From Streptomyces longispororuber (GTDB lineage Bacteria; Actinomycetota; Actinomycetes; Streptomycetales; Streptomycetaceae): a stretch of DNA of 64,000 nucleotides. The stretch is from positions 17,634 through 81,633 of the forward strand of contig NZ_JAMOLN010000014.1 of the NCBI RefSeq assembly GCF_024448165.1, in the 5' to 3' direction. Shown piece after piece: positions 1 through 64,000 of this stretch (position 1 is the stretch's first letter; every line of letters starts with the position of its first letter). The translations under genes and the position numbers were made by a program. The notes beneath the pieces were generated by a model. That model was not told where the DNA came from, searched no databases, and worked only from the letters and a program-made list of their open reading frames with translations.

Positions 1-1086
1 GGTGATCTCGCCGTAGACCTCGACGTCGAGGCGGACCGCGACCTCACCGGCGAGCGCGGTGAAGATCCGGCCGAGGCGCTCGGCGAGCGGCAGACCCGGC
101 TTGACGTCCTCGGCGATGACGCCGCCCTGGACGTTCACCGCGTCCGGCACGAGCTCGCCGGAGAGCGCGAGCCGCACCGACCTGGCGACGGCGACACCGG
201 CCTTCTCCTGCGCCTCGTCCGTCGAGGCGCCGAGGTGCGGGGTGCAGACGACCTGGTCGAACTGGAACAGCGGGGAGTCCGTGCAGGGCTCCTTCGCGTA
301 CACGTCCAGACCGGCGCCCGCGACGCGGCCCTCCTTGAGCGCCGAGTACAGCGCCTCCTCGTCGACGATCCCGCCGCGCGCGGCGTTCACGATGCGCACC
401 GACGGCTTGACCTTGTGCAGCGCCTCGTCGCCGATGAGACCGATCGTCTCGGGCGTCTTGGGCAGGTGCACGGTGATGAAGTCGGAGACCTCGAGCAGCT
501 CGTCGAGGGACAGCACCTTCACGCCCATCTGCGCGGCGCGCGCGGGCTGCACGTACGGGTCGTACGCGACGACCTTCATGCCGAAGGCGGACATGCGCTG
601 CGCGACGAGCGCGCCGATGCGGCCGAGGCCGACGACGCCGAGGGTCTTCTCGGCGAGCTCGACACCCGTGTACTTGCTGCGCTTCCACTCGCCGGCCTTG
701 AGGGCCTGCGAGCCCTGCGGGATGTTGCGCGCGGTGGCGATGAGGAGACCGCAGGCCAGCTCGGCGGCGGTCACGATGTTCGACGTCGGGGCGTTCACGA
801 CCATCACGCCGGCCTTGGTGGCGGCGGACACGTCCACGTTGTCGAGGCCGACGCCGGCTCGTGCGACGACCTTCAGCTTGCTCGCGGCGGCGATCGCCTC
901 GGCGTCGACCTTGGTGGCCGAGCGGATCAGGATCGCGTCGACATCGGCGATGGCGGGCAGCAGCTCGGCGCGGTCCGCGCCGTTGCACTGGCGGATCTCG
1001 AAGTCCGGGCCCAGCGCGTCGACGGTCGCGGGCGACAGCTCTTCAGCGATGAGTACGACGGGTTTGCCGTTGGCAGCAGTGCTCAC
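1..1086 (-). CDS. serA: D-3-phosphoglycerate dehydrogenase, partial (C-terminus outside window)
   Basis: Oxidises 3-phosphoglycerate to 3-phosphohydroxypyruvate with NAD, the first step of serine synthesis in the cytosol. Read from the GTG at 1086 the protein begins MSTAANGKPVVLIAEELSP. It contains the dinucleotide-binding motif VVGLGRIG, the catalytic Arg in NAARGGIVDE, the Glu in DVYAKEP and the His in TPHLGAS. It still reads open at base 1, so only about 361 residues of a family of about 530 are present; the regulatory and ACT domains should lie outside. The start is supported by GAGGA about six bases upstream. It lies upstream of ilvC on the same strand, separated by about 270 bp that include the ilvC terminator. 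Confidence is very high. Confidence 0.97.
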   Translation of the reverse strand, partial: MSTAANGKPVVLIAEELSPATVDALGPDFEIRQCNGADRAELLPAIADVDAILIRSATKVDAEAIAAASKLKVVARAGVGLDNVDVSAATKAGVMVVNAPTSNIVTAAELACGLLIATARNIPQGSQALKAGEWKRSKYTGVELAEKTLGVVGLGRIGALVAQRMSAFGMKVVAYDPYVQPARAAQMGVKVLSLDELLEVSDFITVHLPKTPETIGLIGDEALHKVKPSVRIVNAARGGIVDEEALYSALKEGRVAGAGLDVYAKEPCTDSPLFQFDQVVCTPHLGASTDEAQEKAGVAVARSVRLALSGELVPDAVNVQGGVIAEDVKPGLPLAERLGRIFTALAGEVAVRLDVEVYGEIT

Positions 1087-1314
1087 GTGAGTCCTCACAA
1101 GTCCCAATGCGGACGGCCGTCCCGACGGCCGCAAGCGGTGGAGGGGTGGGTGCATGGCCGCGTGGAAGACGCACGACGCTGTGGGCCCGACGCGAATAGT
1201 TCAGCAGTGTAGTGGCGCGCGGGAGGCACTCTTGCGCCTCCCTGGAAGGATCACTCGTCCGTGGCTGGACGCCGTGGACAAGCCGGGGCCGGCCGTGTGG
1301 ACGACCTATGGAGA

Positions 1315-1344
1315 ACGGGGCCGCGGCGTGTGCCGCGGCCCCGT
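1315..1344 (-). terminator. Intrinsic terminator after ilvC
   Basis: A perfect 13-bp inverted repeat (ACGGGGCCGCGGC with its complement) has a 4-base loop, GTGT, and lies 11 bp past the ilvC stop codon. There is no long U-tract, as is usual in Streptomyces. It closes the ilvBNC unit and separates it from serA. Confidence 0.8.
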
Positions 1345-1355
1345 CGTCCCGAGAC

Positions 1356-2973
<1,618 letters not shown>

Positions 2974-2999
2974 GTCGGTGGTCTCTCTGTCTCTCTCGC

Positions 3000-4853
3000 T
3001 CAGTCGTCTTCGTTGTCGCCGAAGTCGGGGCGGACCCCCCGGGCTGCCATGACCTCGTCGTTCGAGGTGCCGGCGGCGACCATCGGCCAGACCATGGCGT
3101 CCTCGTGGACGATGAAGTCGATCACGACCGGGCGGTCGTTGATCGAGTTCGCCTCCTCGATGCACTTGTCGAGGTCCTCGGGGCGCTCGCAGCGGATCGC
3201 GTAGCAGCCCATCGCCTCGGACAGCTTCACGAAGTCGGGGACCCGGGTGCCCTTGTTGGGGCCGATGTCCTCGGGGCCGCTGTGCAGCACGGTGTTGGAG
3301 TAGCGCTGGTTGTAGAACAGCGTCTGCCACTGCCGGACCATGCCGAGGGCGCCGTTGTTGATGATGGCGACCTTGATCGGGATGTTGTTCAGGGCGCAGG
3401 TGGTCAGTTCCTGATTGGTCATCTGGAAGCAGCCGTCGCCGTCGATCGCCCAGACCGTGCGGTCCGGGGCACCGGCCTTGGCGCCCATGGCGGCGGGCAC
3501 CGCGTAGCCCATGGTCCCGGCGCCGCCGGAGTTGAGCCAGGTCGCCGGCTTCTCGTACTGGATGAAGTGCGCGGCCCACATCTGGTGCTGGCCGACGCCC
3601 GCCGCGAAGATCGTTCCCTCGGGGGCGAGTTGGCCGACGCGCTCGATGACCTGCTGCGGGGAGAGCGAGCCGTCCTCGGGCTGGTCGTAGCCCAGGGGGT
3701 AGGTCTCGCGCCAGCGGTTGAGGTCCTTCCACCAGGCGGCGTAGTCGCCCTGGTGGCCCTCGGCGTGCTCCTTCTGGACGGCCTGGATCAGGTCGGCGAT
3801 GACCTCGCGGGCGTCACCGACGATCGGCACGTCCGCGGCGCGGTTCTTACCGATCTCCGCGGGGTCGATGTCGGCGTGGACGATCTTGGCGAACGGGGCG
3901 AAGCTGTCCAGCTTGCCGGTGACGCGGTCGTCGAAGCGGGCACCGAGGGCGACGATCAGGTCGGCCTTCTGCAGCGCGGTGACGGCGGTGACCGCACCGT
4001 GCATGCCCGGCATCCCCACGTGCAGCGGGTGGCTGTCGGGGAATGCGCCGAGCGCCATCAGGGTGGTGGTGACGGGCGCTCCGGTGAGCTCGGCGAGGAC
4101 CTTGAGCTCGGCGGTGGCGTGCGCCTTGAGGACGCCGCCACCCACGTAGAGGACGGGACGCTTCGCGCTCGTGATCAGCTTCGCGGCCTCGCGGATCTGC
4201 TTGGCGTGCGGCTTGGTCACCGGGCGGTAGCCGGGCAGGTCCTGCTGCGGCGGCCAGGAGAACGTCGTCTCCGTCTGCAGGATGTCCTTCGGGATGTCCA
4301 CGAGGACCGGACCCGGGCGACCCGTCGAGGCGATGTGGAACGCCTGGGCGATCGCCTGCGGGATCTCCTCCGCCTTGGTGACCAGGAAGCTGTGCTTGGT
4401 GATCGGCATCGTGATACCGACGATGTCCGCCTCCTGGAAGGCGTCCGTGCCGATCGCCTTGGAGACGACCTGGCCGGTGATCGCCACCAGCGGCACCGAG
4501 TCCATCATCGCGTCGGCGATCGGCGTCACCAGATTGGTGGCACCGGGGCCCGACGTCGCCATGCAGACGCCGACCTTGCCGGTGGCCTGCGCGTAACCGG
4601 TGGCCGCGTGCCCCGCACCCTGCTCGTGCCGGACGAGCACGTGGCGCACCTGGCTCGAGTCCATCATCGGGTCGTACGCCGGAAGGATCGTGCCGCCGGG
4701 AATGCCGAATACGGTGTCGACCCCGACCTCCTCAAGCGAGCGAATGAGGGACTTCGCACCCGTGACGTGCTCGACGGGGGCGGACTGCTGTCCTCCGGAA
4801 CGGGGCCGCGGCTGCGGATGGTGGGCCCCGGTGGCCTGCTCGGTCATCGGCAT
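3000..4853 (-). CDS. ilvB: Acetolactate synthase large (catalytic) subunit
   Basis: ThDP-dependent enzyme that condenses two pyruvates (or pyruvate plus 2-oxobutyrate). It is the entry point of branched-chain amino-acid synthesis. It has 617 residues. The N-terminal PYR domain carries [14 protein letters not shown] and the ThDP-activating Glu in [16 protein letters not shown] central domain follows with MLGMHG-like and [10 protein letters not shown] segments. The C-terminal PP domain has [14 protein letters not shown], where GDG...N binds Mg-ThDP. Two ATGs lie in frame at 4853 and 4847; GAGAAGAG sits at a better distance from the second, so a start two codons later is possible. An Ile/Leu/Val attenuator precedes it. 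Confidence is very high. Confidence 0.97.
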
Positions 4854-4927
4854 TCTCTTCTCGATGCTGAGGGTTTTTGCGAGGTTTGTGCAGAGGTCTT
4901 ACGAGTTGCGTCCTGTGCCGGTGCAAC

Positions 4928-4961
4928 AAAAAACCCCTCGTGCCGTGAGGCAAGCGAGGGG
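4928..4961 (-). terminator. ilvB attenuator terminator hairpin
   Basis: On the minus strand CCCCTCG pairs with CGAGGGG (4955-4961 with 4934-4940). It is extended by an inner TGCC/GGCA stem around a 4-base loop and is followed immediately by six U residues (4928-4933). It lies between the leader peptide and ilvB, 75 bp before the gene. This is the terminator arm of a transcription attenuator. Just upstream, GCTGGG at 4980-4985 can pair with CCCAGC at 5020-5025, a possible pause or alternative hairpin right after the leader stop codon. A U-run this clean is rare in this genome, which supports a regulatory role. Confidence 0.88.
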
Positions 4962-5026
4962 AGCGCGCCGGGAGCGGTTGCTGGGGATTCCGGTGCTTCG
5001 TGATCTCAGCCCGGTGGGTCCCAGCT

Positions 5027-5068
5027 TCAGCCGACGCGCTTTCCAAGTACGAGAATTCGGGTGCGCAT
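5027..5068 (-). CDS. ilvB leader peptide (Ile/Leu/Val attenuator peptide)
   Basis: A 13-codon frame reads MRTRILVLGKRVG, with the run Ile-Leu-Val-Leu at its centre, preceded by GGGGGGAGGG. It sits 65 bp upstream of the attenuator hairpin. By the trp/ilv attenuation model, ribosomes stalling on these codons when branched-chain aminoacyl-tRNA is scarce would prevent terminator formation and allow ilvBNC transcription. Leader peptides of this kind upstream of ilvB have been predicted in Streptomyces by comparative genomics. A CATAAT at 5126-5131 (minus strand) is a plausible -10 box, giving a roughly 50-base leader before the peptide. Inferred from sequence; no expression data. Confidence 0.88.
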   Translation of the reverse strand: MRTRILVLGKRVG

Positions 5069-5101
5069 GGCATTGACCCTCCCCCCGGCACACTGTGCGT
5101 G

Positions 5102-7960
5102 TCAAGTAGGTGGGACGGGAGTCTCATTATGTGAGCGGAGGGCGGGCACGCCCGCGAACACCGGCTCGGCCGGACCCGTGGGCACGGGGAACTCTCCCGA
5201 GACGAGCGCGCGGCGCAGCCGGTACTCGTCGAGCGGCCCGGAGAACGCCATGCCCTGTCCGTGCGTGCATCCCATCGCCCGCAGCGCCACGACCTGTTCG
5301 GGCAGGTCCACGCCGTCGGCCACGGAGGTCAGCCCGAGGTCCCCGGCGATCCGCAGCAGCCCACTGGTGATCTTGTGGAGCCGGGCGGACTCGACGACGC
5401 CCTCGACGAGCGATCTGTCCAGTTTCAGTACGTCGACGGGGAGTCTGCGCAGCGCCGTGATGGCCGCATAGCCGCTGCCGAATCCGTCCAGCGCGATCCG
5501 GACACCGAGTCGGCGCAGCGCCGTCAGCCGCCGCTCCAGCTCCTCCAGGGGCACTCTGGGATCGCTGTCCGCGAGCTCGATGATCAGCGCGCCCGACGGC
5601 AGCCCGTGCCGGGTGAGCAGCGCTTCGATCGAGCCGAGCGGCATGGCGCGGTCGAGGAGTCTGCGGGCGCTCATCCGGACGGCGACCGGCGTCGCGTGCC
5701 CGCTGTGCCCCCGCTCCGCGGCCTGCTCGACGGCCTCCTCCAGCATCCAGCGCCCCAGCTCCGCGGTGCGCTCGCTGTCCTCGGCCACGCGCAGGAACTC
5801 GGCGGGGGTGAAGAGGATGCCCTGCGCCGAACGCCATCGGGCCTGCGCGGCGACCGCCGTGATCCGGCCGTCGTCGAGCGACACGATCGGCTGGTGGAGC
5901 AGGGCGAACTCGCCGTCGTGCAGCGCGGACCGCAGCCGCGTGGCGAGCTCCGCCTTCCGTACGACATCGGCCTGCATCTGCGGCGCGTACAGCTCGACCC
6001 GGCCCTTGCCCGCCGCCTTGGCGCGGTACATCGCCAGGTCCGCGTTGCGCAGCAGCTCGCCGGCCGTGACGTCGGTCTCGGCGAAGGCGACCCCGATGGA
6101 GGCCGCGACGCGCACGTCGTCGTGCCCGTCGATCGAGTAGGGCTGGGACAGGGTGACGCGGAGCCGGTCGGCCAGCTCGTAGATGTGCTGCTCCCTGGCG
6201 GTGTGATCCCTGCCGCCGTCTCCGACGATCAGTGCCGCGAACTCGTCACCGCCGAGACGAGCCGCGGTGTCTCCGGAACGTACGGAGTCGGCCAGCCTTC
6301 TTGCCGCCTGCACGAGCAGTTCGTCGCCCGCCTGGTGGCCGATCGTGTCGTTGACCTGCTTGAAGCCGTCGAGGTCGATGAAGAGCACGGCGGTGCCGTG
6401 ATCGGTGGCCCGCCGTCCGGTGAGGGCCTGGCTGACCCGCTTGGTGAACAGGGCCCGGTTGGGCAGGTCGGTGAGCGGGTCGTGCTCGGCGTTGTGCTGC
6501 AACTGCGCCTGGAGGCGCACCCGTTCGGTGACGTCTCTGCTGTTGAGGATCAGGCCGCCGTGGTGGCGGTTGATCGTGGACTCCACGTTCAGCCAGGCTC
6601 CGGTGCCGGACCGGAAGCGGCACTCGATGCGGGTGGTGGGCTCCTCGATCTGGCTCGCGGCGAGGAATCTGCGCACCTCGTGCACCACGCGCCCGAGGTC
6701 CTCGGGGTGGATGATCGACGCGAGCTCGGACCCGACGAGCTCCTCCGCCTCGCGCCCGTAGACCCCTGCGGCGGCCGGGCTGACGTACCTCAGGATCCCG
6801 TTCGGCGCGGCGATCATGATGACGTCGCTCGAACCCTGCACGAGCGAGCGGAAGTGGTTCTCCTTCTGCGCCAGCTCCTGGGTGAGCGTGATGTTGTCGA
6901 GAAGCATGATGCCCTGGCGCACCACGAGGGCGAGCACGACCGTGCAGGCCGTGAAGAGCACGACCCGGTCGACGCTGTGGCCGTTCAGGACGTTGTAGAG
7001 AATCCCCAACGTGCAGACGGCCGCGGCCAGATACGGCGTGAGCGCGGCCAGCGATCCGGAGATGGGCCGCGTGTAACTGACCTGATAGCGACCGCCCGGC
7101 CCCTTGGGCGGCTCCTCGTGCCGCACCCCGTGCCGCGGGCCCACCCAGGGCGCGTACGCGAGCAGCAGCGACCCGGCGAACCAGCCCGCGTCGAGGATCT
7201 CCCCCGAGCGGTAACTGGCGTGCAGCAGGGGCGAGGTGAACAGGGCGTCGCACATGACGGTCAGCGCGAGGGCGCCGATCGCGGTGTTCACCGCCGTGCG
7301 GTTGCCGGGCGAGCGGCGGAAGTGCAGCGCGAGGACCATGCTGACGAGGGCGATGTCCAGCAGCGGGTACGCGAGGGAGAGCGCGGTGCGGGTGACGCTC
7401 TGCCCCTCGAACTCGGCGGTGTGCGCGAGGGCGAGGCTCCAGGAGAGGGTGATCAGCGATCCGGCGATGAGCCAGGCGTCGAGCGCGAGGCAGATCCAGC
7501 CGGCCTTCGTCACGGGCCGCTTGGCGAGGACCAGCAGGCCGATGATCGCGGGTGGTGCGAAGCAGAGGAAGAACAGGTCGGCGAGGCTCGGGCTGGGCAC
7601 CGGCAGGCGCAGCACCACCTCGTACCAGCCCCACACCCCGTTACCGAGCGCTGCCATGAGGGAGGAGAGCGCGAACAGGAGCCAGGCGGGTCGAAAGCGG
7701 CTGCGGCTGCTCCGGGCGAACAGGAAGTTCGACACGGCGGCGACGAAGGCCGCGACGCTGAGGCCGAAGTCGCCCATGAACAGGGCGAGTTCCTCGGAAC
7801 CCCAGCCGAGCGCCGATCCCGTGGCATACCCCGTGCACAGCAGGGCGAGCACCACCTGGGTCCCCATGCCGCCACCGCGCCCCTGCGCGCGCATCGACAA
7901 CGGGCCGCCGGGGTGCAGCGCGGCACCCAGCGCGGTGCCCGGCGGCGGGTGGGCGGTCAC
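5102..7960 (-). CDS. Membrane PAS-GGDEF-degenerate EAL protein (probable diguanylate cyclase)
   Basis: A c-di-GMP signalling protein of about 952 residues. Residues about 30-350 hold eight to ten hydrophobic helices, a MASE-like sensor region. A PAS domain starts near residue 368 (NHFRSLVQGSSDVIMI). The GGDEF domain has RLGGDEFAAL near residue 569 and an intact inhibitory I-site, RSGD, five residues before it. The EAL-like domain starts near residue 683 and is eroded: EAL is replaced by AQA, the DDFG motif reads LDGFG, and the NVS and EGVE motifs are lost. This suggests a cyclase with a non-catalytic EAL domain. The frame stays open to an ATG at 8149, but the extra 63 residues are low-complexity and lack a ribosome site. 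The GTG at 7960 has GAGG at good spacing. It is the positional counterpart of S. coelicolor SCO5511, from memory. Confidence 0.88.
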   Translation of the reverse strand: MTAHPPPGTALGAALHPGGPLSMRAQGRGGGMGTQVVLALLCTGYATGSALGWGSEELALFMGDFGLSVAAFVAAVSNFLFARSSRSRFRPAWLLFALSSLMAALGNGVWGWYEVVLRLPVPSPSLADLFFLCFAPPAIIGLLVLAKRPVTKAGWICLALDAWLIAGSLITLSWSLALAHTAEFEGQSVTRTALSLAYPLLDIALVSMVLALHFRRSPGNRTAVNTAIGALALTVMCDALFTSPLLHASYRSGEILDAGWFAGSLLLAYAPWVGPRHGVRHEEPPKGPGGRYQVSYTRPISGSLAALTPYLAAAVCTLGILYNVLNGHSVDRVVLFTACTVVLALVVRQGIMLLDNITLTQELAQKENHFRSLVQGSSDVIMIAAPNGILRYVSPAAAGVYGREAEELVGSELASIIHPEDLGRVVHEVRRFLAASQIEEPTTRIECRFRSGTGAWLNVESTINRHHGGLILNSRDVTERVRLQAQLQHNAEHDPLTDLPNRALFTKRVSQALTGRRATDHGTAVLFIDLDGFKQVNDTIGHQAGDELLVQAARRLADSVRSGDTAARLGGDEFAALIVGDGGRDHTAREQHIYELADRLRVTLSQPYSIDGHDDVRVAASIGVAFAETDVTAGELLRNADLAMYRAKAAGKGRVELYAPQMQADVVRKAELATRLRSALHDGEFALLHQPIVSLDDGRITAVAAQARWRSAQGILFTPAEFLRVAEDSERTAELGRWMLEEAVEQAAERGHSGHATPVAVRMSARRLLDRAMPLGSIEALLTRHGLPSGALIIELADSDPRVPLEELERRLTALRRLGVRIALDGFGSGYAAITALRRLPVDVLKLDRSLVEGVVESARLHKITSGLLRIAGDLGLTSVADGVDLPEQVVALRAMGCTHGQGMAFSGPLDEYRLRRALVSGEFPVPTGPAEPVFAGVPALRSHNETPVPPT

Positions 7961-8401
7961 CGGGCCGCCTCGGTCCGTCGGGCCGCTCCCCTGTCCCGCT
8001 TGCCCTGCCCGGTGTGCGGATGCCTCCTGCGGCCGCCGCGCGGGCCGCTCCGGTGGGCATGGCTCCTGCGGCAGCCGGGACTTCGCCCGTGCATCGGTGC
8101 GCGTGAGGGTCCCCGTCGGTGGCCCCGTCGCGTCGGATCGTTCGCCCATAGGCCGTGCATCGCCCGTCGCCCCCCTCGCAGTCCGTCACTCATCCCCGGC
8201 GCCGCGTGCTGCGCGGCGCTGCCCCAGTCGGGACGATACACCAGTCTCGTCACTCAGGGACATAGTTCCTCTACTCTCCGTGACGACCAGCGGAGATGCG
8301 GGCACTGGGTGCAGCCGGACGGGCGCGGAGCGTGGGCGCCCAACGGCGAGCGACCGCACGGGGGTTGTCCGTGGGGCCGGTGGGGCTGCTGTCGACCGGT
8401 G

Positions 8402-9340
8402 TCAACCGACGGTGAGCACGACGTTGTCGAGCGGCTCCCCTGCCGCGAACCGAGTGAGCTGTGTGGCGAGAAGCCTCTTGGCCCGCGGCATGAAGGCGGA
8501 CGTCGGACCGCCGACGTGCGGGGAGATGAGCACTCCCGGAGCCTGCCACAACGGGTGGTCCCGGGGCAGCGGTTCGGGATCTGTGACATCAAGTGCCGCG
8601 CGGATCCGGCCGCTCTCCAGTTCGGCGAGGAGCGCCTTGGTGTCGACGACGGGGCCGCGGCCGACGTTCACCAGGAGGGCGCCGTCCTTGAGCCGGGCGA
8701 GGAAGGCGGCGTTCACGAGGCCGCGGGTGTCCTCGGTGAGCGGGGTCACCAGGATGACCACGTCGGCCTCGGGCAGCAGCGCCGGAAGGTCGGAGAGCGG
8801 GTGCACGGGACCGCGCTCCGTCGTGCGGGCGGAGCGCGCGACGCGCACGACGGGCGCGACCTCGAAGGGGACGAGCCGGTCCTCGATCGCGGAACCGATG
8901 GCGCCGTAGCCGACGATCAGGACGCTCTTGTCGGCGAGCGCCGGACGGAACCCGGATCGCCACTCCCCCAGGTCCTGCCCGCGCACGAAGTCGGGAACGC
9001 CGCGCAAGGAGGCGAGGATCAGGGTGAGCGCGAGCTCGGCGGTGCTCGCGTCGTGCACCCCGCGCGCATTGCACAACTGAACGCCAGGACGCAGGTACTT
9101 GAGGCCGCCCTGTACGTGGTCGACGCCCGCGGAGAGCGTCTGCACGGCGCGTACGGAGGTCATCTCGGGCAGCGGTCGCACCCCGACGCCCGGGGGCTTC
9201 ATGTAGGGGACGACGTAGTACGCGCAGTCGGCGGGGTCCGCGGGGTAGTCGGGCTCACCGTTCCAGAAACGGTAGTTGAGCCCCTCGGGGAGCCCCGGAA
9301 CCTCGTCGGCGGGGAAGGGCAGCCATACATCATCAGTCAT
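8402..9340 (-). CDS. D-isomer-specific 2-hydroxyacid dehydrogenase
   Basis: NAD(P)-dependent oxidoreductase of the phosphoglycerate/lactate dehydrogenase superfamily, 312 residues and cytosolic. It has a nucleotide-binding motif IVGYGAIGSAIEDRL. The catalytic Arg is in VNVGRGPVVDT, the Glu in DVTDPEPLPRDHP and the His in ISPHVGGPTSA, so all three catalytic residues are present. The substrate cannot be told from sequence; glyoxylate/hydroxypyruvate reductase-like activity is possible. It stands alone, divergent from the aldo/keto reductase gene that begins 95 bp away. Start ATG at 9340. Confidence 0.9.
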   Translation of the reverse strand: MTDDVWLPFPADEVPGLPEGLNYRFWNGEPDYPADPADCAYYVVPYMKPPGVGVRPLPEMTSVRAVQTLSAGVDHVQGGLKYLRPGVQLCNARGVHDASTAELALTLILASLRGVPDFVRGQDLGEWRSGFRPALADKSVLIVGYGAIGSAIEDRLVPFEVAPVVRVARSARTTERGPVHPLSDLPALLPEADVVILVTPLTEDTRGLVNAAFLARLKDGALLVNVGRGPVVDTKALLAELESGRIRAALDVTDPEPLPRDHPLWQAPGVLISPHVGGPTSAFMPRAKRLLATQLTRFAAGEPLDNVVLTVG

Positions 9341-9435
9341 GGTCAGGAGGCTATGTCAGACGTGCCGACGTGCAGAGGTTAGGTTGGTGACCTCTGACGG
9401 GGAGGGCCAGGGGGGCCAGGGAGGGTCACGAGCAG

Positions 9436-10437
9436 GTGGAGCGCAAGGCGATCGGCGCGGCGGCACTCGAAGTGGGGGCAGTCGGACTCGGCTGCATGCC
9501 GATGAGCTGGGCGTACACCGGCTCACGGCAGCGCGGCGAGGAGTCCCTGCGCACCGTGCACGCCGCGTTGGACACGGGGTGCACGCTCCTCGACACCGCG
9601 GACATGTACGGGCCGTTCACCAACGAGCTGCTGCTCGGCCGCGTCCTGAAGGAACGGCGCGCGGACGCGTTCGTGTCGACCAAGGTGGGCCTGCTGGTCG
9701 GTGAGCAGCACATCGTCGCCAACGGCCGTCCCGGCTACGTGAAGCGGGCCTGCGACGCGTCGCTGCGGCGTCTGCAGACGGACGTCATCGACCTCTACCA
9801 GTTGCACCGGGCCGACCCCGAGGTGCCGGTCGAGGAGACCTGGGGCGCGATGGCGGACCTGGTGGGCGCGGGCAAGGTGCGCTCGCTGGGGCTGTGCGCG
9901 GTCGGCGCGCGGGCCGCGCGCCGCGACGGCCGGGCCGGACTGCATGCCGGAACGATCCGGCAGCTGGAGCGGATCCAGCAGGTGTTCCCGGTGAGCTCGG
10001 TGATGGCCGAGCTGTCGGTGTGGTCGCCGGAGGCGCTGGAGGCGCTGCTGCCGTGGTGCACGGCGCGGGGCGTCGGGTTCCTGGCGGCGATGCCGCTCGG
10101 CAACGGGTTCCTGTCCGGGACGCTGACGCCGGGGCAGGGCTTCGAGCCGGACGACGTGCGGGCCCGGCACCCCCGGTTCACCGCCGAGATGATGGCCGCG
10201 AACCAGCCGGTCGTGGTGGGTCTGCGCCGGGTGGCGGCACGGCACGGCGACGACGTGACGCCGGCGCAGGTGGCGCTCGCCTGGGTGCTCTCGCGCGGGC
10301 GGAACGTGGTGCCGGTGCCCGGCGCCAAGCACGAGCGGTGGGCGCGGGAGAACGCGGCGGCGGCCGAACTGCGGCTGACGGACGCGGACTTGGCGGAGCT
10401 CGCGGAGCTGCCGACGGCGCGGGGGTCGTGGGACTGA
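9436..10437 (+). CDS. Aldo/keto reductase
   Basis: NADPH-dependent carbonyl reductase with a TIM-barrel fold, 333 residues. The catalytic tetrad is visible: Asp and Tyr in LLDTADMYG, Lys in VSTKVG and His in LYQLHRADP. The C-terminal cofactor-binding segment reads VVPVPGAKHERWARENAAA. The start is the GTG at 9436, with GGGAGGG about 12 bases upstream. Close relatives act on a wide range of aldehydes, so the substrate is not assignable. Two differences from the typical family are a shortened loop between residues 155 and 175, rich in Ala and Arg, and a C-terminus ending TARGSWD. Confidence 0.9.
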   Translation: MERKAIGAAALEVGAVGLGCMPMSWAYTGSRQRGEESLRTVHAALDTGCTLLDTADMYGPFTNELLLGRVLKERRADAFVSTKVGLLVGEQHIVANGRPGYVKRACDASLRRLQTDVIDLYQLHRADPEVPVEETWGAMADLVGAGKVRSLGLCAVGARAARRDGRAGLHAGTIRQLERIQQVFPVSSVMAELSVWSPEALEALLPWCTARGVGFLAAMPLGNGFLSGTLTPGQGFEPDDVRARHPRFTAEMMAANQPVVVGLRRVAARHGDDVTPAQVALAWVLSRGRNVVPVPGAKHERWARENAAAAELRLTDADLAELAELPTARGSWD

Positions 10438-10593
10438 CCTCCGCGGCCACCGGCCCGCCCGCCGGCTGTCGTCGTCGGCACCGGCAGTCGTCCCCGGCTG
10501 CCGTCTGGCCGGATTGTGTGCGTGGAGATCGGGAACCTGGGCGGCGCGAGCGGTGTATGAACAGTAGAACCTCGCGTCGAAGGGATCCTGATC

Positions 10594-11763
10594 GTGCTTC
10601 GTCCAGCTGTGCGGCCCACCGTGGCCCTGGCCGCTTGTGCCACGCTCCTGCTCACGGCCGGATGCTCCTCCGGCGACGACGGGCAGTCGAGCACCGACAA
10701 GAGTTCCGCGCCGAGTGCGAGCGATCCGGGCGGCTCCGCCGCGCCGAAGTCGGACGACGTGCCGCCGGCGAAGGGCTCGGTGAGCGTCGTGCGCACGGTC
10801 ACCGAGGACCTCAAGTCGCCGTGGGGCCTGGCCCCGCTGCCCGAGGGAGGTCTGCTGGTCTCGTCGCGTGACGAGGGCACGATCACCCGGGTCGACACGA
10901 AGACCGGGAAGAAGACGGAGCTCGGCTCGGTCCCCGGGGTGGCGCCGGCGGGCGAGGGCGGACTGCTCGGCCTCGCGCTCTCCCCTTCGTACGCGTCGGA
11001 CCACATGGTGTACGCGTACTTCACGACGGAATCGGACAACCGCATCGCGCGCATGCAGTACGACGAGAAGAAGCCGGCCGGTGAGCAGCTGGGCGCGCCG
11101 GACACGGTGTTCAAGGGCATCCCCAAGGGCACGAACCACAACGGCGGGCGGATCGCTTTCGGCCCCGACGACCTGTTGTACGTGGGCACGGGCGAGACGT
11201 ACAAGACGGAGCTGGCGCAGGACAAGAAGTCCACGGGCGGAAAGATCCTGCGGCTGACGCCGGAGGGCGAGCCCGCCCCGGGCAATCCGTTCGGCGACTC
11301 TCCGGTGTACTCGTACGGGCACCGCAATGTGCAGGGCCTGGCCTGGGACAAGGACAAGCGGCTGTGGGCCTCGGAGTTCGGCCAGGACACCTGGGACGAG
11401 CTGAACAACATCGTGGCGGGGGACGACTACGGCTGGCCGGACGCCGAGGGCAAGGGCGGCGGCTCCGGGTTCCACGACCCGATCGCCCAGTGGCACACCC
11501 AGGACGCCTCACCCAGCGGGATCGCCTACGCGGCAGGGTCGATCTGGATGGCGGGCCTGCGCGGTGAGCGGCTGTGGCGGGTCCCGCTGGACGGCACCAA
11601 GGCGGCACACGATCCGCAGGCGTTCCTGGAGGGGAAGTACGGGCGGCTGCGCACGGTGGTCGCGGCGGGCGGCGACAAGCTGTGGCTGGTCACGAGCGAG
11701 ACGGACACACGGGGCACGCCGGGGAAGGGGGACGACCGGATTCTGGAGCTGAAGGTCAGCTGA
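10594..11763 (+). CDS. PQQ-dependent sugar dehydrogenase-like lipoprotein
   Basis: Predicted exported lipoprotein of 389 residues. The signal peptide VALAACATLLLTAGC ends in a clear lipobox with Cys near position 24, followed by a Ser/Asp/Pro-rich linker to about residue 65. The rest is the six-bladed propeller of the soluble quinoprotein glucose/sorbosone dehydrogenase family. It shows SPWGLAPLPEGGLLV, GGLLGLALSP, NHNGGRIAFGPD (catalytic-His region), YSYGHRNVQGLAWD and GDDYGWPDAEG. The expected reaction is oxidation of aldoses with PQQ at the outer face of the membrane. Whether this host makes PQQ is not visible here. The GTG start has AAGGGA upstream. Its last 8 bp overlap the convergent gene. 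Confidence 0.9.
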   Translation: MLRPAVRPTVALAACATLLLTAGCSSGDDGQSSTDKSSAPSASDPGGSAAPKSDDVPPAKGSVSVVRTVTEDLKSPWGLAPLPEGGLLVSSRDEGTITRVDTKTGKKTELGSVPGVAPAGEGGLLGLALSPSYASDHMVYAYFTTESDNRIARMQYDEKKPAGEQLGAPDTVFKGIPKGTNHNGGRIAFGPDDLLYVGTGETYKTELAQDKKSTGGKILRLTPEGEPAPGNPFGDSPVYSYGHRNVQGLAWDKDKRLWASEFGQDTWDELNNIVAGDDYGWPDAEGKGGGSGFHDPIAQWHTQDASPSGIAYAAGSIWMAGLRGERLWRVPLDGTKAAHDPQAFLEGKYGRLRTVVAAGGDKLWLVTSETDTRGTPGKGDDRILELKVS

Positions 11764-12061
11764 CGGCACCCGGACCACTCGGGCCGGCGACATCTTCGCC
11801 GCGCTCGCCGTCCTCGCCGTGCTCAGGGTGGCCGTCACCACCGTCACCACCATCTCCGCCGTCACGGCCATCGGCGTGATCGTCCTCATCGGGTGCGTCC
11901 CGCTGCTGGACGCGTACGACGACCTTGCCCGAGGTGAGGTCTATGGGGCCACGGCCGGGATCACCGTCGTTGAGGTCGACGCGGGTGAGCTCCAGGCGCT
12001 TGCGCTCGTCGTTGGTGTGCTTGCGGCCAGGGGCGAACAGTTCCTCGAACATGTTGAACAC
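11756..12061 (-). CDS. Small DUF6191-like protein with acidic Gly/Asp tail
   Basis: A 101-residue protein. The first 55 residues (MFNMFEELFAPGRKHTNDER, then the pattern L-E-L-T-R-V-D and GRGPIDLTSGKVVVR) resemble the conserved core of small Streptomyces proteins grouped as DUF6191; the family name is from memory. Residues 56-101 are a low-complexity tail rich in Asp, Gly, Glu and His, with GGDGGDGGDG. No membrane segment or known catalytic motif is present and the function is unknown. The 3' end overlaps the 3' end of the sugar dehydrogenase gene by 8 bp. The tail may be recent extension sequence, since it covers the space the convergent gene leaves. Confidence 0.7.
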   Translation of the reverse strand: MFNMFEELFAPGRKHTNDERKRLELTRVDLNDGDPGRGPIDLTSGKVVVRVQQRDAPDEDDHADGRDGGDGGDGGDGHPEHGEDGERGEDVAGPSGPGAVS

Positions 12062-12124
12062 TGCGCCTCCAGGGGTCCTGGCCGAGCCTCCCGTCCAGCG
12101 TACGGGAGGCCCCTGCGGGCGGGC

Positions 12125-15100
12125 TCAGGCGGTCGGCTGGGGGAAGAGGCGCAGCCGGTGGGCCAGGGCCGCCGCCTCGCCGCGGCCGGCGACGCCCAGC
12201 TTGGCGAGGATGTTGGAGACGTGGACGCTGGCGGTCTTAGGGGAGATGAAGAGCTCCTCGGCGATCTGCCGGTTGCTGCGGCCGGCGGTGACGAGGCGGA
12301 GGACGTCCCGTTCGCGGCTGGTGAGGCCGAAGTCCTCGGCGGGGTCGGCCGGGCCGTCCGGGCGCGGCACGTCGCGGGTGAGGCTGAGCCGGGCGCGCTG
12401 GGCGAGCAGGGCGACCGACTCGGCGAGCGGGCGGGCGCCGAGGTGGTCGGCGACGGCGGAGGCGAGGCGGAGCAGTTCGGTGGCGCGGTCGCGGTCGTCG
12501 CCCTCGGCCCTGGCGAGGAGGGAGTCGGCGAGGCGGGTGCGGGCGCGGGCCAGGTCGTAGGGGCGGTCGACGGGTTCGAGGGCGGTGACGGTGGCGGACC
12601 AGTCGTCGGGGGTGACGCGGCCCTCGGCACGCAGGAGCTCGGTGCGGACCCACAGTTCGTACGCCTGCCAGACGGGGACCGGGGTGGCCTGGCGCTTGGC
12701 GGCGTCCCGGATGCGGGCGACGGCCTCGGCGCGGCCGGCGTCGGCGGCGGGCAGGCCGCGGGCGTCGGCCTCGGCCTCGGCGGCGGCGAGCAGCAGGGGC
12801 CAGATGTAGCGCTGCAGGGAGGGCGGCAGGCCGGCGGTGACGAGGCGGTCGAGTTCGGCGCGGGCGTCGAGCAGGCGGCCCTGGGCGGCGGCGAGTTCGA
12901 TGGCGCGGTGGGCGAGGGGGAGGTCGTGCTGGGGTTGGGGATCGTGGGTGCCGAAGTACCGGCGGGCGGCGGCGAGGTGGTCGGTGGCCTCCTGGAAGGC
13001 GCCGCGGCCGAGGGCGACGGACGCGAGGTGGGTGGTGGCCGTGGCGCGCGGCTTGTCGCTCAGGGCGAAGCGGGACGTCCAGTTCGCGGCCTTGACGGCG
13101 TCGTCCCAGCGGCCGAGCGAGACGAGGGACTCGGCCTGGTTGGAGCGGACCCAGGCCTTGGTGTCGGTGAGGCCGAACCGGCGGCACAGCTCGACGCCCT
13201 CGTCGCAGATCCGGACGGCTTCGGCGGAGCGGCCGGCGCCTTCCAGGTGGGAGGGGAGGTTGACGTTGACGTTGCTGATCCGGGCCATCAGGCCGAGTTC
13301 GGCGGAGCGGTCGCGCACGGCGTACATCTCGGCGAAGCCCTGCTCGATGGAGCCGGCGTCGACGAGGAGGCCGCCGCGGATGAGGCGGGCGTGCAGTTCG
13401 GTCTCGTCGTCGCCGACCATCTGGGCGTACTCGACGGCCCGTTCGGCGGCGGCGAGGGTCTCGCCGCCCGGGTTGTGCAGCATGCCCCAGGCCGCGGCGT
13501 GCGCGAGGACCTCGGCGTGCACGGCGGACGGGGGCAGGCCGCGGACCAGTTCCTGGGCCTTGGCGATCTCGTCCCAGCCGTTGCCGCGGGCGATGTGGGA
13601 GATGATCCGGGAGCGCTGGATCCAGAACCAGGCGAGGCGCAGCGGGTCGGCGGCGCCGCCGGCCGCGGCCTCGTCCAGGATGCGGATCGCGCGCTTGCCG
13701 ATCTTGAGGGCGCGCTCCCGCTCCCCGCAGAGGCGTCCGGCGGCGGCTGCCTCGGCCATCAGGTCGAGGTAGTCGAGGCGGGTCTCGGCGGGGTCGCAGC
13801 CGCAGGAGAGATAGGCGACCGCGTAGTCGCCCATCCGCAGCTGCGCGCGGATCTCCTCGGGTGCTTCGTCCCACAGCTCCATCGCCCGCTCCAGGAGCCG
13901 GAGCTGCTCGGAGTAGGCGTGCCGGCGGCGGGCCTCGACGGAGGCGTCGAGGACGGCGGGCAGGGCCTTCGCCGCGTCGTGGGCGTGGTACCAGTAGCTG
14001 GCCAGGCGCATGACGCGGGCCTCGGCGGGGACCAGGGCGGGGTCGTCCTCGAGGGCTTCGGCGTAGCGGCGGTTGATGCGGGAGCGCTCGCCGGGCAGCA
14101 GGTCGTCGCTGACGGCCTCGCGGACCAGGGAGTGGCGGAAGCGGTAGCCGTCGCCGTCCGTGGAGGCGAGCAGGATGTTGGCGCCGACGGCGGCGCGCAG
14201 CGCCTCGATGAGGTCGTCCTCGCCGAGCCGGGCGACGGCGGCGAGCAGCGGGTACTCGACGGTGGAGCCGCCCTCGGCGCAGATCCGGGCGACGCGCTGG
14301 GCGTCCTCGGGCAGCGACTCGACGCGGACGAGGAGGACGTCGCGCAGCGAGTCGGTCAGGCCCGTGGCGCAGCCCTCGGCGGCGGAGACGGCGAGTTCCT
14401 CGACGAAGAAGGCGTTGCCGTCGGAGCGGCGGAAGATGTCGTCGACGACGGCGCGGTCGGGTTCGGCGGCCATGATCCCGGCGACCTGGCGGGCGACCTC
14501 TTCGCGGCTGAGGCGGCCGAGCTCGATCCGGGTCACGGTGCGCAGCCGGTCGAGTTCGGCGAGGAGGGGGCGCAGCGGGTGGCGGCGGTGGACGTCGTCG
14601 GCGCGGTAGGTGGCGACGACGGCGAGGCGGCCGTTGCGCAGGGTGCGGAAGAGGTAGGAGAGCAGGTGCCGGGTGGAGGCGTCGGCCCAGTGCAGGTCTT
14701 CGAGCACGACCACGACGGTGCGCTCGGCGGCGACGCGTTCCAGGAGGCGCCCGGTGAGTTCGAAGAGGCGGGCGGTGGCGCTCTCGTCGCCGCGTGCGTC
14801 CGATCCCGGCACGGTCCGGTCGCCCAACTCGGGGAGCAGTCTGGCCAGTTCGTCCTCCCGGCCGGCCGCTGCCGCGTCGACCTCGGCGGGCAGGGTGCGG
14901 CGCAGGGAGCGCAGGGCGGTGGAGAAGGGGGCGAAGGGCAGCCCGTCGGCGCCGATCTCGACGCAGCCGCCGGTGACGACAACGGCGCCCTGCTTGCAGG
15001 CCTCGGCGGCGAACTCCTCGACGAGTCGCGTCTTGCCTACGCCGGCTTCGCCACCGAGCAGCAGCGCCTGGGGTTCACCGGCGGCGGCTCGCTCGAGGGC

Positions 15101-15178
15101 GGTGTTCAGTATGCCCAGCTCGTCGGAGCGACCGACGAACACCGGGCTGACGGACCTGGTCTCCACGTCGCCGAGCAT
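12125..15178 (-). CDS. Large AAA-ATPase LuxR-family transcriptional regulator
   Basis: A 1017-residue regulator of the LAL/MalT-like class. The N-terminus has FVGRSDELGILNTAL and a Walker A motif LGGEAGVGKTRL (residues about 41-52), with Walker B in VVVVLEDLHWAD. A long middle region of helical, TPR-like repeats spans about 400-930. The C-terminal LuxR helix-turn-helix lies at about 950-1010 (FGLTSRERDVLRLVTAGRSN, NRQIAEELFISPKTASVHV). Such proteins use ATP-driven assembly to activate transcription in response to an unknown ligand. The frame is open to 15346, but a large terminator hairpin at 15267-15330 lies in that extension, so the ATG at 15178 is preferred. The target genes are not apparent. 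Confidence 0.92.
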   Translation of the reverse strand: MLGDVETRSVSPVFVGRSDELGILNTALERAAAGEPQALLLGGEAGVGKTRLVEEFAAEACKQGAVVVTGGCVEIGADGLPFAPFSTALRSLRRTLPAEVDAAAAGREDELARLLPELGDRTVPGSDARGDESATARLFELTGRLLERVAAERTVVVVLEDLHWADASTRHLLSYLFRTLRNGRLAVVATYRADDVHRRHPLRPLLAELDRLRTVTRIELGRLSREEVARQVAGIMAAEPDRAVVDDIFRRSDGNAFFVEELAVSAAEGCATGLTDSLRDVLLVRVESLPEDAQRVARICAEGGSTVEYPLLAAVARLGEDDLIEALRAAVGANILLASTDGDGYRFRHSLVREAVSDDLLPGERSRINRRYAEALEDDPALVPAEARVMRLASYWYHAHDAAKALPAVLDASVEARRRHAYSEQLRLLERAMELWDEAPEEIRAQLRMGDYAVAYLSCGCDPAETRLDYLDLMAEAAAAGRLCGERERALKIGKRAIRILDEAAAGGAADPLRLAWFWIQRSRIISHIARGNGWDEIAKAQELVRGLPPSAVHAEVLAHAAAWGMLHNPGGETLAAAERAVEYAQMVGDDETELHARLIRGGLLVDAGSIEQGFAEMYAVRDRSAELGLMARISNVNVNLPSHLEGAGRSAEAVRICDEGVELCRRFGLTDTKAWVRSNQAESLVSLGRWDDAVKAANWTSRFALSDKPRATATTHLASVALGRGAFQEATDHLAAARRYFGTHDPQPQHDLPLAHRAIELAAAQGRLLDARAELDRLVTAGLPPSLQRYIWPLLLAAAEAEADARGLPAADAGRAEAVARIRDAAKRQATPVPVWQAYELWVRTELLRAEGRVTPDDWSATVTALEPVDRPYDLARARTRLADSLLARAEGDDRDRATELLRLASAVADHLGARPLAESVALLAQRARLSLTRDVPRPDGPADPAEDFGLTSRERDVLRLVTAGRSNRQIAEELFISPKTASVHVSNILAKLGVAGRGEAAALAHRLRLFPQPTA

Positions 15179-15266
15179 CGCACACGAATACGTGACCTGG
15201 GCAGCGATTTCAGCGGCGGGCGAAGCCGGTGCGCGGCGGCCCTGGGCGGGCGGCGCGGCCTGCGAC

Positions 15267-15330
15267 GGCACGGGGGAAAGCGGAAAGGGGAGGACGGCAG
15301 GCAGTCCGTCCTCCCCCGCTCCCCCGTGCC
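15267..15330 (-). terminator. Long three-part hairpin terminator
   Basis: Three nested stems are present. GGCACGGGGG (15267-15276) pairs with 15321-15330, AGCG (15279-15282) with CGCT (15317-15320), and an 11-bp perfect stem GGGGAGGACGG (15287-15297) with 15306-15316, around an 8-base loop. It lies 13 bp beyond the stop of the 63-aa gene on the same strand and before the LuxR gene, so it most likely ends transcription of the small gene. Confidence 0.8.
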
Positions 15331-15342
15331 GGGGTGCCGCGC

Positions 15343-15534
15343 TCACGCGGTGCGCGCGGCACGGTGCCGACGCGGGCGGTGGGTACTCACCCGCCCCTCG
15401 GCGTCCTGGCTGTCCGAACCGCCCTGCGGGCGGCGGGACTTGCGGGCCGCGCGCGCCTCGCGGGCCAGTCGGTAGTTGTCGGCCTCCCGGATGAGCTCGG
15501 CGGCGCGGACCTGGTGAAGCTCGTACTCGAACAT
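15343..15534 (-). CDS. Small conserved basic protein
   Basis: A 63-residue protein beginning MFEYELHQVRAAELIREADN. It has an amphipathic, charged N-terminal helix with DNYRLAREARAARKSRR and a basic C-terminus (HRPRRHRAARTA). Short proteins with the same MFEYELH...AELIR...A..YRLAR pattern are common in Streptomyces and have no assigned role. The Arg-rich composition would allow nucleic-acid contact, but this is inference only. The start is the ATG at 15534. The CTCCCAGGGAG-like context upstream gives no clear ribosome site. A strong terminator follows directly. Confidence 0.75.
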   Translation of the reverse strand: MFEYELHQVRAAELIREADNYRLAREARAARKSRRPQGGSDSQDAEGRVSTHRPRRHRAARTA

Positions 15535-15685
15535 GCCGTCTCCCTGGTGACGATCCCTGTCGGTCTCGCGGGGTGTTCCCTGCGATGCCTCAAGATTCGT
15601 CTCCCAGGGGGGTGCGGCACATCGGGAGAGTGCCGGATCTCCTGGGGCGGGGATGCCTTAGCCCCCGCCTGAGGGGCCTTAGGTA

Positions 15686-15717
15686 CCCCCGGTCCGGGGG
15701 CTCACCGCCTTAGGCGG
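15686..15717 (-). terminator. Candidate terminator hairpins after the acidic membrane protein
   Basis: Two small inverted repeats follow each other: CCCCC-GGTCC-GGGGG (15686-15700) and CCGCC-TTA-GGCGG (15705-15717). They start 5 bp past the stop codon of the 225-aa membrane protein gene. Each stem is only five base pairs, so this is a modest call. Confidence 0.5.
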
Positions 15718-15721
15718 GGCC

Positions 15722-16399
15722 TCAGCTGGTCTTCGGCAGGCCCAGAAGGATGTCCGAGTACTTGGCCACGGCGAGCAGCAGACCGAGGACGGCGAGCGAG
15801 ACGCCGGCCCACGCGGTCGACCTGATCCACAGCGCCTGCGGCTTGCCGGGGACGCCGAACGCGGGCTTGACCAGCACGAACGCGCCGACCAGCAGGGCGA
15901 TGAGCGAGATGGTCCCGCCGACCACGGCGGCGGCGTGCCAGGAGTCGCCGTAGACCTCGGAGACCTGCTGGGCGACGCTCGCGGACTGCGAGGTGTTGAG
16001 CTGGCCGATGAGCGACTCGCGGGCCGAGGCGATCGTGCCGAGCCAGCTGCCGCTGAGGGCGACGATGCCGAGGGCCACGGACACGATGGCGCCGGCGCCC
16101 TGGCCGACGCCGGACGGGCCGGACTGGGCCTCGGCCTCGGCCAGAGCGGCGAGCTCGGCCTCGGCGGCGGCCTCCGCCGCGTCGTCATCGGCGTCGGCGG
16201 CGGCGCCATCGGCGTCACCGGCAGCGGCCTCGGCCTCCGCCCGGTCCACCGGCTCGGCCGTGTCCGCCTTCCCGGTCTTCTCGGCCTTCTCCGTCTGCTC
16301 GGCCGTCTCCGTCTGTTCGGCGGCGGCCTCGGCCCCCTCCGTGACGGCCGTCTCCTCCGCAACCTCGGCGTCGCGCTGCGCATCAGTCTTCGTAGTCAT
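15722..16399 (-). CDS. Membrane protein with acidic Ala/Glu-rich N-terminal domain
   Basis: A 225-residue protein of unknown function. Residues about 1-105 are an acidic, Ala/Glu/Thr-rich, probably disordered or coiled segment with runs such as TAEQTEKAEKTGKAD. Residues about 110-225 contain three or four membrane helices: GAIVSVALGIVALSGSWLG, AAVVGGTISLIALLVGAFVL and AGVSLAVLGLLLAVAKY. The N-terminus would face the cytoplasm. The frame extends 24 codons further upstream to 16471, but MTTKTDAQRD at 16399 is a better start because the extension would overlap the neighbouring gene. It lies 35 bp after the GNAT gene on the same strand and may share its transcript. Confidence 0.78.
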   Translation of the reverse strand: MTTKTDAQRDAEVAEETAVTEGAEAAAEQTETAEQTEKAEKTGKADTAEPVDRAEAEAAAGDADGAAADADDDAAEAAAEAELAALAEAEAQSGPSGVGQGAGAIVSVALGIVALSGSWLGTIASARESLIGQLNTSQSASVAQQVSEVYGDSWHAAAVVGGTISLIALLVGAFVLVKPAFGVPGKPQALWIRSTAWAGVSLAVLGLLLAVAKYSDILLGLPKTS

Positions 16400-16434
16400 G
16401 CTGCGCACCGTACGGACGGAGTCTGAGAGGTCTC

Positions 16435-17004
16435 TTAACGTTTCTTGTGTCCGTCGCGTGCGCTGCGCCACTCCGGCGCGAGCACGGACCAGACCTCCAG
16501 GTCATGGCGGATCCCGCGCCACGGACGGGCCTCGCGGTGCACGCCTTCCTGGGTGAATCCGAGGCGGCGGGCGACGTTCAGGCTCGGCGTGTTGCCGGAC
16601 GCGGCCACCCATTCCACCCGGTGGAAACCGCGCTGCTCGACGAGCGAGTCGATCAGGAGGCGCATGGCGCGGGTGACCAGACCGCGGCCGGACGCGGCGG
16701 GCTCCAGCCAGCAGCCGACCTCGGCGTTGCCGAGCTCCGCGTCGACGTTCAGCGTGAGCACACCGCCGACCAGCTTTCCGTCCAGCCAGATGCCGTGGAG
16801 CCCGCCGGTGTCGGCGCAGCGCATGTCGGCGTACCGCTGGAGGGTCGCGCGGGCGGAGGCGACGTCGGTGGCCTTCGAGCCGAAGGGGATGAACTGCCCG
16901 ATGAAGTCCCGGCCGCGGTCGAGGTGCGCCAGGAACTCCTCGGCGCGCCAGGGGTCGAGGGGACGCAGTTCGGCGCCGTCGTCACCCAGGGATATCGCGT
17001 ACAT
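16435..17004 (-). CDS. GNAT (RimJ/RimL-type) N-acetyltransferase
   Basis: Predicted acetyltransferase of 189 residues. It has the GNAT fold order beginning ISLGDDGAELRPLDP, with the acetyl-CoA loop in SGRGLVTRAMRLLIDSL and the late strand-helix VEWVAASGNTPSLNVARRLG, FTQEG. This layout is typical of ribosomal-protein or amino-group acetyltransferases, but the substrate is unknown. The ATG at 17004 is chosen because AAGGAG precedes it by four bases. That start lies inside the end of the MMPL transporter gene (22-bp overlap), so translation is probably coupled. The TAA stop is unusual for the region. Confidence 0.9.
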   Translation of the reverse strand: MYAISLGDDGAELRPLDPWRAEEFLAHLDRGRDFIGQFIPFGSKATDVASARATLQRYADMRCADTGGLHGIWLDGKLVGGVLTLNVDAELGNAEVGCWLEPAASGRGLVTRAMRLLIDSLVEQRGFHRVEWVAASGNTPSLNVARRLGFTQEGVHREARPWRGIRHDLEVWSVLAPEWRSARDGHKKR

Positions 17005-19225
17005 CAGGCTCCTTCGCCAGCAGATCGTCCAGCTCGGCGACGGTGCCGCGCTGTCCCGGGATCCTCGCATCCGCGGCGGCCCGGCACTCCGGCGGCTCGA
17101 TGCTGAGGCGGGGCAGGCGCCGGTCGAGCCACTTGGGCAGCCACCAGTTGGCGCCGCCGAGCAGGTGCATCAGGGCCGGCACCAGGAGCGTCCGCAGGAT
17201 GAACGCGTCGACGGCGACGGCGACCGCGAGCGCGATGCCGAACATCGCGATCACCCGGTCCCCGCTGAGCACGAAGGCCAGGAAGACCGAGATCATGATC
17301 ACGGCGGCCGAGTTGATCACGCGGCTGGTCTCGGCGAGCCCGACCCGCACGGCCCGCCGGTTGTCGCCGGTCTCCAGCCACTCCTCGTACATCCGGCTCA
17401 CCAGGAACACCTGATAGTCCATGGAGAGCCCGAACAGGACCGACACCATGATCACGGGCAGGAAGGGTTCGATGGGCCCCGAGCGGCCGAGCCCGAGCAG
17501 TTCGCTCCCCCAGCCCCACTGGAAGATCGCGACGACGACGCCGAAGGCGGCGGCGACGGCGGCGATGTTCATCGCGGCGGCCTTGAGCGGGATGCCGATC
17601 GAGCGGAAGGCGAGGAGCAGCAGGAGGCAGCCGAGTCCGACCACGACGCCCACGAACAGGGGCAGCTTGCCGACGATGACCTCGGCGAAGTCGTCGTAGC
17701 TGGCGGTGACGCCGCCGATCTGCGCGTCGAGTCCGGAGTCCGGGACGACGTCCGTGCGCAGCCGGTCGACGAGCGCGCTGGTCTGCTCGGACTGCGGGGC
17801 GGAGGTCGGGACGACGGTGAGGTAGGCGGTGCTGTCGTCGGCGTTGTAGGTGATCGGGGAGACGGAGGCGACGCCGTCGGTGGTCCGCAGGGCGCCGGTC
17901 AGCTCGGTCAGGGCGGCCTTGTCCTGGGCGCCGTCGACCTCGGTGACGAGGGTGAGCGGCCCGTTCACGCCGGGTCCGAAGCCGTCGGCCAGCAGGTCGT
18001 AGGCCTGCCGGGTGGTGGCCGACTTCGGGTTGTTGCCCTGGTCGGAGGTGCCCAGGTGCAGCGACATCATCGGCAGCGCGAGGACCGTGATCACGGCGAG
18101 GGCGATGCCGCCGAGGAGCTTGGGGTGGCGCTCGACGAAGGCGGCCCAGCGGGCGGCGAGCCCGGTGGGCAGCTCCGGCTCGGGCCCGTGCTCGGCGAGC
18201 CGGCGCCGCTCGCGCCGCGACAGGGCGCGCATCCCGATGAACGAGAGCAGGCCGGGCAGCAGCGTCACCGACGCGGCGACGGTGAGCAGCACGGTCACGG
18301 AGGCGGCGATGGCGACCCCGTTGAGGAAGCTGAGCCGGAGGATGAGCATGCCGAGGAGGGCGATGCAGACGGTGGCGCCCGCGAAGACGACGGCGCGGCC
18401 GGTGGTGGCGACCGCCCGTTCGGCGGCGACCGCCACCGGCAGTCCGCGCTTGAGGCCCTTGCGGTGCCGGGTCACGATGAACAGCGCGTAGTCGATGCCG
18501 ACACCCAGCCCGACGAGCATGCCGAGCATCGGCGCGAAGTCCGCGACGGTCATGGCGTGTCCGAGCAGCACGATGCCCGCGTACGCGGTGCCGACGCTGA
18601 CCAGTGCGGTGGCGATGGGCAGCGCGGCCGCCGCGAGGGAGCCGAAGGCGAGGAACAGGACGACGGCCGCGACGACGACGCCGACGATCTCCGAGGTGTG
18701 CGCGGACGTCGACTCGGTGAGCGCGACGGCGCTGCCGCCGAGCTCGACCTGCAGCCCGTCCGGGCCGTGGTTCTCGGCGTCGAGCGCCGTGTCCACGACG
18801 GCCCTGGCCTGGTCCTTCGGGATGTCGTCGGCCTGCTGGTCGAAGGTGACCGTGGCGTACGCGGTGTGGCCGTCGGCGCTGATCTGGGCGGCGCCGGCCG
18901 CCTCGTACGGGGAGCCGACCGACGAGACGCCCGGCAGCTTGCCGATCTCGTCCACCGCGTTGCTCATGGTGGTCTCGACGTCGGCGGCGCGCACCGTGGA
19001 GCCGTCGATGTGCCAGACGACGGTGTCGCTGTCGCCGCCGAGGCCGTGGAAGCCCTCGTCCAGGAGCTGGGTGGCGCGGCCGGACTCGGTGCCGGGTGCC
19101 TCGTAGTCGTTCGAGTACGCGGACCCGGCGACCGCGGCCGCCGCGCTGGTCCCGCCGAGGGCGAGCAGCCACAGCAGAACGACGACGAGCCGATGACTGA
19201 CACACCAGCGTGCGAGTGCGGCCAC
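16982..19225 (-). CDS. MMPL/RND-family transporter
   Basis: Integral membrane exporter of 747 residues with two repeats of the RND layout. One helix comes first, then an extracytoplasmic loop (about 40-200), five helices, a cytoplasmic link, one helix, a second loop (about 390-520) and five helices. The proton-relay Asp-Tyr pairs of the MMPL family are visible as GVGIDYALFIVTRHR and LSMDYQVFLVSRMYEE. Relatives export lipids, siderophores or drugs; the substrate here is unknown. Start GTG at 19225 with GGGAG upstream. The last 22 bp overlap the acetyltransferase gene, suggesting a two-gene operon. No linked TetR regulator is adjacent. Confidence 0.92.
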   Translation of the reverse strand: MAALARWCVSHRLVVVLLWLLALGGTSAAAAVAGSAYSNDYEAPGTESGRATQLLDEGFHGLGGDSDTVVWHIDGSTVRAADVETTMSNAVDEIGKLPGVSSVGSPYEAAGAAQISADGHTAYATVTFDQQADDIPKDQARAVVDTALDAENHGPDGLQVELGGSAVALTESTSAHTSEIVGVVVAAVVLFLAFGSLAAAALPIATALVSVGTAYAGIVLLGHAMTVADFAPMLGMLVGLGVGIDYALFIVTRHRKGLKRGLPVAVAAERAVATTGRAVVFAGATVCIALLGMLILRLSFLNGVAIAASVTVLLTVAASVTLLPGLLSFIGMRALSRRERRRLAEHGPEPELPTGLAARWAAFVERHPKLLGGIALAVITVLALPMMSLHLGTSDQGNNPKSATTRQAYDLLADGFGPGVNGPLTLVTEVDGAQDKAALTELTGALRTTDGVASVSPITYNADDSTAYLTVVPTSAPQSEQTSALVDRLRTDVVPDSGLDAQIGGVTASYDDFAEVIVGKLPLFVGVVVGLGCLLLLLAFRSIGIPLKAAAMNIAAVAAAFGVVVAIFQWGWGSELLGLGRSGPIEPFLPVIMVSVLFGLSMDYQVFLVSRMYEEWLETGDNRRAVRVGLAETSRVINSAAVIMISVFLAFVLSGDRVIAMFGIALAVAVAVDAFILRTLLVPALMHLLGGANWWLPKWLDRRLPRLSIEPPECRAAADARIPGQRGTVAELDDLLAKEPDVRDIPG

Positions 19226-19379
19226 GGACGTGCTCCCTGGGTGTTTCGTGGATCTTTATCGGGAACAGTCGGTGATCGCCTGAACAGCCCGCAAAGAACA
19301 CATGAGCAATGGCCAGACACTCTTGCAGTCAGACGTGATCGTTTGTCGCTTTCGTGCGCTTACTCACACGAGGCGTCGG

Positions 19380-21464
19380 TCAGCCCGAGACGCTGGGCCG
19401 TCCGTTCTCGATGTGCCCCATGAGCCGCCGGTACGGGCCGTCCGTTCCGTCCGGGCCGGCCGTGGCGACCTCGACGTCGTACCAGCCGTGCTCCTTGCCC
19501 GCGTCGTGCACGACGGTCACCGTCCGCCCGGCCCGCACGGTGACGGTCCGCTTCCCCACGGTGAACGTCCGTGCCGTGTCCCCCGTGGCGCGCAGCCGGA
19601 TCCGGAGCGCACGGGCCCGCGCGTCCACGGTGGTCGTGACGTCGGCCCCGGCGTCCACCCGGCCCCGGAACTCGCGCCGGAAGCCGTTCGGCCCGGTCAC
19701 CACGAAGTCGTAGGCGCCGTCCCGGACGGGCACGGCCACGGCCGCCTCCCGTACGACGTCGACGTGGAGCGGCGCCGTGAACTCGCCCGCGTACGGGTAG
19801 AGCGCGAAGTGCGCGCTGGAGCGGCCGGAGTTGTCGAGGTGCAGCGTCAGCTTCCCGTCGGCCGTCCGCACCCAGGCGTCCGGCTGGTACGGCAGCGGGC
19901 GGGCGGGCCTGCTGCCGGGCTCCTGCTCGGGCATCGTCTGGTTCAGGGGCGGCTGCGGGGCCCAGCGGCCGCTGAACTCCGGGACCGGGCCCGGCTGCTC
20001 GACGGAGGGCCGGCGCGCTGCGTGCTTGAAGTCGAAGGCGCCGGTGAGGTCGCCGGTGACCTGGCGGCGCCACGCCCCGATGTTGGGCTCGCGCACCCCG
20101 GTCCACTGCTCCAGGAAGCGGATCACCGAGGTGTGGTCGAAGACCTCCGAGCACACGTAGCCGCCCACGGTCCACGGCGAGACGACCAGCATCGGCACCC
20201 GCACGCCGAGCCCGGTGGGCAGGCCCTTCCAGTGCTCCTCGGTCACGTCGGCGCCCGGCACCGGCGGCGGCACGTGGTCGAAGAAGCCGTCGTTCTCGTC
20301 GTAGTTGATGAAGACGGCGGTCCTGCGCCACACGTCGGGGTGCGAGGCGAGGGCGTCGAGGACCTTGTAGACGATGGTCGCGCTGTGGATCGGCGACGAC
20401 ACGGAGGGGTGCTCGGAGTCGACGGCGGACGGCACGAGGTAGGAGACGCGGGGCAGCTTCCCGGCGGCGACGTCGGCCGCGAAGGTCTCGGCGAGCTTCC
20501 CGGTGGGCACGCGGCGCAGCGCGCGCTCGAACAGCGACCGCTCGCTCTTGGTGAGCGTGGCGACGCCCTTGTCGAGGCCGGCCAGCAGCGTCGCGCGCTC
20601 GGCGTCGTCCTTGGCGTCGCGGACCTTCGCGTAGAAGGCCTCCATGTAGGTGAGGCCGGTCCCGGCGAGGACCTTCTTCGCGATCGCCTTGAAGGTGGTG
20701 AAGAACTCGATCTGGTTGTCGGTGAAGTTCTCCCACTCGGTGTACGTCCGCCAGCTCACGCCGGCCTTCTCCAGGCGCTCGGCGTACGTGCCCCAGTCGT
20801 AGCCGGGGTGGGTGCCCTCGTCGTACGCGTCGTTGCCGACGGCCCGGTTGCCGTTCGCCTCGTAGCCGGTCTTGCCGCTCCACAGGTGGTTGCGGTTGGG
20901 GCTGGTGGAGGAGTGGATCGAGGAGTGGTAGGCGTCGCAGACCGTGAAGGTGTCGGCGAGCTCGTAGTGCAGGGGGATGTCCTCGCGCGTGTAGTACGCC
21001 ATGGTGGCCGCGGTCTTCGCGGTGATCCACCCGTCGTGCCAGCCGTCGTGCCAGGCCTTGGCGCCGCCGGACCACGAGTGGTCGAGGGCGCCGATGTACT
21101 GGAGGTCCTTCTTCTGCGTCGCGGCGGCCTCGCGGACCGGGAACGGCAGGACGGTGCGCAGCGCGCCCGGCTGCTCCAGAACGCTCTTGCCGCTGGGCAG
21201 CCGGATCGCGTTGCGGTCGCCGAAGCCGCGCACGCCGCGCAGGGTGCCGAAGTAGTGGTCGAAGGACCGGTTCTCCTGCATCAGGATGACGACGTGCTCG
21301 ACGGCGTCGAGGCCGCCGCGGGGCGGCGCCCCCGCCTCGGCCTGTGCGGCGAGGGCCTGTTGGAGGGAGGGCGGCAGGAACGACCCGACGGCGGCGACGC
21401 CGAGCGCGCCTCCTCCGACGGCCATCAGGCGTCTGCGGGACAACTCCGGGGACTCCGGGGACAC
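19380..21464 (-). CDS. Tat-exported phosphocholine-specific phospholipase C
   Basis: Secreted enzyme of 694 residues that would hydrolyse phosphatidylcholine or sphingomyelin-type lipids. The N-terminus carries a twin-arginine signal, ELSRRRLMAVGGGALGVAAV, so it is likely folded before export. The phosphoesterase family hallmark VEHVVILMQENRSFDHYFGT follows at about residue 55. Further motifs are DHSWSGGAKAWHDGW, YDENDGFFDHVPPP and VSPWTVGGYVCSEVFDHTS. The last 200 residues form two beta-rich domains of the type found in bacterial non-haemolytic and haemolytic PLCs. The GTG start has GGAGG six bases upstream. It is monocistronic and may serve phosphate scavenging, though no PHO box was recognised. 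Confidence 0.93.
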   Translation of the reverse strand: MSPESPELSRRRLMAVGGGALGVAAVGSFLPPSLQQALAAQAEAGAPPRGGLDAVEHVVILMQENRSFDHYFGTLRGVRGFGDRNAIRLPSGKSVLEQPGALRTVLPFPVREAAATQKKDLQYIGALDHSWSGGAKAWHDGWHDGWITAKTAATMAYYTREDIPLHYELADTFTVCDAYHSSIHSSTSPNRNHLWSGKTGYEANGNRAVGNDAYDEGTHPGYDWGTYAERLEKAGVSWRTYTEWENFTDNQIEFFTTFKAIAKKVLAGTGLTYMEAFYAKVRDAKDDAERATLLAGLDKGVATLTKSERSLFERALRRVPTGKLAETFAADVAAGKLPRVSYLVPSAVDSEHPSVSSPIHSATIVYKVLDALASHPDVWRRTAVFINYDENDGFFDHVPPPVPGADVTEEHWKGLPTGLGVRVPMLVVSPWTVGGYVCSEVFDHTSVIRFLEQWTGVREPNIGAWRRQVTGDLTGAFDFKHAARRPSVEQPGPVPEFSGRWAPQPPLNQTMPEQEPGSRPARPLPYQPDAWVRTADGKLTLHLDNSGRSSAHFALYPYAGEFTAPLHVDVVREAAVAVPVRDGAYDFVVTGPNGFRREFRGRVDAGADVTTTVDARARALRIRLRATGDTARTFTVGKRTVTVRAGRTVTVVHDAGKEHGWYDVEVATAGPDGTDGPYRRLMGHIENGRPSVSG

Positions 21465-21603
21465 GGGGACCTCCGCGCGTAATGGTCTGCTACCGACCCA
21501 TTGACTCTTTCGGCGGGGACGGTAGCGAGGCCAGATGTCCCTGGGAAGTACGAGAACCAGCCAAGACGTAAACGTCCAAGCGTCCGTGACAAAGGTCCAA
21601 CTG

Positions 21604-22857
21604 CTAGCCGAGGAGCGCGAGTCCGGCCCAGAGCGCGACGGTCGAGGCGAGCAGCGTCGCGGGCACGGTCAGCAGCCCGAGCCGGGTGAACTCCCCCAGC
21701 TCCGGTTCGGTGCCGTGGGCGTGCACGATGCGCCGCCACAGCAGGGTCGCGAGCGAGCCTACGTAGGTGAGGTTCGGCCCCAGGTTCACGCCGATCAGCG
21801 CGGCGAGCACCGGGCCGGGACCGGCCGGGCCGACCACGGGCAGCAGGGCGAGGATCGCGGGCAGGTTGTTGATGAGGTTGGCGAGCACCGCGGCCACACC
21901 GGCGATCGCGAGCAGCGCGGGCAGCGACGAGCCGTCGGGCAGGAGGCGCCCTATGGCGTCGCCGAGGCCGTTGTCGACGACGGCCTTGACCACGATGCCG
22001 AGGGCGAGGACGAAGACGCAGAAGGGCAGGTTGGCGGCCTTGAGCAGTTCGCCGGGGGTGCTGTGGCGCCGGGCGAGCGCCCTGGCGCCCAGGACGGCGG
22101 CGCCCGCGAGTGCCGCCCACAGCGGTTCGATCCCGGCGAAGGACGTGACGACGAAACCCACGAGGGTGAGCGCCAGCACGGTCAGCGTGAACACCGGGAC
22201 GCCGGTGGGCGCCTCGGCGTCGGGCTCGTGCGCCGGGGCGGCCAGGTCGTCGGCGAAGTAGCGCCGGAACGCCGCGTACTCGACGGCGATCGCGACCAGC
22301 CACGGCAGCGCCATCAGCCCGGCGAAGCGCAGGAAGGTGAGCCCGCTCGCGGCGAAGGCCAGCAGGTTCGTCAGGTTGGAGACGGGCAGCAGGAGGGACG
22401 CCGAGTTGGCGAGGTGGGCGCTCGCGTAGACGTGCGGGCGCGGGCGGGCGCCGATCCGGGCGGCCGTGGCGAAGACGACCGGGGTGAGCAGGACGACGGT
22501 GGCGTCCAGGCTCAGTACGGCGGTGACGGCGGCGGCCACGGCGAAGACTCCGCCGAGCATCCGGGTCGGGCTGCCGTGGCAGGCGCGGGCCACGGCGTCG
22601 CCGGCGGCCCTGAACAGGCCCTCGTCGGCGCAGAGTTGCGCGAGGAGGAGGATCGCGGCAAGGAAGCCGACGACCGGGAGCAGGTCCTTCGTCTCGGCCC
22701 AGGCGTGGGTGACGCTGACGCTGCCGGTGGCCACGGCGACCGCGGCGGCCGGTACGGCTACGACGGCCTCCGGCCAGTTGCGGGGACGGACCACCGCGAA
22801 GGCGAGGGTGAGCAGGAGGAGGGTGACGGCCAGCACTTCGGCCGAGGTCGTACTCAA
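21604..22857 (-). CDS. ArsB/SLC13-type membrane transporter
   Basis: Integral membrane protein of 417 residues with ten to twelve helices, of the ion transporter (IT) superfamily that includes ArsB, NhaD and CitM. Visible signatures are SLDATVVLLTPVVFATA and the re-entrant segments NSASLLLPVSNLTNLLAF and NNLPAILALLPV with GVNLGPNLTYVGSLATLLW. The last matches the ArsB family pattern of an Asn/Gly-rich hairpin in each half. No arsR or arsC gene is nearby, so arsenite export is not implied; an anion or dicarboxylate is equally possible. The only reasonable start is the TTG at 22857, with GGAG about nine bases upstream. Confidence 0.88.
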   Translation of the reverse strand: MSTTSAEVLAVTLLLLTLAFAVVRPRNWPEAVVAVPAAAVAVATGSVSVTHAWAETKDLLPVVGFLAAILLLAQLCADEGLFRAAGDAVARACHGSPTRMLGGVFAVAAAVTAVLSLDATVVLLTPVVFATAARIGARPRPHVYASAHLANSASLLLPVSNLTNLLAFAASGLTFLRFAGLMALPWLVAIAVEYAAFRRYFADDLAAPAHEPDAEAPTGVPVFTLTVLALTLVGFVVTSFAGIEPLWAALAGAAVLGARALARRHSTPGELLKAANLPFCVFVLALGIVVKAVVDNGLGDAIGRLLPDGSSLPALLAIAGVAAVLANLINNLPAILALLPVVGPAGPGPVLAALIGVNLGPNLTYVGSLATLLWRRIVHAHGTEPELGEFTRLGLLTVPATLLASTVALWAGLALLG

Positions 22858-22877
22858 AGGGTGCTGCTCCGTTCCAC

Positions 22878-22941
22878 GGGGCTCCGCCCCGGACCCCGCT
22901 CCTCAAACGCCGGAGGGGCTGGACGTGCCCAGCCCCTCCGG
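22878..22941 (-). terminator. Dispersed Streptomyces repeat with gatB terminator hairpin
   Basis: It contains GGGGCTCCGCCCC (22878-22890) and then a perfect 13-bp stem CCGGAGGGGCTGG (22910-22922) pairing with 22929-22941 around a 6-base loop. It lies 12 bp past the gatB stop codon. The joined sequence (TCCGCCCCGGACCCCGC, then TCCTCAAACGCCGGAGGGGC) is one I recognise as a very common intergenic element of Streptomyces genomes; that recall needs a search. Confidence 0.75.
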
Positions 22942-22952
22942 GAAAGACCCAC

Positions 22953-24473
22953 TCAGCCTTCGCTGACGCCCAGCTTCTCCAGGATCAGTTCCTTGACGCG
23001 GGCCGCGTCGGCCTGGCCCCGGGTCGCCTTCATGACGGCGCCCACGAGCGCGCCGACGGCGGCGACCTTGCCACCGCGGATCTTGTCCGCGATCGCGGCG
23101 TTGCCCGCGATCGCCTCCTCCACGGCCGTGGTCAGCGCGCCCTCGTCGGAGACGACCTTCAGGCCGCGCTTCTCGACGACCTCGTCGGGCGTGCCCTCGC
23201 CCTTGAGGACGCCGTCGATGACCTGGCGGGCCAGCTTGTCGTTCAGGTCGCCCTTGGCGACCAGCTCCGACACGCGCGCCACCTGCTCCGGCGTGATGGG
23301 CAGCTCGCCGAGCTCGACGCCCTGCTCGTTCGCGGAGCGGGCCAGCTCGCCCATCCACCACTTGCGGGCCGACGTGGAGTCCGCCCCGGCGTTGATCGTG
23401 GCGACGATCGGGCCGACGGCCGCGGCGTTGCGGATCGACTGCATGTCGTGGGCGGTGATGCCCCACTCCTCGATCAGCCGGTTGCGCTGCGCGAGCGGCA
23501 GCTCCGGCAGACCGGCACGCAGCGCCTCGACCCACTCGCGGGACGGGGCGACGGGGACCAGGTCGGGCTCCGGGAAGTACCGGTAGTCCTCGGCGTTGTC
23601 CTTGATGCGGCCGGAGGTGGTGGAGCCGTCCTCCTCGTGGAAGTGCCGGGTCTCCTGCACGATCGTGCCGCCGGAGGAGAGCACCGCCGCGTGGCGCTGG
23701 ATCTCGAACCGGGCCGCACGCTCCACGGAACGCAGCGAGTTCACGTTCTTCGTCTCGCTTCGGGTACCGAACTTCTCGGTCCCGTGGGGACGCAGCGACA
23801 GGTTCACGTCGCAGCGCATCTGGCCCTTGTCCATCCGGGCCTCGGACACGTCGAGGGAACGGATGACCTCGCGCAGCTCGGCGACGTACGCCTTCGCGAC
23901 CTCGGGGGCCCGCTCGCCCGCGCCCTCGATGGGCTTGGTGACGATCTCGATGAGCGGGATGCCGGCGCGGTTGTAGTCGAGCAGCGAGTGCGAGGCGCCC
24001 TGGATGCGGCCGGTGGCACCGCCGACGTGCGTCGACTTGCCGGTGTCCTCCTCCATGTGGGCGCGCTCGATCTCCACGCGGAAGACCTCGCCGTCCTCCA
24101 GCTGTACGTCGAGGTAGCCGTTGAAGGCGATGGGCTCGTCGTACTGGGAGGTCTGGAAGTTCTTCGGCATGTCCGGATAGAAGTAGTTCTTCCGGGCGAA
24201 GCGGCACCACTCGGCGATCTCGCAGTGCAGCGCGAGGCCGATCTTGATGGCCGACTCGACGCCGATCTCGTTCACGACCGGCAGCGCGCCGGGCAGACCG
24301 AGACAGGTCGGGCAGGTCTGGCTGTTGGCGTCCTGCTTCAGCTCGGTGGAGCAGCCGCAGAACATCTTCGTCTTGGTGCCGAGCTCGACATGGACCTCAA
24401 GGCCCATGACCGGGTCGTACGACGCGAGTGCGTCCTCGTACGACAGCAGCTCGGGAGTGGTCGTGGCAGTCAC
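22953..24473 (-). CDS. gatB: Aspartyl/glutamyl-tRNA(Asn/Gln) amidotransferase subunit B
   Basis: tRNA-binding kinase subunit of GatCAB. It phosphorylates the misacylated Glu or Asp on tRNA(Gln)/tRNA(Asn) before amidation with ammonia from GatA. It has 506 residues. The catalytic cradle begins [20 protein letters not shown] with the zinc cysteines in FCGCSTEL and [11 protein letters not shown]. The substrate loop [20 protein letters not shown] and [14 protein letters not shown] are present. The C-terminal helical YqeY-like tail is at about 350-506. The start is the GTG at 24473, 19 bp after the 79-aa gene. It is the last gene of gatC-gatA-(79 aa)-gatB and is followed by a terminator. Confidence 0.97.
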
Positions 24474-24492
24474 GATTTCTGGTACTTCCCTC

Positions 24493-24732
24493 TCAGCCCA
24501 GCAGGACGTCGTCGTCGCCCAGGCGCTTCAACTCGCGCAGGAGCAGGGCGAGGCCCGTGGCGATGGCGGCGGCGGAGACGACGGCGTCGACGAGGCGCAG
24601 CGTGTCGTTCTCGCTGCGGGCCTTCTTCGCCTGCTTGGCGACGCTGAGCGCGCCGAAAGCGGTCGTCCCGATCGACAGGTACGTGCCGGACTTGGACTTC
24701 TTGAAGCCCTTGGCCTTACCGATTGCACTCAC
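24493..24732 (-). CDS. 79-aa membrane protein inserted between gatA and gatB
   Basis: A small protein beginning [20 protein letters not shown]. It has two hydrophobic segments (about 18-33 and 50-68, the second reading [20 protein letters not shown]) separated by a charged linker [14 protein letters not shown], so a two-helix hairpin in the membrane is plausible. The GTG start overlaps the gatA stop codon as GTGA (24729-24732), and the stop lies 19 bp before gatB, so it is made from the gat transcript and translationally coupled to gatA. S. coelicolor has a hypothetical gene at the same place (SCO5500, from memory). The function is unknown. Confidence 0.82.
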
Positions 24733-26222
24733 AGCGACGGAGCCTCCTCGAGCAGCGGGTGGCCCCACTTTTCCACGAAGGCGGCCTCGACGGCGGCGCC
24801 CACCTTGTACAGGCGGTCGTCCTTCATGGCGGGGGCGATGATCTGCAGGCCGACCGGCAGGCCGTCCTCGGGGGCCAGGCCGCAGGGCAGCGACATGGCG
24901 GCGTTGCCGGCCAGGTTGGTCGGGATGGTGCACAGGTCCGCGAGGTACATCGCCATCGGGTCGTCGGCACGCTCGCCGATCGGGAAGGCGGTGGTCGGCG
25001 TCGTCGGGGAGACGATGACGTCGACCTGCTCGAACGCGGCCTCGAACTCGCGCGTGATGAGCGTACGGACCTTCTGGGCGCTGCCGTAGTACGCGTCGTA
25101 GTAGCCGGAGCTCAGTGCGTACGTGCCCAGGATGATGCGGCGCTTGACCTCGTCGCCGAAGCCGGCCTCGCGGGTGAGCGCGGTGACCTCCTCGGCGGAG
25201 TGCGTGCCGTCGTCGCCGACCCGCAGGCCGTAGCGCATGGCGTCGAACCGGGCGAGGTTCGAGGAGCACTCGGACGGCGCGATCAGGTAGTACGCGGACA
25301 GCGCCAGGTCGAACGTCGGGCAGTCCAGCTCGACGATCTCGGCGCCCAGCGACTTCAGCAGCTCGACGGACTCGTCGAAGCGCTGCACGACGCCGGCCTG
25401 GTAGCCCTCGCCGCGGAACTGCTTGACGACACCGACGCGCATGCCCTGCACCGAGCCGTTGCGCGCGGCCTCGACGACCGCGGGGACCGGGGCGTCGATG
25501 GACGTGGAGTCGAGCGGGTCGTGCCCGGCGATGGCCTCGTGCAGCAGCGCCGCGTCCAGGACCGTACGGGCGCAGGGCCCACCCTGGTCGAGGCTGGAGC
25601 TGAACGCCACCATGCCGAAGCGGGAGACTCCGCCGTAGGTCGGCTTGACGCCGACGGTGCCGGTGACGGCGGCGGGCTGGCGGATGGAGCCGCCGGTGTC
25701 CGTGCCGATGGCGAGCGGCGCCTGGTACGCGGCGAGGGCGGCGGACGAGCCACCGCCGGAGCCGCCCGGGATGCGGGTCAGGTCCCACGGGTTGCCGGTG
25801 GGCCCGTACGCGCTGTTCTCGGTCGAGGACCCCATGGCGAACTCGTCCATGTTGGTCTTGCCGAGGATGACGACGTCGGCGGCCTTGAGGTTCTTGACCA
25901 GCGTCGCGTCGTACGGCGGGATCCAGCCTTCGAGGATCTTGGAGCCGACCGTGGTCGGGATGCCCTCGGTGGTGAAGATGTCCTTCAGCGCGAGCGGGAC
26001 ACCGGCCAGCGGGCCGAGCTTCTCGCCCGCGGCGCGCTTCGCGTCGACGGCGGCGGCCTGCTTCAGGGCGCCCTCGCGGTCGACGTGCAGGAAGGCGTGC
26101 ACCTTCTCGTCGACGGCTTCGATCCGGGCCAGGTGGGCCTCGGTGACCTCGACGGCCGTGAGCTCGCCGGAAGCGATCTTCCCGGCGATCTCGGCGGCGG
26201 TGAGCTTGATGATGTCCGTCAT
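24729..26222 (-). CDS. gatA: Aspartyl/glutamyl-tRNA(Asn/Gln) amidotransferase subunit A
   Basis: Glutaminase/amidase subunit that releases ammonia from glutamine for transamidation of Glu-tRNA(Gln) and Asp-tRNA(Asn). It has 497 residues and belongs to the amidase signature family. The catalytic Lys is in [10 protein letters not shown] (about residue 80). The [13 protein letters not shown] signature follows, and the cis-Ser and nucleophile Ser lie in [13 protein letters not shown]. All triad members are present. The start is the ATG at 26222, 5 bp after gatC. The TGA stop overlaps the next gene by four bases. The full enzyme requires GatB and GatC, both encoded here. Confidence 0.97.
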
Positions 26223-26227
26223 GGTGA

Positions 26228-26524
26228 TTAGTCCTCCCCCAGGATCTGCGGCACCTTGAAACGCTGCTGCTCCTGGGCCGGGGCGCCGGAGAGCGCCTGC
26301 TCGGGGGTGAGCGACGGACGGACCTCGTCCGCGCGCATGACGTTCGTCAGCGGCAGCGGGTGGGAGGTCGGCGGTACGTCTTGGTCGGCGACCTCGCTGA
26401 CGCGGGCGACCGCGCCGATGATGTCGTCGAGCTGGCCTGCGAAGTGGTCGAGCTCTTCGGGCTTCAGCTCCAGACGCGCCAGCCGGGCGAGGTGGGCGAC
26501 CTCCTCGCGCGTGATGCCAGGCAT
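26228..26524 (-). CDS. gatC: Aspartyl/glutamyl-tRNA(Asn/Gln) amidotransferase subunit C
   Basis: Small scaffold subunit that wraps around the GatA/GatB interface. It has 98 residues and starts [20 protein letters not shown], the family hallmark. [18 protein letters not shown] follows, and the C-terminal arm [28 protein letters not shown] is typical. The first gene of the gat operon, with start ATG at 26524 and the promoter presumably in the 247-bp gap upstream. Confidence 0.96.
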
Positions 26525-26771
26525 GCAGCGATCCTCTGGGGTGAGTGTGTGTGGTTTGGGCCCAATCCTATGGGGCGGGGGCCCGTGACCCCTAAACGGT
26601 TTCCCCGGAGCCGCCGATCACCTCGGCGTCGCGCTCACGAACGAGCACACATCGGGTGACCTTTCTCGGGGGCGCGGGGACCTGCGCGCCCGGCCACGAC
26701 GAACCCGCACCCGCCGACGAACCTCACAGCCCTCCCCCGGAGGGCGCCCCCGATCCCGCTCCGGGCCGAGC
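26525..26771. repeat. Intergenic gap with decayed copy of the GCGCGGGGA repeat
   Basis: The gap between gatC and the GGDEF/EAL gene has no convincing gene. GGGGGCGCGGGGACCTGCGCG at 26668-26688 closely matches the arm of the large hairpin at 44214-44287 (which reads GGGGCGCGGGGAACTGCGCG), followed by C/A-rich sequence (CCCGCACCCGCC). It is read here as an eroded member of the same dispersed intergenic repeat. The gatC promoter should be close to 26540-26600. Confidence 0.45.
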
Positions 26772-29318
26772 TCAGCTGAAGGGCCGGGGATCGTCCCCCT
26801 GGGCGGCCGGAAGCGCCGCAGGCTCCCGCTGCCAGCCCCGGTCGCCCCGGGCCCGCAGCCACGCGGTCGTCTCGTCCGGCGGCATCGCGGCGGCGACCAG
26901 CCACCCCTGCACCGCGTCGCAGCCGAGGTCCCGCAGCCGCTCCCACGTCTCGTCGTCCTCGACGCCCTCCGCGACGACCAGCAGTCCGAGGGAGTGCGCG
27001 AGGTCGACGGTGCAGCGCACGATCTCCGCGTCCTCGTTGTCGACGGCGAGGCGGGCCACGAAGGAGCGGTCGATCTTCAGCTCGCTCACCGGGAGCCGCC
27101 GCAGGTGCACGAGCGACGAGTAGCCGGTGCCGAAGTCGTCGAGCGACATCTTCACGCCGTGCCCGGTGAGCCCGGCCAGGGTGTCGGCGGCGCGCTGCGG
27201 GTCCTCCAGGAGCACGTGCTCCGTTATCTCCAGCTGCAGCGATCCGGCCGGGACGCCGTGCCGGGCGAGCCGCGCCGCGACCGCCCCGGCGAACCCGGGC
27301 GTGTGCACGTCACGCGGTGACACGTTCACCGCGACCGGCACGTGCAGGCCCTGCGCCCGCCAGCGGGCGACCTGCGCCAGGGCGGTCTCCAGGACGTACT
27401 CGGTGAGGTGCGGCATGAGCCCGGACGACTCGGCGATGGCGATGAACTCGTCCGGCGGAACCTTCCCTCGCTCCGGATGCACCCAGCGGACGAGCGCCTC
27501 CAGACCGGCCACCTGCCCGTCGAAGCGCACCTTCGGCTGGTAGTGCAGCTCCACGTCCCCGGCGTCGAGCGCGCGGCGCAGATCGCCCAACAGGCCGAGG
27601 CGGTCCGGGGTGTTGGAGTCCCGCTTCGACTCGTAGACCTCGACTCCCGTGCGGTCCCGCTTGGCCTGGTACATCGCGACGTCGGCCCGGCGCAGCAGCC
27701 CCTCGGCGTCCAGCGCGTGGTCGGGGAAGACCGCGAGTCCCGCGCTCGCCTCAAGGACCAGCGTCAGCCCGTCCAGGTCCAGCGGCGAACCGAGCGCCGC
27801 GACGAGGTTGCGGGCCACGCGGGTCGCGGACGTCGTGGAGTCGGCGACCGGGAGCAGCACGGCGAACTCGTCGCCGCCGAGCCGCGCGGCCTCCGCCCCG
27901 CGCGGCAGGGCGGCCCGCAGCCGGTCCGCGATCTGCAGCAGGAGCCGGTCACCGGCGAGGTGACCGAGGGTGTCGTTGACCGACCGGAACCGGTCGAGGT
28001 CGATCAGCATGAGCGCGCTGCGCGCCCCGATCCGCTCGGCGTCGTCGAGCGCGGTCCAGGTCCGCTCCAGCAGCCACTGCCGGTTGGGCAGTCCGGTGAG
28101 CGGGTCGCGCAGCTGCTCCTCGGCGCGGGCCCGCGCGATCCACAGCGTCGAGTCGAGCGCGATCAGCGGGACCGCGAACAGCGGGAGCAGCACGGGCAGG
28201 GCGATCGCGACGACGCAGACCAGCGGCGCGATGCCGAGCAGCGCGACACCGACCAGGCCCTGCCGGACGAGCGCCGTGCGGGCGACGGTGGGCAGTCCGT
28301 GGGGGCGCGGTGCGTGCACGTACCAGAGCAGCGCCCGCGTGACCAGCAGGTACGCGGACGCCACGAGGATGACTTCGGGGACCGCGTACAGGTCCCAGGT
28401 CTCCGGTTTCCACGGGGCCTCGACCGACGGCACCCGGCCGAACGCGGCGAGCACGAGCGCGCCCGCCCCGATCCCGAGGATGTCGATGGCGCCGTGCAGC
28501 ACGCCCTGGCGCCAGCGGTGCCGGCGGGCGGCGCCGACGAGGACGACGACGGTGAGACTGACCATCCCGGCGGGCACCCAGCCGTACAGGAGCAGCACGG
28601 CGAGGGTGAGGGCGGCGCCCGATCCGGTGCCGCCCCACCAGCGGTCGCGGCCGAGCGCGACGAGATGGCCGACGATGATGCCGGTCAGGACGGCGAGGGA
28701 CCAGCCGACGGTGCCGGACGGGAAGAGTGCGTGGCTGCCGGTGAACGCCCGGTAGAAGCCGGCGGCGAGGACCACGGCGGCGCCGGTGACGATCGCGCCG
28801 GGCAGCAGCGGGAGCGCGGCGGCCCGCGAGGTGTCGGCCGGGCCCGTCTGGTGGTTGCGGGCGGGGGTGGCCGCGCCGACCCGGCCGCTGCCGGGCGGCC
28901 CGACGGGTACGCCCGGCACGCCGGCGTCCGCGGTCACTCCGGTGGCGAGGCCGCCGTGCACCGCGGGAGCGCCAGGGACGCGGGCACCCGCCGTGCGGCG
29001 CTCGCCCGGCACGACGGTCGCGCCGGGGCCGGTGCCCTCGGGGCCGGCCGGGCGTGAACTGCCGCTGCCCGCAGGGGGCGAGAGGCCCGGTGGGCCGTCG
29101 GCCGCGGCCCTTCGTGTCCGATCCGCGCCCGGGCGGACGAGACCCAGTCCGCTCCCGCGCCACCAATTGCGCCAGTTCACCACACCACCGCGCTCGTTCT
29201 CCCCGCGACCGCTCTCGATGCCGTCGCCCCCGTCCGTGCTTCGAGCCGTGCCGCCGCGCCGAACGCGTCGGCGCGGGCGCAGGCGTGAGTCCGGGGCGGC
29301 GCTATCGGTCGGTTCCAT
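26772..29318 (-). CDS. rmdB: Membrane GGDEF-EAL protein, RmdB-type c-di-GMP phosphodiesterase
   Basis: A c-di-GMP turnover protein of about 848 residues. A Pro/Gly-rich cytoplasmic N-terminus (1-165) leads to about seven membrane helices (about 170-400). GGDEF follows (RLGGDEFAVLLPV near 483) and then EAL (GLEALVRWVHPE near 605). EAL catalytic residues are intact: LEITEH, SLDDFGTGYSS, ELKIDRSF and VAEGVED. The GGDEF lacks the RxxD I-site (PRGAEAARL precedes it). Order and neighbours match S. coelicolor RmdB (SCO5495, beside ligA), reported as a phosphodiesterase affecting development. The open frame extends 50 codons further, but the ATG at 29318 has GAGAGGGA upstream. A later GTG near VVNWRNWW is an alternative. 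Confidence 0.88.
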   Translation of the reverse strand: MEPTDSAAPDSRLRPRRRVRRGGTARSTDGGDGIESGRGENERGGVVNWRNWWRGSGLGLVRPGADRTRRAAADGPPGLSPPAGSGSSRPAGPEGTGPGATVVPGERRTAGARVPGAPAVHGGLATGVTADAGVPGVPVGPPGSGRVGAATPARNHQTGPADTSRAAALPLLPGAIVTGAAVVLAAGFYRAFTGSHALFPSGTVGWSLAVLTGIIVGHLVALGRDRWWGGTGSGAALTLAVLLLYGWVPAGMVSLTVVVLVGAARRHRWRQGVLHGAIDILGIGAGALVLAAFGRVPSVEAPWKPETWDLYAVPEVILVASAYLLVTRALLWYVHAPRPHGLPTVARTALVRQGLVGVALLGIAPLVCVVAIALPVLLPLFAVPLIALDSTLWIARARAEEQLRDPLTGLPNRQWLLERTWTALDDAERIGARSALMLIDLDRFRSVNDTLGHLAGDRLLLQIADRLRAALPRGAEAARLGGDEFAVLLPVADSTTSATRVARNLVAALGSPLDLDGLTLVLEASAGLAVFPDHALDAEGLLRRADVAMYQAKRDRTGVEVYESKRDSNTPDRLGLLGDLRRALDAGDVELHYQPKVRFDGQVAGLEALVRWVHPERGKVPPDEFIAIAESSGLMPHLTEYVLETALAQVARWRAQGLHVPVAVNVSPRDVHTPGFAGAVAARLARHGVPAGSLQLEITEHVLLEDPQRAADTLAGLTGHGVKMSLDDFGTGYSSLVHLRRLPVSELKIDRSFVARLAVDNEDAEIVRCTVDLAHSLGLLVVAEGVEDDETWERLRDLGCDAVQGWLVAAAMPPDETTAWLRARGDRGWQREPAALPAAQGDDPRPFS

Positions 29319-29556
29319 TCCCGTCCCTCTCACAGCCGGCGGTGCCCACGTCCGCTGCCCGCTCCCCCGCTCCGGATGAGCTTCTGATGAGCAGGAGATG
29401 CCCCATCCGCAGCAGGACACGGCAGGCGCACACCTCAACAGTAGGCCGCAGAAGGCTTCCACGGGCACCAGACGGACGCGCCCGAGCGCGGTTGCCCGAA
29501 TGCGACCCGGCCACTCGTATGCATCTGGTATGCGCTGAACGGGTGGTCTTCAACCG

Positions 29557-32810
<3,254 letters not shown>

Positions 32811-32847
32811 CCAGGAAGGGTACGTAACGCCCGGGGCGGCCCGTCCC

Positions 32848-33555
32848 TCAGCGCCCGGGGCGCACCGTCAGGTCGTTGACCTCCGCGTCGCGCGGCAGGT
32901 CGAGCGCCATGACGATCGTGGTGGCGACCGACTCGGGGTCGATCCAGCGGGACGCGTCGTACTCCTTGCCCTCCTGCTGGTGCACCTTGGCCTGCATGGG
33001 GCTCGCGGTGCGGCCGGGGTAGACGGTGGTGACGCGCACCCCGTTGCCGTGCTCCTCGTGGCGCAGCGAGTCGGCGAGCGCCTTCAGGCCGTGCTTGGAG
33101 GCGGCGTACGCGGACCAGTCGGCGGAGGCGTTGAGCCCCGCGCCGGAGTTCACGAAGAGCACGTGTCCCTGGGCGACGCGGAGTTGCGGCAGGAAGTGGC
33201 GGGTCAGCTCGGCGGGGGCGACGAGGTTCACCTTGAGCTGGTGCAGCCATGTCTTCGGGGTGAGCTCGCCGACCGGGCCGAGGTCGACGACGCCCGCGAT
33301 GTGCAGCAGCGAGTCGATCCGGTCGGGCAGCGTCTGGTGCGAGAACGCCCAGGACAGCTTGTCGGGGTCGGAGAGGTCCCCGACGAGCGTCCTGGCGCCG
33401 GGGAACTCGGCGGCCAGCTCCTTCGCGCGCCCCGCGTCGCGCGCGTGCAGGAAGAGTTCGTCCCCGCGCGCGTGGAGGCGGCGGGCGACGGCGGCGCCGA
33501 TGCCGGAACCGGCACCGGTGATCACATGGGTGGTTGTGCCTGTCATGGCCGCCAT
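32848..33555 (-). CDS. Short-chain dehydrogenase/reductase
   Basis: NAD(P)-dependent oxidoreductase of 235 residues. The Rossmann start is VITGAGSGIGAAVARRLHA (TGxxxGIG). The NNAG-position segment reads LLHIAGVVDLG, the catalytic Ser is in FVNSGAGL, and Tyr/Lys are in YAASKHGL. VYPGRTASPM is typical of classical SDRs. Substrate unknown. Starts are possible at 33555 and 33546, both ATG and both without a clear ribosome site. It begins 7 bp or 16 bp after the stop of the LOG-family gene, so the two are probably co-transcribed. Confidence 0.9.
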   Translation of the reverse strand: MAAMTGTTTHVITGAGSGIGAAVARRLHARGDELFLHARDAGRAKELAAEFPGARTLVGDLSDPDKLSWAFSHQTLPDRIDSLLHIAGVVDLGPVGELTPKTWLHQLKVNLVAPAELTRHFLPQLRVAQGHVLFVNSGAGLNASADWSAYAASKHGLKALADSLRHEEHGNGVRVTTVYPGRTASPMQAKVHQQEGKEYDASRWIDPESVATTIVMALDLPRDAEVNDLTVRPGR

Positions 33556-33562
33556 GCTCGCA

Positions 33563-34108
33563 CTACTCGATGCCGCGCGACTCTTCCAGGTAGGCCAGGG
33601 CGCCGACGGGCTCCTCGGCGAAGAAGACGAGGTCGGTGAGGGGGATCGGCAGGAACCCCTCGTCCTCCATGCGCCGGAACTGCTGCCTGAGTCCGTCGTA
33701 GAACCCGGCCGAGTTGAGCAGCACGACGGGCTTGTCCGTCTTCCCGTGCTTCTTCAGCTCCAGGATCTCGGTGGCCTCGTCGAGGGTCCCGGTGCCACCC
33801 ACCATGATCACGACGGCGTCGGCCTTCTCCAGGAGCAGCGCCTTGCGCTCGGCGAGGTCCTTGGCGATCACCATCTCGTCGGGCGCGGTGACGGCCCGCG
33901 CCTTGGCGGCGAGGAAGTCCACGGAGACCCCGACGAGCCGCCCGCCGGCCTCGGCCACCCCGTCCGCGACGACCTTCATGAGCCCGCTCTCGCTGCCGCC
34001 CCACACGAGCGTGTGGCCGCCCTTGCCGAGCAGCTCGGCGAATTCGCGGGCGGGGCGGGTGTAGCGGTCGTCGAGGTCGGCGGCGGAGAGGAAGACACAG
34101 ATGTTCAT
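33563..34108 (-). CDS. LOG-family (TIGR00730) Rossmann-fold protein
   Basis: A 181-residue protein starting MNICVFLSAADLDDRYTRPA. It contains TLVWGGSESGLMKVVADG and the LOG family core motif as VGGTGTLDEATEIL (usually PGGxGTxxE), with the preceding ERKALLLEKADAVV, which corresponds to the catalytic Arg-Lys region. Members cleave ribose 5-monophosphate from cytokinin nucleotides or act on purine nucleotide monophosphates. The Val for Pro change in the motif is a small deviation. An in-frame GTG three codons upstream is an alternative start. Likely co-transcribed with the SDR gene. Confidence 0.88.
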   Translation of the reverse strand: MNICVFLSAADLDDRYTRPAREFAELLGKGGHTLVWGGSESGLMKVVADGVAEAGGRLVGVSVDFLAAKARAVTAPDEMVIAKDLAERKALLLEKADAVVIMVGGTGTLDEATEILELKKHGKTDKPVVLLNSAGFYDGLRQQFRRMEDEGFLPIPLTDLVFFAEEPVGALAYLEESRGIE

Positions 34109-34151
34109 GGCGTCCACGGTACGGCCCGCCGCCCGCGGTCCTCCCCGGCCC

Positions 34152-34565
34152 TCATGCGCCGCCCTTCCCGCCGAGCGGGACCCGGCGTGCGACCACCTTC
34201 CGGTGCGCGATCCGCCAGCCGTCGGCGCCGCGGACGACGGTGTCCTCGTAGGTCACGCTGCCGGTGGTGCCGTCGGCAAGGACGCCGAGGCCCTTGGACA
34301 GGACCAGGGCCCGGTCGTCGGTCACCTCGGTCAGGACGACGTTCGTGATGTGGTGGGCGACCGGATTGCCGGCGCCCAGGGCGAGCGCCGCGTCGCGGAG
34401 GGCGGCCACGCCCCGGAGCGGTGGCCCGCCGAAGTCCGCGACGTCGTAGACCACGTCGACGGTGAAGAGCTCGTCCAGCCGGTCCAGCTCACCGGCGTCG
34501 AACAGGTGGCCGTGCAGCGCGAGCAGTTCGGTGACGGCGGTGCGGTCCTCGTGGGTGAACGCCAT
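34152..34565 (-). CDS. SnoaL-like (NTF2-fold) polyketide-cyclase-family protein
   Basis: A 137-residue protein with the NTF2-like order of helices and strands: EDRTAVTELLALHGHLFDAG, LDRLDELFTVDVVYDV, then AHHITNVVLTEVTDDRALVLSKG, ending ADGWRIAHRKVVARR. Proteins of this fold act as cyclases, isomerases or hydrolases, or have no activity, so no reaction is assigned. The ATG at 34565 has GAGAGGA upstream. An upstream frame extension of 32 codons is possible but lacks coding character. It lies in a run of minus-strand genes and is divergent from the DUF427 gene. Confidence 0.8.
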   Translation of the reverse strand: MAFTHEDRTAVTELLALHGHLFDAGELDRLDELFTVDVVYDVADFGGPPLRGVAALRDAALALGAGNPVAHHITNVVLTEVTDDRALVLSKGLGVLADGTTGSVTYEDTVVRGADGWRIAHRKVVARRVPLGGKGGA

Positions 34566-34659
34566 GGCAGTCCTCTCGTCGCCGGTGATCCTCCCAGACG
34601 GCCCCGGACGAGTGCCGTGCGCCGGGAAGAACGCCCGCGCGCCGGGCGCTGCCCTATAC

Positions 34660-35004
34660 ATGGCTCACATGACGCAAGGATCCGCAGGACACACGATCAC
34701 TGTCGAGCAGAGCGCCGAGCACGTGCGCGTCGTCCGTGACGGGCACGTGCTGGCCGACAGCACCCGCCCGCTGGTGCTGCGCGAGACGGGCTGCCCCGTC
34801 CGCTACTACCTCCCTCCGGAGGACGTCCGCACGGACCTCCTCTCCCCCTCGGACACCACCACGTACTGCCCCTTCAAGGGCACCGCCTCCTACTGGTCGC
34901 TCCCGGACGCGCAGGACCTCGTCTGGGCCTACCCGGAGCCGAAGAGTGAAGTGGCCGCCATCAAGGGGCACTTGTGCTTCTACGAGGTCGAGGTGGTGGG
35001 ATAG
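34660..35004 (+). CDS. DUF427 domain protein
   Basis: A 114-residue protein. The DUF427 signature is clear: VRVVRDGHVLADSTRPLVL, CPVRYYLPPEDVR, then TYCPFKGTASYWSL and LVWAYPEPKSEVAAIKGHL, LCFYEVEV. The fold is a small beta-tent whose conserved YCPFKG and GxxCFY residues probably form a ligand pocket; no enzymatic role is established. Two in-frame ATGs (34660 and 34669) are possible. The sequence around 34655 (TATACAT) could itself be a -10 element, which would give an almost leaderless message. Divergent from the SnoaL-like gene. Confidence 0.88.
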   Translation: MAHMTQGSAGHTITVEQSAEHVRVVRDGHVLADSTRPLVLRETGCPVRYYLPPEDVRTDLLSPSDTTTYCPFKGTASYWSLPDAQDLVWAYPEPKSEVAAIKGHLCFYEVEVVG

Positions 35005-35061
35005 GGCGGTGGGGCAGGCCCGGCGGAGCGGTCCCCCACGCACACGAAGGAGCGGGCAGAA

Positions 35062-35445
35062 GTGACACAGGGACCGGGGTACGGGCACCAGGGCGGCGCG
35101 CCGGGCGGTTTCGGCGCGCCGCCTCCCATGTTCCAGCCGGTGCCGGTGCCCGTGGCGTCACCAGGGACGGGGCCGGAGTTCGTGGCGGCGGACCAGTACA
35201 ACGGGCTGGTCGTCGACGCCGACGGCGTCCACCTCGAACAGGGCCCGCACGCCATCGACCTGCCCTGGGCCCGCCTCCGCACGGTCCAGTTCCAGCCGCT
35301 GGACGCCGGGGTGAGCGTCACCGCGGTGACGGTGGACGGCCCGGTCTACACGTGCGCGGTGCGGGCCCGCCGCCGCTCCCAGGCCCGGACGTGGTGCGCC
35401 GAGCTCCCCCCGGTCCTCGCCCACTACTTGCGGGGCCGCGCCTGA
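35062..35445 (+). CDS. Conserved hypothetical protein with Pro/Gly-rich N-terminus
   Basis: A 127-residue protein. Residues 1-40 are Gly/Pro-rich (GPGYGHQGGAPGGFGAPPPM). Residues 45-127 form a compact beta-rich domain: NGLVVDADGVHLEQGPHAI, DLPWARLRTVQFQ, then VSVTAVTVDGPVYTCAV. The last looks like a PH-like or regulatory beta-sandwich, but no named family was recognised. The GTG start has AAGGAG 12 bases upstream. It follows the DUF427 gene by 57 bp on the same strand, so the pair may be one transcript. No signal peptide. Confidence 0.75.
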   Translation: MTQGPGYGHQGGAPGGFGAPPPMFQPVPVPVASPGTGPEFVAADQYNGLVVDADGVHLEQGPHAIDLPWARLRTVQFQPLDAGVSVTAVTVDGPVYTCAVRARRRSQARTWCAELPPVLAHYLRGRA

Positions 35446-35639
35446 TTCACCATTCACCTCCGCCGGACGGGAGTTGACTCCTCGCCCGATCGGATGAGGC
35501 GGTGCGGCGGCGCGCGATCAAGACCCCGTTGAGCGGTTTCGTTTCGCCCGGGGCCGCGCCGTCGCTCGGTGTGCTTTTCGCAGGGAATGACATCACTACT
35601 GTGCCGCTCTCCCGCGCTACCGCACCGAGGAGACGCCTG

Positions 35640-35993
35640 GTGACCCCCGAGACCCCGCCCCCGCTCGACCGGGCGGCGTACATGGACCTGACGGACGATC
35701 CCGTCCAGCAACGCTTACTGCGCAAGGCGCTGGAGGTGTTCCGGCAGGGCGGGGGTGGCCCCGTCCTGAAGGAACTGGCCCAGGAGGTGCTGGCCGGGCG
35801 GGTGGGGTTAAGAGAGGCCACCCGTATTCCTGCATATGCGGAGGCGGTCCTCGACCAGGGCCACGAGTTCCGCACGCGGTGGGATTCGATGCCGGACTCC
35901 GAACGGGAGGCGCTCGCGCGTGACGGCGAGCGGCAGGTGGCGGAGGAGCGGGCGCGTATGGATGCGGAGCGTGTGGGGCGGGGGCGGTTGTGA
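35640..35993 (+). CDS. Small helical protein with two TTA codons, partner of the type VII-like substrate
   Basis: A 117-residue, mostly helical, charged protein: AAYMDLTDDPVQQRLLRKA, LEVFRQGGGGPVLKELAQEV, FRTRWDSMPDSEREALARDG. The GTG start at 35640 has GAGGAGA seven bases upstream. The stop overlaps the next gene as GTGA, so the two are translationally coupled. This is the arrangement usual for WXG-type substrates and a small partner or chaperone; that role is inferred. Two leucines are encoded by TTA (35715-35717 and 35808-35810), the codon read by the bldA tRNA, so full translation should depend on development. No family assigned. Confidence 0.75.
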   Translation: MTPETPPPLDRAAYMDLTDDPVQQRLLRKALEVFRQGGGGPVLKELAQEVLAGRVGLREATRIPAYAEAVLDQGHEFRTRWDSMPDSEREALARDGERQVAEERARMDAERVGRGRL

Positions 35994-37111
35994 CGCTGAC
36001 TGTGAGGTCGGACGACCTGGTCGGATACGCAGACCTGGTGCGCCGGGCAAGCGAGGACAGCGGGAGCGCAGGCGCGTATCTGGCCCGCAGCACCGGCATC
36101 GAAGCTTCGGCAACTGCACCTCTCTGGGACAAGGTGCTGGGGCACCACGAGGAGCAGGTACGAGACGCCCGCAACCTCCTGAGCCGCTTCGGCACGATCC
36201 TTCAGGCGTCGAAGAGCGAACTGAAGAAGACCGCCGCCTGGTACGACTCGATGGACCTCGACACGGCCAGAAAGCTGGACGCCACCTACCCGTCCGGGCA
36301 TTCCTCCGCCCCGGTTCCCCGTGTCGTGCCCCACGGCGCCACCTCGTTCCGCGATGTGCGCGATACCGTCAGCCGACTCAAACCCCCCGGAGGGGCGGAC
36401 AGCTGGCTGCAAGGACATCTGGCAGAAGCCGCATTTGCCCCCGCCAACAAGGGGGTCGGCACCCTGCTTGATTTCGGCAGCCCATCGGCCCTGGTCAACG
36501 AAGGCCTCAAACTTGCTTTCGGATGGGACATTCTGGGCTATTTCGCCAATCTCTTCGGAGGTGACTGGCAGAACTACGCAGGATGCGCCGATGCCTGGAA
36601 ATGCCTTGGCGACGCCTGTGCCGACATGGCCGAGAACATCCGGCACGGAAACGGCGTGCTGAGTACCACGTGGCGCGGAAATGCTGCAGAGGCCGCAGGG
36701 AAGTACTTCGACAACATCGCCAAGAAGCTCGATGCTGCGCGCGACGCCTTTTACGATCTGCGTGACCTCTACAAGAGAGTGGCCACGATGGTCTACTCGG
36801 TCGCCGAAACGGCCAAAGGGGTCCTGGCAGAGGTTTGCGACGAGGGCGTGCAGGCCGCCGTGGCAGCCGCGGCTTCGACTGCCATGGCGGCATCGGGAGT
36901 CGGGTTCACCGGAGCGTTCGTGGGCGCGGCATTCGCCGCGCAGCGTGTGGCCTCCATGGTCGCGAAGTACAAGAGTCTCGTGGAAAAGTACGAGCACCTC
37001 ATGCAGGCAGTCAACGCGGCTTTCGCCGCGGGCGGATTCATCTGCTCCGTCAGCAAGGACGTGCGGGACTTCCCGGTCGTTGGCAAGAGTTACGACAACG
37101 CACTCGTCTAG
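35990..37111 (+). CDS. WXG100/EspC-like protein, putative type VII secretion substrate
   Basis: A 373-residue protein with three parts. Residues 1-90 are an EspC-like helical hairpin (DDLVGYADLVRRASEDSG, SKSELKKTAAWYDSMD) ending in YDSMD at 85-89, which fits the YxxxD/E export motif of ESX substrates. A second helical hairpin at about 185-255 carries the WXG turn in LSTTWRGNAAEAAGKYF (218-220). Residues 258-300 are Ala/Gly-rich and hydrophobic (STAMAASGVGFTGAFVGAAF) and could insert in a membrane. No nuclease or deaminase motif is visible at the C-terminus. Codon use is less G/C-biased than in the flanks. The secretion apparatus is not in the window. Confidence 0.75.
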   Translation: MTLTVRSDDLVGYADLVRRASEDSGSAGAYLARSTGIEASATAPLWDKVLGHHEEQVRDARNLLSRFGTILQASKSELKKTAAWYDSMDLDTARKLDATYPSGHSSAPVPRVVPHGATSFRDVRDTVSRLKPPGGADSWLQGHLAEAAFAPANKGVGTLLDFGSPSALVNEGLKLAFGWDILGYFANLFGGDWQNYAGCADAWKCLGDACADMAENIRHGNGVLSTTWRGNAAEAAGKYFDNIAKKLDAARDAFYDLRDLYKRVATMVYSVAETAKGVLAEVCDEGVQAAVAAAASTAMAASGVGFTGAFVGAAFAAQRVASMVAKYKSLVEKYEHLMQAVNAAFAAGGFICSVSKDVRDFPVVGKSYDNALV

Positions 37112-37138
37112 TCACCGATCGAGAAGCAAGGAATTCAC

Positions 37139-37423
37139 GTGGAACTCGGGCAGCGGAACCGCCCCAGAACACAGGCGGAAAGAGTTCAGGAGAAGGTGGC
37201 GTTCCTGACTGCCATGCTGTGCGCGCTTGCGACAGGGAATCTGATGGTGGATCTCTGGAAAGGGATGTTCTCCCTTGCCTGGTTCGCCGCCGATCTCGTC
37301 TTGATCTGCAACGGGTTCATCGCATTCCAGGGCTGGCGAAAGAAGCGCTTCCCACTTACCGCCATCGCCGTAGTCGTGCTGCTCGGGTTGGCAGGCGTGA
37401 GCCGTCTGTTCATGTCTGCGTGA
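37139..37423 (+). CDS. Small membrane protein (QGWRKK type), first copy
   Basis: A 94-residue protein with three hydrophobic stretches: VAFLTAMLCALATGNLMVDL, FAADLVLICNGFIAFQGW and LTAIAVVVLLGLAGVSRLF. It is likely a three-helix membrane protein with the basic loop WRKKRFP inside. The GTG start at 37139 has AAGGA seven bases upstream and lies 27 bp after the WXG-like gene. It shares the pattern hydrophobic helix-QGWR(K/R)K-helix with the next gene. Unknown function; an immunity role is only a guess from position. Confidence 0.68.
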   Translation: MELGQRNRPRTQAERVQEKVAFLTAMLCALATGNLMVDLWKGMFSLAWFAADLVLICNGFIAFQGWRKKRFPLTAIAVVVLLGLAGVSRLFMSA

Positions 37424-37451
37424 CCACCCGGCAGTCACGTTCCATTCCGCC

Positions 37452-37748
37452 ATGAGAGATCAGATGAACTTAGAACATCCCATGCCCAGTGAGGCAGAAT
37501 TTCACCACAGCCAGCGCATTATCACTGCCTGGGTGAGCGTCTTCACCGCCGTCTGTGGGTACGTGACGGTGCCCCGGGCACTGCGCGGCGTCATCACCTG
37601 GCCCCTGATCGGCCTCCAACTGGTCCTGCTCTACGGCCTCTGCCTGGCTGTCCAGGGGTGGCGGCGCAAACAGCCCATGCCGTCGTGTGCCGCACTGCTG
37701 GTGGTGCCGGGCATGCTGTTGGCCGCGTGCCTCTTGAAGTTCACGTAA
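37452..37748 (+). CDS. Small membrane protein (QGWRRK type), second copy with TTA codon
   Basis: A 98-residue protein with helices at about 24-42 (ITAWVSVFTAVCGYVTV), 50-67 (PLIGLQLVLLYGLCLAV) and 79-95 (AALLVVPGMLLAACLL). The second is followed by QGWRRKQP, matching QGWRKKR in the preceding protein, so the two look like diverged duplicates. Starts at 37452 or 37464 are both ATG. The third codon after the second ATG is TTA (37470-37472), a bldA-type codon. The gene ends 4 bp before the convergent mnmA stop. Confidence 0.68.
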   Translation: MRDQMNLEHPMPSEAEFHHSQRIITAWVSVFTAVCGYVTVPRALRGVITWPLIGLQLVLLYGLCLAVQGWRRKQPMPSCAALLVVPGMLLAACLLKFT

Positions 37749-37752
37749 GCCG

Positions 37753-38889
37753 TCAGACCCCCGCCGCCACCCGCTCCGTAGTCGCAATGGTCGCCGACCC
37801 CACCACACGCGTCCCGTCGTACAGGACGATCGCCTGGCCCGGTGCCACGCCCCGGGCCGGCTCCGTGAAGTGGACGTGGAGTTCGTTGTTCAGGAGGTCC
37901 GCGGTGACTTCCGTCTCGCCGCCGTGGGCGCGCAGCTGGGCCGTGTACGTGCCGGGGCCCGAGGGGGGCGTGCCGCACCAGCGGGGCTTGATCGCTGTCA
38001 GGGACGTGACGTCCAGGGAAGTGGCGGGGCCCACCGTCACCGTGTTGTTCACCGGGGAGATGTCCAGGACGTAGCGCGGCTTGCCGTCCGCCGCGGGGGT
38101 GCCGATGCGCAGGCCCTTGCGCTGGCCGATCGTGTAGCCGTAGGCGCCCTCGTGGGTGCCGAGCTTGGTGCCCTGCTCGTCGACGATGTCGCCCTCGGAC
38201 TTGCCGAGGCGGGCCGCGAGGAAGCCCTGGGTGTCGCCGTCGGCGATGAAGCAGATGTCGTGGGAGTCGGGCTTCTTGGCGACCGCGAGGCCACGCCGCT
38301 CCGCCTCCGCGCGGATCTCCTCCTTCGTCGTCTCCGTGTCGCCCAGCGGGAACATCGCGTGGGCGAGCTGCCGGTCGTCCAGGACGCCGAGGACGTACGA
38401 CTGGTCCTTGGCCATGTCGGAGGCCCGGTGCAGCTCGCGCTCGCCGGACTCGGTGAGGATCACCTGCGCGTAGTGGCCGGTGCAGACCGCGTCGAAGCCG
38501 AGGGCCAGGGCCTTGTCCAGGAGCGCGGCGAACTTGATCTTCTCGTTGCAGCGCAGGCACGGGTTCGGCGTACGGCCGGCCTCGTACTCGGCGACGAAGT
38601 CCTCGACGACGTCCTCGCGGAAGCGGTCGGCCAGGTCCCACACGTAGAAGGGGATGCCGATGACGTCCGCCGCGCGGCGCGCGTCGCGGGAGTCCTCGAT
38701 GGTGCAACAGCCGCGGGCGCCGGTGCGGAAGGACTGCGGGTTCGCCGAGAGGGCCAGGTGGACGCCGGTCACGTCGTGGCCCGCTTCCGCGGCGCGGGCC
38801 GCCGCCACGGCGGAGTCGACGCCTCCCGACATGGCGGCGAGGACGCGGAGGGGGCGGTCGGCGGGGAGCATCGAGGTCTGCGAAGTCAT
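37753..38889 (-). CDS. mnmA: tRNA-specific 2-thiouridylase
   Basis: Thiolates U34 of tRNA(Lys/Glu/Gln) using ATP and a sulfur relay. It has 378 residues. The PP-loop ATP-binding motif is [16 protein letters not shown] near the N-terminus. The first catalytic Cys lies in [19 protein letters not shown], the second in [11 protein letters not shown]. The C-terminal domain is a beta barrel ending WCGTPP...[24 protein letters not shown] at 38889 is chosen; a further in-frame ATG ([10 protein letters not shown]) lies six codons later. The open frame continues 30 codons upstream but overlaps the divergent promoter. A cysteine desulfurase that could supply sulfur is encoded 800 bp away on the same strand. 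Confidence 0.96.
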
Positions 38890-38979
38890 AGCACTAACAG
38901 GGTAAGGGGCCGCGGGAACCGAATCCCGCGGATATCCGTTGTGGATCTCGTACGGGCTGGTGGGGGACGGGGGCGTCAC

Positions 38980-39663
38980 ATGGGGAAGCAGGGAGCCGGC
39001 AAGGGCCGGGACGGGGACCGGGTGATCAGCCGGCGGACCCTGATCGTGGGGGGCGCGGCGTCCGCCGTGGGCATCGGGCTGCTCGCCCGCAGTGATCTCG
39101 CCCGCATGTGGTGGCAGGTGCCGGGCGTCGACAAGCCGCGCAAGTCAGGCGAGGTCGACTTCAAGGGCGCGGAGTGGGTGGCCGCGGCCGCGGCGAACTG
39201 GCGGCGGGCGGACCGGCCCGCGGACTACGCGATCGACCGCGTGATCATTCACGTCACCCAGGGCAGCTACCAGGGGACCCTGAAGGTGTTCAAGGATCCC
39301 TGGCACGGTGCCGCCGCGCATTACGTCGTGCGCCAGGACGGGCACATCGCGCAGATGATCCGGGAGCTGGACGTCGCGTTCCACGCGGGGAACAAGGACT
39401 TCAACCAGCGCAGTATCGGCATCGAGCACGAGGGATTCGTGGACCGGCCGCAGGACTTCACGACCGCCATGTACGAGGCGTCGGCGCGGCTGACCGCCCG
39501 CATATGCAGACGCTACGACATACCGGTCGACCGGGAGCACATCATCGGGCACGTGGAGGTGCCGGGGACGGACCACACCGATCCCGGTCCGCACTGGGAC
39601 TGGGACCGGTACATGAAGCTGGTGCGGGCGGCCTACGACCGGGCGGGGTCCGCCAAGGCGTAG
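38980..39663 (+). CDS. Tat-exported N-acetylmuramoyl-L-alanine amidase (Amidase_2)
   Basis: Cell-wall hydrolase of 227 residues. The N-terminus has a twin-arginine signal, [20 protein letters not shown], so it is predicted to be exported or membrane-anchored. The amidase domain (about 60-215) shows the zinc-site pattern: His in [12 protein letters not shown], Glu in [12 protein letters not shown], His in [20 protein letters not shown]. It would cleave the bond between MurNAc and L-Ala in peptidoglycan. The ATG follows a GGGGGACGGGGG stretch. It stands between mnmA and the cysteine desulfurase, in the opposite direction to both. Confidence 0.92.
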
Positions 39664-39704
39664 CCGCACGTCGCCGCACGCAGCCGCATGTAGCCGTCGC
39701 GGCG

Positions 39705-40874
39705 CTACGAGAGCCCCGCCGACCTCGCCCGCTCCACCACCGGCCCGATCGCCTGCGCCACCGCCTCCACGTCCGCCTTGGTCGACGTGTGGCCGAGGGA
39801 GAAGCGGAGGGTGCCACGGGCCAGGTCGGGGTCGGTGCCGGTGGCGAGGAGGACGTGGCTGGGCTGGGCGACGCCCGCGGTGCAGGCGGAGCCGGTGGAG
39901 CACTCGATGCCCTGGGCGTCCAGGAGCAGCAGGAGCGAGTCGCCCTCGCAGCCGGGGAAGGTGAAGTGGGCGTTGGCGGGGAGCCGGCCCGCGCTCGCCG
40001 GGTCGCCGCCGAGGATCGCTTCGGGGACGGCCGCGCGGACCGCCGTGACGAGGGCGTCGCGCAGTCCGCCGATCTCCCGGGCGAACCAGTCGCGCTGCTC
40101 GGCCGCGATCCGGCCGGCCGTGGCGAAGGCGGCGACGGCCGGGACGTCGAGGGTGCCGGAGCGGACGTGCCGCTCCTGGCCGCCGCCGTGCAGGACGGGG
40201 ACGGGGGTGTGCTCGCGGCCGAGGAGGAGGGCGCCGATGCCGTAGGGGCCGCCGACCTTGTGGCCGGAGACCGTCATCGCGGCGAGTCCCGAGGCGGCGA
40301 AGTCGACCGGGACCTGGCCGTAGGCCTGGACCGCGTCGGCGTGCAGAGGGATCGCGAACTCGGCCGTGACGTCGGCGAGTTCGCGGACCGGCTGGATGGT
40401 GCCGATCTCGTTGTTCGCCCACATGACCGTGGCCAGGGCGACGTCGTGAGGGTTGCGTTCGATCGCGTCCCGGAGCGCGTCGGCATGGACGCGGCCGTGG
40501 GCGTCGACGGGCAGGTACTCCACCGTCGCGCCCTCGTGCTCGGCGAGCCAGTGCACGGCGTCGAGGACGGCGTGGTGCTCGACGGGGCTGGCGAGGACGC
40601 GGGTGCGGGCCGGGTCGGCGGCGCGGCGCGCCCAGTACAGGCCCTTGACGGCGAGGTTGTCGGCCTCGGTGCCGCCCGAGGTGAAGACGACCTCGCTGGG
40701 GCGGGCGCCGAGGGATTCGGCGAGGGCCTCGCGGGACTCCTCGACGGTGCGCCGGGCGCGGCGTCCCGCGGCGTGCAGGGACGAGGCGTTGCCGGTGACG
40801 GCGAGCTGGGCGGTCATCACCTCGACGGCCTCCGGAAGCATCGGAGTGGTCGCGGCGTGGTCGAGGTAAGCCAT
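39705..40874 (-). CDS. Cysteine desulfurase (NifS/IscS family)
   Basis: PLP-dependent enzyme that removes sulfur from cysteine, leaving alanine and a protein persulfide. It has 389 residues. The start [19 protein letters not shown] matches the family. The PLP-binding Lys is in [16 protein letters not shown], the active-site Cys in [22 protein letters not shown] contacts [10 protein letters not shown] and PVEHHAVLD are present. An in-frame GTG three codons upstream is an alternative start. It is the likely sulfur source for MnmA encoded nearby; this pairing is common in actinobacteria. No isc or suf genes adjoin it. Confidence 0.94.
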
Positions 40875-40971
40875 GGTGGGCACGATTCTACGAGCCCGTC
40901 GGCGGCCCTCCGCCGCCGCGTGGGGTCCCGTCCCACACGGTGGACATCGGACGGCGGAGATCGGCGGGGTG

Positions 40972-41298
40972 TCAGCCCGTGATGCTCCAGGACATCGTGC
41001 CGTCGGCGGCGATGAGCGCGCCGAGCACGACGAGGTCGGCGATGCCGAGACCGAGGCCGAGCAGGGCGCGCCCGCGGCGGGCGGTGCCGCGCCACAGGGC
41101 GAGGCCGGCGAGGACGATCGCGACGGGGCCGAGGAAGACGTTCAGGACGAGCAGGCCGACGAGGCCGAGGACGAACGAGGCGACGGCCATGCCGTCGGTG
41201 TCCCGGCGGCCGACCGGACGGTCCGCACGGTCCTGACCGGCCTGACCGGCCTGACCGGCCTGACGGACCGAGGACTCGGACTCTGCGGTGAGTTGCAT
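40972..41298 (-). CDS. DUF4190-like small membrane protein
   Basis: A 108-residue protein. The N-terminal 35 residues are Gln/Gly/Asp-rich with AGQAGQAGQ, encoded by three and a half copies of a 9-bp tandem repeat (41232-41264). Two membrane helices follow: [20 protein letters not shown] and [18 protein letters not shown], with [11 protein letters not shown] between. This is the layout of DUF4190 proteins, whose role is unknown. The ATG at 41298 has AGGGGG seven bases upstream. 37 bp separate it from the upstream 52-aa gene, so they are probably co-transcribed. Confidence 0.8.
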
Positions 41299-41335
41299 GG
41301 TGTACCCCCTGATGGACATGGACACGGGCGCGGTG

Positions 41336-41494
41336 TCAGTGCTGGTGGCGGCGGGCGTGGCGCTCGCGGATCGCGAAGACGGTCAGCCAGACGCCGATGA
41401 CGGCGGCCGCGACGAGAGTGAAGGAGAGCGGGGCGTGGGCCACGGTGCCGAGGGCGAAACCCAGGAGCAGGAGGGCCGCTACGAGGAACAGCAT
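41336..41494 (-). CDS. Short two-helix membrane protein
   Basis: A 52-residue protein, MLFLVAALLLLGFALGTVAH followed by a second helix LVAAAVIGVWLTVFAI and a basic, His-rich tail RERHARRHQH. The ATG at 41494 is chosen over a GTG at 41563 because GAGAGG lies just upstream and because the longer frame would start inside the operator-like sequence at 41549-41563. It is divergent from the TetR gene and may be one of its targets. Unknown function. Confidence 0.7.
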   Translation of the reverse strand: MLFLVAALLLLGFALGTVAHAPLSFTLVAAAVIGVWLTVFAIRERHARRHQH

Positions 41495-41548
41495 GGAGAA
41501 CCTCTCGAGGACGTCACGGAGTTGGTTCGAGTTGGCCCGGGTGAGCGG

Positions 41549-41563
41549 GTTACAACTGTTCAC
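41549..41563. promoter_or_regulatory. TetR operator candidate, left copy
   Basis: GTGAACAGTTGTAAC on the minus strand is nearly the same as GAGAACAGTTGTTAAC at 41605-41620, in the opposite orientation. Each has AACA/TGTT half-sites. It lies in front of the divergent small membrane protein genes. Confidence 0.6.
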
Positions 41564-41604
41564 TGACTGACGAGTCTAGCGCCGGACACGGGTTCCCAAA
41601 TACA

Positions 41605-41620
41605 GAGAACAGTTGTTAAC
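41605..41620. promoter_or_regulatory. TetR operator candidate, right copy
   Basis: GAGAACAGTTGTTAAC ends 8 bp before the ATG of the TetR gene, an autoregulatory position. The form resembles, from memory, the GTGAACGCTTGTTCAC-type site of DesT/FabR-like regulators. The two copies are about 56 bp apart, centre to centre. Confidence 0.62.
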
Positions 41621-41628
41621 TGGATGAC

Positions 41629-42252
41629 ATGAGTCACACCCTCGGCATCCGGCAGGCGCAGAAGCAGAAGACCCGACAGGCGCTCCTGGACGCCGCGTTG
41701 GAGCTTCTGGAGGAGCAGAGCCTCAGCAGCCTGGGGCTGCGCGAGGTCACGCGCGCCGTGGGCGTGGCCCCGACCGCCTTCTACCGGCACTTCGACAGCA
41801 CGGCCGACCTCGGTGTCGCCCTGGTCGAGGAGGCGCTCGGCAGTCTGCACGCGGTGATCCACGACGCCCTGACGGCGACCTGGGACAGCGACGAACGCAT
41901 CGCGCGCACCGTCGAGTTGATCGCCCGCCACGTCCGGGCGTACCCCGCCCACGTCCGCTTCATCGCCCGCGAGCGGCACGGTGGGGTCCGGCGGGTGCGG
42001 GAGGCGATCAGCGAGCAGCTCGGACAGTTCGCGGACGAGGTGCGCGCGGCGCTCCGGCTCGACCCGGAGGCGGCGGGCTGGACCGAGGAGGACCTGCTGA
42101 TGCTGGCCTCCCTGTACGTCGACCACATGGTGATCACGGCATCGGCGTTCCTCACCACCGCCCCGGAGGACCTCGCCCGGGTGTCCGGCCTCGCCGAGCG
42201 GCAGCTGCGACTGGTGACGCTCGGGCGAAAGCACTGGCTCGACCTGTCATGA
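41629..42252 (+). CDS. TetR-family regulator, FabR/DesT-like
   Basis: A 207-residue repressor. The N-terminal helix-turn-helix reads RQALLDAALELLEEQSLSSL, then GLREVTRAVGVAPTAFYRHF. The ligand-binding part contains RTVELIARHVRAYPAHVRFI and ARERHGGVRRVREAI, which resembles the FabR group that controls unsaturated fatty-acid synthesis; the assignment to that group is tentative. Two copies of a GAACAGTTGT motif flank its promoter, fitting autoregulation and control of the divergent small membrane genes. An alpha/beta hydrolase gene follows 18 bp downstream and may be co-transcribed. Confidence 0.88.
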   Translation: MSHTLGIRQAQKQKTRQALLDAALELLEEQSLSSLGLREVTRAVGVAPTAFYRHFDSTADLGVALVEEALGSLHAVIHDALTATWDSDERIARTVELIARHVRAYPAHVRFIARERHGGVRRVREAISEQLGQFADEVRAALRLDPEAAGWTEEDLLMLASLYVDHMVITASAFLTTAPEDLARVSGLAERQLRLVTLGRKHWLDLS

Positions 42253-42270
42253 GCAACTAGCCTTACGCTC

Positions 42271-43110
42271 ATGACAGCAGTCGTGTGGAACCTCGACCGC
42301 AGCTACTCCAGCCCGTCCGGCGAGATCCGGTGGGCCGCGCTCGGCCCGGCGGACGCACCGCCCGTCGTCCTCGTCCACGGCACGCCGTTCTCGTCCTACG
42401 TGTGGCGGGGCCCGGCCCGCGCGCTCGCCGCCCGGCACCGCGTGTACGTATGGGACCTGCCCGGCTACGGCGCGTCCGCGAAGCACCCGGGCCAGGACCT
42501 CTCGCTGGACGCGCAGGCCCGGGTGCTCGCCGATCTGCTCGACCACTGGGGCCTGGCCGAACCGGCCGTCGTCGCCCATGACTTCGGCGGCGCCATCGCG
42601 CTGCGCGCGCTGCTGCTGCACGGCGCCCGGTACTCCCGGCTCGCCCTGGTCGACCCGGTGGCGATCGCGCCGTGGGGCTCCCCCACGTACCGGCTGCTCG
42701 GCGAACACTCCGACGTCTTCCGCCAGTTGCCCGCCGATCTGCACGAAGCCCTCGTGCACCGGTACATCAGTTCCGGCAGCCACCAGGGCCTGCACCCCGA
42801 CACGCACACACGGCTCGTGGAACCCTGGCTGACCGAGGCGGGCAAGGACTCCTTCTACCGGCAGATCGAGCAGAACGACCAGCGCTTCACCGACGACATC
42901 CAGGGCCGCTACGGGGAGTTGGATCTGCCCGTGCTGGTCTGCTGGGGTGCCGAGGACACCTGGATCCCGGTGGCCCGGGCGCACGAGCTGGTCAAGCTGA
43001 TCCCCGGTGCCGAGCTGCGGATCGTCGAGGGCGCGGGGCATCTCGTACAGGTGGACGCTCCGGCCGAACTCACCGTGGCACTGCGGGAGTTCCTGCGTAC
43101 AGCCGGGTGA
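42271..43110 (+). CDS. Alpha/beta hydrolase with Asp nucleophile
   Basis: A 279-residue alpha/beta hydrolase. The oxyanion segment is VLVHGTPFSSYVW. The nucleophile elbow reads VVAHDFGGAIALR, with Asp in place of Ser, as in haloalkane dehalogenases and epoxide hydrolases. The acid is in CWGAEDTWIP and the base His in EGAGHLVQVD. A cap region is at about 135-205. Substrate unknown: an epoxide, a haloalkane or another ester-like bond is possible. Start ATG at 42271. Its last 41 bp overlap the convergent WYL regulator gene. Confidence 0.9.
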   Translation: MTAVVWNLDRSYSSPSGEIRWAALGPADAPPVVLVHGTPFSSYVWRGPARALAARHRVYVWDLPGYGASAKHPGQDLSLDAQARVLADLLDHWGLAEPAVVAHDFGGAIALRALLLHGARYSRLALVDPVAIAPWGSPTYRLLGEHSDVFRQLPADLHEALVHRYISSGSHQGLHPDTHTRLVEPWLTEAGKDSFYRQIEQNDQRFTDDIQGRYGELDLPVLVCWGAEDTWIPVARAHELVKLIPGAELRIVEGAGHLVQVDAPAELTVALREFLRTAG

Positions 43111-44065
43111 CGGCGGCCGCCGCGTTCGCCAGCTCCTCGCGCACCTCGGGCGGGTCGAGTACTTCGAGGTGGTCGGCGAAGGGGAGCAGGGTGCGGGCGG
43201 CCTGGAGGATGCCGAAGCCGAGGCGGACCGTGATCCATTCGGCGGCGCCGTCGTCCTCGGGGTGCTCGGGGTGCTCGGGGTGCTCGATCAGGGAGTTGCC
43301 GCACATCTTCAGGAACAGGTCGTAGCGGCTGCGATGGACCCGGGCGGTGACCGCGATACCGCCCGGGCGGACCTCCACGCGGTGCTTCAGGACGGCCCAG
43401 ACGTCGGCGAGTTCGATGCCCGCGCGCCGTTGGACGGGTGCGTCGGTGACGGTGGCCGCGTGCACCCGGTCGGCGCGGAACAGCCTGGGTACGGCGCGGC
43501 GGTCGGCGACGAGGTACCAGACGCCGGCCTTGGAGACGAGGCCGTACGGGTCGACGGTGTACGTGCGCGGGGTCTCGGTGCCGCTGTGCCGGTAGCGGAT
43601 GCGCAGGCGGCGGTCGGCGAAGACCGCGTCCTGGAGGGCGCTGACGTCGACCTCGCGCGGGGGCGGGCCCATCCACCGGGACGACTCGACCAGGATGCGG
43701 CGGCGGGTCAACTCGGCGGCTGGGCGGTGGGGTTCGGGCAGGGCGGCCATCACCTTGCGCAGGGCCGAGCCGAGGGCCTCGTCCAGGCCGAGGGCGGCGT
43801 GGGCGCCCTGGGCCGCGAGGATGAACAGGGCGCGGGATTCGTCTGCCGTCAGGCCGGTGACGTCCGTGCGGTAGCCCGGCAGGAGCGTGATGCCGCCGTG
43901 GCGTCCGCGCTCGGCGTAGACCGGGACGCCGGAGGCCGAGAGGGCTTCGATGTCGCGGTAGATGGTGCGGACGGAGACTTCCAGGCGGGTGGCCAGGTCG
44001 TGGGCGGGGACGCGGCCGCGGGTCTGTAGCAGCAGGAGGATCGAGAGCAGGCGGTCGGACTTCAC
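43070..44065 (-). CDS. WYL-domain (YafY-type) transcriptional regulator
   Basis: A 331-residue regulator. A DeoR-like winged helix at the N-terminus (RLLSILLLLQTRGRVPAHDL, ATRLEVSVRTIYRDIEAL) is followed by a WYL domain (about 130-290) with RLRIRYRHSGTETPRTYTVD, PYGLVSKAGVWYLVADRRA and PRLFRADRV. The WYL domain binds ligands or nucleic acid in related regulators. A run of three His-Pro-Glu units (EHPEHPEHPE, from a 9-bp tandem repeat at about 43258-43286) lies near residue 265. The GTG at 44065 begins VKSDRLLS; the frame extends into the repeat region upstream, which is unlikely to be coding. Confidence 0.9.
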   Translation of the reverse strand: MKSDRLLSILLLLQTRGRVPAHDLATRLEVSVRTIYRDIEALSASGVPVYAERGRHGGITLLPGYRTDVTGLTADESRALFILAAQGAHAALGLDEALGSALRKVMAALPEPHRPAAELTRRRILVESSRWMGPPPREVDVSALQDAVFADRRLRIRYRHSGTETPRTYTVDPYGLVSKAGVWYLVADRRAVPRLFRADRVHAATVTDAPVQRRAGIELADVWAVLKHRVEVRPGGIAVTARVHRSRYDLFLKMCGNSLIEHPEHPEHPEDDGAAEWITVRLGFGILQAARTLLPFADHLEVLDPPEVREELANAAAAVTRLYAGTPAVPR

Positions 44066-44130
44066 GCGCTCAGCCTGCCGCGTACGGTGGGCTGCCGCCA
44101 TGTTCGGGTGCGGGTCCGGTGGGGGTTGGT

Positions 44131-44155
44131 CGCGCATTTCCCCGCGCCCCTGAAA
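44131..44155 (+). repeat. Single arm of dispersed repeat
   Basis: CGCGCATTTCCCCGCGCCCC plus TGAAA is nearly the same as the left arm of the hairpin at 44214-44287 (one mismatch in the first 22 bases). It lies in the same intergenic gap. Confidence 0.7.
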
Positions 44156-44213
44156 GCCGACTGCGTCTGCTCGGATGGGGTTTCGTCGCGGGCCGCGGGC
44201 CGGTGGGGCTTCT

Positions 44214-44287
44214 CGCGCAGTTCCCCGCGCCCCTGGGGAGATGCGCCCTTCGGGCGGCATCTCCCCAGGGGCGCGGGGAACTGCGCG
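44214..44287. repeat. Very long near-perfect hairpin of the GTTCCCCGCGCCCC repeat family
   Basis: Two 31-base arms (44214-44244 and 44257-44287) are perfect reverse complements. An inner GCCC-TTC-GGGC extends the stem to about 35 bp. It lies 29 bp past the thioesterase gene stop and so may also stop transcription. The arm sequence CGCGCAGTTCCCCGCGCCCC is one I recognise as a highly repeated intergenic element of Streptomyces. The remainder of the gap between 44066 and 44316 shows no gene. Confidence 0.8.
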
Positions 44288-44316
44288 GCCGACCCACCAC
44301 GCACCCGCGGACGCCG

Positions 44317-45183
44317 CTATCCGAGGCGGACCCTTGCCAGTTGGCGGGACTGGGCCACCAGGCGGTCGGCCGAGTCCCAGACCTCCGCGTCCTCCTCCAG
44401 GAAGCCACCGGCAAGGTTCCGCGTCGTGATGGACACGCGCAGCGGGCCGGGGGCCGGGCGGCAGCGGATGTGGGTGGTGAGTTCGACCGTGGGGACCCAG
44501 CCCTTGAGGCCGAGCTCGAACGCGGTGGGCGGCAGCGCGTCCACCGCGAGGAGCAGCGAGAACGGGTCGGCGTCACGCCCGTCGGCCAGGCCGAACCACG
44601 CGCGCATCTCGCCCTTGCCGGAGGGCGCGCCGAGCGCCCAGCCCAGCGTGGCCGGGTCCAGCTTGAGGGCGAGACGGTCGGTGATCGCCGAGCTGCCGGG
44701 GACCGGCGGCGCACCCTCGGGCGCGTCACCGGCGCCGAAGCACTGGTCGATCGGCGGGATGGCGGGCGGGGTGGCGCTGGTGCGCACGTCGTCGGGGAGC
44801 GCGTCCAGGTCCCCGTACGACGCGAGGACGCGGATGCGCTCGACCTCGGAGCCGTCCTCCGCGTACTGGAACAGGGAGGCCTGCCCGGTCGAGAGGGTGC
44901 GGCCGGTGCGGACGACGTCGGTGCGGATCACGGCCGGGCCCGGCGCGGACGCCGTGAGGTAGTGCGCCGAGATCGTGAACGGGTCGGCGTGCGGCAGGGC
45001 GTCCGCGAGGGCGCGGCCGAGGACTGCCAGCAGGTAGCCGCCGTTGACGGCGTTGATGATCGTCCAGCCCTCGGAGAGATCGATGTCGTAGACACCGGGC
45101 TCGCCCGGCCGCCGGGTGACGGCGGTGTCGCGGTCGAACTCACTGTCCCCGATGCGGGCCTGCGTGGATGCTGCTTCTGCCAT
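44317..45183 (-). CDS. Acyl-CoA thioesterase family protein (TesB-like double hot-dog)
   Basis: A 288-residue protein with two hot-dog halves. The first has WTIINAVNGGYLLAVLGRAL and FTISAHYLTASAPGPAVIRT; the second has WFGLADGRDADPFSLLLAVD, TAFELGLKGWVPTVELTTHI and SITTRNLAGGFLEEDAEVWD. The last Asp/Trp pattern ending LVAQSRQLARVRLG is typical of TesB-type thioesterases. Predicted to hydrolyse acyl-CoA esters in the cytosol. Start ATG at 45183. The upstream AT-rich CTTAGTAATTTCC could hold its promoter. It is followed by the giant hairpin. Confidence 0.88.
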   Translation of the reverse strand: MAEAASTQARIGDSEFDRDTAVTRRPGEPGVYDIDLSEGWTIINAVNGGYLLAVLGRALADALPHADPFTISAHYLTASAPGPAVIRTDVVRTGRTLSTGQASLFQYAEDGSEVERIRVLASYGDLDALPDDVRTSATPPAIPPIDQCFGAGDAPEGAPPVPGSSAITDRLALKLDPATLGWALGAPSGKGEMRAWFGLADGRDADPFSLLLAVDALPPTAFELGLKGWVPTVELTTHIRCRPAPGPLRVSITTRNLAGGFLEEDAEVWDSADRLVAQSRQLARVRLG

Positions 45184-45243
45184 GCAGGAAACATACAACA
45201 GGAAATTACTAAGCGGTAGCTTCGGTAGCCGACGGGCTCCGCG

Positions 45244-45915
45244 CTAGAGCGTCTCCTCCGTCACGTCCACCCCTGTCGACCTGCGGTTCCAGGCCCGCGG
45301 CGCCCGCCAGTGGTAGCGCATCGCGAGCAGCCGCAGGATGAAGGCGGTGAGCACGGCGGTGCTGCTGCTGAAGGCGTTGAGGGTGTCGAACCGGATGCAC
45401 AGGACGACGATCACGGCGCCGACCATGGCCGGGACCGCGTACAGGTCGCGGTCCCAGCGCACGAGCGAGGGCACCTCGTTGGCGATGATGTCGCGCAGCA
45501 CACCGCCGCCGACCGCTGTGGCGAGGCCGAGCGCGGCGGACGCGGTGAGGCCGAGCCCGTAGTCGTACGCCTTGGTCGTGCCCGTGACGCAGAACAGGCC
45601 GAGGCCCGCCGCGTCGAAGACGTTCACGGCCGTCTGGGTCCGCTCGACCTCCGGGTGCAGGAAGAAGACGAGCGCGGCGGCGACCAGCGGGGTCGTGAAG
45701 TAGCCCAGGTCGGTGAAGGCGGCCGGCGGTACGGCGCCGATGACCAGGTCACGGAAGACCCCTCCGCCCAGGGCGGTGACCTCGGCCAGCGCGGCGATCC
45801 CGAAGACGTCCCAGTTCTTGCGGACGGCCATCAGGGCACCGGAGATCGCGAAGACGAAGATGCCGATGAGGTCGAGCCAATGCTGGACGGAGGGGGTGAA
45901 CAGTTCCTGGATCAC
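45244..45915 (-). CDS. TRIC-type (UPF0126/YadS) cation channel family membrane protein
   Basis: A 223-residue membrane protein with seven helices made of two repeats of the TRIC fold. The repeat hallmark appears twice, as TALGGGVFRDLVIGAVPPAA and TAVGGGVLRDIIANEVPSLV. Between them are LGYFTTPLVAAALVFFLHPE and FDAAGLGLFCVTGTTKA. Bacterial members form trimeric monovalent-cation channels in vitro, with an unknown physiological role. The GTG at 45915 begins VIQELFTPSVQHWLDLIG; the frame extends further but has no ribosome site. A charged C-terminal tail ends the protein. Confidence 0.88.
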   Translation of the reverse strand: MIQELFTPSVQHWLDLIGIFVFAISGALMAVRKNWDVFGIAALAEVTALGGGVFRDLVIGAVPPAAFTDLGYFTTPLVAAALVFFLHPEVERTQTAVNVFDAAGLGLFCVTGTTKAYDYGLGLTASAALGLATAVGGGVLRDIIANEVPSLVRWDRDLYAVPAMVGAVIVVLCIRFDTLNAFSSSTAVLTAFILRLLAMRYHWRAPRAWNRRSTGVDVTEETL

Positions 45916-45943
45916 CCGAACATTTTGCCTGCCGGTCAGGGCG

Positions 45944-47341
45944 CTACAGACTCGGCTTGCCCGTCGTGAACAGCCAGGTGTCGAAGAGGTCGTCCAACTG
46001 CTGCCCGGAGACCCGCTCGGCGAGGGCGATGAAGTCGGACGTCTGCGCGTTGCCGTAGCGGTGCAGCTTCGTCCACGTCGGCAGCAGCTTGAAGAACGCC
46101 TTGTCACCGATGCGCTCGCGGAGCATCTGGAGGGTCATCGCGCCGCGCTGGTAGACCGCGGAGACGAACATCGTGTCGCGCTGCGGGTCGCCGACCTTCG
46201 TCTGCCAGAAGGCGGAGTTCGCCGGTCGGGAGTTGTAGCCCGCGAGGAACGAGTCGTGGGCGGAGGCGCCGCCCTTGTGCTCGGTCCACAGCCACTGCGC
46301 GTACGTGGCGAAGCCCTCGTTCAGCCAGATGTTCTTCCACTGCTCGACGGAGACGGAGTCGCCGAACCACTGGTGGGCCAGCTCGTGCACGATCGTCGAC
46401 TCGGAGCGGACGGCCGAGTAGATGGGCTTGGACTGGGTCTCCAGGGAGAAGCCCGCCTGCGGCATGTCGTCGACGATCGCGCCCGTCTCCTCGAACGGGT
46501 ACGGGCCGAAGACGCTCGCCCAGTAGTCGGTGGCCTCGGCGGTCACCGCGTACACGTCGACGGTGTTGCTGTTCGCGAGGACCGGGTCGATGGCGACGTA
46601 GATGGGCGTGCCGGCCGGCGTCCGGCCCGACTTCACGTCGAAGGTGCCGATCGTGGCGGTCGCGAGATAGGTCGCCATCGGCTTCGACTCGCGCCAGTGG
46701 TGGACGGTCCGCGTGCCCTTGTCGGTGTCGTACGTGTCGACGAGCCGGCCGTTGGACACGCCCGTGAGGCCCTTGGGGGCCTTGATGCGGATGTCGTACG
46801 TCGCCTTGTCGGCGGGGTGGTCGCTGGACGGGAACCAGGTGGAGGCGGCGTTCGGCTCGCACGCGACGAAGACGCCGTCGGTGGTCTTCATCCAGCCGTA
46901 GTCCGAGCCGAAGACGATGGGGCCGCTGAGGGCCTCGGGGACGCCGCCGTACGTGACCGTGACCGTGAACGTGGCGTTCTTGCGCAGCGCGGTGCGCGGG
47001 GTGACCACGATCTCGTCGCCCGAGCGGCTGAACTGCGCGCGTCTGCCGTTCACCTCGACCCCGGTGACCGTGAGCTTCTGCAGGTCGAGGTCGAAGGAGG
47101 AGAGGTTCTGGGTGGCGCGGGCGGTGAGGGTGGTGCGGCCGTCGAGGCGGTCCGTGGCCGGGTCGTACGCGACGTCGAGCGCGTAGTGGCGGGCGTCGAA
47201 GCCGCCGTTGCCGAGCTGCGGGAAGTACGGGTCGCCGATGCCGTCGGAGCCGGGGGTGGGGGCTGGAGCCGCGGCGATCAGGGTGAACGAGGCCGCCGCG
47301 ACGGTGAGGGCGGCGAGGCGTGCCGAACGGGAGAGAGCCAT
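45944..47341 (-). CDS. Secreted M1-family zinc metallopeptidase (aminopeptidase)
   Basis: A 465-residue exported protease. The signal peptide SRSARLAALTVAAASFTLIA ends in an Ala-rich cleavage region. The N-terminal beta domain has HYALDVAYDPATDRLDGRTT. The catalytic site is STIVHELAHQWFGD (HELAH near residue 318) with the third zinc ligand in WLNEGFATYAQWLW. The exopeptidase-type GAMTL motif is present as RGAMTLQML. It is shorter than the usual 850-residue M1 enzymes because it lacks the C-terminal ERAP1-like domain, as do several secreted Streptomyces proteins. The ATG has GAAGGGA upstream. Confidence 0.93.
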   Translation of the reverse strand: MALSRSARLAALTVAAASFTLIAAAPAPTPGSDGIGDPYFPQLGNGGFDARHYALDVAYDPATDRLDGRTTLTARATQNLSSFDLDLQKLTVTGVEVNGRRAQFSRSGDEIVVTPRTALRKNATFTVTVTYGGVPEALSGPIVFGSDYGWMKTTDGVFVACEPNAASTWFPSSDHPADKATYDIRIKAPKGLTGVSNGRLVDTYDTDKGTRTVHHWRESKPMATYLATATIGTFDVKSGRTPAGTPIYVAIDPVLANSNTVDVYAVTAEATDYWASVFGPYPFEETGAIVDDMPQAGFSLETQSKPIYSAVRSESTIVHELAHQWFGDSVSVEQWKNIWLNEGFATYAQWLWTEHKGGASAHDSFLAGYNSRPANSAFWQTKVGDPQRDTMFVSAVYQRGAMTLQMLRERIGDKAFFKLLPTWTKLHRYGNAQTSDFIALAERVSGQQLDDLFDTWLFTTGKPSL

Positions 47342-47452
47342 GGGCGTGCGTCCCTTCGAGCGTGTTCCGGTGTATCGGACACGGAGACACTGCCGTTCGA
47401 AGGGCGACGTGTACATGACCCTTGCGGGTCATATCGGGTGCAGATACGGCGA

Positions 47453-47489
47453 AGGTGCCGCCGCCCCGGGTGACGGGGCGGCGGCACCT
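47453..47489 (-). terminator. Terminator at the end of the opp operon
   Basis: A perfect 16-bp stem (AGGTGCCGCCGCCCCG with its complement) has a 5-base loop, GGTGA, and begins 7 bp past the oppF stop codon. It insulates the opp operon from the aminopeptidase gene downstream on the same strand. Confidence 0.85.
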
Positions 47490-47496
47490 CGGGGTG

Positions 47497-49044
47497 CTAC
47501 TTGTCGTCCGCGGCCGGGGCGTCGGACGCGGTCGGCGCGTCGGCCGCGGGGGCGTCGGCTGCCGGGGCGTCCACCGCCGGGGCATCGGCTGCCGGCGCGT
47601 CTGCCGCCGGGGCGTCGGTCGCCTGGGCGTGCGCCGCCGGAACCTCAGCCGCCGGGGCATCGCCTGCCGGAGCCTCAACCGCCGAAGCCTCAACCGCCGA
47701 AGCCTCCGCCGCCGGGGCGTCCGCCGCCGGGTCGTCTGCCACCGGGGCATCGCCTGCCGGAGCGTCGGCCGCCGGAGCATCGCCTGCCGGAGCCTCCGCC
47801 GCCGAAGCATCGGTCGCCCGGGCGTCGGTCGCCGGAGCAGCCGCCGCCGAAGCCTTCACCGCCGAAGCCTCCGTCGCCGAGACGTCCGCCGACGACGACG
47901 CCTCCGTCGTCTCCGGCTCGTCCGCCGGTGCCGCCGGGGCCGGGACCGTCACCACGTCGATCGCCTCCTTGGCCACCGAGAGGAGCTGGGTGTCCTCGGG
48001 GGCCTGGTCGGCGGCGTTCTCCGGGTGGTGGCAGGCGACCTGGTGACCCGTGGCGAGCGGGATCAGCGGCGGCTCCTTCGTCGCGCAGATCTGCGTCGCC
48101 TTCCAGCACCGCGTGTGGAAGCGGCAGCCGGAGGGCGGGTCGATCGGCGAGGGCACGTCGCCGCGCAGCAGGATGCGCTCGCTCTTGGTGCCGCGGCGCT
48201 TGGGGTCCGGCACGGGCACCGCGGAGAGCAGCGCCTTCGTGTACGGGTGCATCGGCTTCGAGTAGAGGTCGTCGCGGTCGGCCAGCTCCACGATCTTGCC
48301 CAGGTACATCACCGCGATGCGGTCCGAGACGTGCCGGATGACCGAGAGGTCGTGCGCGATGATCACGTACGTCAGGCCGAGCTCGTCCTGGAGGTCGTCC
48401 AGCAGGTTGACGACCTGCGCCTGGATGGAGACGTCGAGCGCCGAGACCGGCTCGTCGGCCACCACGAGCTTCGGCCGCAGGGCCAGCGCCCGGGCGATGC
48501 CGATGCGCTGCCGCTGACCGCCGGAGAACTCGTGCGGGTAGCGGTTGTAGTGCTCCGGGTTGAGGCCGACGCGCTCCAGGAGGTCCTGGACCGTCTTCTT
48601 CACCCCGCCCTCGGGCTTCACGCCCTGGAGGCGGAACGGCGTGCCCACGATCGTGCCGATGTTGTGGCGCGGGTTCAGCGACGAGTACGGGTCCTGGAAG
48701 ATCATCTGCACGTCACGGCGGAGCGGACGCATCCCGCCCGTGCCGAGGTGCGTGATGTCCTTGCCCTCGAACTCGACGCGGCCGCCGGTGGGTTCGAGCA
48801 GCCGGGTGATCAGCCGCCCCATCGTCGACTTGCCGCAGCCGGACTCGCCGACGACACCGAGGGTCTCCCCCGCGCGCACGTCGAAGCTGATGCCGTCGAC
48901 CGCCTGCACGGCCGCGACCTGCCGCTTGAGCAGGCCCTTCCTGATCGGGAAGTGCTTGACCAGGCCGTCGACCTTGAGCAGCGGTTCGCCGGCCTCGGCG
49001 TCCGGTGAGGTCGTCACCTGCTGGGGGATCGAAGGGGTCGTCAT
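47497..49044 (-). CDS. oppF: Oligopeptide ABC transporter ATPase (OppF/DppF) with Ala/Pro/Asp repeat tail
   Basis: ATP-binding subunit that powers peptide uptake with OppD, OppB and OppC. It has 515 residues. Walker A is [16 protein letters not shown], signature [17 protein letters not shown], Walker [14 protein letters not shown], and the His switch IIAHDLSV. The family C-terminal Cys-rich motif [20 protein letters not shown] (iron-sulfur-like) is present at about 330. After about residue 390 a 125-residue tail of degenerate five-residue units ([15 protein letters not shown]) ends [10 protein letters not shown]. That tail is absent from ordinary OppF proteins. Start ATG 49044; a GTG at 49074 overlapping the oppD stop is also possible. 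Confidence 0.92.
47500..47890 (-). repeat. Degenerate 15-bp tandem repeat inside oppF
   Basis: About 25 imperfect copies of a 15-base unit, on the plus strand close to GCCGGCGCGTCTGCC or GCCGCCGGGGCGTCG, encode the five-residue Ala/Pro/Asp units of the OppF tail. Copies differ mainly in the third to fifth residue (D, E or V), so the array is old or drifting. Length variation between strains would be expected. Confidence 0.75.
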
Positions 49045-49070
49045 CTCGGGTTCGGGTCCTTTGGCGTCCG

Positions 49071-50168
49071 TCACAGCTTCGGCGCAATCTCTTCGGTCCA
49101 GATCCGCTCCCGCTCCTCGGCCGCCATGTGGCAGGCGGAGAAGTGGCCGGAGCCGACCTCGCGCAGTTCGGGGCGCTCGGTGCGGGTGATGTTGTCCTTG
49201 GGGACGTCCGCGTAGGGGCAGCGCGGATGGAAGGCGCACCCGCTCGGCAGGTTGATCAGGCTGGGCGGGGAGCCCTTGACCGGCGTGAGGCGCTCGGTCT
49301 GCTCCCGGTCGATCCGCGGCATCGACCCCAGCAGGCCCCAGGTGTAGGGGTGTTGGGGCTCGGTGAAGACCTTGGTGGCGTTGCCGCGCTCGACGCACCG
49401 GCCGCCGTACATCACGAGCAGCTCGTCGGCCATCTCCGCGACGACACCGAGGTCGTGCGTGATCATGATGACGGCCGAGCCGAACTCCTTCTGGAGGTCG
49501 CGGATCAGGTCCAGGATCTGCGCCTGCACCGTCACGTCGAGGGCCGTGGTCGGCTCGTCGGCGATGAGCAGCTCGGGGTTGTTGACGAGCGCCATGGCGA
49601 TCATCGCGCGCTGGCGCATGCCGCCGGAGAACTCGTGCGGGTAGGCGTCGACCCGCTTGTCGGGCTGCGGGATGCCGACCCGGTCGAGCATCTCGATCGC
49701 CCGCTTGCGCGCCGTCTTCTTGTCGACGTCGTGGTGGACCCGGTACGCCTCCACGATCTGCTTGCCGATCGTGTAGTACGGGTGCAGCGCGGACAGCGGG
49801 TCCTGGAAGATCATCGCCATGTCGCGGCCGCGCAGCTTGCGCACCTTGTTCGGGTCGCCCGTGAGCAACTCGGTGCCGTCCAGCCAGATCTCGCCGCTGA
49901 TCTGCGCCTTGCGCCGGCCGTACTGACCCGCTGTGTGCAGGCCGAGGATGCCGAGCGACGTCACCGACTTGCCCGATCCGGACTCGCCGACGATGCCGAG
50001 GGTGCGGCCCTTCTCCAGCGAGAAGGACAGCCCGTCGACGGACTTGACCAGGCCGTCGTCGGTCGGGAAGTGCACCTTGAGGTCGCGGACCTCGAGGAAG
50101 GCGCGGGGTGCACCGGAAGCGGAGACGGGTTCACCGACCGCCGCTCCGGTCTTGTGCAGATCGGTCAT
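49071..50168 (-). CDS. oppD: Oligopeptide ABC transporter ATPase (OppD)
   Basis: ATP-binding subunit of the peptide importer, 365 residues. Walker A is [20 protein letters not shown], signature [18 protein letters not shown], Walker [14 protein letters not shown] and H-loop [12 protein letters not shown]. The C-terminal oligopeptide/dipeptide domain has [16 protein letters not shown] at 50168 overlaps the oppB stop as ATGA (50165-50168), so translation is coupled. It pairs with OppF as the heterodimeric motor. Confidence 0.96.
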
Positions 50169-51166
50169 CCCAGCCTCACTCGCGGGTCGATGACGGCGTA
50201 CAGAAGGTCCACGACGAGGTTGGCGACGGCGATCGCGAGGGCCGCGAAGAGCGTCACGCCGAGGATCACGGGCAGGTCCTTGTTGCTGATGGCCTGGACC
50301 GCCGCGAGGCCGAGGCCCGGCAGGTTGAACGTGGACTCGGTGAGCACGGCGCCGCCGAGCAGCACACCGAGGTCGAGTCCGAAGACGGTGAGGATCGGGG
50401 TCATCGCGGAACGCAGGGCGTGCCGGGTGATGACGGCGGGTTCACCGAGTCCCTTGGCGCGCGCGGTGCGGATGTAGTCCTCGCCCAGGATCTCCAGCAT
50501 GGTGGCTCTGGTGAGGCGGGCGTACATCGCGGCGTTGAGGAAGGCGAGCACGATCCACGGCAGGATCAGCGTCTGCAGCCAGGTGCCGATCGAGTCGTCG
50601 GTCGAGAGGCTGTCGGCGATCTTGACCCAGCCGAGGCTGTGGACGAAGACCCCCATCGCGACCATGCCGGTGAAGAAGACCGGCAGGGAGACACCGCCGA
50701 GGGCGATGGTCATGGCGGAGCGGTCCCAGACGGTGCCGCGCTTGAGGGCGGAGAGCACACCGGTGGCGACACCGGCGGCCAGCCACAGGACACAGGCACC
50801 GGCGGCGAGCGCCAGGGTGACGGGCAGCGCGTCCTTGAGGGTGTCCCAGACGGGCGCTTCGGTGCGGAACGAGTACCCGAAGCAGGGCGCTGCGCAGTGG
50901 GTCACGTCATTGCCGTTGACGTAGTCCCGGCCCATCGGGATGCCCTTGACGAAGTCCCAGAACTGGACCAACACGGGGTCGTCCAGGCCGAGTTTGACCC
51001 GGATACCGGCGAGCTGCTCGGCTCCGGTGGCCTTGCCGGCGAAGAGGACGGCGATGTCCTGACCCGCCCATTTGGGCAGCATGAAGAAGATGGTGAAGGT
51101 CGCGAGCAGAACGACGAGCACCATGATGACTACGGCGAACAGGCGCCGGATGAGATAAGCAAGCAC
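50165..51166 (-). CDS. oppB: Oligopeptide ABC transporter permease (OppB)
   Basis: Membrane subunit of 333 residues with six helices. It starts MLAYLIRRLFAVVIMVLVVL, the OppB hallmark. A large periplasmic loop (about 35-100) contains two Cys residues (HCAAPCFG). The EAA cytoplasmic loop reads EDYIRTARAKGLGEPAVITR, which docks the ATPases. Start GTG at 51166, with the stop overlapping oppD. A terminator-like hairpin separates it from the upstream oppA, so it may be expressed less than the binding protein. Confidence 0.95.
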   Translation of the reverse strand: MLAYLIRRLFAVVIMVLVVLLATFTIFFMLPKWAGQDIAVLFAGKATGAEQLAGIRVKLGLDDPVLVQFWDFVKGIPMGRDYVNGNDVTHCAAPCFGYSFRTEAPVWDTLKDALPVTLALAAGACVLWLAAGVATGVLSALKRGTVWDRSAMTIALGGVSLPVFFTGMVAMGVFVHSLGWVKIADSLSTDDSIGTWLQTLILPWIVLAFLNAAMYARLTRATMLEILGEDYIRTARAKGLGEPAVITRHALRSAMTPILTVFGLDLGVLLGGAVLTESTFNLPGLGLAAVQAISNKDLPVILGVTLFAALAIAVANLVVDLLYAVIDPRVRLG

Positions 51167-51276
51167 TGTGCGCGGCCGCGGCGGTCACCGGCGCCCCTTG
51201 TGGGGGCCTCGGTCATCGCCAGGGGCCATCACCTGCCCTTCGGACTGGCGGGTTTCGGCGGCTAAGCAGGAGAGGG

Positions 51277-51307
51277 GCCGGGCACCGGATCGACTCCGGT
51301 GCCCGGC
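51277..51307 (-). terminator. Internal hairpin between oppA and oppB
   Basis: A perfect 13-bp stem (GCCGGGCACCGGA with its complement) has a 5-base loop and lies 8 bp past the oppA stop and 111 bp before the oppB start. It may act as a partial terminator or RNA stabiliser, giving more binding protein than permease. Confidence 0.75.
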
Positions 51308-51314
51308 GGGGGTG

Positions 51315-53090
51315 TTACTTGACGACGCCCAGCGAGGCGTAGTCGTAGCGGCCGTTGTACGCGTCGGACATGTAGACGTTCGTCAGACGCGGACCACGCC
51401 AGGTGATGTTCTTCTCGTAGATGAAGGGCATCCAGTCGGCCTGGTCGAGGATCCGCTTGTCGAGCTCCTCGTAGATCTTGCCGGCCGCCTCGGGGTCGGT
51501 CTCGGCGATGGCCTTGTCGAAGAGGCCGTCGATCTTCTTGTCCTTGATCTGGGACTCGTTGTAGTTACCCGTGTCCGCGAGGAAGCGGCTGTCCCACAGC
51601 GGCTGGCCGAAGCCCTGGCCGGACGGGAAGTCCGGGCCCCAACCGCTCATGGTCATGCCGTAGCCGCGGGCCTTGACGACCTTCGGCGAACCGGTGATCG
51701 CGGAGGTCTCGGCGCCGTCCAGGGCGTCCACCTCGAGCTTGATGCCGACCTTGCCGAGCTGCTCCTGGAGCGCCTCGGCGGTGTCGACCTCGCCCGGGTT
51801 GTTGTTGCGCGCGGTGATCTTCGTGGAGAAGCCGCCCGGCTTGCCGCACTGCTTGAGCTCGTCCTTGGCCTTGGCGGCGTCCGGCTTGCCCTTGCGCTCG
51901 ATGACGCCGTACGGGTCGTAGTCGCTGTGACCCTTGATGGAGACCGGCAGGGTCGAGTTGGCGATGTCGCCACCGGCCAGCTTGCCGCCGCGGACCTGCT
52001 GGAGGCCGGCGAAGTCCGTCGCGTAGAACACGGCCTTGCGGCAGTGGACGTTGTCGAACGGCTTGGCGGTGTGGATCAGGGCGACGTAGCGGACGAAGGA
52101 GGTCCGCATGTTGTCGACGCTGTCACGGTGGTCCTGGACGGCGGTGACGCGACCCGACTGGGTCATGCCGGTGCCGTTCAGGTCGACGTCGTAGTCGCCT
52201 TCCATCAGGCGCTTGTCGTTCTCCTCCAGGTTGGCGGAGATCGTCACGTCGATCTTGTCGGGCAGCGCCGCACGGATCGGGTCCGAGGCCTTGGACCACT
52301 TGTCGTTGCGGACCAGCACGATCTTCTTGTTGGCCTTGTACGACTCGAACTTGTACGGGCCCGCGGAGAACGGCTTCTGGGTGTACTTGGCGCCCGTGTC
52401 CTTGTCCTGCTTGACCGGCGAGCCGGACGGCATGGCGAGGAACTGCTCGAAGTCACCGTTGGGCTTGGGCAGCTTGAAGACGATCGTCTTGTCGTCGGGC
52501 GTCTCGATCGCCTTCAGGCCCAGCTTGTCCTTGGCCTTGTCCTTGTACGGACCCTTGTACTCGAGCTTCGGGTCGAGGTTCTGCTGGAGGTACTGCGGAC
52601 CACCGGTGATGGTGTCCTTCGCCCAGATGCGCTCGATGCCGTACTTGACGTCCTTGGAGGTGATCGGCGAGCCGTCCTCCCACGTCACGCCGTCGCGCAG
52701 CGTGTACGTGTACGTCTTGCCGCCGTCCGTGATCTTGGCGTTGTCCGTGGCCAGGTCGGGGACCAGCTCGGTGGAGCCGGCGCCCGCCTTGGGGGCGTAG
52801 GTGACCAGCTGACGCGTGTAGAAGCGCATGAAGTCCCACGACATGCCGTAGTAGGCACGCTGGGGGTCGGCCGAGTCGAGGTCCTGCTTGCCGACCATCT
52901 TCAGCGTGCCCCCCTTCTTCGTGGAGGCGTTGGCGATCTTGTTGTACGCCGCGTCGTAACCGGCGCCCTTCGACGAACCCTTGGAGTTGTCGTCGCCGTC
53001 GCCGCCGCCGCACGCCGTGGTCGTCACCAGCGCCGCGACCACGAGGGCCGCGCCGGCGGCGAGCCGTCGTTTCGAGGAACTTGTGGGCAT
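51315..53090 (-). CDS. oppA: Oligopeptide ABC transporter substrate-binding lipoprotein (OppA)
   Basis: Exported peptide-binding protein of 591 residues. The signal peptide KRRLAAGAALVVAALVTTTA runs into Cys (lipobox TTTAC, about residue 27), followed by a Gly/Asp/Ser linker. The SBP family 5 core begins KKGGTLKMVGKQDLDSADPQ. It continues with YTYTLRDGVTWEDGSPITSK, GPYKFESYKANKKIVLVRND and the later GWGPDFPSGQGFGQPLWDSR. Start ATG at 53090 has GGAGG about 11 bases upstream. The second gene of the operon, between oppC and oppB. Confidence 0.95.
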   Translation of the reverse strand: MPTSSSKRRLAAGAALVVAALVTTTACGGGDGDDNSKGSSKGAGYDAAYNKIANASTKKGGTLKMVGKQDLDSADPQRAYYGMSWDFMRFYTRQLVTYAPKAGAGSTELVPDLATDNAKITDGGKTYTYTLRDGVTWEDGSPITSKDVKYGIERIWAKDTITGGPQYLQQNLDPKLEYKGPYKDKAKDKLGLKAIETPDDKTIVFKLPKPNGDFEQFLAMPSGSPVKQDKDTGAKYTQKPFSAGPYKFESYKANKKIVLVRNDKWSKASDPIRAALPDKIDVTISANLEENDKRLMEGDYDVDLNGTGMTQSGRVTAVQDHRDSVDNMRTSFVRYVALIHTAKPFDNVHCRKAVFYATDFAGLQQVRGGKLAGGDIANSTLPVSIKGHSDYDPYGVIERKGKPDAAKAKDELKQCGKPGGFSTKITARNNNPGEVDTAEALQEQLGKVGIKLEVDALDGAETSAITGSPKVVKARGYGMTMSGWGPDFPSGQGFGQPLWDSRFLADTGNYNESQIKDKKIDGLFDKAIAETDPEAAGKIYEELDKRILDQADWMPFIYEKNITWRGPRLTNVYMSDAYNGRYDYASLGVVK

Positions 53091-53196
53091 TTTCTCGTAA
53101 CCTCCGAGATCGCGGTCCTGGGCACACTGCCGGAGAACCATGGAGTCAAGCCACCTGACGGTGCGGCAGGGGCAGGTCGTGTGGGCCTGTCGGGCC

Positions 53197-54201
53197 TTAC
53201 CGGGTGCCCTTCGGGTCGAGCGCGTCGCGCAGCCCGTCACCGAAGAGGTTGAACGCCAGGACCGTGATGAAGATCGTGACGCCGGGGAAGACCATGAACA
53301 TCGGGTCGTGCTCGTACGTCTCCAGGGCGTCGCGGAGCATGCCGCCCCAGGACGCCGTGGGCGGCCGGACACCCGCACCGAGGAAGCTGAGCGCCGCCTC
53401 CGTCAGGATGTTCGTCGGGATCATCAGCGTCATGTAGACGACGATCGGCGCGACCAGGTTCGGCAGCAGTTCACGGAAGAGGATGTGCCGCGAGCCACCG
53501 CCCAACGACCGTGCCGCTTCGACGTATTCGCGCTCGCGCAGCGAGAGCGTCTGGCCGCGCACGATGCGTCCGATGTACGGCCAGCCGAAGAAGCCGATGA
53601 CCAGGACGAGGACGGCGATGCGCACCCCGCTGCCCGTCAGACCCAGCAGGTCGTCCGGGAGCACCGAGACCAGGGAGATGATGAAGAGCAGCTGCGGGAA
53701 CGAGAGCAGCACGTCCATCACACGGCTGATCAGGGCGTCGATCCAGCCGCCGAAGTAGCCGGCGATGATGCCGAACAGCGTGCCCAGCGCCACCGCGACG
53801 ATGGCGGCGAGGAACGCCACGAGGAGCGAGATCCGGGCGCCGTAGACGACCCGGCTGAACACGTCCCGGCCCTTGTTCGGCTCGACGCCGAACAGGTAGT
53901 CACCGCTCACGCCGCCGAGCGAGCCGGTGGGCAGGTTCGTCAGGGGGTCGAGCTTGTCCTGGTGGAACTCGTTCGGCGGGTGGCCGAGCAGACTGACGAT
54001 GAGCGGGGCGAAGATCGCCACCAGAACCAGGAAGACGACAACGATGCCACCACCGAGGGCGACCTTGTCCCGCTTCAGGCGGTTCCAGGCGATCTGCTTC
54101 AGCGACCGACCCTCGACCTTGCGAACACCTTCGCTCGCGGCGGCGTCGACCGGTGCGGTCGGTTCCGCTTCCGCAGTCGTGTCGTGCAATGGTGCCGTCA
54201 T
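53197..54201 (-). CDS. oppC: Oligopeptide ABC transporter permease (OppC)
   Basis: Membrane subunit of 334 residues with six helices. A cytoplasmic N-terminal extension rich in Ala/Glu (1-50) precedes RDKVALGGGIVVVFLVLVAI. The EAA loop reads REREYVEAARSLGGGSRHIL, FRELLPN. The OppC signature LSFLGAGVRPPTASWGGML and the ending DGLRDALDPKGTR are typical. The ATG at 54201 follows GAGAGGGGTCC. It is the first gene of the operon, which is unusual since oppA more often leads; the promoter is in the 357-bp gap upstream. Confidence 0.94.
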   Translation of the reverse strand: MTAPLHDTTAEAEPTAPVDAAASEGVRKVEGRSLKQIAWNRLKRDKVALGGGIVVVFLVLVAIFAPLIVSLLGHPPNEFHQDKLDPLTNLPTGSLGGVSGDYLFGVEPNKGRDVFSRVVYGARISLLVAFLAAIVAVALGTLFGIIAGYFGGWIDALISRVMDVLLSFPQLLFIISLVSVLPDDLLGLTGSGVRIAVLVLVIGFFGWPYIGRIVRGQTLSLREREYVEAARSLGGGSRHILFRELLPNLVAPIVVYMTLMIPTNILTEAALSFLGAGVRPPTASWGGMLRDALETYEHDPMFMVFPGVTIFITVLAFNLFGDGLRDALDPKGTR

Positions 54202-54558
54202 CGTGGCAAGGACCCCTCTCAACCGGCGGTGACCGGCCCGCACTTGCCGCTGTAGCGGCTTTGGTTCAGTCCGTGGAACTCGTCGTACACAGAGGCGAAA
54301 CCCCTTGGAGCGGGAGTCTTCAACCTGTGTGCGATCTGTTGCCAGACTTGACGGGGAAAGGATGCCTAAACGTGATGCTGTCTGGGGGGTTCCGTTATCC
54401 GGACGGCCGTGAACGGCGTGCGGACGGTGGGCAGTTGGGGTGGAAGTAGCGCCAGTCCGGACATTGGGGCCACAAGCGCCGTTCTCTCCGCAACCCGCCC
54501 CTTCCCGAAATCACCGCCGTGCGGAGGGAGTTGAGGGAGGCCGAAGAGGACAAAGCGG
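54202..54558 (-). promoter_or_regulatory. 357-bp non-coding gap upstream of the opp operon
   Basis: No plausible gene lies here. Read towards oppC, the middle part (54330-54390) has unusually A/T-rich stretches such as GTTTAGGCATCCTTTCCCC, which could carry the opp promoter, and the mRNA leader would be about 100-180 bases. No clear -35/-10 pair or riboswitch fold was recognised. The half next to the SseB gene is GC-rich without a strong terminator. Confidence 0.4.
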
Positions 54559-55422
54559 TCAGTACGACGCGCCGTACGGCGGCGGATACCCGTAGCCCCC
54601 GCCGGCCTGCCCCGCGGGAGCGACGTGCGCCTCGCGGTCGTAGAACGGCCGCGCGTTCGCGCGCAGCCACATCGCGACCGGGTCGTACTCGTCGGACATC
54701 GCGACGGTGGACACCGGCAGCCCGTCCGGCACCGAGGAGATCGACTGCTGCATCATCGCGCGGACCGCGTCCACCGACGCCGGGGACGTGTCGTACACGT
54801 CGAGGCCGATGGCCAGGTACGGGGCGCCGAGCGTCGGCTGCACCCAGGCCCGGCGCAGCGAGCGGACCGCCGTCGTGCGGTGCGCGTTCTGCGCGAGCAC
54901 CGCGTAGAACTGGGGGATCTCGATGGTCGGCTCGGAGAGCCGGAGCGGTCCCGCGGGCTGTCGGTCCAGGCCGCCCGCGATGCGCCGCAGGTCCAGCCAG
55001 GGCACACCGACTCCCCCGCCGGGCGCGTGCGGGTTCAGCCAGAGGCCGTAGTGGTCGGGGTAGAGCGTGCGGGCCGCGTCGACGCCGCCGACCACCTCGT
55101 AGGCACGGGACCAGCCGGAGGCGGAGAGCTCCTGGGCGGAGGTGACGCAGGGGGCGTACGAGAAGCCGTCCACATCCATGTTCCCGTACTGGGCGTCCGG
55201 GGAGCCGGCCTGGCCGTGCCAGAGCAGCATCCAGACCTGGCCCGACGCGGGGTCGGCGAGGGCCTTGAGGAGCGCCTCGTACGCGTCGTAGCGCCCGGGG
55301 GTCACCTGGCGCAGCATGTGCTCGACCTGTCCGGCCGCGGCCGTGCCCGACGCACTCACCCGTAACCGCCCCTTCGTGAACTGCTGCCAGTCCGTGTTTC
55401 GCCAGTTCGCCCGATCGTCCAT
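54559..55422 (-). CDS. SseB-like protein (enhanced serine sensitivity family), first copy
   Basis: A 287-residue soluble protein. The N-terminal half resembles the SseB N-terminal domain (FSYAPCVTSAQELSASGWSR, then VGGVDAARTLYPDHYGLWLN). The second half is the SseB C-terminal domain with LSEPTIEIPQFYAVLAQNAH, SLRRAWVQPTLGAPYLAIGL and AMWLRANARPFYDRE. A Gly/Tyr/Pro tail ends the protein. E. coli SseB affects serine sensitivity by an unknown route, and related domains occur in type VII-associated proteins. ATG at 55422 or a GTG one codon earlier. It shares layout with the next gene, suggesting tandem duplication. Confidence 0.82.
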   Translation of the reverse strand: MDDRANWRNTDWQQFTKGRLRVSASGTAAAGQVEHMLRQVTPGRYDAYEALLKALADPASGQVWMLLWHGQAGSPDAQYGNMDVDGFSYAPCVTSAQELSASGWSRAYEVVGGVDAARTLYPDHYGLWLNPHAPGGGVGVPWLDLRRIAGGLDRQPAGPLRLSEPTIEIPQFYAVLAQNAHRTTAVRSLRRAWVQPTLGAPYLAIGLDVYDTSPASVDAVRAMMQQSISSVPDGLPVSTVAMSDEYDPVAMWLRANARPFYDREAHVAPAGQAGGGYGYPPPYGASY

Positions 55423-55502
55423 CACCGGTGGGTGTGACGCCGCCCGGTCAGGTCATGAAACCAGCTTAAGCGGCGTTACTGACACCGACTTGACGGACGG
55501 CG

Positions 55503-56312
55503 TCACCGTTCCTGTACGTAGAACGGACGTACGTGCGTGCGTAGCCAGTCGGCCACCGGGTCCTGGGTGACGTCGAGGAAGACCAGGTTCACCGGCCAGA
55601 CGACCCCCGCACGGCCCAGCGCGCGGCCGAGCGCGTCCAGCGGGACGTCGCGCGCGGCGCCGGGCTCACCGGCCAGTTCCACGCCGATGAAGAGGGACGG
55701 CGCGCCGTCCTCGACGACCGCGAGGCAGCGCCGGGCGGTCAGCACCGTGCCGGCCGCCGCGAACTCCTCGCGCACGGCCGCCAGGAAGTCGACCGGGTCG
55801 TCCTGCCAGTCCGGCTCGGACAGCACGACGCGCCCGCCGGTGGACGGGCCGTCCAGCGGGGTGCGGCCGCCGCGGGCCAGTTCGGCGACGGCGGGCGGCG
55901 GCAGCGGGACGCCGATGGTGCCGTCGGGGTTCACGGCGAGTCCGACCTGCGGCGGCAGTCCGCGCGCGAACTCGACGGCCGGGGCCACGGTGCAGTCCAT
56001 CCGGCCGCCGGTGACCTGCATGAACTCCTGCTCGGAGCTGAACACGGGGACGTAGGCCTGGCCCTCGATCTCCAGGGTGGGCAGATCGAGGTCGCGGCTG
56101 GCCTGGCCGCCGCCCTTGGGCAGCGGGATCCACACGTGGCTGCGGCCGAGCACCTCGACGATGCGGCCGCCCGCCTCGGGCCGGCCGAGCGCCGCTGCGA
56201 GGACCTCCTCCAGCTCGTTCGCGGGCCAGCCCTGCGAGGGGTGGGCGTGTCCGCCCTCCTGGCCCTGGGAGTAGTGCTCGTGCCCCTGCTCCGGGGTGCC
56301 CGGCGTGTCCAT
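55503..56312 (-). CDS. SseB-like protein, second copy
   Basis: A 269-residue soluble protein. The His/Gln/Glu-rich leader (EQGHEHYSQGQEGGHAH) precedes an SseB N-terminal domain (NELEEVLAAALGRPEAGGRI, SRDLDLPTLEIEGQAYVPVF, SSEQEFMQVTGG) and an SseB C-terminal domain (VREEFAAAGTVLTARRCLAV, VADWLRTHVRPFYVQER). The ending DPVADWLR...RPFY matches DPVAMWLR...RPFY of the neighbouring protein. The ATG at 56312 is chosen; a TTG four codons upstream is a weak alternative. The two genes are 80 bp apart on the same strand and are probably co-transcribed. Confidence 0.82.
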   Translation of the reverse strand: MDTPGTPEQGHEHYSQGQEGGHAHPSQGWPANELEEVLAAALGRPEAGGRIVEVLGRSHVWIPLPKGGGQASRDLDLPTLEIEGQAYVPVFSSEQEFMQVTGGRMDCTVAPAVEFARGLPPQVGLAVNPDGTIGVPLPPPAVAELARGGRTPLDGPSTGGRVVLSEPDWQDDPVDFLAAVREEFAAAGTVLTARRCLAVVEDGAPSLFIGVELAGEPGAARDVPLDALGRALGRAGVVWPVNLVFLDVTQDPVADWLRTHVRPFYVQER

Positions 56313-56447
56313 AGCTGTCTTCAACCTCTGCTCTGCCCGCGCGCGGCCTCTCCTGCGCGAGGCCGACGATAACGCCTACCCCCGGGGGACACCCTCCGCA
56401 TCCGTCCGGTCGCCCAGGGCCGCGGCGGGCGGCGGGCGGCGGGCCGG

Positions 56448-57086
56448 TCAGTCCTCGCGGAACGTGATGCCGCTGAGCACGTCCGTCGCCGCGCGGTCGA
56501 GCAGCACCGCCGACTCGATGCCGGCCGGCAGGTCGCCGCGCTCCGTCGACGTGACGAGCGCGCCCACCGCCCTGCGGTGCCGGGCGAAGGCGTACCGCGA
56601 CACGCCCCGGCCCCGGTCCCGCTGGCCCGCCAGGGCGGTGTCCGGCGGCACGTCGAGGAGCATCAGGTGGACGGCCGCGCCGCGCCGCCTCGCGGTGCGC
56701 GTCACCCAGCGGCGCACCCAGGCCTGGGTGCCGCAGTCGTGCACGACGACGCTGGCGCCGGAGCGCATGGCCCGGCGCAGCCCCACGTAGTGCGCGACGC
56801 GGACGAGGGGCCGGTACAGCGCGTACGGGACGAAGCGCGGCACCCGGGCCGCCCAGCGCTCCCGGGTGTCCTGCGAGTCGACGCGCACGACCGTGACGGC
56901 GCGCCGCATCAGGGTGGACTTCCCGCTGCCGGGCAGTCCGGAGATCACGACGAGATCACCCGCCGCGAAGCCGATCCTGCGCGGGGTGCGGCCGCCGCGC
57001 CCGCGCAGGTCCCGCACCGAGCGCTGGCGCGGGATGCGCACTCCGGCCACCGCTCCCGCATACGCACCCGCGACTGCCTTGTGCAC
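56448..57086 (-). CDS. P-loop ATPase/kinase-like protein
   Basis: A 212-residue protein of the AAA_33 zeta-toxin/kinase-like group. Walker A is DLVVISGLPGSGKSTLMRRA (about residue 50). A DVPPDTALAGQRDRGRGVSR segment resembles the nucleoside/polynucleotide kinase lid, preceded by SGASVVVHDCGTQAWVRRWV. Substrate unknown; zeta-like activity is not implied because no antitoxin partner is seen. The GTG at 57086 is preferred over upstream options because GGGGAGG lies about nine bases before it. Divergent from the glycine riboswitch and gcvT. Confidence 0.8.
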   Translation of the reverse strand: MHKAVAGAYAGAVAGVRIPRQRSVRDLRGRGGRTPRRIGFAAGDLVVISGLPGSGKSTLMRRAVTVVRVDSQDTRERWAARVPRFVPYALYRPLVRVAHYVGLRRAMRSGASVVVHDCGTQAWVRRWVTRTARRRGAAVHLMLLDVPPDTALAGQRDRGRGVSRYAFARHRRAVGALVTSTERGDLPAGIESAVLLDRAATDVLSGITFRED

Positions 57087-57224
57087 CGTGATCGTCCTCC
57101 CCGTTCCGGTCACGCCACTGTTGCCCGCCAAGTGTAAAGAGAAGGTAATGCCCTACGGAGGGTTTCCCCGTTCCACGGGCATGCAATGATGTGCGCGCAA
57201 ACTGCATACCGGCCGCTTGAATCC

Positions 57225-57428
57225 GCGCGGGAGAGTTCCGGAACTCGTCGAAGACTGTGACGAGTGCCCGGACGCCGAAGGAGCAAGTTCCTCCCTTGAA
57301 TCTCTCAGGCCCCGTACCGCGCGGGCGAGGCAGATCTGAAAAGCGGGCCGCCCTGCGACACGGCGGCCCCACCCAAGGTGCAAGCCCCTCGGGGCGAACC
57401 TCTCAGGTTCCGATGACAGATGGGGAGG
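57225..57428 (+). ncRNA. Tandem glycine riboswitch upstream of gcvT
   Basis: Two aptamers lie in series. The first (about 57225-57327) contains CGGGAGAGTTCCGG, GCCGAAGGAGCAAG and AATCTCTCAGGCCCC. The second (about 57328-57428) contains GAGGCAGATCTGAAAAGCGG, CCCAAGGTGCAAGCCCC and GAACCTCTCAGGTTCCG, then GACAGATGGGGAGG. These are the hallmark GGAGAG, CCGAAGGRGCAA and CTCTCAGG elements of the gcvT element. The 38 bases between the second aptamer and the ATG include the gcvT ribosome site and could be the expression platform. Known in Streptomyces upstream of gcv genes; glycine is expected to turn on gcvT-gcvH. Confidence 0.93.
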
Positions 57429-57465
57429 ACTACCTCGCCATCTGCCATGCCCGGGAGCACCAGCC

Positions 57466-58602
57466 ATGACCGTCACCCCTCCTCGTCTGACCGCCCTCGA
57501 CGCCCTGCACCGTTCGCTGGGCGCCACGATGACCGACTTCGCCGGCTGGGACATGCCCCTGCGCTACGCCAGCGAGCGTGACGAGCACAACGCCGTGCGT
57601 ACCAAGGCCGGTCTGTTCGACCTGTCCCACATGGGCGAGATCACGGTGACCGGTCCGGCCGCCGCCGACCTGCTCAACCACGCACTCGTGGGCAACATCG
57701 GTTCCGTCGGCGTCGGCCGCGCCCGGTACACGATGATCTGCCGCGAGGACGGCGGCATCCTCGACGACCTGATCGTCTACCGGCTCGGCGAGACCGAGGC
57801 CCCCGAATACCTGGTCGTGGCGAACGCGGGCAACGCCCAGGTCGTCCTCGACGCCCTCACCGAGCGCGCCGCCGGGTTCGACGCCGAGGTGCGCGACGAC
57901 CGGGACGCGTACGCGCTGATCGCCGTGCAGGGCCCGGACTCCCCGGCGATCCTGAAGTCGGTCACCGACGCCGACCTCGACGGCCTGAAGTACTACGCGG
58001 GCCTGCCCGGCACCGTCGCGGGCGTCGACGCGCTCATCGCGCGCACCGGCTACACCGGTGAGGACGGCTTCGAGCTGTTCGTCGCGCCGGCCGACGCCGA
58101 GAAGCTGTGGCAGGCGCTGACCGAGGCGGGCGCCCCGTACGGCCTGATCCCCTGCGGTCTGTCCTGCCGGGACACGCTGCGCCTGGAGGCGGGCATGCCG
58201 CTGTACGGGCACGAGCTGACCACCGCCCTCACCCCCTTCGACGCCGGTCTGGGGCGCGTCGTCAAGTTCGAGAAGACGTCGCACGGGGACGACTTCGTCG
58301 GGCACGACGCGCTGGTCGCCGCCGCCGCGCGCGCCGAGACCGCGCCGCCCCGCAAGCTCGTCGGCCTGATCGCCGAGGGCCGCCGGGTGCCGCGCGCCGG
58401 GATGTCGGTGGTGGCCGGCGGACAGGTGATCGGCGAGGTCACCTCCGGCGCCCCGTCGCCCACCCTCGGCAAGCCGATCGCCATCGCGTACGTGGACGCC
58501 GCGCACGCGGAGCCCGGCACGGCGGGCGTCGGCGTCGACATCCGCGGTACCCACGAGCCGTACGAGGTCGTGGCCCTGCCGTTCTACAAGCGCCAGAAGT
58601 AG
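57466..58602 (+). CDS. gcvT: Aminomethyltransferase (glycine cleavage system T protein)
   Basis: Transfers the aminomethyl group from lipoyl-GcvH to tetrahydrofolate, releasing ammonia and methylene-THF. It has 378 residues. Folate-binding motifs are [39 protein letters not shown] and the later [17 protein letters not shown], with [15 protein letters not shown]. The C-terminal barrel contains [23 protein letters not shown] at 57466. Operon with gcvH (55-bp gap), under the glycine riboswitch; the P protein must be encoded elsewhere. Confidence 0.97.
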
Positions 58603-58657
58603 CGCCTCCCAGCCCCGCCGTCAGCAGCACCTTCCCGCGTACAGGAGAATTCGCATC

Positions 58658-59035
58658 ATGAGCAACCCCCAGCAGCTGCGTTACAGCAAGGAGCACGAGT
58701 GGCTGTCGGCCGTCGAGGACGGCGTCGCCACGATCGGCATCACGGAGCACGCGGCCAACGCGCTCGGTGACATCGTGTTCGCCCAGCTCCCCGAGGTCGG
58801 CGACACCGTCACCGCGGGCGAGAGCTGCGGCGAGCTGGAGTCGACCAAGTCGGTCTCCGACCTGTACTCCCCCGTCACCGGTGAGGTCGTCGAGGCCAAC
58901 CAGGACGTCGTCGACGACCCGGCCCTGGTGAACTCGGCCCCCTTCGAAGGCGGCTGGCTGTTCAAGGTCCGCGTCTCCGAGGAGCCGAAGGACCTGCTCA
59001 CCGCCGACGAGTACACCGAGTTCTCCGGGAGCTGA
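58658..59035 (+). CDS. gcvH: Glycine cleavage system H protein
   Basis: Lipoyl carrier of the glycine cleavage system, 125 residues. The start [20 protein letters not shown] matches the family. The lipoylated Lys lies in [33 protein letters not shown] and the ending follow the usual fold. ATG at 58658 with AGGAGA upstream. The stop is only 6 bp before glyA, so the two are co-translated. Confidence 0.97.
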
Positions 59036-59041
59036 CCCCTG

Positions 59042-60298
59042 ATGTCCGTACTGAACGAGTCCCTGCACGAGCTTGACCCGGACGTCGCGGCCGCCGTCGA
59101 CGCCGAGCTGCGCCGCCAGCAGTCGACCCTGGAAATGATCGCGTCGGAGAACTTCGCTCCGGTCGCCGTCATGGAGGCCCAGGGGTCGGTCCTCACCAAC
59201 AAGTACGCCGAGGGCTACCCCGGCCGTCGCTACTACGGCGGCTGCGAGCACGTCGACGTCACCGAGCAGATCGCGATCGACCGGGTCAAGGAGCTGTTCG
59301 GCGCCGAGTACGCCAACGTGCAGCCGCACTCGGGCGCCTCCGCGAACCAGGCCGCCCTCTTCGCGCTCGCCAAGCCCGGCGACACGATCCTGGGCCTGGA
59401 CCTGGCGCACGGCGGCCACCTCACGCACGGCATGCGCCTGAACTTCTCCGGCAAGCAGTTCGACGTGGTCGCGTACCACGTCGACGACTCTGGCCTGGTC
59501 GACATGGCCGAGGTCGAGCGCCTGGCGAAGGAGCACCGCCCGAAGGTGATCATCGCCGGCTGGTCGGCGTACCCGCGCCAGCTGGACTTCGCCGAGTTCC
59601 GTCGCATCGCCGACGAGGTCGAGGCGTACCTGTGGGTGGACATGGCCCACTTCGCGGGTCTCGTCGCCGCCGGTCTGCACCCCAACCCGGTGCCGTACGC
59701 CGACGTCGTCACGTCCACCACGCACAAGACGCTCGGCGGTCCGCGCGGCGGCATCATCCTCGCCAAGAAGGACTTCGCGAAGAAGCTGAACTCGTCCGTC
59801 TTCCCTGGCTTCCAGGGCGGCCCCCTGGAGCACGTGATCGCGGCCAAGGCGGTCTCCTTCAAGGTCGCGGCGAGCGAGGACTTCAAGGAGCGCCAGCAGC
59901 GCACGGTCGAGGGTGCCCGCATCCTGGCCGAGCGGCTGACCTCCGAGGACTCCCGCGCCCACGGCGTGAACGTGCTCTCCGGCGGCACGGACGTGCACCT
60001 GGTCCTCGTCGACCTGCGCGACTCCGAGCTCGACGGCCAGCAGGCCGAGGACCGGCTCCACGAGGTCGGCATCACGGTCAACCGCAACGCGGTCCCGAAC
60101 GACCCGCGCCCGCCGATGGTCACCTCCGGCCTGCGGATCGGCACGCCGGCGCTCGCCACCCGCGGCTTCGGCGCCGAGGACTTCCGCGAGGTCGCCGACG
60201 TGATCGCCGAGGCCCTCAAGCCGTCCTACGACGGTGCCGCTCTGAAGGCCCGGGTGACCGCTCTGGCCGAGAAGCACCCGTTGTACCCCGGCCTGTAA
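59042..60298 (+). CDS. glyA: Serine hydroxymethyltransferase
   Basis: PLP enzyme that interconverts serine and glycine with THF. It has 418 residues. Motifs are [20 protein letters not shown] and [19 protein letters not shown]; the PLP Lys is in [16 protein letters not shown], and the C-terminal region has [18 protein letters not shown]. Full length. Starts 6 bp after gcvH with GGGAG upstream. It links the gcv operon to the serine pool. Confidence 0.97.
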
Positions 60299-60342
60299 GG
60301 GTTCCGAGGGAGTTACGTACCCTGGCGTACGTACGAACTTCC

Positions 60343-60389
60343 GGGGCACCGCGCACACTGGAACCACAGGAACCAGCGCGCGGTGCCCC
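60343..60389 (+). terminator. Hairpin between glyA and sdaA
   Basis: GGGGCACCGCGC (60343-60354) pairs with GCGCGGTGCCCC (60378-60389), a perfect 12-bp stem, with a 23-base loop. It lies about 45 bp past glyA and about 100 bp before sdaA. It may reduce read-through so that sdaA has its own promoter in the remaining gap. Confidence 0.6.
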
Positions 60390-60486
60390 TGCCGCTGTTC
60401 CCGGCGGTCACCGCTCTTCACGTTCCACGCTTTGCCGCACCACCCGGCAGACAACGGCGTCTACCACCCACCATTGGAGTACCACC

Positions 60487-61857
<1,371 letters not shown>

Positions 61858-61877
61858 GCACCGCCCGGTACGGGCGC

Positions 61878-62543
61878 TCAGCCCACCCCGTGCGCCCTGG
61901 CCCGCTCCCGTAGCGTGCCCGGCGGCAGGCCGAGCCGGGACTCGGCGGCCTCGATCACCAGGTCGCCGAGGTCCAGGCCGTCCACCTGCGGGTCGCCCGA
62001 GTCGTCGGCGTTGGCGTACGTGCCCATGCCGTCGACGGCGATCAGGATGTGCACCGCCGCCCGCAGCGCACCCCCCTCGGCCTCGAAGCCGCCCTCCCCG
62101 ATCAGCGCGACGAGTTCGCCGCGCGTCGCCGTCTCCTGGGCGGCGACCGCCCTGCGCAGCGGCTCCTTGAACCGGCTCAGGTGCCGGGCGTTCAGCCACA
62201 GCCGGCTCAGGTCGGCGTAGTCGCCGCCGGTCAGCCGCACGAGGAAGAGGCCGAGCCGGTCGACCGGGGCCAGCTCCCCTTCCGCCGCCGGCAGCAGCGT
62301 CTCCCGCTCCCCCGTGGCGGCGTACCCGAACGCCTCCGCGACCAGGTCGTCGGCGGCCGGGAAGTAGTGGCCGATCAGCCCCGGCCGCACCCCCAGCTCG
62401 TCCGCGACCCGGCGCAGCGTGATCAGTTCCAGGCCCTCCGCGAGCGCGACGCGGGCCGCTGCGCCCACGATCTCCGCGCGGCGCTCCTCGGGCGGCTTCC
62501 TGGTCCGCTTGGGCCGGTCCTCTTCCGCGGCTCTTGACGTCAT
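61878..62543 (-). CDS. TetR-family regulator, divergent from NCS1 permease
   Basis: A 221-residue repressor. A basic N-terminus (RPKRTRKPPEERRAEIVGAA) leads to the helix-turn-helix ITLRRVADELGVRPGLIGHY. The ligand domain has SRLWLNARHLSRFKEPLRRA, similar to BetI-type regulators. The ATG at 62543 lies 11 bp from the first of two operator palindromes in the 97-bp divergent region, so it likely represses itself and the permease. The inducer is unknown; the permease suggests a nucleobase, a cytosine analogue or allantoin. Confidence 0.9.
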   Translation of the reverse strand: MTSRAAEEDRPKRTRKPPEERRAEIVGAAARVALAEGLELITLRRVADELGVRPGLIGHYFPAADDLVAEAFGYAATGERETLLPAAEGELAPVDRLGLFLVRLTGGDYADLSRLWLNARHLSRFKEPLRRAVAAQETATRGELVALIGEGGFEAEGGALRAAVHILIAVDGMGTYANADDSGDPQVDGLDLGDLVIEAAESRLGLPPGTLRERARAHGVG

Positions 62544-62554
62544 ACCGCGCAGCC

Positions 62555-62575
62555 TATTGGATGGGCGCCCAACAG
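62555..62575. promoter_or_regulatory. Operator candidate, imperfect palindrome next to the TetR gene
   Basis: TATTGGATGGGCGCCCAACAG: outer TTGG/CCAA half-sites flank a GGGCGCCC core. It shares TATTGG with the stronger site 20 bp away. Likely second binding site of the divergent TetR regulator. Confidence 0.55.
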
Positions 62576-62576
62576 C

Positions 62577-62598
62577 TTATTGGTCAGTCAACCAATAA
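62577..62598. promoter_or_regulatory. Operator candidate, perfect palindrome
   Basis: TTATTGGT (62577-62584) and ACCAATAA (62591-62598) are exact complements around CAGTCA. It is A/T-rich against the local background and lies between the TetR and NCS1 genes, 42 bp before the permease start. Very likely the operator of the adjacent TetR regulator. Confidence 0.75.
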
Positions 62599-62640
62599 CC
62601 GTGCGAATGCGGCAGTGCCGCCGCAGTCCGAGAGGCCACG

Positions 62641-64000
62641 ATGACCACACAACCGACCGAACGCGCAGGTCAGCCGGAGACCAGAGGCATCGACCTGGTC
62701 CTGGACGAGGAGCGCTCCGGACACCCCCGGCAGCTCTTCGCCGTCTGGGCCGCCCCCAACGTCAGCTATCTGAGCTTCGCGGTCGGCGCCTCCCTCATCC
62801 TGATGGGGCTCACGCTGCCCCAGGCGATCGGCGTGATCCTGGCCGGGAACCTGCTGTGGATCTGCACCGGCGTCCTGGCCGCGAGCGGACCGGCGGCCGG
62901 CACCAGTGGCTCGGTGATCTCCCGGGCGTTCTACGGAACCGTCGGCAACAAACTGGTCCTCGTCGTCACCGGCTGGCTGATCGCCTCCGCCTACCTGGCG
63001 CTCAACTGGTCGGCCGCCTCCGTCGCGGGCATCGGCCTCGCCGGGCAGTGGGGACTGCCGGACTCCGCCGCCCTCGACGCGGTGATCATCTGCCTCGTCG
63101 CGGGCGTCACCCTGCTCGTCGCCATCTACGGCTACGCCACGATCGTCCGCCTCTACGCCGCCCTCAGCGTGCTGCTCACCGTCGTGTTCATCGTGGTCAC
63201 CGGGTACGTGCTGCACGCCGCCGACTGGTCCTACGCACCGGCCGAACCGCTGCACGGCGCCGCGCTGGCCGCCGCGCTCGGCGCCGGATTCACCATCATC
63301 GGGTCGACCGCGCTCTCGTACAGCAACAGCCCGGACCTCGCCCGCTACCTGCCGCGCGACAGCTCGATCACGGCCGTCGCGGGCTGGACCGCGTTCGGCG
63401 CGTACCTGCCCGGCGTGGTCTTCACCGCCGTCGGCGCGCTCGCCGCGACCGCCCTCGACATGACCGACCCGCAGGCGGCCCTGGAGTCGGTGCTGCCCGG
63501 CTGGTTCGTGCCGGTCTTCGTGCTCGCCGTCGTCCTCAACACCGTCGCGAACAACGGGATGACCGCCTACAGCGCGAGCCTGTCCATCCAGTCGGTGGGC
63601 GTCCGGCTCGCCCGGATCCCGGCCGTCCTGGTGATCGGCGCCCTCGGCACCGCGATGACGCTCTACGCGATCCTCGTCTTCGACTTCCTGACCAGCGTCA
63701 ACACCATGCTCCAGCTGGTCGTCGTGATCACCGGACCGGCGATGGCCGTCGCCGTCACCGACCTCGCCCTGCGGCGCAACCGCTACCACGGCGCTGAACT
63801 GCTGCGCCAGGAGCGCGGCGGCCCGTTCTGGTACCGCGGCGGCATCCACTGGCCGGGCCTGCTCGCCCTGCTCACCGGCGGCCTCGTCTCCCTGATGTGG
63901 GTCAGCACCACCTTCTGGACCGGCCCCGTCGCCACCGCCCTGGGCGGCGTCGACCTGTCGATCCCGTCCGGCATGGCCGTCGCCGCCCTCGTCTACGGCG
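62641..64000 (+). CDS. NCS1-type nucleobase/cytosine permease, partial (3' end outside window)
   Basis: Membrane transporter with at least 453 residues here and open at base 64000. It has a cytoplasmic N-terminus (about 30 residues) and ten or more helices. Motifs of the purine-cytosine permease family are FAVWAAPNVSYLSFAVGASL, SGSVISRAFYGTVGNKLVLV, GFTIIGSTALSYSNSPDLAR and NTVANNGMTAYSASLSIQSV. Substrate not assignable. ATG at 62641. Regulated by the divergent TetR protein through the palindromes upstream. The C-terminal helices lie beyond the window. Confidence 0.9.
   Translation, partial: MTTQPTERAGQPETRGIDLVLDEERSGHPRQLFAVWAAPNVSYLSFAVGASLILMGLTLPQAIGVILAGNLLWICTGVLAASGPAAGTSGSVISRAFYGTVGNKLVLVVTGWLIASAYLALNWSAASVAGIGLAGQWGLPDSAALDAVIICLVAGVTLLVAIYGYATIVRLYAALSVLLTVVFIVVTGYVLHAADWSYAPAEPLHGAALAAALGAGFTIIGSTALSYSNSPDLARYLPRDSSITAVAGWTAFGAYLPGVVFTAVGALAATALDMTDPQAALESVLPGWFVPVFVLAVVLNTVANNGMTAYSASLSIQSVGVRLARIPAVLVIGALGTAMTLYAILVFDFLTSVNTMLQLVVVITGPAMAVAVTDLALRRNRYHGAELLRQERGGPFWYRGGIHWPGLLALLTGGLVSLMWVSTTFWTGPVATALGGVDLSIPSGMAVAALVYG

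Follow-up and report, generated by a model that had tools for sequence, protein, structure and literature searches.

In Streptomyces, the rare leucine codon TTA is read by the developmental bldA tRNA, UUA also being readable to some extent without bldA, and papers connecting Esx proteins with development in this genus exist. Streptomyces TTA genes are described in one source (PMC10327506) as having more than their share of transcription, signalling, and secondary-metabolism functions, with most TTA codons poorly conserved and 92% of the TTA genes holding only one; another (PMC4255298) reports that streptomycete TTA codons lean towards gene starts. With the bldA/TTA-controlled genes treated in the latter source, of which adpA is the type case, the locus described here shares an in-frame TTA, a genomic tRNA-Leu(UAA), and retention of the TTA across species. 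It differs from them in that the codon lies in the first gene (p117) of a predicted secretion-substrate operon and not in a regulator, moves by one codon among orthologues, and is found in one clade only. The model of the second gene's product (pW) resembles EspB, a fused PE-PPE substrate of ESX-1 that, according to PMC9811218, has a helical paperclip-like fold and a chaperone partner. Both are single polypeptides carrying YxxxD and WxG, and pW may share the fold and the type of partner as well; pW, however, gave no sequence-level match to EspB, and its island encodes extra small membrane proteins. LXG toxins of type VIIb systems and their Lap helpers, as presented in PMC10765036, also have small helical protein genes directly upstream and protective genes nearby, whereas here a single distant homologue matched LXG, and only weakly, there is one helper instead of a pair, and the host belongs to the Actinobacteria. 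Residues 200–318 of pW match WXG100_2 (PF25547), the window protein itself scoring below the cut-off.

The window, the 64-kb stretch of DNA analyzed, covers bases 17634–81633 of contig 46 in a genome of 10.5 Mb, and the island spans window positions 35640–37748, with p117, pW, and two small membrane protein genes (pm1 and pm2) in this order, all on the + strand. The features are as follows.

35062..35445, + strand: left neighbour, 127 aa; directly beside mnmA in genome G059, that is, at an island-free site
35640..35993, + strand: p117, first gene, 117 aa, GTG start, all-helical prediction
35715..35717, + strand: TTA at p117 Leu26; in VRA16, SID14478, and G103 the TTA is one codon later, at Leu27
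35808..35810, + strand: TTA at p117 Leu57; TTA also in SID14478, CTG in VRA16 and G103
35990..35993, + strand: GTGA overlap of 4 nt, the pW start lying on the p117 stop
35990..37111, + strand: pW, 373 aa, GTG start, candidate EspB-like type VII substrate with a WXG100_2-like region (200–318) below the Pfam cut-off
36242..36256, + strand: YxxxD of pW, Tyr85–Asp89
36671..36679, + strand: WxG of pW, Trp228–Gly230
37139..37423, + strand: pm1, 94 aa, three predicted membrane segments
37464..37748, + strand: pm2, 94 aa, three predicted membrane segments, start set by homology
37470..37472, + strand: TTA at pm2 codon 3 (start 37464); ATC in VRA16 and SID14478, not conserved
37753..38871, − strand: mnmA, right neighbour of the island

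The start chosen for pm2 yields a protein of the same length (94 aa) as three proteins of VRA16 and SID14478, and p117 is without a Pfam or NCBIfam match.

A sequence-only reading of this DNA had reported three TTA codons concentrated in the island, and all three are indeed in frame, two in p117 and one in pm2. Their concentration is confirmed by the genome around them: TTA accounts for 2 of the 12 Leu codons of p117, against 14 of 35,066 in an own-genome sample of 60 stretches plus the window (1.264 Mb in total), these counts being approximate because our home-made gene caller, which scores TTA as neutral, misses atypical genes. The 14 codons, among them those of p117 and of a leader mentioned below, are spread over 12 of the 997 called genes (Fisher 1e-5 for p117 against the rest, calculated post hoc), and genes with a GC3 of 0.80–0.90 hold three TTA in 5,291 Leu codons, two of the three being those of p117. 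Within the island, the caller shortened pW and pm2 and missed pm1; because pm2 was shortened, its TTA is absent from the sample counts. When TTA was counted gene by gene as had been proposed, the rest of the window yielded a single additional open-frame TTA (55363–55365, − strand); the conserved start of an SseB-like protein follows it two codons later. Since the stretch upstream of that start is interrupted by a stop in 14 of 29 relatives, in four of them at exactly this codon, and the conserved coding part follows the leader in 29/29, this TTA belongs to the leader and was rejected as a coding TTA; annotating the SseB-like gene from its first start codon would produce a false TTA gene. Elsewhere in the genome, on contig 25 (L167, 149–11511), three called genes carry four TTA codons within 11.4 kb. 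As the reading of TTA by a bldA tRNA presupposes, the genome does carry a tRNA-Leu(UAA) gene, in contig 68 (one match, with two mismatches to a bldA-like pattern, confirmed by ARAGORN).

Relatives of the island were sought by scanning GTDB r220 with one genome per species, which gave two loci, in VRA16 (L032) and SID14478 (L033), and by searching 392 genomes of the genus, which added G103 as a third close relative. Of these 392 genomes, 27 matched pW at E ≤ 1e-60, and the named close protein matches are from Streptomyces. In VRA16, SID14478, and G103, p117 and pW adjoin mnmA at the same site as in the window, and the pW copies of these three species are 56–75% identical to that of the window. 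Where the window has two small membrane genes, SID14478 has a single one; that of G103 encodes 71 aa. In the G103 locus (L090, 6915–9377), two pW genes stand in tandem behind the p117 orthologue and share 35% and 56% identity with the window pW, an arrangement that suggests a duplication of the substrate. For protein alignments, 20 of 24 matches were used in the first (A1), P0024, P0040, P0043, and P0045 having been dropped (very short contig, length, partial, and distant, respectively), and all 21 in the second (A2). In an initial TTA tally of the homologues, two duplicate loci (L002 and L034) were passed over and other duplicates kept; the final tally (52 p117 and 44 pW) is without duplicates. 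The pW homologues of four genomes (L059, L060, L063, and L089 in G367, G233, G353, and G289) have one in-frame stop each, as if decaying.

The TTA of p117 is kept in all four orthologues with readable DNA (window, VRA16, SID14478, and G103), amounting to 6 of their 43 Leu codons. Leu27 is TTA in VRA16, SID14478, and G103, and the window has TTA at Leu26 with CTG at Leu27, a difference that would most simply be a shift in the window lineage. Retention in orthologues thus stands at 4/4 for p117 and 0/2 for pm2; the pm2 codon, which had been counted as part of the same story, falls outside it because the two relatives compared have ATC there. Nor do flanking genes carry TTA at a similar rate, p117 being the only called TTA gene in the 13–18 kb around L032, L033, and the G103 locus. 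Among the distant homologues, no TTA was found in 503 aligned Leu codons of 52 p117 sequences (aligned parts counted); 44 pW sequences gave one (aligned parts), and another occurs in the L014 fragment.

Whether such conservation reflects selection has to be weighed against the alternative that the TTA codons are relics of the island's AT-richer origin, having no regulatory role and persisting through the shared ancestry of the four genomes. This explanation, which we consider somewhat improbable, survives best among the alternatives. It draws on the low GC3 of the island (0.85 for p117, 0.77 for pW, 0.77 for pm1, and 0.82 for pm2, against mostly 0.91–0.98 in the other called genes of the window) and on the postulate, reported in PMC1934918, that >80% of the S. 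coelicolor TTA genes were acquired by horizontal transfer. It also draws on a simple neutral model of how Leu codons change, for whose fit 21 Leu columns lacking TTA in the four genomes were used and in which, starting from the window codons, the probability that all three others keep some TTA is 0.06–0.10; the probability that all three carry TTA at a codon that is non-TTA in the window is 1e-4 to 5e-3, a figure chosen after seeing the data. Given the former value, and a model with an assumed tree, a rough fit, and one branch at zero, the conservation alone is suggestive of selection. The relic explanation is, however, countered by pW, which in the same four genomes has an equally low GC3 but 0 TTA among 139 Leu codons, so that loose codon use is not supported as the reason for the TTA codons. 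Many of the 52 TTA-free distant p117 homologues likewise have a GC3 of 0.80–0.90. Furthermore, the TTA lies at different neighbouring codons among the orthologues, whose p117 Leu codons, TTA sites included, agree at just 1–5 of the 7–8 sites shared per pair. The shifted position and the absence of TTA from pW and from the distant homologues add weight to the case for selection.

The codon use had also been taken as a sign of recent acquisition, a conclusion that does not hold for the window's own lineage, because the same locus is occupied in three other species with pW copies as diverged as stated above. In G059, the genes flanking the island adjoin each other and the site is empty. The 127-aa neighbour has a match in 69 of 121 genomes, is >60% identical only in those of the window and G059, and has no match at the G103 locus. 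For mnmA, matches were present in 109 of 111 genomes searched, and of 30 loci fetched, two (window and G103) have the island; three others have a 259-aa gene (L250 and L253) or a 316-aa gene (L247) on the left of mnmA. It thus appears as if the site left of mnmA were a variable spot across the genus, and the entry, or the loss, of the island would date to about the time at which the four species diverged, or earlier.

The gene arrangement itself extends well beyond these species. In a hand-picked set of 34 loci, which includes the window and in which some loci share one genome, 30 have p117 5′ of the pW homologue and in the same orientation, and a small membrane ORF directly follows pW in 27. 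Hence p117 is likely a helper (partner or chaperone) of pW; the trio of helper, substrate, and membrane protein is conserved, and in one clade bldA probably gates its first gene. The proposed translational coupling of p117 to the WXG-like gene is supported by their 4-nt overlap, which recurs, as ATGA, in two of the three other orthologues (VRA16 and SID14478) and is absent in G103.

The assignment of pW to type VII secretion, suggested earlier under the label WXG/EspC-like, has become stronger as regards the secretion link, whereas the EspC label fits less well than an EspB-like one. Both YxxxD and WxG, the two parts of the bipartite ESX-substrate signal, are kept in pW of 34/34 loci, Y85 and D89 being invariant in 21 aligned pW proteins. 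WXG100_2 is matched by 18 of 21 family members at E 0.01, the window pW scoring 21.8 bits, below the 27-bit gathering cut-off, and EspC (PF10824) is weakly matched by 3 of 21. EspB tops the structural comparison of the pW model (mean pLDDT 70), where a high Z can arise by chance for helical bundles; Foldseek with the same model returned nothing at E <0.001 (lowest value 0.68; 2.5 for EspB), and a profile search of PDB sequences with pW gave no EspB match up to E 1. For p117, no fold match was found, nor an EspK match in the fold comparisons, which excludes nothing. No ESX genes lie beside the operon in the 64-kb window; EccC is encoded elsewhere in the genome, and a distant p117/pW pair in G680 lies within an ESX locus. 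On contig 39 (L181), there is a third, sub-cut-off EccC-like gene (8314–9798), with called TTA genes at 6969–7691 and 18619–19872 on the same 20-kb stretch. The glycines 303, 305, 308, and 312 of pW (window 36896–36925), which are invariant or nearly so, recall the glycine zipper with which the type VIIb toxin TelE inserts into membranes, as described in PMC10765036; because the hydropathy of this region is weak, toxicity of pW is only a possibility.

By its motifs and predicted fold, pW looks like a candidate type VII secretion substrate. That it is instead not exported, the four genes forming a module of the cytoplasm or the membrane that has only the WXG-like helical hairpin in common with type VII substrates, is unlikely: the lack of an ESX gene adjacent to the window copy, the absence of EspB from the PDB sequence matches and of any significant Foldseek match, and the moderate confidence of the pW model would be in keeping with such a module, but it is opposed by the motifs kept throughout the 34 loci, by the first rank of EspB in the structural comparison, and by the distant copy inside an ESX locus. 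Still less likely is a local translational pause at UUA tuning p117 folding or pW coupling under all conditions with no developmental switch, since, although the TTA lies early in p117 and the overlap is present in three of four orthologues, G103 has the TTA without the overlap, the 52 distant homologues lack TTA, and no other rare Leu codon takes its place at the Leu–Leu pair of the four orthologues.

We therefore return to gating by bldA, and propose, at about even confidence, that the island is a predicted ESX substrate operon in which the TTA of the first gene likely makes p117, and through coupling the EspB-like pW, dependent on the bldA tRNA. In the predicted mechanism, p117 would bind pW as a helper before export. 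As long as charged bldA tRNA is scarce, ribosomes would stall at UUA (codon 26 or 27), leaving p117 unfinished, and pW, presumably started by ribosomes leaving p117, would stay low. Once the bldA tRNA becomes more abundant late in growth, p117 and pW would be produced jointly, pW exiting via an ESX machine whose genes lie elsewhere in the genome, and the small membrane proteins may anchor pW or protect the producer. Selection would then keep TTA somewhere early in p117, not at one fixed site.

A more far-reaching proposal, which we regard as rather doubtful, is that Streptomyces relies on its developmental tRNA to set the time at which a type VII protein is exported, this protein being EspB-like and either self-assembling or membrane-active. 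On this view, both main ESX loci of the genome are free of TTA, with the UUA gate on the helper gene only and its presence conserved over its position; the membrane proteins would be immunity or docking partners, and the genus would possess in this trio a type VII module not named before. Our search found no paper combining bldA and TTA codons with type VII secretion in Streptomyces, most subscription journals lying outside it, so that earlier work is possible; in the Streptomyces TTA-codon literature found, the term WXG100 occurred only in a reference title. If true, a conserved TTA gate on a type VII helper gene would tie a secretion route to the developmental programme, would give a testable answer to the timing of type VII export in Streptomyces, and would represent a rare-codon switch that is retained even as its site shifts.
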